From Acidimicrobiales bacterium (GTDB taxonomy: Bacteria > Actinomycetota > Acidimicrobiia > Acidimicrobiales > SZUA-35), in NCBI GenBank assembly GCA_013003535.1, contig JABDIY010000073.1, positions 1 to 35,057 of the forward strand: DNA of 35,057 bases, read 5' to 3'. The position numbers and the translations under genes are program-made. Shown here one piece after another: positions 1 through 35,057 of this stretch. Every line of letters begins with the position of its first letter. The first letter of the stretch is position 1. The notes beneath the pieces are model-generated. The model did not search any database, had not been told where the DNA came from, and worked only from the letters and a program-made list of their open reading frames with translations.

Positions 1-981
1 GAACACAACCTCAAGAACATCGACGTCGATATTCCCCTCGGCGCTTTTGTCGCCATCACGGGGGTGTCCGGTTCGGGCAAGAGCACCCTCATCAACGGCA
101 TTCTGTTGAAGTCATTGATGCAGAAGATCTATCGCTCCAAGACGCCACCTGGGCTGCACAAGTCGCTGAGCGGACTGGAACACCTGGACAAGGTCATCGA
201 CATCGATCAGTCACCGATCGGCCGGACGCCCCGATCCAACCCGGCCACCTACACCGGTGTGTTCGATCACATCCGAAAGCTGTTCGCGAAAACAAACGAA
301 TCGAAGATACGCGGGTATCAGCCGGGCCGCTTCAGTTTCAATGTCAGCGGCGGCCGCTGCGAGGCATGCTCCGGCGACGGCACCATCAAGATCGAGATGC
401 ATTTCTTGCCAGACGTCTACGTTCCGTGCGAGATCTGCAAGGGTGCCCGTTACAACCGGGACACGTTGGAGATCCTCTTCAAGGGCAAGAACATCTCTGA
501 GGTCCTCAACCTGCCCATAACGGAGGCGTTGGAGTTCTTCAGCAATCAACCCCCAATCGCTCGGCACCTGCAGACGTTGGTGGATGTTGGGCTCGGTTAT
601 GTGCGGCTCGGCCAACCTGCCCCTACGTTGTCCGGTGGCGAAGCGCAACGAGTGAAACTGGCCTCGGAATTGGCCAAACGGTCCACCGGTCACACGATCT
701 ATTTGCTCGATGAGCCGACCACCGGCCTGCACTTTGAAGACATCGCCCGTTTGCTCACCGTGCTTACCAGGCTGGTGGACCAGGGCAACACGGTTTTGGT
801 GATCGAACACAACCTCGACGTCATCAAGACGGCGGATCATATTATCGACCTCGGTCCCGAGGGTGGCGATGGCGGCGGCACCATCGTGGCCACCGGCACC
901 CCGGAGCAGGTAGCGAACGTCAGCGCCAGTCACACGGGCCGCTTTCTCAAGCCACTACTGGAGGGTGGGCGAGGCGGGTAA
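1..981 (+). CDS. uvrA: UvrABC system protein A, C-terminal part (5' end outside window)
   Basis: This is the C-terminal third of the UvrA DNA-damage-recognition ATPase of nucleotide excision repair; the reading frame is open from base 1, so the start lies outside. The second ABC ATPase module is visible: Walker [10 protein letters not shown] near residues 21-29 of the fragment, a zinc-binding module with paired CxxC motifs (CEAC and CEIC, about residues 120-146), the ABC signature [11 protein letters not shown], and Walker [13 protein letters not shown] followed by the H-loop region VIEHNLDV. UvrA dimers load UvrB onto lesions, and UvrC, encoded downstream at 19954, makes the incisions. The gene stops with TAA at 979-981, 70 bases before a membrane-protein gene with no repair role. 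Identification is certain; only truncation by the window edge limits it. Confidence 0.98.
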
Positions 982-1051
982 CTGGCCGAGAAGCATGTGG
1001 CAAATTGCTGGGCGCTCCTTTGCTTGGTGTAGGTCGTGCCGACTGGAAGGG

Positions 1052-2146
1052 ATGCGTGTCTTTCTGGTCGGCGCCTTCATTGGAGCGATGCTCTTCGGTT
1101 GGATGCTCGTTGAGTCTGGTGGCGATCCGTTTGTCATCGCCGCCATCGGGCAGGACGATCCGGAACTGCTCTCGTTGATCGAGGAGGATCTTGGACGGAC
1201 GATTGTCACGCGTCCTGGTCCCGGCCACGACGGCCGAATGTTCTTTGTTCAGGCCCTTGATCCGTTCTATCAAGGTGAGCTCACAGCATCTACGGATCGG
1301 CCCCTCTATCGCGGGCAGAGAATGCTCTATCCGCTACTCGCCGGTCTTGGCGGTGTGCTCCCTTTGAGGTTCGTGCCTTGGGGAATGGCGTTGATCAACG
1401 TCCTCTCGTTCGGATTCGGCACACTCGCTTTGGCCCGGTACGCTGCGATCCGAGGGTTCAATCAGTGGTGGGGTCTGTCGTTTGCGCTCAATCCTGGTCT
1501 GTGGGCTGGCATCGAAATTGGGGGAGCAAGTGCGCCTGCTCTTGCGCTTGGCGTAGCCGGCGTCTTGATGGTGGCGAGGGACCGAATGGTTTGGGCCGCG
1601 CTGGCCTTTACCGGCTGTGTTCTCACTCGAGAGGTGATGCTCATCATGGTCGGCGGGGTGGTGCTTCAGTACTTTCGTTCCGAGCGTCGCCTCAGCTTTC
1701 CGGTCATAGTGCTACCGATTGGTGCGTCGGTGACATGGGGACTGTTCCTACGGACGCAGATTGCGGTAGAGGCAGCAGACGTGGGCGTAAGCACAAACTT
1801 CGGGCCCCCGTTTGCCGGTATTCTTCAGGCGGCTGGGGTTTGGTCAGGGTCGCCGATTACTTTCGCTTTCGCAATTGCGACCATTGGTGTGCTCGTTCTG
1901 ATCGTAGTTCAGGCCGTTAGAGAAACCGATCTGCTGCTCGGTGCGGTTGCACCGTTCGGGCTGCTTTTCTTCGTGTTATCCCCTGCAGTTCTCAATGCCT
2001 CATTCGACTACAGTCGAGCGGTTGCGCCTGCGTATCTTGGGCTTGGTCTAATCGTGGCAAATCGACTTGATTCAGAGCGCAGGGAGCATCCGGTGACACT
2101 CCCGACCGGTGCTGCGGATGACTCCACAGATCGGGTCATTGTCTAG
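1052..2146 (+). CDS. polytopic membrane protein, probable GT-C-type glycosyltransferase
   Basis: A 364-residue protein with about eight to ten hydrophobic segments. The first loop carries an acidic stretch with GHDGRMFFVQALDP (residues 58-71; Asp60, Asp70), then a DRPLYRGQR element. Acidic residues in the first extracytoplasmic loop after one TM segment are typical of GT-C fold transferases, which use polyprenyl-phosphate sugars. No exact family is recognised, so the role is inferred. The ATG at 1052 is preferred over the upstream ATG at 965, because 965 overlaps uvrA and would add a 29-residue non-membrane leader; a GGAAGG lies just before 1052. The gene runs convergently into a DPM1-like GT2 gene 20 bases away, whose product could make its lipid-linked donor. 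An integral membrane protein of other function, or a polysaccharide polymerase, remains possible. Confidence 0.7.
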   Translation: MRVFLVGAFIGAMLFGWMLVESGGDPFVIAAIGQDDPELLSLIEEDLGRTIVTRPGPGHDGRMFFVQALDPFYQGELTASTDRPLYRGQRMLYPLLAGLGGVLPLRFVPWGMALINVLSFGFGTLALARYAAIRGFNQWWGLSFALNPGLWAGIEIGGASAPALALGVAGVLMVARDRMVWAALAFTGCVLTREVMLIMVGGVVLQYFRSERRLSFPVIVLPIGASVTWGLFLRTQIAVEAADVGVSTNFGPPFAGILQAAGVWSGSPITFAFAIATIGVLVLIVVQAVRETDLLLGAVAPFGLLFFVLSPAVLNASFDYSRAVAPAYLGLGLIVANRLDSERREHPVTLPTGAADDSTDRVIV

Positions 2147-2166
2147 CCGAGCGACTGGATGGCGCG

Positions 2167-2934
2167 CTACCGCTGACGCCAACAAGTCCACAGCATCGAG
2201 ACGGCTTCTAGGCCATCTCGGAAGCCAATCTTCTTGCCAGCGGCCTTGTCGCGACCGTTGTAACTAATCGGTACTTCCACGATTCGCTGGCCCCGCTGGA
2301 GAAGCATCGCAGTGATCTGGGGTTCGAAATCGAATCGATCTGCTGTGAGCGGTAGTTCGGCAAGGAGCGTCCTGTCAACCAGCTTGTAACACGTCTCCAT
2401 ATCCGTGATTCCAGATCCGAAGAGGATTTTGGTAAGCAGGGTGAGCACTCGGTTGGCTACATAGCTGTGAAGTTTCATCCCGGAACGGTTTCCGAGAAAG
2501 CGCGAACCGAAGACAACGTTCGTATCCCCCCGAAGTACCGGCTTCAAAAGCGCTGGCCAGTCACGAGGGTCGTATTCAAGATCAGCATCATGGATTAACA
2601 CATAGTCACCGGTGGCGCGGGCGAAACCTTTCCGGAGAGCCGCTCCCTTTCCACGATTCGTTCCGGACTCGATCACGATCACTCGGGGATCCTTGCACGC
2701 CTTCAGAATCTCCAGTGAGTTGTCTGTCGACCCGTCATCCACACAGATGATCTCGAGCGCAACGGGTAGCTCGGTTACTTCGATCTCTTCAAGGGCTTTT
2801 TGGAGCGTCGCGGCTTCGTTGTACACCGGAATAACAACAGACAAGAGCGCTGTACGCTCTCGTTCGCCTCGCCCAGCTCTTTCTCGTTGCCTACGGGCCG
2901 CTGTGGTCGTGGGTTGTCCGGAGGGAATCGACAC
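2167..2934 (-). CDS. GT2 family glycosyltransferase, DPM1-like (polyprenyl-phosphate sugar synthase)
   Basis: A 255-residue GT-A-fold transferase. It shows VVIPVYNE (33-40), the nucleotide-binding DDGSTD (66-71) and the metal-binding DAD (116-118, in HDADLEYDP), then the DMETCYKL element common in dolichyl/polyprenyl-phosphate mannosyl- or glucosyltransferases. There is no C-terminal membrane anchor, so it is probably a peripheral cytoplasmic enzyme that moves a sugar from a nucleotide donor to undecaprenyl phosphate. The first codon is GTG at 2934. The first ~28 residues are rich in Arg/Thr and lie outside the domain, and no clear Shine-Dalgarno precedes the GTG, so the true start is uncertain. 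It faces the GT-C-like gene and is divergent from the sugar operon starting at 3083. The donor sugar cannot be told from sequence. Confidence 0.88.
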
Positions 2935-3027
2935 ACATTTTTATCGGCGGGTTTCTGTTCTTCTCAAGCGCCACAGGGGGAGCTGATCCACCCAAATCAC
3001 GTGCTGTCGTGAAGCCGGCTTTCGAGC

Positions 3028-3061
3028 TTGATTTGGTCGCACGTTCTGCCGATAGCAGAAC
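3028..3061 (+). promoter_or_regulatory. candidate promoter with overlapping operator-like dyad
   Basis: The 148-base gap between the divergent genes contains a perfect inverted repeat, GTTCTGC-N5-GCAGAAC, at 3043-3061, ending 21 bases before the ATG at 3083. It overlaps a possible promoter, TTGATT (3028-3033), a 17-base spacer and GATAGC (3051-3056), which matches the -10 consensus only in part. A 7-bp dyad over a -10 box is the usual arrangement for a repressor site. It could instead form a small hairpin in the leader. The dyad is directly visible; promoter function is inference. Confidence 0.4.
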
Positions 3062-3082
3062 AAAGGGTTCGGAAGGAGCTTG

Positions 3083-4723
3083 ATGACGACGGACGTAGCG
3101 CTGATTGGTTGTGGGTACTGGGGAAAGAACATCGCTCGATCCCTTGCGTCGATCGGTCGCTTGGCTGCCATCGTCGACGACGACCCTGTTCGTGCCAAAG
3201 AGTTCGCAGCCGCGCACGATTGCGATGCGCTGACGTTGGAAGAGGTCCTTGCGGATCCGAGCGTCCCGGCGGTAGCGATAGCAACTCCGGCCGAAACGCA
3301 TTTCGCCCTAGCGGAGAAGGCGCTAAATGCCGGAAAGAACGTCTTCATCGAAAAGCCAATGGCTCTCAAGGCAGAGCACGCTGAGACGCTGAACCAGCTG
3401 GCAGAGAGGACTGGACGAACTTTGATGGTCGGCCATCTGCTCCAGTATCACGACGGCTTCATTCGGCTCCGGGAGATGGTGCAGTCAGGCGAACTCGGCC
3501 GTCTTCAATACGTGTATTCCAACCGACTCAACTTCGGCAAGATCCGTCGGGAGGAAGACGTCCTGTGGAGTTTCGCGCCCCACGACATTTCCATGATTCT
3601 GGCACTGGCGGGCGAGGAACCCAGCCAAGTGAACGCTCAAGGTCTCTTCGTCCTTCACGGGCGGATAGCGGACACCACCACAACTCACCTTCAGTTTCCT
3701 TCAGGACTTGGAGCTCACATCTTTGTGAGTTGGCTCCACCCTTTCAAGGAGCAGAAACTTGTGGTAGTTGGTGAGAAGGCCATGGCAGTCTTCGACGACC
3801 GTGAGCCGTTGGACCGAAAACTGGCGATTTATCGGGCGGAGGTCAGTTGGCTCGACGGCGCCCCGGTTGCGCCCAAGGTGGAACCGGATTACGAGGTCCT
3901 TCCGTCGAGCGAACCGCTGGTCAATGAACTTCAACACTTTGTGGATTGCTGCGAAACCGGAGCGACGCCTCGTACGAGTGGCCGCGAAGGTCAGCGAGTG
4001 TTGGCGGTGCTAAATCAGGCGACATCCCAACTCCTCGAGCAGAATCATTCCCGTCGTCGCACGGACGGTCTCAGCCTCCCCGGTTTCCAGACCGCCTCCC
4101 CGGGTGAGCTCAACGACCTCGAGAAAATTGAGACCTCAACGGCATCCCGCCGGGACGGCGTTCACCCCACTGCGATAGTCGATGACAGTGCCGTCGTTGG
4201 AACCGGGACAAAGATCTGGCACTTCAGCCACGTGATGGGCAATACGTCGATCGGGGCCAACTGCAACATCGGCCAGAACGTTGTGGCGGGGCCCAACGTT
4301 TCGATCGGTGCCGGCGTCCGGATTCAGAACAACGTGAGTGTCTACGACGGTGTGACGCTTGAGGACGATGTGTTCTGCGGACCGTCCATGGTGTTCACCA
4401 ACGTGAACAATCCTCGTGCATTCATCTCACGCAAGGACGAGTTCGCCCGCACTCTCATAAAGAAGGGCGCCTCTCTCGGTGCCAATTGCACCATCGTTTG
4501 CGGCACGACCGTTGGTGAATATGCCTTCGTCGGAGCTGGAGCGGTAGTTGCGAAGGATGTTCCGCCCTATGCCTTGGTCGTCGGCGTTCCCGCCCGCCAA
4601 ACCGGATGGGTGAGTCGCGAAGGTGAAGTGCTCGGCGCTGATCTGACGTGTCCTCGGACAGGCGAGACCTATGAAGAGATCAACGGCGAACTTCACCCGA
4701 TTCAAACAGGAGCTATGGCATGA
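3083..4723 (+). CDS. fused Gfo/Idh/MocA sugar-nucleotide dehydrogenase and left-handed beta-helix N-acetyltransferase
   Basis: A 546-residue two-domain protein. The N-terminal half (about 1-325) is a Gfo/Idh/MocA oxidoreductase: Rossmann motif ALIGCGYWG, the EKP motif near residue 92 and a catalytic-region histidine in APHDISM. After a linker rich in Ser, Arg and Asp (about 325-357), residues 358-520 form hexapeptide repeats of an acyltransferase close to WbpD/WlbB ([30 protein letters not shown]). In the Pseudomonas/Bordetella pathway these are separate enzymes: WbpB oxidises C3 of UDP-GlcNAcA and WbpD acetylates the 3-amino group. Start ATG 3083 follows GGAAGGAG by four bases and is preferred to TTG 3080. 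The stop overlaps the next aminotransferase by ATGA, so the three steps are co-translated. Substrate is inferred from context. Confidence 0.9.
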
Positions 4724-5859
4724 ACGAACCGATTGCCCTAATCGACGTCAAGGCACACCAAGCGCACATCGGCGATCGGATAAACGCCAACATCGCCACT
4801 GTGGTGGAGCACGGCAAATGGATCATGGGTCCTGAGGTCTTGGCTTTTGAAGAAGCCATGGTGGAGTTCATCGGGGTCGAGGGCGTCCACGCACTCGGTT
4901 GTTCTAACGGGACCGATGCACTGATTCTCGCGCTGCAGACGCTGGGGCTGCCGCCTCGGTCCGCAGTGATCTGCCCGGCGTTCACCTTTGTAGCGACGGC
5001 CGAGGCTGTCGCCGCCATCGGTGGCGTTCCCATCTTTGCTGACGTGGGGAGCGACGGTTTCAACCTGTCTCCTGAGTCAGTTCGGCATGCTCTCAAGGTG
5101 GCGGAGGCTGCGGAAATACCCGTGAGCGGTATATGCGCCGTTGACCTCTTCGGTGTCCCGGCTGATTACGACGAAATCCACAAGATTGCCGAGGACTCGG
5201 GTATCTGGGTTCTCGCCGACGCAGCCCAAGCCTTTGGAGGTGAGTACAAGGGCACGCGGGTTGGCGGTGTAGCGACGATGACCACAACAAGCTTTTTCCC
5301 GGCGAAACCGCTCGGATGTTACGGAGATGGCGGGGCCGTCTTCACGAAGAGTTCCGATCATGCAGAGATGATCCGATCCCTTCGGGTGCATGGCAAGGGA
5401 AGCAACAAGTATGACAACGTTCGGATCGGTCAGAATGCCCGACTCGACACGTTGCAGGCGGCCATCCTGCTTCCCAAGCTCGAAATATTCGCGACCGAGT
5501 TGGATCAACGTGACACCGTTGCTGCTCGCTACGTCGAAGGGCTGCAGGGTGCTGTCCAGGTTCCTCAGGTCCCATCGAATTCACGTTCGGCTTGGGCACA
5601 GTTCACAATCGTCAGCGAGCACCGCGCTGCTATTCAAGCAGCACTCAATGAACAAAACATCGGCAACGCCGCCTACTACCCCAAGCCACTGCACCAACAG
5701 ACCGGGTACAGCCACTACCACCACAGCGAGATCGAGATGAGTCGCACCGATTGGCTGGCGACGCGGGTACTAAGCCTTCCCATGCATCCGTACCTCACGA
5801 ATCAACAAATCGACCGCGTTATCAACGTGGTACGCGGTGCCGTTGAATCGGCAACCTAA
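4720..5859 (+). CDS. DegT/DnrJ/EryC1 PLP-dependent sugar aminotransferase (WbpE-like)
   Basis: A 379-residue aminotransferase of the DegT/DnrJ/EryC1/StrS family. It has the cofactor pocket ADAAQAFGG and the PLP-binding Lys196 in [15 protein letters not shown], followed by [12 protein letters not shown], the family's substrate and dimer segment. Length is normal. Members next to Gfo/Idh and WbpD-like genes, such as WbpE, transfer an amino group from glutamate to the 3-keto UDP-sugar acid made by the dehydrogenase; the product is then acetylated. The ATG overlaps the stop of the fused dehydrogenase/acetyltransferase (ATGA) and follows an AGGAG, so coupling is likely. A second, diverged aminotransferase is encoded at 14174. 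Family assignment is firm; the exact sugar is inferred from the neighbours. Confidence 0.93.
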
Positions 5860-5878
5860 CCACACCGGAGAGCCCTCC

Positions 5879-7327
5879 ATGGCAAATCTCACCGAGACTC
5901 ACCGCCAACGATCAGACCAAGACAAAGCTGTTCTGCAACGGTTGGTGGTCCTGGAAACCAACGAGATCCCATTGCGAATCTTTCGTTGGTATGCCGCCAA
6001 TCATCCTGAGTCCGCGATAGCTGAACTTCTCTCGAGCGGAGCTGTCACGGAATCGATTATTCATGACGAAGTGGGCGAAAAGGAGTTGTATCCTTCCCAG
6101 ACTTGGGCGACCCTCGCAACGGGTGTGCCGCTTGAAAAGCACAAGGTCTACTGGTACGCCGATCCCAAGCCGGACGAATTCCCCCTCTATTGGGAGCTCG
6201 CTGCCGCCGCGAACCGCACGGTTGGCGTTGTTGGAACGCTGCATTCGTCCCCGATCGGCTCCAAGTCGGCGCTGCCCGGCCTCCGCTTTTGTGTTCCCGA
6301 TGTGTTTGCAGCTACAGCCGAGACAATCCCATCACGTCTCGAGCGCCTCCAGTCGTTCAGTCTGGACATGGCGAACGCCAATTCGCGCGCCGTCACATCG
6401 CGCCGTCCGGTTGCCCAGTACCTCCGAGGGCTAGGGGCCGCGCTGGCGGCAGGTGTCCGCCCTACGACCTTTGCGAGACTGGGACGTCTCGCTGGGCTGG
6501 TGGCCATCGGACGTGTTCCCGCGGAACGCCTGCGAACCGCTCATTCGATTCTCATGGCCGACGTGTTCGAGCGTCTGCTCAATGAACACGATCCGGACTT
6601 GTCAGTATTTTTCACAAATCACGTGGCTGCAGCGATGCACAGGTACTGGTTTGCGGCGTTTCCCGAGGACTGGGACGACGAGATCTACGACCATGAGTGG
6701 CGGGCTCGTTTCGGTGGCGAGATTGATGCGGCGATGGCTGAACTCGATCGACTCGTGGATCGTTTGGCCCAGAGGTGCGCACTATCCGATCGGTCATTGC
6801 TCATCGTGTCCTCGATGGGTCAAACCGGTGGCGAACCACTACGAGACAAATCGCCCGAAGTGTTTGTTGTGCGAGATGCACACAAGTTCCTTCAGAAGCT
6901 CGGTTTCGGCGAGCCGTTTCAGGTGAGAGCAGCAATGGTTCCACAGATCAGTGCCGCCCTGCCCAGTGCTGGGGCAGCGCTGATTCAGGTGGACAGACTC
7001 GAAGCCATGCATGGAGAGGGTTCGGGTCTTACGTTCGATGTCTCGGGTCATGTTGTGACTGTCACCTATGAGTTGACGGTCAACGACGGTCTTGTTGATT
7101 TTGCCGAGGCAGCTGCTCACCCGGCTGAATTGGGCGGTGAAATCGTGGCGGTGTCCGAGCACCGAAATGGTATGCACCATCGGCTCGGCAGCATCATCGC
7201 TTCGGGGACGGCAAGTACCGAGTTTCCTGATCGGGCGATCGATGTTCTTGAGTTGGCACCAGCAATCCTGGAGTACCTCGGAGTTGAGCCTGCCGCCTAC
7301 CACAGGACTCCGTCCCTTTCGATATGA
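5879..7327 (+). CDS. alkaline-phosphatase-superfamily-like protein with altered metal ligands
   Basis: A 482-residue cytoplasmic-looking protein without signal peptide. Features fit the alkaline phosphatase/phosphodiesterase fold: a first strand RLVVLETNEIP (about 21-31), the nucleophile-like segment YPSQTWATLATG (Thr75), a middle TNHVAAAMHRYW, a strand SLLIVSSMGQTG where the family normally has SDHG, a later MHHRLGSIIASG, and the closing VLELAPAILEYLG. The first Asp is replaced by Glu/Asn, and the SDHG Asp-His pair by Ser-Met, so two-metal catalysis may be lost or changed. ATG 5879 has CGGAGAG six bases upstream and is preferred to 5837, which overlaps the aminotransferase. It ends in an ATGA overlap with the priming transferase gene, so it is expressed with glycan assembly. 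Role unknown; phosphodiester transfer, sugar-phosphate handling or a scaffold are all possible. Confidence 0.7.
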   Translation: MANLTETHRQRSDQDKAVLQRLVVLETNEIPLRIFRWYAANHPESAIAELLSSGAVTESIIHDEVGEKELYPSQTWATLATGVPLEKHKVYWYADPKPDEFPLYWELAAAANRTVGVVGTLHSSPIGSKSALPGLRFCVPDVFAATAETIPSRLERLQSFSLDMANANSRAVTSRRPVAQYLRGLGAALAAGVRPTTFARLGRLAGLVAIGRVPAERLRTAHSILMADVFERLLNEHDPDLSVFFTNHVAAAMHRYWFAAFPEDWDDEIYDHEWRARFGGEIDAAMAELDRLVDRLAQRCALSDRSLLIVSSMGQTGGEPLRDKSPEVFVVRDAHKFLQKLGFGEPFQVRAAMVPQISAALPSAGAALIQVDRLEAMHGEGSGLTFDVSGHVVTVTYELTVNDGLVDFAEAAAHPAELGGEIVAVSEHRNGMHHRLGSIIASGTASTEFPDRAIDVLELAPAILEYLGVEPAAYHRTPSLSI

Positions 7328-8646
7328 ACTTCCAGTCCCCTCGGCTCTTCTTGATGCCCGCCGGAGCAACCGCACTGGCGGTTTTCTTCATGGTGTTGCA
7401 TGCCAGAAACACCGCTGAACCGTACGACCCGTTTGGTACATCGAGGTTCTTCTGGACTGCGCTGTTCCTTGGTGTATTCCTCGTGGCCAGCTACGCCCTT
7501 GGGCTCCCCGACGTCCCTCAGACCCGGGCGGCCGCGGCGCTTGGCTCGGCCACGGCAGTGCTCTCGTCGGTAGCGTTCGTTTCGTTGGCGCAATTGGGTT
7601 TGGGCGTCCCGCTCCTGCCACGGATGGTCGTCGGAGGTCTGAGCCTGGTGTATGTCCCGTGGGTCATGCTGTGTTGGCGGGTTCAGACCGACGTCGACTC
7701 GTTGCGGTCAGCTCGGGTGTTTGCCGTTGCCGAGCCGGACGAGGTCGCTGCTCTCCGAACCGATCTCCTTGATGATGTTGAGCGCCCGGCTGAAATTGTC
7801 GGCTGGTTGTCTCCCTCGGATGCGAAGTCAACCGGATCTGGTTCAACCCCTCTGGTGGACGCAGTCGTGGCGGCCAAAGCGGAGTTCCTGATCATGGACG
7901 TGTCGAGCCAGGCGGAAAACGAGATTGTCCACCAAGCCGCCGCGTTGCATTCGGCCGGCATCCGAATCCGGACGCTGTCTCTGTTTACGGAGGAATTCTT
8001 GGGGAAGATCCCGCTGGCCGAGATGGAGCGGGTTTCACTACTTTTCGATATCGGTGAAGTGCACCGCATTCGCTATGTGCGGACCAAAAGGATCTTCGAT
8101 GTTGCGTTCGCTCTCCTTGGAATGATTGGGTTGGTATTGATAACGCCCCTTCTGGCACTGGCCAATATTTTCGGGAACCGTGGTCCGCTGTTCTACTCCC
8201 AAAGCCGTGTTGGGAAAAACGGCCGGGACTTTCAGATCTACAAGTTCCGTTCCATGATTCCCAGTAGCGGGCCAACTCTCTGGACCCATACCGACGACGA
8301 CCGGGTGACCCGAGTTGGTGCGGTTCTCCGCAAGTCTCACGTGGATGAGCTGCCACAGTTGTGGAACATCTTCCGCGGCGATCTCTCGATCGTCGGCCCC
8401 CGCCCAGAGCAGCGGATGTACGTGGATCAGCTGGTCGAAAAACTACCGTACTACGATGTTCGGCATCTGGTCCGGCCCGGCCTCACCGGATGGGCCCAGA
8501 CCAAATACGGGTACGGGTCAGATGACGATGATGCCCGCGAAAAGCTCCAGTACGACCTGTTCTACCTTCGGCGTCAATCGTTGGCGTTGGACATACGGAT
8601 TGTTGTACGCACCCTGCGCACTCTGGTTCTCAGCCGAGGGCGTTAG
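7324..8646 (+). CDS. polyprenyl-phosphate sugar-1-phosphate transferase (priming glycosyl transferase)
   Basis: A 440-residue membrane enzyme of the WbaP/WcaJ-type bacterial sugar transferase family. Four N-terminal membrane segments (about 9-26, 43-61, 69-91, 96-119) precede a soluble middle domain (about 135-245), then a re-entrant/TM helix starting at KRIFDVAFALL and the catalytic domain with SRVGKNGRDFQIYKFRSM, DDDRVTRVGAVLRKS, VDELPQLWN and GDLSIVGPRPEQ. It transfers a sugar 1-phosphate from a nucleotide sugar to undecaprenyl phosphate at the inner face of the membrane, the first committed step of repeat-unit assembly. It overlaps the upstream gene by ATGA and closes the four-gene operon begun at 3083. 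The transferred sugar is unknown; an N-acetylated or 2,3-diacetamido sugar would fit the operon. Confidence 0.93.
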   Translation: MNFQSPRLFLMPAGATALAVFFMVLHARNTAEPYDPFGTSRFFWTALFLGVFLVASYALGLPDVPQTRAAAALGSATAVLSSVAFVSLAQLGLGVPLLPRMVVGGLSLVYVPWVMLCWRVQTDVDSLRSARVFAVAEPDEVAALRTDLLDDVERPAEIVGWLSPSDAKSTGSGSTPLVDAVVAAKAEFLIMDVSSQAENEIVHQAAALHSAGIRIRTLSLFTEEFLGKIPLAEMERVSLLFDIGEVHRIRYVRTKRIFDVAFALLGMIGLVLITPLLALANIFGNRGPLFYSQSRVGKNGRDFQIYKFRSMIPSSGPTLWTHTDDDRVTRVGAVLRKSHVDELPQLWNIFRGDLSIVGPRPEQRMYVDQLVEKLPYYDVRHLVRPGLTGWAQTKYGYGSDDDDAREKLQYDLFYLRRQSLALDIRIVVRTLRTLVLSRGR

Positions 8647-8676
8647 AAGCGGACCGGCATCGCTGGAGCGTTAGCA

Positions 8677-9915
8677 CTACGGAATCTCGGAAAGCTCCGG
8701 CAGGCGTTTGATGGTCGTGAGCCAGGAATCGACGAGAGCATCCCAGCCGAATCGATTCACCGTCAGATCACGACCATTCTTTCCCAGTTCATCGGCCAGA
8801 GTCTCGTCGTCGGCCAACGTACGAATCGCGTCAGCGAGTGCTGATCCGTCCGCGGGTGCAACCACCATGCCGGCCTTCGCATCAGAGACCATCTCTGCCA
8901 TCTCTCCGTCGCCAGAGAAGATGACCGGTCGGCCCGCCGCCATGATCGGGAATGTCTTCCCGGGGCGGGCGCCGCGATTGATCTCCATATCCCGCAGAGT
9001 TACAACGCCTGCCCGCACCGCTGGCAGGACTCCGGCAAATTTGGCCGCAGGTAAGCCGTCTCGGAAGATGACGGACTCGGTCAAGTTTCTACGAACAACC
9101 TCTTCCTCCAGCCGGACTCGCTCGTTGCCATCACCGATGAATGCGAAACGAATGTCATGTCGGTCTCGAAGTTGATCCATCGCGTCGATTACCACGTCGA
9201 GCCCCTGGAAGTAGCCCATCGTGCCGCCAAAGGCGAATACTGCGCCAGCGTGGTCGGTGACGCCTTCGAGCTCCACCGCTTCCTGGTCGGGATGGAACAA
9301 CTCAGTGTCAACGCCGTTGGGGAGAAAGGCCAGCTTGGATTCCGGAACCCCTTTCCGGCTGAGCAGGGTGGTCTTGATCCCGTCGGTCACGGGAGTGATC
9401 ATCGAGAACTCCCGGTACATCTTCGCCTCCAGTCGCAGGAGGATGCTCAGCACGCGTCCGGGTTTGAGAGATCCGATCTCCACAAGGCCATCTGGCCACA
9501 GATCGGAGATACCCAGGACCGGCGTGGCCTTCCACCTTCGGGCTGCTCGCAGAGCAACGGGGGCAAAGGTTAGAGGTGAGGAGTTGACGAAGACGACGTC
9601 GGGGCGTTCCACTCGCTGTAAGGCGAGCGGAAGGAGAGCGGCGAAGCTGGCAAAGGAGAGCAGCCGCCGGAAACCCGAGCCTTGAGCGGCCGCGAGCCAA
9701 ACGCGATGAACCTTGATGTCATGCGCCCAGGTTTCAGAATGAAGCAACTTCCGGCGGTAGTCGGGAAAAATCGATCCCGTGGGATAGTTCGGGAGAGCGG
9801 TCACCACCTCGACCTCAACGCCTTGGCGGCGAAGGGCGGTTGCCATACCAGCAAGTCGGACTTGCGGAGCACCAATTTCCGGCGCAAAGTATTGGCTGAC
9901 AATGAGAACTCTCAT
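8677..9915 (-). CDS. GT4 family glycosyltransferase (WbuB-like)
   Basis: A 412-residue GT-B-fold transferase. The N-terminus MRVLIVSQYFAPEIGAPQVR and the ALPNYPTG element are hallmarks of WbuB-like GT4 enzymes of O-antigen and capsule loci. The C-terminal half has the donor-site strand VFAFGGTMGYFQGLD and the region GKTFPIMAAGRPVIFSGDGEMAE, matching the GT4 donor-binding and E-x7-E-like area. The enzyme probably adds a HexNAc or uronic acid residue to the lipid-linked acceptor in the cytoplasm. Its ATG overlaps the stop of the 2-epimerase gene by four bases (TCAT on the plus strand), so the two are one transcript. It converges on the priming transferase gene with 30 bases between. Exact linkage cannot be predicted. 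Confidence 0.92.
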   Translation of the reverse strand: MRVLIVSQYFAPEIGAPQVRLAGMATALRRQGVEVEVVTALPNYPTGSIFPDYRRKLLHSETWAHDIKVHRVWLAAAQGSGFRRLLSFASFAALLPLALQRVERPDVVFVNSSPLTFAPVALRAARRWKATPVLGISDLWPDGLVEIGSLKPGRVLSILLRLEAKMYREFSMITPVTDGIKTTLLSRKGVPESKLAFLPNGVDTELFHPDQEAVELEGVTDHAGAVFAFGGTMGYFQGLDVVIDAMDQLRDRHDIRFAFIGDGNERVRLEEEVVRRNLTESVIFRDGLPAAKFAGVLPAVRAGVVTLRDMEINRGARPGKTFPIMAAGRPVIFSGDGEMAEMVSDAKAGMVVAPADGSALADAIRTLADDETLADELGKNGRDLTVNRFGWDALVDSWLTTIKRLPELSEIP

Positions 9916-10952
9916 CGGTCCGTCAGGTAGGTGAGAAGGTGGTCGACCACCCGACTAGCTGTATCGCCGGTTCCGTATTCGGTGATCTCGCGACGCTCCA
10001 GGAAATCCGGGCCCTTCCACAAACGGTTCCATCCGTGGGTGACGGTCTCGGTCCACTCCGTGTTGGGCCGGAGCGTGATGCACGGCGTCCGATGAAAGTA
10101 CGCCTCTTTCTGCAGGCCACCCGAATCGGTGATGATGAGATCAGCCTTGGCGGTGGCGTACGCCATCCGAAGGTAACTCATGGGTTCGACAACGTGGATT
10201 CTGGGGGAGAAGGACAGCCCATACCGTTTCATGGCGTTGGACGTACGGGGGTGTAGCGGGAGGAGAACCGGGAGCTTCGTTGCGTGGTCTTCGAGGTAGG
10301 CGATGATTTCGCCTAAGGCATCGGCACTCGCTGTGGACTGGGCCCTATGCACGGTCGCCAGCGCGAACGGCCCTCCGGTTATGACATCGGGCAGCAGGTT
10401 TTCTGGCGCCTTCATCGATGCGGCGAGCAGCGCCGCGTCGTACATGATGTCGCCAACATGGAAGACGCCGGCGGTAATGCCTTCATTGGCCAAGTGGTTG
10501 ACGGCGACCGAGGTGGGGCAGAACAGGAGTTCGCTGACGTGGTCGGTGAGTACACGGTTCACTTCCTCGGGCATCTTCCGATCGAACGAACGAAGCCCGG
10601 CCTCAACGTGGGCGACTGGAACGGCCGTCTTGGATGCCGCCACGGCTGCGGCCAACGTTGAATTCGTATCGCCAAACACGATCAACACGTCGGGTCGAAT
10701 CTTCGCAAAAAGGGCGCCTAGTTCAGTGACCATGCGGCCGGTTCCCTCGGCGGGTGACAGCCCACCCAGCTGCAGGTCAACCGTTGGTGTGGCCATTCCT
10801 AGTTCGCTGAAGAACACCTCGGACATGTTGTCGTCGAAATGCTGACCCGTGTGGATCACGTGGTGTTCTAGGCTCCGGCGGTCCAGTTCTCCAGCGAGCG
10901 GCCACAGCTTGATGAACTGGGGCCGAGCCCCTACGACGGTACAGAGTTTCAA
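9912..10952 (-). CDS. wecB: non-hydrolysing UDP-N-acetylglucosamine 2-epimerase family (WecB or WbpI-like)
   Basis: A 346-residue epimerase of the WecB family. It shows VVGARPQFIKLWPL at the N-terminus, HTGQHFDDNMSEVFF, the glycine/acid-rich GDTNSTLAAA, HVEAGLRSFDRKMPEEVNR and the late active-site DSGGLQKEAYFHRTPC. The ARPQFIK and NMSEVFF forms resemble the WbpI/WlbD subgroup, which epimerises C2 of UDP-2,3-diacetamido-glucuronate, more than classical WecB (GTRPEAIK); this subgroup call is by eye. With the dehydrogenase, aminotransferase and acetyltransferase nearby, it could complete a route to a 2,3-diacetamido-mannuronate donor. The start is TTG at 10952: an AAAGGAAG lies four bases upstream on the reverse strand and no ATG fits the conserved N-terminus. 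It is divergent from the flippase gene. Confidence 0.9.
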   Translation of the reverse strand: MKLCTVVGARPQFIKLWPLAGELDRRSLEHHVIHTGQHFDDNMSEVFFSELGMATPTVDLQLGGLSPAEGTGRMVTELGALFAKIRPDVLIVFGDTNSTLAAAVAASKTAVPVAHVEAGLRSFDRKMPEEVNRVLTDHVSELLFCPTSVAVNHLANEGITAGVFHVGDIMYDAALLAASMKAPENLLPDVITGGPFALATVHRAQSTASADALGEIIAYLEDHATKLPVLLPLHPRTSNAMKRYGLSFSPRIHVVEPMSYLRMAYATAKADLIITDSGGLQKEAYFHRTPCITLRPNTEWTETVTHGWNRLWKGPDFLERREITEYGTGDTASRVVDHLLTYLTDR

Positions 10953-11083
10953 CTAGCTTCCTTTCGCATCCTCAATCGGCTCGAACTGTCTCGTCTTGAA
11001 TGCGAGAGGCAGGGTCGGGAATCGTCAGTTTCACCAACCGAAGTGCCGATAGGGGATCGTGTTCCGTTCGCGATCGGCTCGCC

Positions 11084-12559
11084 GTGATTGATCTCCCGGT
11101 CGGCCCAACAACTACTCCGCGCTTTGCCAAACTGCTCTGGCACGGAGCCATCTATTCAGGTGGAATAGTCGCTGGAAAGGTGGCCGGGCTCCTCTTTCTC
11201 CCTGTGGTGGCTCGACGCCTCGGCCCCGAGTCTTTCGGGCGACTGGACCTGCTCTCGGCGTTCTTTTCGGCCGTAGTTGCGACGCTTATATTCGGGCTGG
11301 ATTCGGCAACGACCCGGCTGTACCCGGAAGCGTCAGCACATGAACGCAAATCAATGTTTGCCACCTGGCTTGCTCTGGCCTTTCTGGCTCTTGCAGGGTT
11401 CAACGCCGGCATGTTGGCACTCCGCAGGCCGCTGGCGGGCCTCATGCTTGACAACTCCGACTTGGGCATGGAGGTGGCAACGACGGGTCTCGCCATCTCC
11501 GGCGCTCTCCTCCTCCTCATCGTTCTAACGGTGCTGAGAAACGAGGCAAGGCCCGAGTTGTACGCAGTTCTGTCGGGAGGTTCGGCTGTATTAAGTGCTT
11601 GCCTCGTTGCGGCCGGCATGCTGTGGCGACCATCCGTCGGGCTTGCACTCACAGCCCAGGGATTTGCGGCGTCAGTATTCGCTTTCGTTGGCTTGGTGAT
11701 AGTGAGGCGCTCGCTCACCGCCCGCCCCAATCCAGCGCTATTCAATAGAATGTTGCGGATTGGGTTGCCGCTAGCGCCGGCAGCAGCAATGGTCACGGTT
11801 GGCGATCTAGCTATCCGGACAATGCTGCTCCGTTTGGGCGACGCCAACGAGGTTGGATTTCTGAGCTTGTCGGTGCGCCTGGGCTCGATTGTCCTGGTTC
11901 TCGTAGTCGCTCTGCAGACGGCGTGGCAGCCGCGGGTCTTTGCGCTCATCAAACGGTCGGGTGGCGGGTTCATTATCGCAACCGACGCCCGCCGGATCGT
12001 CTCGCTTGTAGCTATGAGTTCGTTTTCCCTAGCAGTGTTGGCGCCCATCCTCGTTCGGGTGATCGGAGGTCGAAGCTTTGGAGAGGCCGCGGTCAGCGGC
12101 GGATGGATGCTGGTAGCGGCTCTCGGCCAGGGTGTATTTCAGGTCGTGGCGATTGGTCCGGCGCTCAACAAGAGGCTGGGTGTCATTGCGTGGGGTACGT
12201 TGCTGGCAGTAGTGGTTGCTGTGGCTGTGACCTCAGTCCTTGCTGGACGGTTCGGAGCGAGCGGGGCGGCCGTAGGTCTCGCGTGTGGTCAGTGGCTGGC
12301 CGTTGTGGCGGTGGCTTCGAACCGCTCTACACAGGCACTGCCACTCCCCATCGGTGTCATCGCTCGAACATCACTGCTCGCATCAGCTGCGATAATCCTG
12401 GTCACCTTCCCCGGTCGGTCAGTTTGGTCCGTGGCCGTCGGCGTCATCGCGATTGTCATGGCGATCGTCAGCGATGGCAGCGCAGCTGACGGAAGGGCAC
12501 TGTTGGCTGGCTGGTGGACCGGGGTCGTCCGGGGCTCGCAGCGCGACGACGTCTCCTAA
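11084..12559 (+). CDS. Wzx-type polysaccharide flippase (MOP superfamily)
   Basis: A membrane protein of about 491 residues with some 12 to 14 hydrophobic segments. The N-terminal pattern (WHGAIYSGGIVAGKVAGLLF, then ARRLGPESFGRLDL) is typical of polysaccharide-biosynthesis flippases of the MOP superfamily, which move undecaprenyl-pyrophosphate repeat units outward across the membrane. The start is uncertain. I chose GTG 11084, which puts 18 residues before the first helix; ATG 11000 would give 519 residues with a 46-residue polar leader. Neither has a good Shine-Dalgarno. The gene is divergent from the 2-epimerase gene and is followed after 95 bases by the second sugar block. No Wzy-like polymerase is evident beside it. 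Confidence 0.88.
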   Translation: MIDLPVGPTTTPRFAKLLWHGAIYSGGIVAGKVAGLLFLPVVARRLGPESFGRLDLLSAFFSAVVATLIFGLDSATTRLYPEASAHERKSMFATWLALAFLALAGFNAGMLALRRPLAGLMLDNSDLGMEVATTGLAISGALLLLIVLTVLRNEARPELYAVLSGGSAVLSACLVAAGMLWRPSVGLALTAQGFAASVFAFVGLVIVRRSLTARPNPALFNRMLRIGLPLAPAAAMVTVGDLAIRTMLLRLGDANEVGFLSLSVRLGSIVLVLVVALQTAWQPRVFALIKRSGGGFIIATDARRIVSLVAMSSFSLAVLAPILVRVIGGRSFGEAAVSGGWMLVAALGQGVFQVVAIGPALNKRLGVIAWGTLLAVVVAVAVTSVLAGRFGASGAAVGLACGQWLAVVAVASNRSTQALPLPIGVIARTSLLASAAIILVTFPGRSVWSVAVGVIAIVMAIVSDGSAADGRALLAGWWTGVVRGSQRDDVS

Positions 12560-12601
12560 GGCGTTGGATCCCAACCGGATTAGACCTCCAAGCTCAGGTG
12601 A

Positions 12602-12635
12602 CTGGGCACTGCCGCAACGCTCATAATGTGCCCAG
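12602..12635. promoter_or_regulatory. 8-bp inverted repeat upstream of second sugar block
   Basis: In the 95-base gap after the flippase gene, CTGGGCAC (12602-12609) and GTGCCCAG (12628-12635) form a perfect inverted repeat with an 18-base spacer. A TAATGT hexamer (12625-12630) that could act as a -10 box overlaps the right arm, and the next start codon is at 12655. The arrangement suits a regulator site for the downstream operon, or a weak hairpin after the flippase gene. There is no T-tract, so a rho-independent terminator is unlikely. Function is inferred only. Confidence 0.3.
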
Positions 12636-12654
12636 ATAGGCCGATCGGACCATC

Positions 12655-13191
12655 ATGCTAAGTTCCAAGGCTTCCGCCACTCGGACCGATACCAACGTGA
12701 AAATTCACCCCACCGCCGATGTCGACCAAGGGGCGGCGATCGGGGCAGGTACAACGATCTGGAACTGGACCAAGGTGCGAGAGGGGGCGTCGATCGGCTC
12801 TGGCGTCTCAATCGGACAGCACGTGTACGTAGACACCAACGTGCAGATCGGCGATCGGTGCAAGATCCAGAACACCGTGAACATCTTTGACGGGGTAGTG
12901 GTTGGTTCCGACGTGTTTATCGGACCTTCAGCAACATTCACGAATGACCGTCACCCGCGAGCAGTCGGCGAGTGGCAGGTTTCCCACACCGTGGTGGAAG
13001 ACCGTGCCTCGATCGGAGCGAACGCCACAATTGTCTGCGGCGTGACTCTCGGGGCCGGATGTATGGTCGGGGCTGGTTCCGTTGTTACCAAAGATGTTGC
13101 ACCTGGAGTCCTGGTCGTGGGAAACCCGGCGCGGCCGATCGGTAACGCGCCGCCTCCAAAGCGAGTGCGCCGAGTCGGAGATGAGTCATGA
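12655..13191 (+). CDS. left-handed beta-helix sugar N-acetyltransferase (WbpD-like)
   Basis: A 178-residue hexapeptide-repeat acyltransferase. The repeats run from IHPTADVD (about residue 17) through TTIWNWTKV, SIGQHVYV, CKIQNTVNIFDG, ATFTNDRHPRA, SIGANATIVCG and VVGNPARPIG. The order and the FTNDRHPR element match WbpD/WlbB and the related QdtC/FdtC enzymes, which acetylate a 3-amino group on UDP- or dTDP-linked sugars using acetyl-CoA. It is a separate version of the C-terminal half of the fused protein at 3083. The stop overlaps the next dehydrogenase gene by ATGA. The ATG at 12655 has no clear Shine-Dalgarno; a GTG at 12697 would shorten it by 14 residues without touching the repeats. Confidence 0.9.
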   Translation: MLSSKASATRTDTNVKIHPTADVDQGAAIGAGTTIWNWTKVREGASIGSGVSIGQHVYVDTNVQIGDRCKIQNTVNIFDGVVVGSDVFIGPSATFTNDRHPRAVGEWQVSHTVVEDRASIGANATIVCGVTLGAGCMVGAGSVVTKDVAPGVLVVGNPARPIGNAPPPKRVRRVGDES

Positions 13192-14177
13192 GCCAAAGAC
13201 GTCGCCTGAACGAGGCGGTCCGTGTCGCGGTCGTTGGCGTGGGCGGTATGGGCTCCAATCATGCCAGGGTGCTCGCCTCTATGAAGGGTGTTGAGCTGGT
13301 AGCTGTGGTCGATCCGGATCTCGAGCGCGCTCGTAGGGTTGCGGATGCGTATCAATGCCGCGCCATTGGCTCAGTTGAGGACCTGCCCGATGTCGATGCT
13401 GTCTGTGTCGCCGCACCGTCCTCGCTCCACTGCGATATCGCTGTGCCGTTGCTCCTCAACGGGATCGACTGTCTCATCGAGAAGCCACTGGCGACAACGG
13501 CGGAGGATTGCCAGGCGCTTATCGGAGCGTCCAAAACCGGAGGAGGCCAGATCCTGGTGGGCCACATCGAGCGGTTCAACCCCGCCGTCCGCGAGTTGCA
13601 GAGCATCGTGGATCCGGCCGACATCTTGTCGATATCGGCTAGACGGATGAGCGCAGTGTCTGGCCGAATATTAGACGTCGACGTCGTCCTCGACCTAATG
13701 GTCCATGACATTGACATCGTCCTCGGTGTCGCCCGTGTGCCGATCGTCGAAACAGCGGCGCGTGGCATCGATGGGCCCCGCGGAGCGGATCACGTGGTGG
13801 CGCTGCTTACGCTTGCTTCTGGAGGGCTGGCGTCTCTCACCGCCAGTCGAATCACGCAAAACAAGATTCGTCACCTCGAGGTAACGACCAAGGAACAGTT
13901 CTTCGTGATCGATTATCCGAGCCAGGAGCTTCACATCTTCCGACAAGGTCGCATCGCGACGTCGGGGTCGATCGACGAGCGCTACACCCTCGACGTCAAC
14001 ACTGAAAAGGTGTTGGTCCGAAGGGTCGAGCCGCTTGCAGAGGAGCTCTCGCACTTCATCCGTGTCGTTCGCGGTGAACAAGCACCAGCAATTACAGGCG
14101 AGGACGCATTCCAAGCACTGAAGACTGTCTGGGCTATCCAAAGTCAGGTGGCGGCGAAGAGGATGCAGCCCGCATGA
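13188..14177 (+). CDS. Gfo/Idh/MocA family sugar-nucleotide dehydrogenase (WbpB-like)
   Basis: A 329-residue NAD(P)-dependent oxidoreductase. It has the Rossmann glycine motif VVGVGGMGSNHA, the EKP motif (EKPLATTAED) near residue 99, and the VHDIDIVLG helix carrying the active-site histidine. It is equivalent to the N-terminal half of the fusion at 3083 but clearly diverged (VHDIDIV here, PHDISMI there). In the WbpB/WlbA reaction the 3-hydroxyl of UDP-GlcNAcA is oxidised with tightly bound NAD recycled by 2-oxoglutarate. Its place between an acetyltransferase and an aminotransferase supports that kind of chemistry; related dehydrogenases act on other sugars. GGAG precedes the ATG by seven bases, and both ends overlap neighbours by ATGA. 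Confidence 0.9.
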   Translation: MSQRRRLNEAVRVAVVGVGGMGSNHARVLASMKGVELVAVVDPDLERARRVADAYQCRAIGSVEDLPDVDAVCVAAPSSLHCDIAVPLLLNGIDCLIEKPLATTAEDCQALIGASKTGGGQILVGHIERFNPAVRELQSIVDPADILSISARRMSAVSGRILDVDVVLDLMVHDIDIVLGVARVPIVETAARGIDGPRGADHVVALLTLASGGLASLTASRITQNKIRHLEVTTKEQFFVIDYPSQELHIFRQGRIATSGSIDERYTLDVNTEKVLVRRVEPLAEELSHFIRVVRGEQAPAITGEDAFQALKTVWAIQSQVAAKRMQPA

Positions 14178-15289
14178 AGACTCGCCGCCATCTGCCGCTC
14201 ATAAAACCGGACGTGAGATTCGACGACGTAGCGGAAGACTTCCTCTCGATCCTTGAGTCGGGTCAACTCACCAGTGGAGGATTCGTTACCGCGTTCGAAC
14301 GTGCGGTTGCAGACTACGTGGGGGTCGAGCATGGCATCGCCGTGACCTCGGCTACCACCGCTCTCCATCTCGCACTCGTAGTCAGCGGAATCGGCCCTGG
14401 CGACGACGTCCTCATCTCGGATTTCACTTTTCCGGCAACTGCCAACGTCGTTCTCCAACAGGGGGCGCGACCGGTGCTCGTCGACTCGCTCGCTGATGGG
14501 TTCGAGATAGACCCAGAGGATGTGGAGCGACGCTGCACGGACGCCACCCGGGCGATCATTGCGGTCGATCCGTTTGGCCAACCTGCTGATCATATGGCAC
14601 TGGAACGTTTCGCAGCGGCTCGCGACCTCACGCTGATCGCTGATGCCGCATGTTCGCTTGGGGCAAGCCGTGATGGCCGTCGAGCGGGCGCTCACGGGGA
14701 CGTGGGGTGCTTCAGCTTCCATCCTCGAAAGACGATCACATGCGGTGAGGGCGGGATGTTGACGACGAACGATGGCGAGCTAGCTCGCCGAGCTCGATCG
14801 TTGCGATCACATGGTGCCGAGTTGACAGCAAGCGGGATTGTCTTCACCGAGCCCGGGTTCAACTACCGTCTGAGCGAACTCCAGGCGGCTCTCGGCATGT
14901 CACAGATGCGGCGAATTGACGAGATCCTGGCCGATCGGCGCAGAACCTGCCAGCTCTACCAGAATCTTCTTTCTCCCGATTGCGACACAGTTCTGATTCC
15001 TCGTCGGCCCGTGGGCGCCGTATGGTCCTATCAGAGCTTTGTCGTAGTGCTCGCCGATGAGGTGGATCGGACGCTGGTCATCGAGACGATGGGCGCGCTG
15101 GGCATAGAGACCACGATCGGGACCTATGCGTGTCACCAACACCCAGCGTTCCAGTCCGGGGTGGGAGCCCCATTACCGAACTCTGCTCGGTTCGCCCGTC
15201 AGGCGCTCACTTTGCCCGTGCTCCCACAGATGCCAGAATCCGAAGTGACGCGCGTGGTCGAGGCCTTGCGAAAGACTGTTGGGTCATGA
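14174..15289 (+). CDS. DegT/DnrJ/EryC1 PLP-dependent sugar aminotransferase, second copy
   Basis: A 371-residue DegT-family aminotransferase. The cofactor region reads IADAACSLGAS, and the PLP lysine is Lys186 in FHPRKTITCGEGGM; the later FNYRLSELQAALG is the family's substrate and dimer segment. It differs from the first aminotransferase (4720) in the residues around the lysine (HPRKTIT against FPAKPLG), so the two are unlikely to be a recent duplication and may have different substrates. The HPRK form is common in enzymes acting on 4-keto as well as 3-keto sugars, so the position aminated is open. It overlaps the dehydrogenase stop by ATGA and is followed by a 90-base gap before the SDR gene. 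Confidence 0.92.
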   Translation: MKTRRHLPLIKPDVRFDDVAEDFLSILESGQLTSGGFVTAFERAVADYVGVEHGIAVTSATTALHLALVVSGIGPGDDVLISDFTFPATANVVLQQGARPVLVDSLADGFEIDPEDVERRCTDATRAIIAVDPFGQPADHMALERFAAARDLTLIADAACSLGASRDGRRAGAHGDVGCFSFHPRKTITCGEGGMLTTNDGELARRARSLRSHGAELTASGIVFTEPGFNYRLSELQAALGMSQMRRIDEILADRRRTCQLYQNLLSPDCDTVLIPRRPVGAVWSYQSFVVVLADEVDRTLVIETMGALGIETTIGTYACHQHPAFQSGVGAPLPNSARFARQALTLPVLPQMPESEVTRVVEALRKTVGS

Positions 15290-15379
15290 CCGCACCAGAG
15301 GCCATGCCATCGATCTCTGACACGCGAATCGTCTCGCTCGATCCGGCGAGGCGGGGTTCCCAAACCGTCAGGAGTAATC

Positions 15380-16366
15380 GTGAGTAGTCGGCCGCGAAAC
15401 CGAACTGTGGAAGGGAAAACCGTCTTCGTGACCGGTGGAGCCGGATTCATCGGCAGTCATCTCACCGACTCGTTGTTCCGGCGCGGTGTCAACGAGGTCG
15501 TCGTGATGGACAATCTCTTTGTCGGTCGACCGGACAACCTCGACGACGCCGCTTCCCTCGGCAAACTCACGTTTCTCCGCGATGATGCCGAGATCACCAC
15601 CGCGGTGGATGCAGTGTTCGACCGGTTCGATATCGACCTCGTCTTCAACATGGCTACGAAGGCGCTGAATTATTCGTTCACAAACCCTGCCAACGCCTTT
15701 GCAACCAACGTCAACGTTGTCATCAATCTGCTTGAGCATCAGCGGCGAGGGCGATTCGAGAGCCTTTGCCACTTCTCCACATCCGAAGTTTATGGAACAG
15801 CCGTGTACGAGCCGATGGACGAGGCGCACCCGAAGCAACCCACGACAACCTACGCCGCTGGGAAGGCGGCCGCAGACCTGGCGGTGGAAAGCTACGTGAA
15901 CATGTTCGACCTCGACGCCTGCATTATTCGACCGTTCAACAACTATGGTCCGCGTCAGAATCACGAGCCGCCACTGGCCGGGATTATTCCGCTCACCGCA
16001 AGCCGAATTCTGGCCGGTGGAAGTCCGGAACTGCACGGCGAAGGCACGCAGACACGCGACTTTGTCTTCGTGGAGGACACCGTCAAAGCATCGCTTGACG
16101 TGTTCAAGGTCCTCCCGGCCGGCGAGACCGTGAATGTCTCGACCAACAATGAGGTCAGCATGGCCGAGGTCATCAGGTCGATATGTGACCATTTCGGGTT
16201 TGAGGGGGAGGTGATCCAACGGCCCGCTCGTGCGGCCGACGTTGCTTGCCACCACGCCTCCAACGACCGACTGCGGTCGCTGGTGCCGTTCACGGTCACA
16301 CCGTTCGAGACCGGTTTGGCCACCACCCTGGAGTGGTATCGAGACCGGTTCTCCCGGCGTCGATGA
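15380..16366 (+). CDS. extended SDR: NAD-dependent sugar epimerase/dehydratase family
   Basis: A 328-residue short-chain dehydrogenase/reductase of the extended type that works on nucleotide sugars. It shows the NAD-binding VTGGAGFIGSHL, the catalytic serine region HFSTSEVYG, the YxxxK pair Tyr158-Lys162 in TYAAGKAAAD, the substrate segment RPFNNYGPRQ, and TRDFVFVEDTV. These features fit 4-epimerases, 4,6-dehydratases or decarboxylases of UDP-, dTDP- or GDP-sugars; I cannot choose between them. The start is GTG 15380, with AGGAG (15370-15374) five bases upstream. It ends in an ATGA overlap with the glycosyltransferase gene. It may supply a further sugar donor for that transferase. Confidence 0.9.
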   Translation: MSSRPRNRTVEGKTVFVTGGAGFIGSHLTDSLFRRGVNEVVVMDNLFVGRPDNLDDAASLGKLTFLRDDAEITTAVDAVFDRFDIDLVFNMATKALNYSFTNPANAFATNVNVVINLLEHQRRGRFESLCHFSTSEVYGTAVYEPMDEAHPKQPTTTYAAGKAAADLAVESYVNMFDLDACIIRPFNNYGPRQNHEPPLAGIIPLTASRILAGGSPELHGEGTQTRDFVFVEDTVKASLDVFKVLPAGETVNVSTNNEVSMAEVIRSICDHFGFEGEVIQRPARAADVACHHASNDRLRSLVPFTVTPFETGLATTLEWYRDRFSRRR

Positions 16367-17613
16367 GCAAACTTCGGATCGCCTTTTGCGGCAATGTAGC
16401 CAATGCTTTGTTCCCGTTGGCCCAGGTCTTGCGGGCAGCAGGAATCGATGCACACCTGTTTATCGACTCCAGAGATCCGGCGAGGTGGCGACCGGAGACA
16501 GACGATCCCGGCCTGGCTGGGGAATATCCAGGATGGATTCATGAAGGAAGCTGGATTCGCAACGTCGACTTCATCTATCCCGGACGGGCGCCGCTCATCC
16601 GCGAACTAGACGGCTTTGATCTGGTCGTTGGGAGCGGCAACACCCCGATGCTGTCTCCATACGTCGATGCGCCATTCGTGTTCTACGCCACGGGAGCCGA
16701 TCTAACTCGACAGCCCTTCCCGATAGCGTTCGCTTCGTCACGAGAAGGAGTCCGTAGCAAGGTTGGGCACGGCATGCTCGCGATGTGGCAACGGCGGGGG
16801 ATACGTGGTGCTTCGCAGATCTGGACTCAGCCGTTCGCTCCGCTTCTGGATGCGTTGGATCGGCTGAATGTCGATTCCGGACGGATCGCTGATAGCTACT
16901 TTCCCCTGATCGTCGACACAGACCTTTTCACGCCTACGCCCGAAACCGATCCGCGTTGGGCTGCCGACCTTCGAGCTGGCGCTGACTTCGTCGTTCTTCA
17001 TCCCTCGCGGCTGGTACTCGATGAGTCACCGCTGATGCTCCGAAGTGGACAGGCCAAGGGGAGCGCGTCAATACTCGCCGGCTTCGCCGAGTTCGTGCAC
17101 AGTCGCACGGTAGACAACCCCGTCATTATTTTGCCTGCCGCAGATCGTGGTGCCAAAGATGCCGCGCAGCTTGTAGATACCCTCGGAATTCGCAACCATG
17201 TCGTGTGGGCGGAAGCACCGAGAAGCTCCGGTTTTCACCGTACCGAGATGGTTCATCTCTACGGCGCTGCCGACGTTACCGTCAACGAACTGGGAGCGGG
17301 TTGGTTCGGCTGGGCTGCGCTGGAGTCGATGAGTTGTGGAGTTCCCGTCATCAGTCGGATTGACCACAGGGGAATCGCGCAGTTGTACGGCGAGGATTGG
17401 GAATGGATCCACGCCGCGGATAGCGAAGATTTGGCGATAGAGCTGGCCAAGCTGGCAAGTGACCCGAGCGCTCGTGCCCTCAAAGGCGCTCGCTCCCGGG
17501 AGTGGATTCTACGCCATCACGCCGCAGACACAGCGGGAGAACGCATTGTCGCGTCGATCACTGCTGCCGCGCAGTCGCTGATTCCCGGGTTAGAGCCAGC
17601 TTCACATCGCTGA
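16363..17613 (+). CDS. putative GT-B-fold glycosyltransferase
   Basis: A 416-residue protein that looks like a glycosyltransferase of the GT4-like group. The N-terminus KLRIAFCGNVANALFPLAQ forms the first Rossmann strand and helix. The C-terminal half has a donor-site strand DFVVLHPSRLVLD, VIILPAADRGAK, and the region GWFGWAALESMSCGVPVISR, where the glutamate-containing helix binds the donor nucleotide. The ATG at 16363 overlaps the SDR stop (ATGA); a longer reading from 16246 would run inside the SDR gene and is rejected. It ends the second sugar block and converges on nadA with a 29-base gap that holds nothing recognisable. Donor and acceptor are unknown. Confidence 0.83.
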   Translation: MSKLRIAFCGNVANALFPLAQVLRAAGIDAHLFIDSRDPARWRPETDDPGLAGEYPGWIHEGSWIRNVDFIYPGRAPLIRELDGFDLVVGSGNTPMLSPYVDAPFVFYATGADLTRQPFPIAFASSREGVRSKVGHGMLAMWQRRGIRGASQIWTQPFAPLLDALDRLNVDSGRIADSYFPLIVDTDLFTPTPETDPRWAADLRAGADFVVLHPSRLVLDESPLMLRSGQAKGSASILAGFAEFVHSRTVDNPVIILPAADRGAKDAAQLVDTLGIRNHVVWAEAPRSSGFHRTEMVHLYGAADVTVNELGAGWFGWAALESMSCGVPVISRIDHRGIAQLYGEDWEWIHAADSEDLAIELAKLASDPSARALKGARSREWILRHHAADTAGERIVASITAAAQSLIPGLEPASHR

Positions 17614-17642
17614 CAGCTCCGCAACACGCTCGTGCCGTTCGG

Positions 17643-18743
17643 TTAGGTAATCGACAGCATCCGATCGAGGGCGACCTTTGACCACTCGGTGGTTTCGGGG
17701 TCGACCGTGATCTGGTTCAGGACCTTGCCCTCAACCAGGTTCTCCAGAATCCAGGCCATGTGCGGCAGGTCGATCCGGAACATGGTGGAGCACGGACAGA
17801 CCAGCGGATCCAGGTTGATGATGGTCTTGTCAGGATTCTCCTGAGCAACACGGTTGACCAGGTGCACCTCAGTACCGATTGCCACCGTTGAACCAGCTGG
17901 AAGCTCACTCACCTTGTTGATGATGTAGCTGGTGGACCCAAGGAAGTCTGCTAGCGCGCACGTGTCATACGGCGCCTCTGGGTGAATGATCACCACACCG
18001 TCAGGGTGTTCTGCCCGGAACGCATCGACGTGTTCGGGACGGAACCGTTGGTGAATGGTGCAATGTCCCTTCCATAACAACAGGGAAGCGTCTTTACACT
18101 CGGCTTCGCTGAGACCGCCGCGATCCTGGCGAGGATTCCATATCTGCATCTGATCGAGGGTGTAGCCCATGGCCAGACCAGTGTTACGGCCGAGATGCTG
18201 GTCCGGGAAGAACAGCACCTTCTCCGCACCCTGTTCGTTGAAGGCCCATTCCAGCACGGCGCGGGCGTTGCTGGAGGTGCAGACGGCTCCGCCGTGTCTT
18301 CCGACGAAACTCTTGATCGCTGCAGAACTGTTCATATAGGTGATCGGGATCACCTTGCTGATGTCGATGGTTTCGCTGAGAACCTCCCACGCCTCCTCTA
18401 CCTGATCGATGTTGGCCATGTCTGCCATAGAGCAGCCGGCATTGAGATCCGGGAGGATGACCGCCTGGTCATCGCTGGTGAGAATGTCTGCGCTCTCGGC
18501 CATGAAGTGAACGCCGCAGAACACGATGTACTTTGCGTCGGGGCGCTCCTGGGCAAGGACCGACAGTTTGAAGCTATCGCCACGGGCATCGGCAAATTCG
18601 ATGACATCGTCGCGTTGGTAGTGGTGGCCCAAAATAAAGAGCTGGTCGCCCAGCGTGGCCTTGGCCGCGGTGATCATTGCTTGGAGATCGGACTCCGAAG
18701 CCTCTGAGTAGCGCTCCGGTAATGGCCGCTGAATCCTGAGCAT
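17643..18743 (-). CDS. nadA: quinolinate synthase NadA
   Basis: A 366-residue [4Fe-4S] enzyme that condenses iminoaspartate with dihydroxyacetone phosphate to quinolinate in de novo NAD synthesis. The long-form family pattern is clear: LGHHYQRDDV near residue 40, the cluster cysteine in FCGVHFMAESA (Cys76), a second in WKGHCTIHQ (Cys228) and a third in the VCPCSTM motif (Cys316/Cys318). The start is the ATG at 18743; the longer reading from 18872 runs back into the neighbouring gene and adds 43 unrelated residues. On the coding strand TACACT lies six bases before that ATG and no Shine-Dalgarno is present, suggesting a leaderless mRNA. nadB and nadC are not nearby, so the gene stands apart from its pathway partners. 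It lies downstream of the zinc-ribbon gene on the same strand. Confidence 0.96.
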   Translation of the reverse strand: MLRIQRPLPERYSEASESDLQAMITAAKATLGDQLFILGHHYQRDDVIEFADARGDSFKLSVLAQERPDAKYIVFCGVHFMAESADILTSDDQAVILPDLNAGCSMADMANIDQVEEAWEVLSETIDISKVIPITYMNSSAAIKSFVGRHGGAVCTSSNARAVLEWAFNEQGAEKVLFFPDQHLGRNTGLAMGYTLDQMQIWNPRQDRGGLSEAECKDASLLLWKGHCTIHQRFRPEHVDAFRAEHPDGVVIIHPEAPYDTCALADFLGSTSYIINKVSELPAGSTVAIGTEVHLVNRVAQENPDKTIINLDPLVCPCSTMFRIDLPHMAWILENLVEGKVLNQITVDPETTEWSKVALDRMLSIT

Positions 18744-18749
18744 GGGTTC

Positions 18750-18755
18750 AGTGTA
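18750..18755 (-). promoter_or_regulatory. -10 box for a leaderless nadA transcript
   Basis: On the reverse strand TACACT is followed by six bases and then the nadA ATG. TANNNT at this distance would start transcription at or next to the start codon. No ribosome-binding sequence intervenes and no good -35 box is seen. A 6-base match is weak alone, but the same layout occurs at gap and secG. Confidence 0.4.
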
Positions 18756-18786
18756 CTGCTCGCCAAATGAAGCGGGGAGCGTAGGT

Positions 18787-19854
18787 CTAGCAGCGAGGTC
18801 CAGGGAAGTCTGGGTCCGCCCGGAACTGGGACACCGTCTCAGCGATTCGTTCCGCAGCAATGGCTGAACCATCGATATCGACGATGCCGATGAGGTTTCC
18901 GTTGCGATCGATCACCAGGGTGCCGCGCTCGGGCTTGGTCGTTTCGACTTCGCCTTCTTCGTTGAGTTGCGTTCCCACAGAAAAACCTAGCACCTCGCCG
19001 GAGCGGGCCTTGAGATCGGTAACGGTGGCCGGTACGAGCGTCATTCCAGAGTCGTCTACCTGCACCAAGGCCAACTGGCTCCCTGCCCGGATCTGCGTGC
19101 CGACCACGATCTGAAGGCGATTGGGGAGTGGGGAGTCGGTACGAAGAACTGACAGGTTGTTCACGTCGGAGTTGCCGAGAACATCACCGATCACGGTGTT
19201 CTCACCGCTGGTGATTGTGGGAGCGGTGGTGCGCTGTGCATCGAATATGAGTGCCACAACCGTTCCTCCTTCGACTACAACCCCGGTGGTTGTCACGCCG
19301 CCGTTGCAGGCTCGCGATTCTTCCAAACTGACCACAGCCAGTGGATCGAAATTCTCCACCGATCCAGTTACGACCAAGGATTTGTTTCCGGCGCCAACTG
19401 GAACCTCGTCTGCGGTCATGGCGATGAGATCGGTGTCTCCATTTCGTGTTGCGCCGATGGCGCTTCCAATCCCCAATGTCGCAACAGCGAGAATCGCTGC
19501 CACGGCAACACGGGGTCCATGAGAGCTCTTCCGGCCGACCGTTACGTGCGAGTCAAGGCGGGAGGAGATCGCGGCAACTGAGCGTGTCTGCTCGGAGAGG
19601 GCCGGCAGTTCGAAATCGCTCGACCGTTTGGGTTGAGGTTCAACATCGCTGGATTGAGCGGCAAGGTCTTGACCGGGTGCATCTCGGTCAGCCGACTCCT
19701 TGCCTTTGCGAATTGAACCGAGGAAGTCCTTGGGGTGCGAAATTGAGGGTGCGGCAGCGGCAGGCGCGACGTCGTCCTTGGTGTCGTGGCCACAAACCGG
19801 GCAGCGGTCAACCGTCCGGGGCAGTATGTTCTGGCAGCTTTTACAGCGATCCAT
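18787..19854 (-). CDS. zinc-ribbon, single-TM protein with degenerate trypsin/HtrA-like outer domain
   Basis: A 355-residue protein not known to me as a named family. Residues 4-21 form a zinc ribbon (Cys4, Cys7, Cys18, Cys21). A polar, Ser/Asp/Pro-rich stretch follows to about 112, then one transmembrane helix (about 114-135), leaving roughly 220 residues outside. That part follows the order of strands in S1C trypsin-like proteases: VVALIFDAQR where the histidine strand should be, NNLSVLR for the usual DLAVLR, a RAGSQLALVQVD strand, and PERGTLVIDRNGNLIGIVD for the usual GNSGGPLV...G.VIGI. All three catalytic residues appear replaced, so it is probably not a protease. GGAG precedes the ATG. 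It is 43 bases upstream of nadA on the same strand and divergent from uvrC. A sensor or binding role at the membrane is possible but unproven. Confidence 0.65.
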   Translation of the reverse strand: MDRCKSCQNILPRTVDRCPVCGHDTKDDVAPAAAAPSISHPKDFLGSIRKGKESADRDAPGQDLAAQSSDVEPQPKRSSDFELPALSEQTRSVAAISSRLDSHVTVGRKSSHGPRVAVAAILAVATLGIGSAIGATRNGDTDLIAMTADEVPVGAGNKSLVVTGSVENFDPLAVVSLEESRACNGGVTTTGVVVEGGTVVALIFDAQRTTAPTITSGENTVIGDVLGNSDVNNLSVLRTDSPLPNRLQIVVGTQIRAGSQLALVQVDDSGMTLVPATVTDLKARSGEVLGFSVGTQLNEEGEVETTKPERGTLVIDRNGNLIGIVDIDGSAIAAERIAETVSQFRADPDFPGPRC

Positions 19855-19914
19855 GGTGACTCCATGCCGTGCGTTTGCACGTACCCATCTAATTTCGGCA
19901 GATGCGGGCCGTAC

Positions 19915-19945
19915 TTGACCTACCTTCGCGAACGATCCTTAGGCT
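19915..19945 (+). promoter_or_regulatory. candidate uvrC promoter
   Basis: In the 99-base divergent gap, TTGACC (19915-19920) and TAGGCT (19940-19945) are separated by 19 bases, a little longer than usual. Transcription would begin at about 19952, next to the GTG (19951) and ATG (19954) candidates for uvrC, so the leader would be absent or only a few bases. GGAGA at 19946-19950 may instead act as a ribosome-binding site for the ATG. Assignment is by motif only. Confidence 0.35.
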
Positions 19946-19953
19946 GGAGAGTG

Positions 19954-21807
19954 ATGGTGAAACGCCCGCCGGCCGGCTCGATTCCCGACGCTCCGGGTTC
20001 TTACCAGTTTTTCGACGCCCAGGGTCGAGTGATCTATGTAGGGAAGGCCAAGTCTCTCCGCAGCCGCCTGTCGAATTACTTCCAGAATCCACAGAACCTG
20101 CATCCCCGCACGGCGCAGATGGTCGCCACGGCCGACCACGTGGAATGGATCCAGGTAGACACCAACGTTGAAGCGTTGATGTTGGAGTACAACCTGATCA
20201 AGGAGCATCTTCCCCGTTTCAATATCCGGCTCATAGATGACAAGAGCTATCCGTATCTGGCGGTGACCGTCGGAGCCGAGTGGCCACGCCCGATGGTGAT
20301 GCGAGGCAAGAAACGCAAGGGCACTCGCTATTTCGGGCCCTATGCCCATGCGTGGGCCATCCGAGACACGCTGGACTCACTTTTACGGGTGTTCCCTGTT
20401 CGTTCGTGCACGGATAACAAGCTGGACCGGCACGCCAAACTGGGCAAGCCGTGCCTCCTCTTCCACATCGAGAAGTGCTCTGCTCCGTGCGTTGGCGAGG
20501 TCTCCCGCGAGGAGTACGACCAGATGGTGGCCGACCTCCTTCAGTTCCTCGAGGGCGACACCGACGCAGTGCTCAACGAGCTCGAGACCCGAATGCATGA
20601 GGCCGCCGACGCCTTGGAGTTCGAGCAGGCGGCGCGTTTGCGGGATCGTATGGGGGCGGTCCAACGCACGATCGAGAAACAGCAGATGGTGGGGGACCGA
20701 TCCGACGATATGGATGTCATCGGCGTTGCCGAGGACGATCTGGAAGCGTGCGTCTTCGTGTTCTATGTGCGCCGTGGTCGGGTGACGGGACGCCGAAGTT
20801 TCATCATCGACAAAGTGGAGCCACTCAGCGGTGCCGAAGTCATCGACAAGGTGTTGGAGAGCGTGTACGACGAGGAGCCCGTGCAAGGCATGCCGAAGAC
20901 GGTTCTGCTTCCGAACACCGGGTCCGATCCGGAGCTGTATACCGAGTGGTTGAGCGTGCTGCGGGGCTCCAAGGTTGAGTTGCGCCAGCCCCAACGGGGC
21001 GAAAAGGTGGACCTTTTGGCGATGGTCACCAAGAACGCCGAGGAGGAGTTCACCCGGCATCGCATGAAACGAGCGACCGATCACAATTCCCGGGCTCGCG
21101 CTCTTAACGAGCTGCAGGAGTATCTGGGCCTGCCCGTTGCCCCGTTGCGGATCGAGTGCTACGACATGAGCCACATTCAAGGCACGGACTACGTCGGCTC
21201 GATGGTGGTCGTAGAGGACGGGCTTCCCGCCAAGAACCAGTACCGACGATTCAAAATCAAGACGGTGGACCAGAACGATGACTTTGCGGCCATGGAAGAG
21301 GTGCTCACCCGTCGGCTCACCGCCTACAAGGTCGACAAGGAGAAGCCTGTTTCCGAGCGGGGCAAATTCCAGTATCCGCCACAGCTGCTGGTGGTCGATG
21401 GCGGCAAGGGGCAGCTGAGTCGGGCCATCAAAGTCCTCCAGGATCTGGATCTCTTCGACGAGATCCCGTGTGTCTCGCTAGCCAAGCAATTCGAAGAAAT
21501 ATTCGTCCCACACGAGTCCGAATCCATCCGACTCCCTCGCCAATCCGAAGCCCTGTATCTCATGCAGCGGATCCGCGACGAGAGCCACCGATTCGCCATC
21601 ACCTACCACCGTCAGCTCCGTGACAAACGGATGACCAAATCCGTGCTGGATGACATCCCCGGATTGGGGCCTGCCCGCCAGAAGCGGCTGGTGAAGGAAA
21701 TGGGAAGTGTCAAGAAGGTAAAGCAGGCCTCGATCGAAGAGCTACGAAGCTTGACCTGGCTCCCTGACGTGGTAGCCGAGGCGGTCTTTGAAAAGGTGCA
21801 CTCATGA
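19954..21807 (+). CDS. uvrC: UvrABC system protein C, excinuclease
   Basis: A 617-residue nuclease that makes both incisions in nucleotide excision repair after UvrA and UvrB have marked the lesion. The domains are in the usual order: GIY-YIG nuclease (about 12-95, with GSYQFFDAQGRVIYVGKAKSL), a four-cysteine segment RSCTDNK...KPCLLFHIEKCSAPC known in the family to hold a metal cluster, the UVR helix pair (EAADALEFEQAARLRDRM), the RNase H-like endonuclease domain (IECYDMSHIQGTDYVG, VVDGGKGQLS) and C-terminal helix-hairpin-helix motifs (DDIPGLGPARQKRLV). ATG 19954 is chosen because upstream in-frame codons from 19786 encode unrelated sequence overlapping the divergent gene. The stop overlaps the methyltransferase start by ATGA. 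Confidence 0.97.
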   Translation: MVKRPPAGSIPDAPGSYQFFDAQGRVIYVGKAKSLRSRLSNYFQNPQNLHPRTAQMVATADHVEWIQVDTNVEALMLEYNLIKEHLPRFNIRLIDDKSYPYLAVTVGAEWPRPMVMRGKKRKGTRYFGPYAHAWAIRDTLDSLLRVFPVRSCTDNKLDRHAKLGKPCLLFHIEKCSAPCVGEVSREEYDQMVADLLQFLEGDTDAVLNELETRMHEAADALEFEQAARLRDRMGAVQRTIEKQQMVGDRSDDMDVIGVAEDDLEACVFVFYVRRGRVTGRRSFIIDKVEPLSGAEVIDKVLESVYDEEPVQGMPKTVLLPNTGSDPELYTEWLSVLRGSKVELRQPQRGEKVDLLAMVTKNAEEEFTRHRMKRATDHNSRARALNELQEYLGLPVAPLRIECYDMSHIQGTDYVGSMVVVEDGLPAKNQYRRFKIKTVDQNDDFAAMEEVLTRRLTAYKVDKEKPVSERGKFQYPPQLLVVDGGKGQLSRAIKVLQDLDLFDEIPCVSLAKQFEEIFVPHESESIRLPRQSEALYLMQRIRDESHRFAITYHRQLRDKRMTKSVLDDIPGLGPARQKRLVKEMGSVKKVKQASIEELRSLTWLPDVVAEAVFEKVHS

Positions 21808-22541
21808 CCGGGAACGTTGACCGGGTTCAACAGGACTGGAATGATCACAGCGATTGGTGGGTGGCAGAGTTTACCGGCGGAGTTGACCCCGAATACGAAG
21901 AGCAGATCGTGCCGATGGTGGTTGAGCGGCTTTCGGGCGCTGGGATCGTCCTCGATCTCGGAACCGGTGAAGGGCAGGTGGCGCGAGCGTTGGCCAGCGC
22001 TGGTAACACGGTGGTTGGCATCGACCCCTACCTCCAACAGATACATGTGGCCGTTGGTCGATCGGGCGGGCCGGGCTACGCCGTCGGAGCAGCTGCCGCG
22101 ATGCCGATCGCTTCCGGTTCCGTAGACGCCGTAGTGGCCTGCCTCGTTTTCGAACACATCGACGACGTTGACCACGCTGTTGCCGAGGTTGCTCGAGTCC
22201 TCAAGCCGGGCGGGACGTTCATGTTTTTGCTGAACCATCCGCTTCTTCAAACGCCGGGCAGCGGCTGGATCGATGACCAGATCCTCGATCCACCGGAACA
22301 GTATTGGCGCCTGGGGGAGTATCTGGACGAAGCAATCACCATGGAGGAAGTGAGCAAAGACGTGTTTGTCCGTTTCATCCACCGCCCACTTCATCGCTAT
22401 CTCAACAGCCTCATCGACGCCGGCCTCGTGTTGCGTCGAATGCACGAACCTGCCCCACCTGCCGGTTTCTTGGATCTGGCACCTCAATACGATGCGGCGG
22501 CGTCGATCCCACGGCTGTTGATCCTGGAACTGCGGAAGTAG
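21804..22541 (+). CDS. class I SAM-dependent methyltransferase
   Basis: A 245-residue methyltransferase of the Methyltransf_11/25 type. Motif I is VLDLGTGEGQVARAL, the acidic end of strand 2 is VVGIDPY, and motif IV/post-II is AVVACLVFEHIDDVD followed by VLKPGGTFMFLL. The C-terminal part (about 150-245) is a substrate lid that gives no clue to the acceptor. It overlaps uvrC by ATGA, so it is translated with it, although no repair role is known to me for this type. A small-molecule, lipid or sugar acceptor is as likely as a macromolecule. After it lies a 43-base gap with a small hairpin (AGTCCG-GGT-CGGACT, 22553-22567). Confidence 0.88.
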   Translation: MTGNVDRVQQDWNDHSDWWVAEFTGGVDPEYEEQIVPMVVERLSGAGIVLDLGTGEGQVARALASAGNTVVGIDPYLQQIHVAVGRSGGPGYAVGAAAAMPIASGSVDAVVACLVFEHIDDVDHAVAEVARVLKPGGTFMFLLNHPLLQTPGSGWIDDQILDPPEQYWRLGEYLDEAITMEEVSKDVFVRFIHRPLHRYLNSLIDAGLVLRRMHEPAPPAGFLDLAPQYDAAASIPRLLILELRK

Positions 22542-22584
22542 GACACACATAAAGTCCGGGTCGGACTGAACCGACTAGCTAGAG

Positions 22585-23667
22585 GTGAACGGACGAACCA
22601 ATTCGAACTACTTCGTCCGGATGGACGGCGTCCGGGCAATCGCCGTTGCGGCCGTCATGATCCAGCATTGGAACACGGAGCTGGTGGCGGGACTCCCGCT
22701 TTCTCCTGCATCGGCGGGTGTTGAGTTCTTCTTCGTTCTGAGTGGATTCTTGATCGGCGGAATTCTCATGAGAGCCGACGATCAAGCAGCGAGAATTGGC
22801 TACCAACGACGACGAATATTGATTGCCTTTGTCATTCGTCGTGCGCTGCGAATCTTCCCGGCGTACTTCGTGTATCTGTTTCTCACCGCAGTATTCCTTG
22901 GTCCTCCCGATCGGGCGGGATGGCCGTGGTACGCCCTCTACGCCGGGAACATCCGGATCCCACAACTCGGTCACTGGCCAGGACAGTGGGGCCATCTTTG
23001 GTCCCTGGCCGTTGAGGAGCAGTTCTACTTGGTCGCACCGCTGCTCATCCTCGTCATTCCCACCTCGTGGCGTTCTCGAGCGGTCATCGGGTTGATTGCT
23101 TCTGCCGTCGTTGCGGACCTGATCTATCGAGCGAACGGGATCCATCTCATGGTTCCTCCCGCATCGTTTTTCGGTCTGGGATGCGGATTCGGGTTGGCCC
23201 ACATTTCGTCTCTCATTTCGCCGCAGTTCAAGCGGGTCTTGGTGGCATTCGCTGGAACAGCTCTCTTCCTGCTCCTACTCGTCCCGTCGGACTTGCACCT
23301 TGTCGATTTCGCTACCCAGGCCTCCATAACGGGGCTCGCCACACTCCTCGTTCTGGATTGTGTTCACGGGAACAGTAAACCTTTCGCATTCCTGGCCTTC
23401 GCTCCGCTGGTTTGGATCGGCAAGCGGGCGTACGGTCTCTATCTTTGGCACAATTCGATGCCAGCAGCCTTCGCAAGAGCAGGGGTTGACTTTTCTGCTC
23501 AGCCGATTCTTCGGGTGTTCCTGCTTGTGGCAGCCACGTTCGTCATGGCGGAAGTCAGTTGGCGGGTCGTCGAAAGGCCGATCAATTCGCTGAAGAGTCG
23601 GTTCCCCTACATCGTGGTCCCTGCTGCCGCAACGGTCGAAACCTTGCCAGAGCCGGTACCGGCGTAA
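22585..23667 (+). CDS. acyltransferase 3 family membrane protein (OafA-like)
   Basis: A 360-residue integral membrane protein with about ten hydrophobic segments, of the acyltransferase-3 family that O-acylates sugars of surface polymers or antibiotics. The family marks are RMDGVRAIAV at the N-terminus, the catalytic-type histidine in MIQHWN, GVEFFFVLSGFLIGG, SLAVEEQFYLVAP and the closing VVERPIN. It probably moves an acyl group across or at the membrane onto a glycan, which would link it to the polysaccharide island although it sits between uvrC and rapZ. The start is GTG 22585 with AGAGG directly before it; spacing is tight and a later ATG at 22621 is possible, but it would remove residues just before the conserved RMDG. 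Confidence 0.92.
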   Translation: MNGRTNSNYFVRMDGVRAIAVAAVMIQHWNTELVAGLPLSPASAGVEFFFVLSGFLIGGILMRADDQAARIGYQRRRILIAFVIRRALRIFPAYFVYLFLTAVFLGPPDRAGWPWYALYAGNIRIPQLGHWPGQWGHLWSLAVEEQFYLVAPLLILVIPTSWRSRAVIGLIASAVVADLIYRANGIHLMVPPASFFGLGCGFGLAHISSLISPQFKRVLVAFAGTALFLLLLVPSDLHLVDFATQASITGLATLLVLDCVHGNSKPFAFLAFAPLVWIGKRAYGLYLWHNSMPAAFARAGVDFSAQPILRVFLLVAATFVMAEVSWRVVERPINSLKSRFPYIVVPAAATVETLPEPVPA

Positions 23668-23689
23668 AACCTTCTGTCACACTGGAACC

Positions 23690-24538
23690 ATGAGCAGTGT
23701 TGTAGTGGTGACAGGTCTGGCGGGGGCGGGTAGATCCACGGCAGCGGGCACCTTCGAGGATCTCGGTTGGTTCGTGATCGACAATCTCCCGGTGGCGTTG
23801 GTGTCCAAGGTTGGGGAGCTGGCCAGCGGCAGCAGCGAGCGGTACGAGAAGGTTGTTCTGGTCATGCAGGGCTTTGATTCTGCACTCGAAGCTGAAGTGG
23901 CGGAGCTCCGCAAACACGTTAAGTCGGTGCAGGTGCTTTTCCTGGATGCGTCAACCCGTGCGCTGGTACAGCGGTATGAGAGCACCAAACGTCGCCACCC
24001 GGGCGTGGTGGACGGCAGCTCGGTCCTCGATGCGATCGAGCATGAACGAGAACTCTATGCAACGGCGAAGGGCGCCGCCGATCTGGTGATCGACACTACC
24101 GATATGAACCCTCATCAACTGCGTGATCGGGTCACGGCGATGTTTGATGAACCCGATAGCGATACCGGCATGAGGATCACCGTGTCGTCGTTTGGCTACA
24201 AGCACGGAATCCCCACCGACGTTGACCTGGTGCTGGATTGCCGGTTCCTCCCCAACCCCCACTGGGAGCCCGAACTCCGGAAATTCTCAGGGATGGATCA
24301 GCCGGTGGCGGACTTTGTTCTCGGTCGAGAAATCACCTTGCGGTTCTTGGATCGGCTTTCCGATCTGCTGGTTGAACTGTTGCCGGCCTATGCCAAGGAG
24401 GGTCGCTCCTACCTCGGTATTGCCTTCGGCTGCACGGGGGGCCGGCATCGCTCGGTGGCGGTGGCCGAAGAAATGGCTCGCCGGCTGAGCGAGGATGGTT
24501 GGAATCCCGGCCTCCGTCACCGGGATGTTGACCGTTGA
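23690..24538 (+). CDS. rapZ: RapZ family nucleotide-binding protein (RNase adapter)
   Basis: A 282-residue P-loop protein of the RapZ/YvcJ family. The N-terminal kinase-like domain has the Walker A variant GLAGAGRST (about 8-16), with Arg in place of Lys; this variant also occurs in other actinobacterial members, so it is not a defect. The C-terminal domain holds SSFGYKHGIPTDVDLVLDCRFLPNP and the GCTGGRHRSVAVAE motif. In Escherichia coli RapZ controls amino-sugar synthesis by binding GlcN6P and guiding RNase E to the sRNA GlmZ; in Gram-positive bacteria the role is less defined, and the gene sits with yvcK and usually whiA. Here yvcK follows after 15 bases. Function in this organism is inferred from the family. 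Confidence 0.96.
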   Translation: MSSVVVVTGLAGAGRSTAAGTFEDLGWFVIDNLPVALVSKVGELASGSSERYEKVVLVMQGFDSALEAEVAELRKHVKSVQVLFLDASTRALVQRYESTKRRHPGVVDGSSVLDAIEHERELYATAKGAADLVIDTTDMNPHQLRDRVTAMFDEPDSDTGMRITVSSFGYKHGIPTDVDLVLDCRFLPNPHWEPELRKFSGMDQPVADFVLGREITLRFLDRLSDLLVELLPAYAKEGRSYLGIAFGCTGGRHRSVAVAEEMARRLSEDGWNPGLRHRDVDR

Positions 24539-24553
24539 TCTCTGGGTTCGGAA

Positions 24554-25414
24554 ATGAATGAGGTCGAAAACGTCGTTGCGTTGGGTGGTGGACACGGCCT
24601 GGCGGCGGCACTCACCGCAGTCCGCACCTACGCCAGGAACGTGGATGGCGTTGTCTCGGTTGCCGACGACGGTGGTTCGAGTGGGCGGTTGCGTCGGGAG
24701 CTGGGGTTGCCCGCCCCGGGCGACATTCGCCGTTGTTTGTCGGCTCTGAGCGGGTCCCGTTCGATGCTGGCTCGTTCCCTGGAACATCGGTTCCAAGCCG
24801 GTCCGTTGCAGGGTCATGCGGTGGGCAATCTGATCATCGCCGGGCTCGCCGACGCGTCGGGTGACTTCATTGCCGCGATCGCGGAAATGGAGCGACTGGT
24901 GGACGCGCAAGGTCGACTCCATCCGGCCACCACCGGTGATGTCACTCTCATGGCCGATAGCGACGTTGGTGAGATCTCGGGCCAGGTGACGATCGAGCGC
25001 GCCACCGGGATCCGAAACCTTCGGTTCACCGAATCCACGGTCACAGCGAACCCGGCGGCCGTAGAGGCCATCCGGCGGGCCGACCAGGTGGTGTTGGGAC
25101 CGGGCTCGCTTTTCACCTCGGTTCTCGCCACTGTGATCGTCCCGGAGATCCACGCCGCTTTCGAGGAAGCGAGTGGCATGAAGATCTTCGTGGCGAATAT
25201 CGCTAATGATCGGGCCGAGGCAAGAGGATTCGGGCTGCTAGAGCATCTGGATGCTCTCGCCGCTCACGGAGTAGACCCCGATGTTGTGTTGGTAGATGCG
25301 TCCTATGTAGGTGCGGGATCCATTCCTCACGCGGTCACGGCACCCCTTCGAGGACCGGACAACTGGTCCCATGATCCGCTCGCCCTCGCCGCCGCTCTCT
25401 CTGCCCTCGGTTAG
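24554..25414 (+). CDS. yvcK: YvcK family protein (gluconeogenesis factor, CofD-like fold)
   Basis: A 286-residue protein of the YvcK/CofD-like family that binds UDP-sugars in Bacillus and Mycobacterium and affects carbon use and cell-wall synthesis. Key motifs are VVALGGGHGLAAAL (8-21), VSVADDGGSSGRLRRELG, PAPGDIRRCL, GHAVGNLIIAGL, and VLGPGSLFTSVLATVIVPEI. It is somewhat shorter than the usual 310-330 residues. The gene lies directly after rapZ, as in most Gram-positive genomes. The next gene should be whiA but is gap, 60 bases downstream. The ATG has GGAA a few bases upstream. Product identity is firm, whereas its exact regulatory role is inferred from relatives. Confidence 0.95.
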   Translation: MNEVENVVALGGGHGLAAALTAVRTYARNVDGVVSVADDGGSSGRLRRELGLPAPGDIRRCLSALSGSRSMLARSLEHRFQAGPLQGHAVGNLIIAGLADASGDFIAAIAEMERLVDAQGRLHPATTGDVTLMADSDVGEISGQVTIERATGIRNLRFTESTVTANPAAVEAIRRADQVVLGPGSLFTSVLATVIVPEIHAAFEEASGMKIFVANIANDRAEARGFGLLEHLDALAAHGVDPDVVLVDASYVGAGSIPHAVTAPLRGPDNWSHDPLALAAALSALG

Positions 25415-25461
25415 GTTTCGCCCAACTCAAATCTCACCTGGGTTGCGGCGGCGAAGGCCGC

Positions 25462-25467
25462 TATCCT
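25462..25467 (+). promoter_or_regulatory. -10 box for a leaderless gap transcript
   Basis: TATCCT ends seven bases before the gap ATG (25475), with only GCCGCGC between and no ribosome-binding sequence. TANNNT at this distance predicts transcription starting at the start codon. The 60-base gap after yvcK shows no good -35 box, so the call rests on the -10 box, its spacing and the lack of a Shine-Dalgarno. Confidence 0.4.
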
Positions 25468-25474
25468 GCCGCGC

Positions 25475-26485
25475 ATGAGCATTCGCGTAGGCATTAATGG
25501 TTTCGGGCGTATTGGACGCAACTTCTTCAGGGCGGCCAAAGCGTCCGGGGCAGACATCGACTTTGTCGCCGTCAATGACCTCGGATCGCTGGAGACCATG
25601 GCTCACCTCCTCAAGTACGACAGCGTGCTCGGGGTCCTGCCGCAGGAGATCACCGCAGTCGATGGTGGCATCTCGGTTGACGGTGACGTACTCAAAGTGA
25701 TGAGTGAGCGCAGTCCGGCTGACCTGCCGTGGGGAGATCTCGGCGTCGACGTTGTCATCGAGTCCACCGGAGTGTTCAACTCCCGAGAAAAGGCCGGTCT
25801 CCACTTGGACGGTGGCGCTCCTTTCGTGATCGTCTCCGCACCATGTTCGGGGGCCGACGAAACGTTCGTCTACGGCGTGAACCACGAAGACTTCGACCCC
25901 GAGAAACACAAGGTTGTCTCCAACGCATCTTGCACCACCAATTGCTTTGTACCCATGGTGAAGGTGCTGGATGACAATTTCGGTCTGGTGCACGGTCTCA
26001 TGACCACCATCCACGCCTATACCGGCGATCAGACCACCGTGGACACCCCACACAGTGACTTGCGCCGGGCCCGCGCCGCCGCCATCAACATCATCCCTAC
26101 CTCCACCGGCGCCGCTCGGGCCACCAGCCTGGTGATGCAGAGCATGAAAGGCAAGCTCGACGGGATCGCAATGCGGGTTCCCGTGCCAACCGGATCCATT
26201 ACAGACTTCACCGCAGTGTTGGAGAAGGAAGCGAGCGCCGACGAGATCAACGCCGCGTACAAGGCCGCTGCGGAAAGCGGGCCGATGGCGTCGGTACTGG
26301 AATACACCGAGGCACCGATCGTTTCATCCGACATCGTCACATCGCCAGCGTCGTGCACCATCGACGCCGGCCTCACCACCACCATCGGAACACTGGTGAA
26401 GGTGGCCGGTTGGTATGACAACGAGTGGGGTTACTCCAACCGCTTGGTGGATATGGCCTTGATAGTCGGCGGCGCCAACAAGTAA
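25475..26485 (+). CDS. gap: glyceraldehyde-3-phosphate dehydrogenase, type I
   Basis: A 336-residue tetrameric glycolytic enzyme that oxidises glyceraldehyde 3-phosphate to 1,3-bisphosphoglycerate. The N-terminus has the NAD-binding VGINGFGRIGRN, and AVNDL carries the acidic residue that favours NAD over NADP. The catalytic cysteine is Cys153 in SNASCTTNC, the base lies in TTIHAYTGDQ, and the phosphate-binding stretch is PTSTGAARA. WYDNEWGYSNR closes the sequence. It begins the glycolytic run gap-pgk-tpiA. There is no Shine-Dalgarno, and a -10-like TATCCT sits directly upstream, so it may be read from a leaderless mRNA. A long perfect hairpin lies between it and pgk. Confidence 0.98.
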   Translation: MSIRVGINGFGRIGRNFFRAAKASGADIDFVAVNDLGSLETMAHLLKYDSVLGVLPQEITAVDGGISVDGDVLKVMSERSPADLPWGDLGVDVVIESTGVFNSREKAGLHLDGGAPFVIVSAPCSGADETFVYGVNHEDFDPEKHKVVSNASCTTNCFVPMVKVLDDNFGLVHGLMTTIHAYTGDQTTVDTPHSDLRRARAAAINIIPTSTGAARATSLVMQSMKGKLDGIAMRVPVPTGSITDFTAVLEKEASADEINAAYKAAAESGPMASVLEYTEAPIVSSDIVTSPASCTIDAGLTTTIGTLVKVAGWYDNEWGYSNRLVDMALIVGGANK

Positions 26486-26495
26486 CGCAGCGCTA

Positions 26496-26547
26496 GGGAC
26501 AGGCTCCAACGTTGCGGCCACAGCGGCGCAACGTTGGAGCCTGTCCC
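26496..26547. repeat. perfect 21-bp inverted repeat between gap and pgk
   Basis: Arms 26496-26516 (starting GGGACAGGCTCC) and 26527-26547 (ending GGAGCCTGTCCC) are exact reverse complements around a 10-base loop. Each arm also holds the self-complementary octamer CAACGTTG. No T-tract follows, and the pgk Shine-Dalgarno (GAGGAG) starts about 12 bases later, so a simple rho-independent terminator is unlikely. It could be an mRNA-stabilising or processing stem that sets gap against pgk levels, or one copy of a dispersed palindromic element. No second copy was seen in this window. Confidence 0.85.
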
Positions 26548-26570
26548 GGTTGTTGCGATGAGGAGTCAAC

Positions 26571-27686
26571 ATGATCAACGGTGTCCCTGAACTGGAAGAT
26601 CTCGGTGATGTCACCGGCAAGAACGTTTTAGTCCGGGTGGACTTCAACGTCCCGGTGCGCAACGGTGAGATCACCGACGATCTTCGCATTCGCGCCGCTC
26701 TACCAACGTTGAAATGGTTGGTCGATCGAGGCGCCAATGTCACGGCGTGCTCACACCTCGGTCGGCCGAAGGGAACACCGAACCCGGAATTTTCGATGGA
26801 ACCTGTGAGGCAACGACTGGCCACTTTGGCGCCCGGAGTCAAGTTGCTCGAGAACCTCCGGTTCAACCCGGGGGAGACCAGCAACGACCCGGCGTTCGTG
26901 GCTGAACTGGTGGCGGGCCAGGACCTGTATGTGAACGACGCATTTGGGGCATCACACCGGGAACACGCCAGCATCGTGGGCCCACCCCAGACACTCCCTT
27001 CTGCAGCCGGTCGGCTCTTAGCCAAGGAGGTTGACGTTCTCCTCGGCATCCGTAACCAACCCCGCCGCCCGTTTGTGGGAATCATGGGCGGTGCCAAGAT
27101 CAGCGACAAACTGAGCGTTGTGGAAGCCTTACTTGGGGTTGTTGATCAGCTCATCATCGGTGGTGGTATGGCCTACACGTTCTTGGCCTCTCAGGGGCAC
27201 AGCGTCGGAGACTCGCTCCTTGAAGAAGACATGATCGAGACCTGCGGTGCGCTGCTGAAGAGCGGGAGCTCCCTGGTGCTGCCCCACGACACCACCGTCC
27301 TCGTTGGTGGGAAACTCTTTGATCCCGATGCTGGGGGAGAGGTGCGGCAGATGGGTGTGGATATCCCGCCAGGAGCGATGGGTGTCGACATCGGTCCGGG
27401 CTCGGCGGCTGCCTTCACCGACATTATCAGTGAGGCCGGAACCGTTCTGTGGAACGGGCCGATGGGTGTGTTTGAGGATCCGCGCTTCGAGGCCGGCACT
27501 CGCACCGTGGCTGAAGCGATGGCAGAGAGCAAAGCCTTCACCGTTGTCGGCGGCGGTGACTCTGCTGCTGCGGCAAAGCAGTTCGGCTTCGACGGGGACA
27601 TGGACCATGTCTCCACCGGTGGCGGCGCATCACTGGAACTCATCGAACAAGGCGACCTCCCCGGTTTAGAGGCGCTCCGAGACTGA
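26571..27686 (+). CDS. pgk: phosphoglycerate kinase
   Basis: A 371-residue monomeric kinase that makes ATP from 1,3-bisphosphoglycerate. Present are VRVDFNVPV (about 21-29), the substrate-binding SHLGRPKG, LLENLRFNPGE, the hinge/nucleotide region MGGAKISDK, NGPMGVFE and the glycine-rich VGGGDSAAAAKQFG. It is shorter than the usual 390-400 residues, with compact loops in both domains but no missing motif. GAGGAG stands a few bases before the ATG. It lies 85 bases after gap, across the large hairpin, and about 150 bases before tpiA. Identity is certain. Confidence 0.98.
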   Translation: MINGVPELEDLGDVTGKNVLVRVDFNVPVRNGEITDDLRIRAALPTLKWLVDRGANVTACSHLGRPKGTPNPEFSMEPVRQRLATLAPGVKLLENLRFNPGETSNDPAFVAELVAGQDLYVNDAFGASHREHASIVGPPQTLPSAAGRLLAKEVDVLLGIRNQPRRPFVGIMGGAKISDKLSVVEALLGVVDQLIIGGGMAYTFLASQGHSVGDSLLEEDMIETCGALLKSGSSLVLPHDTTVLVGGKLFDPDAGGEVRQMGVDIPPGAMGVDIGPGSAAAFTDIISEAGTVLWNGPMGVFEDPRFEAGTRTVAEAMAESKAFTVVGGGDSAAAAKQFGFDGDMDHVSTGGGASLELIEQGDLPGLEALRD

Positions 27687-27698
27687 TTCCGCTCGCCC

Positions 27699-27839
27699 AT
27701 GAGTAGGATTCGCAATCCACAGCTAGAGGCTGCGGAGGGACGGAGCAGCACCTTGAACATATTCAGATTGATTGAGCGGAGCGAGACCGAAGCGACCCTT
27801 CGTGAGGAACGAACGAAGGCGAGCGGAGGCATGTCATGA
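27699..27839 (+). CDS. possible 46-residue small ORF coupled to tpiA
   Basis: An ATG at 27699 opens 46 codons that end in a TGA overlapping the tpiA ATG by four bases (ATGA), like the real coupled pairs in this window. The product would be very hydrophilic: Arg and Glu make up much of its second half (RSETEATLREERTKA). No Shine-Dalgarno precedes the ATG. The DNA beneath is dominated by short GAGCG/GCGAG-type repeats and a 7-bp stem (CCTTCGT...ACGAAGG), which may be non-coding leader sequence that happens to stay open. It resembles no family I know. I consider it possible rather than likely. Confidence 0.25.
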   Translation: MSRIRNPQLEAAEGRSSTLNIFRLIERSETEATLREERTKASGGMS

Positions 27840-28609
27840 GAAAACCACTGATTAGCGGGAACTGGAAGATGCACCTCAATCACTTTGAGGCCATGAAACT
27901 CATCCAGGAGATGAGTTACAAGATCACCGGTGATGATGTGGACGTAGTGGACGTCTCCGTACACCCTCCGTTCACCGATCTCCGCACGGTTCAGACCGTG
28001 ATCGACTCGGACAAGTTGCCGTTCTTCCTCGGAGCCCAGCACTGTCACTATGAAGAAAAGGGTGCGTTCACGGGTGAAATCGCGCCCTCGATGCTTGCCA
28101 AATTGAACGTGACCTACGTGATCACCGGGCACAGCGAGCGTCGCGAAGTCTTTGGCGAGACCGACGAAATGGTCAATTTGAAAACAAAAGCGATTTTGGC
28201 TACAGGTATGACCCCCATCGTGTGTGTTGGAGAAACTCTCCAAGAACGCGACGCAGGTGACGCCGAAGCCAAGATCGGATCGCAGGTTCAAGCAGCGCTC
28301 ACGGGCCTTAGTGCTGAACAGGTGGGTAGCTTGGTGATCGCCTATGAACCGATCTGGGCCATAGGCACTGGACGCACCGCCTCGGCTGAGGATGCCCAGG
28401 CCATGTGCCACCATGTTCGGGCCGGTGTACAGGGAATATACGGTGACGAAGCGGCTCAGAGCGTGAGAATTCAATACGGTGGTTCGGTGAAACCCGCGAA
28501 CGCCAGGGAACTGTTGACTCAACCCGACATCGACGGCGCGTTGGTTGGCGGAGCGTCGCTGGACGCCGACGATTTTTCCCGAATCGTGCAGTACCGGCTA
28601 GCCGACTGA
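27836..28609 (+). CDS. tpiA: triosephosphate isomerase
   Basis: A 257-residue (beta/alpha)8-barrel enzyme that interconverts dihydroxyacetone phosphate and glyceraldehyde 3-phosphate. The catalytic residues are in place: Lys11 in GNWKMH, His99 in ITGHSERR and Glu171 in AYEPIWAIGTG, which also opens the flexible loop 6. The phosphate-binding YGGSVKP and GALVGGASL follow. GGAGG lies six bases before the ATG at 27836. The gene completes the gap-pgk-tpiA group. In Streptomyces and related genomes secG follows soon after; here a peptide transporter operon lies between. Confidence 0.98.
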   Translation: MRKPLISGNWKMHLNHFEAMKLIQEMSYKITGDDVDVVDVSVHPPFTDLRTVQTVIDSDKLPFFLGAQHCHYEEKGAFTGEIAPSMLAKLNVTYVITGHSERREVFGETDEMVNLKTKAILATGMTPIVCVGETLQERDAGDAEAKIGSQVQAALTGLSAEQVGSLVIAYEPIWAIGTGRTASAEDAQAMCHHVRAGVQGIYGDEAAQSVRIQYGGSVKPANARELLTQPDIDGALVGGASLDADDFSRIVQYRLAD

Positions 28610-28708
28610 GTCTGTCCACGGTTCGGAACTGTCTGCAGCAGTGCAAGCTGTGATCATTTCCGAGGTGTGACATTCGTTGGGGTGACAGGCGCAGCGTGAG
28701 ATCCCCTC

Positions 28709-28744
28709 TATTCTTTCTTGAGTTGCGCGGTCATCACCGACCGC
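28709..28744 (+). promoter_or_regulatory. candidate promoter and leader hairpin of the peptide transporter operon
   Basis: The 155 bases between tpiA and the binding-protein gene hold a TATTCT -10-like hexamer (28709-28714) without a convincing -35 box. Just downstream is an inverted repeat GCGGTC-ATCACC-GACCGC (28727-28744), ending seven bases before the Shine-Dalgarno GAGGAG (28752-28757). Transcribed from that -10, the repeat would form a small hairpin in the leader, or could bind a regulator as DNA. Both functions are inferred. Confidence 0.35.
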
Positions 28745-28764
28745 CAAACCTGAGGAGAGTAACT

Positions 28765-30456
28765 ATGAAACCAAGCAAGATCGCCAGCCTTCTGGCGCTG
28801 CTGTTTGCTTTCGCACTGGTCGCCGCCGCTTGCGGTAGCGATGATCCAGTTGCGAGTAGCGACGACAGCGTGGAGACCGACGGAACCGCAACCGACGATG
28901 ACGGCGCCGCCACCGACGACGGGGAACCCGCCGACGACAGTGCCGCCACTGACGATGGCGAGATGTCCGAAGACTTCACCGTCAGCCAGGGCATCGTTGA
29001 GCCCTCCTTCATCGATTCGTTCAACATTCAGGACTCCGAGGGTTTCGAAGTTGGCCGTCTGATCTTCGATGGTCTTACCGATTTCGATAGCGACCTGAAG
29101 GCCATTCCGGCCGTGGCCGAGAGTTGGGATCACGAGGACTTCACCGTCTGGACCTTCAACCTCAAGCCCGGTACTACGTTCCACAACGGCGAAACCGTCA
29201 CCGCCCAGAGCTTCATCAACGCCTTCACTTACTTGGCCAGCCCCGATGCTGCCTCCGACGTGAGCTACTACGGCGATGTTGCCGGTATCGAAGGCTTCGG
29301 CGATGTGGCCTCTGGAGATGCCACCGAGATCTCTGGTCTCTCGGCACCTGATGACAACACGCTTGTGATCACGTTGAGTAGTTCAAACGCCCTTTTGCCC
29401 AGCATCATTGCGCACCCGGCGTTCTCGCCCCGTTCCGAAGCTGCCATGGCCGATCCGGCTGCCAGCCTGGAGACCCCCATCGGAAACGGTCCGTACAAGA
29501 TGGTGGGCCCGTGGGAACACAACGTGTCCATCTCGTTGGAACGCTTCGAGGATTACTACGGCACCCCCGGCAATCCTTCCGCGGTTGATTTCCTCATCTT
29601 CGATTCGCTCGACACCATGTACCTCGAAGTGCAGGCCGGCACGCTGGACATCACCGACGTTCCCGCCGAGCAGATCGAAGCTGCGGCCGCTGAATTCGGT
29701 GACCGCAACATCGAGGTCTCGATTGGCGCCTACAACTACCTCGGGTTCCCCGTCAACACAGCCCCGTACGACAACGCCGATCTTCGCAAGGCGCTGAGCA
29801 TGGCGATCGATCGCGAAGCCATCACCCAGCAAATCTTTGCCGGCACTCGTGACCCGGCCGATGGTTTCTACCCGGGCCTCGCCCCCGGTGGTTCCGCTGG
29901 CCTCTGCACCAACTGCGTCTATGACGTCGAGGCTGCGAAGACGCTCTTCGAGTCCGCCGGTGGTATTCCGGGCGACAAGGTCACGGTCTACTTCAACTCC
30001 GGCTCCGGGCATGAGGACTGGATTCAAGCGGTTGCCAACAACTGGAACCAAGCCTTCGGAATCGAAGCCGAGTTCATCGGTCAAGAGTTCGCTCCCTACC
30101 TCGACTTTGTCCAGGGTGGCGAAATCGACGGTCCCTTCCGGCTCGGCTGGGGTTGGGATTACCCGCACGCCGTCGGTTTCCTCGAGCCCCTCTTCAAGAC
30201 CGGCTCCACCGACAACCTGAGCGGATTCAGCAACGCTGACTTCGATGCTGCGCTTGCGGAGTTCCGTGCTCTTGAGGACCCAGTGAGCCCCGAGGCCGAG
30301 GCGCTTATCGTTCAAATGAGCGAGGTCCTCAACGAAGAAATGCCGGTCATGCCGATGTTCTTCAGCCGGGGCCAGATCGTCCACACTGACCGAATCACCA
30401 ACGTGAACCTCACCGCATTCGACTATGTCGAAATGGAGAAGATCACTCTGAAGTAA
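28765..30456 (+). CDS. oligopeptide-type ABC transporter substrate-binding lipoprotein
   Basis: A 563-residue family-5 extracellular solute-binding protein (OppA/DppA type). A lipoprotein signal peptide ends in VAAAC with Cys23 as the lipidation site. An acidic, Thr/Asp/Ala-rich linker (about 26-70) follows, then the binding domain, with WTFNLKPGTTFHNGETVTA, GNGPYKMVGPW and a late FFSRGQIVHTDRITNVN. It captures peptides or similar solutes outside and delivers them to the permease pair encoded downstream. ATG 28765 has GAGGAG seven bases upstream; the earlier in-frame ATG-like reading from 28696 adds a leader without such a site. Two hairpins follow the stop, which may raise its expression over the permeases. 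Ligand unknown. Confidence 0.95.
   Translation: MKPSKIASLLALLFAFALVAAACGSDDPVASSDDSVETDGTATDDDGAATDDGEPADDSAATDDGEMSEDFTVSQGIVEPSFIDSFNIQDSEGFEVGRLIFDGLTDFDSDLKAIPAVAESWDHEDFTVWTFNLKPGTTFHNGETVTAQSFINAFTYLASPDAASDVSYYGDVAGIEGFGDVASGDATEISGLSAPDDNTLVITLSSSNALLPSIIAHPAFSPRSEAAMADPAASLETPIGNGPYKMVGPWEHNVSISLERFEDYYGTPGNPSAVDFLIFDSLDTMYLEVQAGTLDITDVPAEQIEAAAAEFGDRNIEVSIGAYNYLGFPVNTAPYDNADLRKALSMAIDREAITQQIFAGTRDPADGFYPGLAPGGSAGLCTNCVYDVEAAKTLFESAGGIPGDKVTVYFNSGSGHEDWIQAVANNWNQAFGIEAEFIGQEFAPYLDFVQGGEIDGPFRLGWGWDYPHAVGFLEPLFKTGSTDNLSGFSNADFDAALAEFRALEDPVSPEAEALIVQMSEVLNEEMPVMPMFFSRGQIVHTDRITNVNLTAFDYVEMEKITLK
28858..28965 (+). repeat. imperfect acidic repeat in the lipoprotein linker
   Basis: Residues 32-67 of the binding lipoprotein are almost wholly Asp, Glu, Thr, Ala, Gly and Ser. 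The unit AATDDGE occurs twice (48-54 and 60-66), with looser copies TATDDDG and PADDS between and before. The DNA is a matching run of GCC-ACC-GAC-GAC codons. It probably serves as a flexible, charged spacer between the membrane anchor and the binding domain, and such runs vary in length between strains by slippage. Confidence 0.7.
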
Positions 30457-30471
30457 GAAATAGGTGAATGT

Positions 30472-30491
30472 GATCGCCCTGCCGGGCGGTC
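30472..30491 (+). terminator. first hairpin after binding-protein gene
   Basis: GATCGCCC (30472-30479) and GGGCGGTC (30484-30491) pair over a four-base loop, with one G-U pair in RNA. It begins 15 bases after the stop of the binding-protein gene. No T-run follows directly, so it more likely guards the 3' end of the upstream message or acts together with the second, larger stem. Confidence 0.45.
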
Positions 30492-30498
30492 ATCTTCG

Positions 30499-30550
30499 AT
30501 ACGGTTTCGGGGTCGGAGCGCTTTCAGCGCCCGGCCCCGTTCCGTATTTT
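30499..30550 (+). terminator. large stem-loop with T-run: attenuator between binding protein and permease genes
   Basis: ATACGG (30499-30504) pairs with CCGTAT (30542-30547). Inside it GGGGTCGG pairs with CCGGCCCC (one G-U), and GCGCT with AGCGC over a TTC loop, giving a nearly continuous stem of about 20 pairs. TTTT overlaps and follows the 3' arm (30547-30550). It lies between the binding-protein stop (30456) and the permease TTG (30577). Partial termination here would give more binding protein than membrane components, a pattern common in peptide transporters. Strength is inferred. Confidence 0.6.
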
Positions 30551-30576
30551 CGCTCCAACCGACTACGAGATCCACA

Positions 30577-31506
30577 TTGCTCAGATACACCATCAGACGA
30601 GTTCTTCAGATCATCCCGGTGTTCTTCATTGCAACTCTGCTGATATTTATCGTGATCCGTGCGCTTCCCGGCGATCCGATCCGGGCCATTGGCGGCGAGC
30701 GCACCATGCCTGCTGCCACGCGCGAAGCCCTCATCCAGCGCTACAACCTCGACAAGTCCTTGCCCGAGCAATACGTGCTCTACATGAAAGGTCTCATTCT
30801 GGAGGCGGATATGGGCGAGAGTTACGCCCAGCGTCGTCAGGTCAACGACATCTTCCTCGAGGCGCTGCCTCGGACAGCGCGCCTGGCCGGACTGGCTGTG
30901 CTCTTCCAGGCCCTGATGGGAATCCCACTTGGTATTTGGGTTGCGGTAAAGAAAGACTCAGCGATCGACAGCATCGTTCTCGTTTCCACAATCTTCATGC
31001 TGTCGTTACCCGTTTTCCTTTTGGGATCCTTGGCGCAAGTTTTCCTCGGCGTCCGCTGGGGGATCTTTCCGATATCGGGCGTCAATGACGGACTCAAGTC
31101 CTACATCATGCCCTCAATGGTTATCGCCGTTTCCTTGATGGCCAGCATCATTCGGCTCATGCGGGGCAGTTTGCTGGACACCTTTCGAGAGGACTACCTC
31201 CGCACGGCAAAAGCAAAAGGACTTGGCCGTGGTCGGGTCTTCGGGATTCACGCGTTGCGCAATGCCATGATCCCCGTGATCACCGTGTTGGGGATCGACT
31301 TGGGGGCCTTGCTCGGCGGCACCATCGTGACCGAGGCAATTTTCAACATCCCCGGCATCGGTTTCCAGATCACCCAGGCCATTATCTTGCGTGACAACAC
31401 GATCGTGATCGGGGTGGCCACCTTCCTGGTGATCGCCTACATGATGATCAACCTGGTGGTGGACTTACTCTACGCCGTTCTCGACCCCAGGATCCGATAC
31501 GAATGA
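30577..31506 (+). CDS. oppB: peptide ABC transporter permease, OppB/DppB type
   Basis: A 309-residue inner-membrane permease. The N-terminus LRYTIRRVLQIIPVFF is the first TM helix typical of OppB/DppB, followed by RALPGDP, an extracellular loop, then five further helices. The cytoplasmic EAA-type loop reads DYLRTAKAKGLGRGRVFGIHALRNA and docks on the ATPases. The start is TTG 30577, since no ATG or GTG fits the conserved N-terminus; a ribosome-binding site is weak. It follows the binding-protein gene after 120 bases containing two hairpins, and its stop overlaps the next permease by ATGA. Whether the substrate is peptides, nickel or another solute is not decidable from this chain; the symbol reflects family and order only. 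Confidence 0.94.
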   Translation: MLRYTIRRVLQIIPVFFIATLLIFIVIRALPGDPIRAIGGERTMPAATREALIQRYNLDKSLPEQYVLYMKGLILEADMGESYAQRRQVNDIFLEALPRTARLAGLAVLFQALMGIPLGIWVAVKKDSAIDSIVLVSTIFMLSLPVFLLGSLAQVFLGVRWGIFPISGVNDGLKSYIMPSMVIAVSLMASIIRLMRGSLLDTFREDYLRTAKAKGLGRGRVFGIHALRNAMIPVITVLGIDLGALLGGTIVTEAIFNIPGIGFQITQAIILRDNTIVIGVATFLVIAYMMINLVVDLLYAVLDPRIRYE

Positions 31507-32438
31507 GCGACCTAGCCCAATCCGCCCAGGCCGCCGACGAAGCGGTCACCATCGGCCCCGATCGCAGCCTCACCTATGACGCATGGCAGATTCTCAAAGG
31601 CCGTTGGCTGTTCTGGGTGGGGCTCTTCTTGGTGGGCTCGTTCGCCATCATGGCGATCTTCCCGCAGCTCTTTCTTTTCCTCAACCCGGCCGACACCGAC
31701 ATTAGTGGTTCCAGTTGCAACCTTCGGGAAGGGCGGCTGGCGCCATCCTCAGAGCACTGGTTTGGCACCGATCAGCAGGGTTGTGATTATTACGTTCGGG
31801 TTATCTACGGAGCCCAGGTTTCCATGCGGGTGGCGTTGGGGGCCACTGCCGTCACCGCCACCCTCGGTCTGCTTCTTGGTGCTCTCGCCGGCTACTACGG
31901 GTCATGGATAGACACGATTCTCTCCCGTCTGGCCGATGGCTTTTTCGCCCTCCCCTATCTTGTGGGTGCAATCATCATCCTCTCCGCACTTTCCACGCAA
32001 GGCTCCCGAACCGAGTTCGACGTACTCATCGCCATCGCGTTCCTCGGGTGGCCCGCCGTTCTGCGCCTGTTCAGAGGTCAGGTGCTCCAAGTGAAGACCA
32101 TGGAGTATGTGGAGTCGGCGCGGGCGCTCGGAGCATCCGATTATCGGATCCTTCGCAAGCACATCTTTCCCAACGCCATCGCTCCAGTTCTCATCTACTC
32201 CACCATCGGGATGGGGGCGGTCATCTCGGTAGAGGCCACTCTCTCCTTCCTCGGAATCGGCCTGCCGCTGGGCACAATCTCGTGGGGGATCATGATCAAC
32301 GATGCGCAGCGCTTCGTGCGGGCGGGAACCGACATTCACCTCCTCATCTTCCCCGGCATTTTCTTGGTGCTTGCCAGCCTTGGTTTCGTCGTGCTCGGTG
32401 AGGAATTGCGTGAAGCTTTCGATCCGAGGTCTCGATGA
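31503..32438 (+). CDS. oppC: peptide ABC transporter permease, OppC/DppC type
   Basis: A 311-residue partner permease. A cytoplasmic N-terminus of about 35 residues leads into the first helix (RWLFWVGLFLVGSFAIMAIF), then the outer segment with HWFGTDQQGCDYYVRVIYGAQVS, the family's GTD..GRD-like mark, here with Cys instead of Arg. Five more helices follow, with the EAA loop EYVESARALGASDYRILRKHIFPN and the late SFLGIGLP. Together with the first permease it forms the translocation path. It overlaps both neighbours by ATGA, so the permeases and the first ATPase are translated in series. Identity as the C-type subunit is firm. Confidence 0.94.
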   Translation: MSDLAQSAQAADEAVTIGPDRSLTYDAWQILKGRWLFWVGLFLVGSFAIMAIFPQLFLFLNPADTDISGSSCNLREGRLAPSSEHWFGTDQQGCDYYVRVIYGAQVSMRVALGATAVTATLGLLLGALAGYYGSWIDTILSRLADGFFALPYLVGAIIILSALSTQGSRTEFDVLIAIAFLGWPAVLRLFRGQVLQVKTMEYVESARALGASDYRILRKHIFPNAIAPVLIYSTIGMGAVISVEATLSFLGIGLPLGTISWGIMINDAQRFVRAGTDIHLLIFPGIFLVLASLGFVVLGEELREAFDPRSR

Positions 32439-33430
32439 ACCCTCGTTTCGATCCTGACCTTTTGCTCATGGAGGTCAACGGGCTCACAGTGGAGTTCGAC
32501 ACGCCTGATGGAACCGTCCATGCAGTGACCGATGTGAGCTACCGGCTGCACCGGGGTGAGACCTTGGCAATCCTCGGCGAATCCGGCAGCGGCAAAAGTG
32601 TTTCCGTGCAGGCCATCATGGGGTTGGTTCCCAGCCCGCCAGGACGTATCGCCGCCGGTTCGGTGATGTTCCAGGGTCTTGACCTCGTTTCCGCCAGTCG
32701 TACTGAGGTCAACAAGCTTCTGGGTTCGGAGATCGCCATGATCTTCCAAGATCCACTTAGTTCTCTCAACCCAGTATTCCCCGTTGGTTGGCAGATCGGC
32801 GAGGCACTGCGGGTGAAGGACGGTCTAAGTCGAGCCGATGCAAGAGCACGGGCTGTCGATCTCATGGATCGAGTTCACATCCCAAACGCCCGTAAGCGCG
32901 TTCGCGACTATCCGCACGAGTTTTCCGGTGGCATGCGTCAGCGGGCCATGATTGCGATGGCGCTCGCTCAGGATCCCAAGGTGCTGATCGCCGACGAGCC
33001 CACCACTGCGCTCGACGTCACGGTGCAAGCGCAGATCATGGACTTGTTGGACGAGATTCAGCGAGAATCCAAGATGGGTCTCATCCTCATCACTCACGAT
33101 CTGGGGGTGGTCGCTTCGGTGGCCGACTCGGTACTGGTCATGTATGGGGGGCGGATCATCGAACGTGCCAGCGCCGACGACTTCTATGCCAAGCCGGCCC
33201 ACCCCTACAGCCAAGGCCTGCTGGCGTCGGTACCTCGACTGCTGAGTGATATGGGTCGCCTTCAGCCGATCGATGGGGCACCACCGTCGCTCATTCACCT
33301 GCCCCCGGGGTGTTCGTTCGGCCCCCGCTGCCCGCACGTGGCTCAGGAGTGTCTGACCGATCGACCTCATCTGGTTGAGGTTCCCACCCGTCCCGGTTTG
33401 GCGGCCTGTAAGCGAATGGGGAAGTTCTGA
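32435..33430 (+). CDS. oppD: peptide ABC transporter ATPase, OppD/DppD type
   Basis: A 331-residue ABC ATPase. Walker A is GESGSGKSV (about 49-57), the Q-loop is in [12 protein letters not shown], the signature is [15 protein letters not shown], Walker [12 protein letters not shown] and the H-loop ITHDLG. After residue 255 comes the oligopeptide-transporter C-terminal domain with [12 protein letters not shown] and a cysteine region [17 protein letters not shown], of the type associated with an iron-sulphur site in this family. It pairs with the following ATPase as an asymmetric heterodimer. The ATG overlaps the permease stop (ATGA); the first ten residues lie outside the conserved domain, so a later ATG at 32468 is possible. 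Confidence 0.95.
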
Positions 33431-34473
33431 TGAGCCTTCTCGAAGTGCGCGATCTGGTGAAGGAGTTTCCGCTTCGTGGCGGGATTTTCAATCTCACGCA
33501 AAACAAGGTGCAGGCTGTTTCGGGTGTGTCCTTCGACGTTGAAGCCGGCCAGACCCACGGGCTGGTGGGCGAGTCTGGCTGCGGCAAGAGCACCGTGGCC
33601 CGCACCATCCTTCGGCTCCATAAAGCCACGTCTGGTTCGGTGTTCTTGGACGGGCGAGATCTGCTGGCGCTCTCCGGCCGTGAGTTGCGTGAGGCCCGAG
33701 CAGATCTCCAGATCATCTTTCAGGACCCGTTTGCCTCATTGAATCCTCGCATGACGGTGCGTGACATCGTGGGTGAACCGTTGATCATTCACAAGCGGGC
33801 CTCGGGTGACGAGCTCCGGACCCGCGTGGACGAATTGTTGGACCAGGTTGGTCTGGACACCGGTTTCGCCAATCGATATCCGCACCAGTTCTCCGGGGGC
33901 CAACGGCAGCGAATCGGCATCGCCCGCGCTCTCGCTCTGGATCCCAAGCTCATCGTTTGTGACGAGCCGGTCTCGGCGCTCGACGTGTCAATCCAAGCCC
34001 AGGTGATCAACCTGCTCAAGGACATTCAGAAAGAGCGGGGCCTGGCCTTCTTGTTCATCGCTCATGACCTGGCAGTGGTCCGCCATATCTCCGACGTCGT
34101 GTCCGTCATGTACTTGGGGCGAATTGTGGAAACGGGGCCGATTCACGAGATTTACGACAACGCCCAACACCCCTACACCCAGGCGTTGTTGTCGGCTGTC
34201 CCCGAACCGGATCCGCAGACCGAACGCACCCGCAAACGGCTCGTGCTCACCGGCGACGTGCCGGATCCGATCGACCCGCCGAGTGGCTGTCGTTTCCGGA
34301 CCAGGTGTTGGAAGGCCACGGAGTTGTGTGCCAACGAGACTCCGCCGCTCGTTGATCCCGGTATTGGCCATGCCGTTGCGTGTCATTACCCCGAACCGTT
34401 GGCGGTAGCGGTGGAGGTTGCAGCAAGGTCGGGCGAGGTGGCCGTCAGGGATCCGTTCGCGATGGGCTCCTAG
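33430..34473 (+). CDS. oppF: peptide ABC transporter ATPase, OppF/DppF type
   Basis: A 347-residue ABC ATPase that partners the preceding one. Walker A is GESGCGKST, the Q-loop segment [15 protein letters not shown], the signature [15 protein letters not shown], Walker [15 protein letters not shown] and the H-loop FIAHDLAVV. The oligopeptide domain at the end has [14 protein letters not shown] and [18 protein letters not shown]. The last 30 or so residues are an Ala/Val-rich tail outside the family core. Its ATG shares one base with the upstream stop (TGATG). It closes the transporter operon; secG begins 16 bases after its stop but probably has its own promoter. Confidence 0.95.
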
Positions 34474-34477
34474 TTGG

Positions 34478-34483
34478 TAGGCT
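34478..34483 (+). promoter_or_regulatory. -10 box for a leaderless secG transcript
   Basis: TAGGCT is followed by six bases (TCCCGG) and then the secG ATG at 34490. There is no Shine-Dalgarno. Transcription would begin at or beside the start codon, giving secG its own message even though it lies 16 bases after the transporter operon. The -35 region is not recognisable. Confidence 0.4.
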
Positions 34484-34489
34484 TCCCGG

Positions 34490-34723
34490 ATGGAAATCGC
34501 CCTGGGCATCCTTTACGTGATCGTAGGCGGCACCACGCTCTTGCTTGTTTTGCTTCATAGCGGCCGAGGCGGTGGCCTGTCCGACATGTTCGGTGGCGGC
34601 ATGAGCGGCGTTGCCGCCGGATCCACCAGCGTCGAACGAAACCTAGATCGTCTCACCGTCTTGTTCAGCTTGATCTTCGGGTTCCTCACCCTCTTGTTGG
34701 CCTTCGTCCTCGACAACGCTTAA
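34490..34723 (+). CDS. secG: preprotein translocase subunit SecG
   Basis: A 77-residue membrane protein. Two hydrophobic helices (about 3-22 and 52-74) flank a cytoplasmic loop with LLHSGRGGGLSDMFGGG, the family signature. SecG joins SecY and SecE in the protein export channel and helps SecA-driven translocation. The position matches the actinobacterial order gap-pgk-tpiA-secG, apart from the transporter operon in between. Length and layout are normal for SecG of this phylum. Confidence 0.95.
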   Translation: MEIALGILYVIVGGTTLLLVLLHSGRGGGLSDMFGGGMSGVAAGSTSVERNLDRLTVLFSLIFGFLTLLLAFVLDNA

Positions 34724-34847
34724 ACCTCCCGCCCAAATTCCTGTTGATGCCCACACTCAACGTGGCTATCAAAGGGGCAGAACGCCCGATTGTGGCTGGC
34801 GACAGGGAATTGGCAGCAAACAGTCGGCATTGTCGTAGGCGTGCCGA

Positions 34848-34853
34848 TAGAAT
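34848..34853 (+). promoter_or_regulatory. -10 box of the tRNA-Leu gene
   Basis: TAGAAT differs from TATAAT at one base and lies 14 bases before the tRNA 5' end, which fits a short trimmed leader. The -35 region is not convincing (TTGTCG is only 12 bases upstream). The rest of the 144-base gap after secG holds a small GGGC...GCCC dyad (34775-34787) and nothing else I can support. Confidence 0.4.
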
Positions 34854-34867
34854 CTTGAAGCCCTCTT

Positions 34868-34951
34868 GTCGGAGTGGCGGAATTGGCAGACGCGCTAGCT
34901 TGAGGGGCTAGTGGGCTTAGGCTCGTGGGGGTTCAAGTCCCCCCTCCGACA
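34868..34951 (+). tRNA. tRNA-Leu, anticodon GAG
   Basis: The acceptor arms GTCGGAG (34868-34874) and CTCCGAC (34944-34950) pair fully. The anticodon arm CTAGC-TTGAGGG-GCTAG puts U at position 33 and GAG at 34-36, reading leucine codons CUC and CUU. A long variable arm (GGGC TTAG GCTC) marks it as class II, and the T arm GGGGG-TTCAAGT-CCCCC is regular. The discriminator is A; the genome continues CCG, so the 3' CCA is not encoded and must be added. Confidence 0.96.
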
Positions 34952-35057
34952 CCGTTCGATTGAAGCAAGGGTTTCTTCTTCGCTTCGTTGACCGCTACCA
35001 GACACGGGAGGCCTGCGCTTATGCTCGCTCCGGCTTCGGGCAGACTCAGGTGCGGAT
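34952..35057. other. terminal 106 bases without a supported gene
   Basis: An imperfect stem (GAAGCAAGG, 34962-34970, with CTTCGCTTC, 34978-34986) may mark the end of the tRNA transcript, although no T-run follows. An ATG at 35022 stays open to the window edge, but 12 codons are too few to support a gene. Nothing else is recognisable. Confidence 0.4.

Follow-up and report, generated by a model that had tools for sequence, protein, structure and literature searches.

Closest described systems

Genes of Y1 tyrosine transposases flanked by inverted repeats have been described as TIRtrons, or TIRYT, and in some genomes the repeats are also dispersed as singles and dimers (Di Nocera et al. 2013, PMC3733652, in its accessible part). 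Some of these TIRs contain self-complementary tracts, and the accessible text of the same report holds no rule relating tags to a core of the sort set out below. The authors of a later survey equated most TIRYTs with subclass 2.1 of TnpAY1; according to the part of it that is available, searches around subclass 2.1 genes, both automatic and manual, turned up no REP-like sequence (Quentin et al. 2018, PMC6006769). In related systems the REPs are cut by their own enzymes, as stated in excerpts of two papers (PMC8266576, PMC3116915).

The locus considered here is a palindrome between the genes gap and pgk in a stretch of 35,057 nucleotides (the window) from an Acidimicrobiales bacterium. Very probably this hairpin is a non-autonomous miniature mobile element, an inverted TIR doublet of a Y1/HUH transposase of the RAYT/TIRYT kind that is encoded in trans (G000:C209:1353-2186, G000 being the source genome, a draft of 221 contigs, and G001 its sister species). 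As read from the sequences, the element has copies, a flanked transposase gene, a genome-specific tag, a fixed pairing register and no positional conservation. Since TIRtrons with dispersed TIR dimers are published (PMC3733652, accessible part), the kind of element is already known.

The palindrome between gap and pgk

The palindrome occupies positions 26496..26547, is assigned to neither strand, and consists of the core GGGACAGGCTCC in two inverted copies, each with its inner tag (AACGTTGCG), around a 10-nt loop. Its arms (26496-26516 and 26527-26547) measure 21 nt each, are 100% complementary and stand 10 nt apart. Each half would belong to a unit composed of an outer tag, GGGACAGGCNCC and an inner tag, the two tags being complementary. 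The core of the left unit, GGGACAGGCTCC, lies at 26496..26507 on the plus strand and that of the right unit, with the same GGGACAGGCTCC, at 26536..26547 on the minus strand. The left outer tag region, CGCAGCGCTA (26486..26495, plus strand), is located immediately 3' of the gap stop codon; the right one, GGTTGTTGCG (26548..26557, plus strand), follows the same register as the left tag.

The upstream neighbour gap (glyceraldehyde-3-phosphate dehydrogenase, 25475..26485, plus strand) matches TIGR01534 above cut-off. The downstream neighbour pgk (phosphoglycerate kinase, 26571..27686, plus strand) has as its sole NCBIfam match a PGK/TIM fusion model (NF010569), strong at E 5e-131 and yet below that model's cut-off. 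The two genes are separated by a spacer of 85 nt in which the stem begins 10 nt past the gap stop, and the likely ribosome-binding stretch of pgk, GAGGAG by reading, remains outside the stem. Further upstream, a yvcK-like gene (24554-25414) is followed directly by gap, and the plus strand of window positions 24554-25475 has no ORF of at least 90 aa between them that could be whiA, a gene which we take to be expected at that place.

Among the perfect stems of the window with a loop of 3-40 nt this one, at 21 bp, is the longest; in 15 dinucleotide shuffles the longest stem was 9 to 12 bp per shuffle. The sequence-only reading had described a perfect stem of 21 bp, with a loop of 10 bases and no T-tract, too long and too perfect to be due to chance, and is borne out on each of these points. 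A chance palindrome, or an artefact of assembly through a fold-back join, carries next to no probability. The draft state of the genome would leave room for the latter, but the stem is well over the longest one obtained by shuffling, the ten loop bases are not an inverted copy, and the core is shared by independent hairpins with other inner arms, in this genome and in others.

So strong and GC-rich an intergenic hairpin could also act as an intrinsic terminator or attenuator between gap and pgk, a function that is very improbable here. No T-run follows either arm on either strand, and a consensus scan of both strands, whose rule allows loops of 3-8 nt and leaves the 10-nt loop of the stem outside it, gave no terminator-like site at the stem. 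The region as a whole contained 3 terminator-like sites against 2.9 +/- 1.5 in shuffles. Termination at this point would moreover sever pgk and tpi from a row of genes that is otherwise unbroken.

The gap-pgk spacer in related genomes

The RNA of the palindrome is predicted to fold with -59.4 kcal/mol, versus -31.0 +/- 3.4 in 200 shuffles, and its pairing extends into the flanks. A fold of such stability, 10 nt past the gap stop in an apparent operon, is compatible with a host regulatory RNA hairpin that would block 3'-5' exonucleases after cutting, or be a target of RNase III, and would in this way give the gap mRNA greater stability than pgk; a mobile element may have been the source from which it was recruited. 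REP elements in general are known for such effects on mRNA (PMC6006769, accessible part), and the gapR-gap-pgk-tpiA-pgm-eno operon appears among the co-precipitated RNAs in the available text of an RNase III study of S. aureus (PMC3386247).

Regulation by the host is nevertheless unlikely to be what the hairpin is there for, and it was set aside as the main interpretation on account of the spacers at the other gap loci, all of which are different. The gap search covered 20 genomes, and 17 gap loci were read, paralogous and partial matches being left out. None of the 16 loci besides that of the window has the same spacer. Both sequence and length are different, the latter ranging from a few nt to about 0.3 kb (G003, 9 nt; G004, about 0.13 kb; G001, about 0.32 kb), and the hairpin was not found at the same place in any of these 16. 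Among 99 relatives the hairpin pattern was present only in G000 (2) and G001 (3), the reversed-pattern control giving 0 in all rows. Conservation thus lends no support to the gap-pgk mRNA-stability element that the sequence-only reading had considered. Against host regulation speak also a copy of the same build downstream of another gene, and the tag and core rules, which track the transposase and not gap or pgk (both described below).

The spacer of G001 (L193:1826-2170) is filled by a palindromic repeat of another family, for which there were 118 match rows in G001, 53 in G002, 19 in G004 and 0 in both G000 and G003, where a palindromic copy may give two rows. Since the G001 spacer is itself a repeat, the gap-pgk spacer has taken in different repeats in the sister species.

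Copies in the source genome and in its sister species

A search with 151 bases around the stem retrieved a second perfect hairpin at G000:C73:19096-19150, directly 3' of the stop codon of an rpoC-like ORF (rpoC by reading). Its outer 12 bases, GGGACAGGCTCC, are shared with the window and its inner arm is different, both sides having changed together. This 12-mer is found in C73 (twice), C102 (twice) and C130, and GGGACAGGCACC lies beside the transposase gene of C209. The exact core GGGACAGGCWCC has 8 occurrences, namely 2 in each hairpin (window and C73), 2 on C102, 1 on C130 and 1 on C209, the match on C130 being without a tag. The copies of G000 are therefore dispersed and partly dimeric, comprising 2 doublets, 2 single units on C102 and 2 units at the transposase gene, and the copy number is low. 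With respect to the GGGGWSAS motif, the window copy agrees at 7/8 positions (AGGGACAG, CGGGACAG; A or C for the first G) and the C73 copy matches in full. The single units of C102 (L034:1160-1225 and 1826-1890) are 666 bases apart and have near-identical flanks, resembling a duplicated segment around a small ORF region.

Sites in which the core is joined to GTTRC distinguish the two sister species. All 7 sites of G000 read GTTGC and all 20 of G001 read GTTAC; elsewhere there was 1 such site in G005 and 0 in 7 other genomes, and a reversed GTTRC control gave 0 in nine genomes and 1 in G007. The tag, GTTGC in G000 and GTTAC in G001, is placed both inside and outside the core, and many of the G001 sites are single units of the form GTAACGnnGGAGCCTGTCCCnnnnGTTAC.

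The other copies sought in the genome were thus found, as the C73 doublet and the single units. The sequence-only reading had named an absence of other copies, along with a lack of conservation in close relatives, as counting against its proposals: copies exist, and there is no conservation by position. The mobile or repeated palindrome that it had offered as an option is supported by the genome copies, by the flanked transposase gene and by the version that G001 has of its own.

A clean empty site was recovered for neither doublet. That of C73 was sought by means of the upstream gene, which was matched in 4/5 genomes; the downstream sequence was too divergent to place the borders, and no simple alignment was obtained for the rpoC-like downstream regions of G001, G002 and G004. 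Excision, insertion or polymorphism was not seen in these comparisons of sequences.

The transposase encoded on C209

Pfam Y1_Tnp (PF01797) has one match in G000, on C209, at 29.6 bits (cut-off 23). The gene, at 1353-2186, encodes a Y1/HUH transposase of 277 aa and is flanked on both sides by the unit, as GCAACAAAAGGGACAGGCACC upstream and GGGGCCTGTCCCTATTGTTGC downstream; its flanking inverted repeat scored 17, versus a maximum of 10 in 20 shuffles. Against the model REP_Tyr_transpos (NF047646) the protein reached 55.6 bits, below the cut-off of 80. It contains HFH and a downstream Y..NP stretch, presumably the motif of such an enzyme. The C-terminal part shows similarity to the helix-turn-helix domains found in sigma region 4 and, weakly, to those of DnaA: Sigma70_r4_2 was matched at 24.3 bits in G000 (cut-off 25.7) and at 32.3 bits in G001, and the matches of this part to HTH_23 and Bac_DnaA_C were below cut-off.

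The closest transposases are those of G000 (100% identity) and G001 (62%), followed by others at 38-47%. The two genomes are also, among the 99 relatives, the sole bearers of the hairpin pattern. In G001 the transposase gene is likewise flanked by the unit, and since the ORFs around it resemble those around the G000 gene (translations compared by reading), the gene appears to have been inherited in place.

The core beyond the order

The core recurs as hairpins in many phyla. At least 123 hairpins in at least 119 stretches were obtained in a scan of genome contigs outside the order, and the taxa among the matches listed comprise Coriobacteria/Atopobiaceae, Lachnospiraceae, Bacillaceae, Bacteroidales, Deltaproteobacteria, Armatimonadetes, Nitrospirae, Planctomycetes, Acidobacteria and others. 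A choice of 46 loci was made among the matches listed, and the genomes of 45 of them were searched for Y1_Tnp. The domain was present in 41/45 hairpin genomes (absent in 4/45), versus 24/99 relatives and 5/14 control genomes, a difference to be taken as association only because the taxa compared differ. In further stretches around Y1 genes of the hairpin genomes, an exact core pair surrounded the gene in 11/40.

Among 55 transposase-like ORFs the exact core was present on both sides in 15. A tree was built with 52 of them, leaving out L232 (156 aa) and both L257 ORFs, which equal the G124:C5 genes of L234. On this tree the label 'flanked by GGGACAGG' required 13 changes, versus a mean of 13.2 when shuffled. 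A single transposase clade owning the GGGACAGG core is not supported, and with the label so scattered the core is not the badge of one clade. For 40/52 genes there was a flanking inverted repeat that outscored all of 20 shuffles. At L239, L236, L273, L277 and L281 the inverted repeats beside the transposase gene have cores that differ from GGGACAGG (GGGGACTGTCCCC, GGGGACAGACCCC, GGGGACGGTTC, GGGGGACGCTCG).

Pairing of the outer and inner tags

The complementarity of the tags was evaluated on 240 of the 246 units that form the 123 hairpins, 6 having been dropped for N or short flanks. In the best register the base two before the core is opposite the first base after the core, with a mean Watson-Crick fraction of 0.489 over 11 positions; other registers gave 0.24-0.35, and a null in which outer and inner tags were taken from different loci gave 0.326 +/- 0.009 (maximum 0.348 in 500). 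After thinning by the inner 8-mer to 147 units the value was 0.459, versus 0.308 +/- 0.011, and at least 6/10 pairs were formed in 60 of these units, 12.2 being expected. A shared run of at least 5 was present in a fraction of 0.50 of the 240 units, versus 0.17 on mispairing (maximum 0.23 in 200). In 77 units the shared run reached 6 or more, and 64 of these used one register.

The two units of the window obey the register of the family. The left outer tag forms 7 Watson-Crick pairs and one G-T with the inner tag; being a degenerate GCAAC (GCAGC), it does not match the core + GTTRC pattern. On the right, outer and inner tags form 6 consecutive pairs (CGCAAC/GTTGCG). Repeats flanking transposase genes were examined in 30 of the 40 above-shuffle genes, those whose repeats contain GGGAC. 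A stem of at least 5 bp was found in 14/30, where mispairing would lead one to expect 2.1 (maximum 7.2 in 2000), and 12 of these 14 stems share one register. A 5-bp stem was missing in 16/30. The pairing in register extends to transposase-side repeats with other cores (GGGGACGGTTC, GGGGACTGTCCCC and others).

With the outer and inner tags complementary in one register, a unit can fold as a small single-stranded hairpin. When single-strand DNA folding was computed, the tag stem was clear for two units from other genomes and was obtained with weak z for the two units of the window (-0.73 and -1.33); it was not obtained for the transposase-flanking units of G000 and G001 (two tried).

The outer tags might alternatively reflect the choice of target, the inner palindrome having been inserted beside a preferred sequence such as GTTGC. 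In IS200/IS605 relatives the target is a tetranucleotide to the left of the element, which is recognised through a matching guide within it (PMC6006769, accessible part), and no empty site was recovered that would exclude such an origin. It is quite improbable all the same, as the tag is on both sides, inverted, at both ends of the transposase gene and at most doublets, and inner and outer tags change in step between the two sister species.

Discussion

Taken as a mobile doublet, the gap-pgk hairpin shares with the TIRtrons/TIRYT a flanked Y1 gene, dispersed singles and dimers and possibly the GGGGWSAS-like motif (compared with the accessible part of their description). It differs from them in its few copies, in a window copy that departs from GGGGWSAS at one position, and in complementary genome-specific tags around a constant core. 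The enzyme is like TnpAY1 subclass 2.1 in combining a Y1/HUH core with a C-terminal helix-turn-helix extension, a likeness drawn from the available description (PMC6006769); unlike what is reported for that subclass, some of the units sampled here do form hairpins of the tag-core-tag type. With REPINs and their RAYT the system has in common the inverted doublet, a single-copy transposase in trans and single units as possible remnants (Bertels and Rainey 2011, PMC3116915, accessible part), as well as two alternative folds, a long hairpin or a clover. In contrast to REPINs, each unit has its conserved part in the loop and a variable stem, and copies are far fewer (7 tag-core sites in G000 and 20 in G001). 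The GTAG/GTGG foot of the GTAG REPIN is absent from the flanks of both window units. The subterminal hairpins at IS200/IS605 ends, processed by a related Y1 enzyme (PMC6006769, accessible part), are also similar, whereas the gap-pgk element lacks a gene of its own. In the accessible portions of the open-licence literature, the matches listed for the core string looked like primers and other unrelated sequences, the string in PMC4853749 being a PCR primer.

The doublet would be mobile in the following manner. A single-stranded unit would fold into a small hairpin exposing the conserved core as its loop, and the doublet could adopt either two such hairpins or one long hairpin, the palindrome first noticed. 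The C209 enzyme or a recent ancestor probably recognises the units as single-stranded hairpins, and would bind and cleave them on replication forks or other single-stranded DNA. This action is proposed on the grounds that the REPs of relatives are cut by their enzymes (PMC8266576 and PMC3116915, in the parts cited above). The enzyme would have inserted the doublet just 3' of the gap stop codon, a site of little harm. Once transcribed, the long hairpin may, as a bystander effect, change the way in which the gap-pgk mRNA decays in the 3'-5' direction or is cut by RNase III; a putative role in mRNA stability, if real, would be secondary.

A more general arrangement is possible and is advanced tentatively. 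TIRYT-type terminal repeats may often be single-strand hairpins turned inside out with respect to ordinary REPs, with a loop (GGGGAC plus about six or seven bases) kept across phyla and a stem that is a drifting transposase-specific tag, with compensating changes at four places of the doublet. From the loop the enzyme would recognise the class, and from the stem its own repeats; the hairpin between gap and pgk would be one such non-autonomous doublet. As far as open-licence papers show, this rule of a constant loop and a drifting stem may be new.

A striking palindrome in a row of central metabolic genes is in this way explained as a small mobile element, which warns against reading such a structure as a conserved regulator. 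How these transposases recognise their ends is a question left by the 2013 and 2018 surveys, in their accessible parts, and the GTTGC/GTTAC pair of sister species provides a natural test case for end recognition by a poorly studied class of single-strand transposases.
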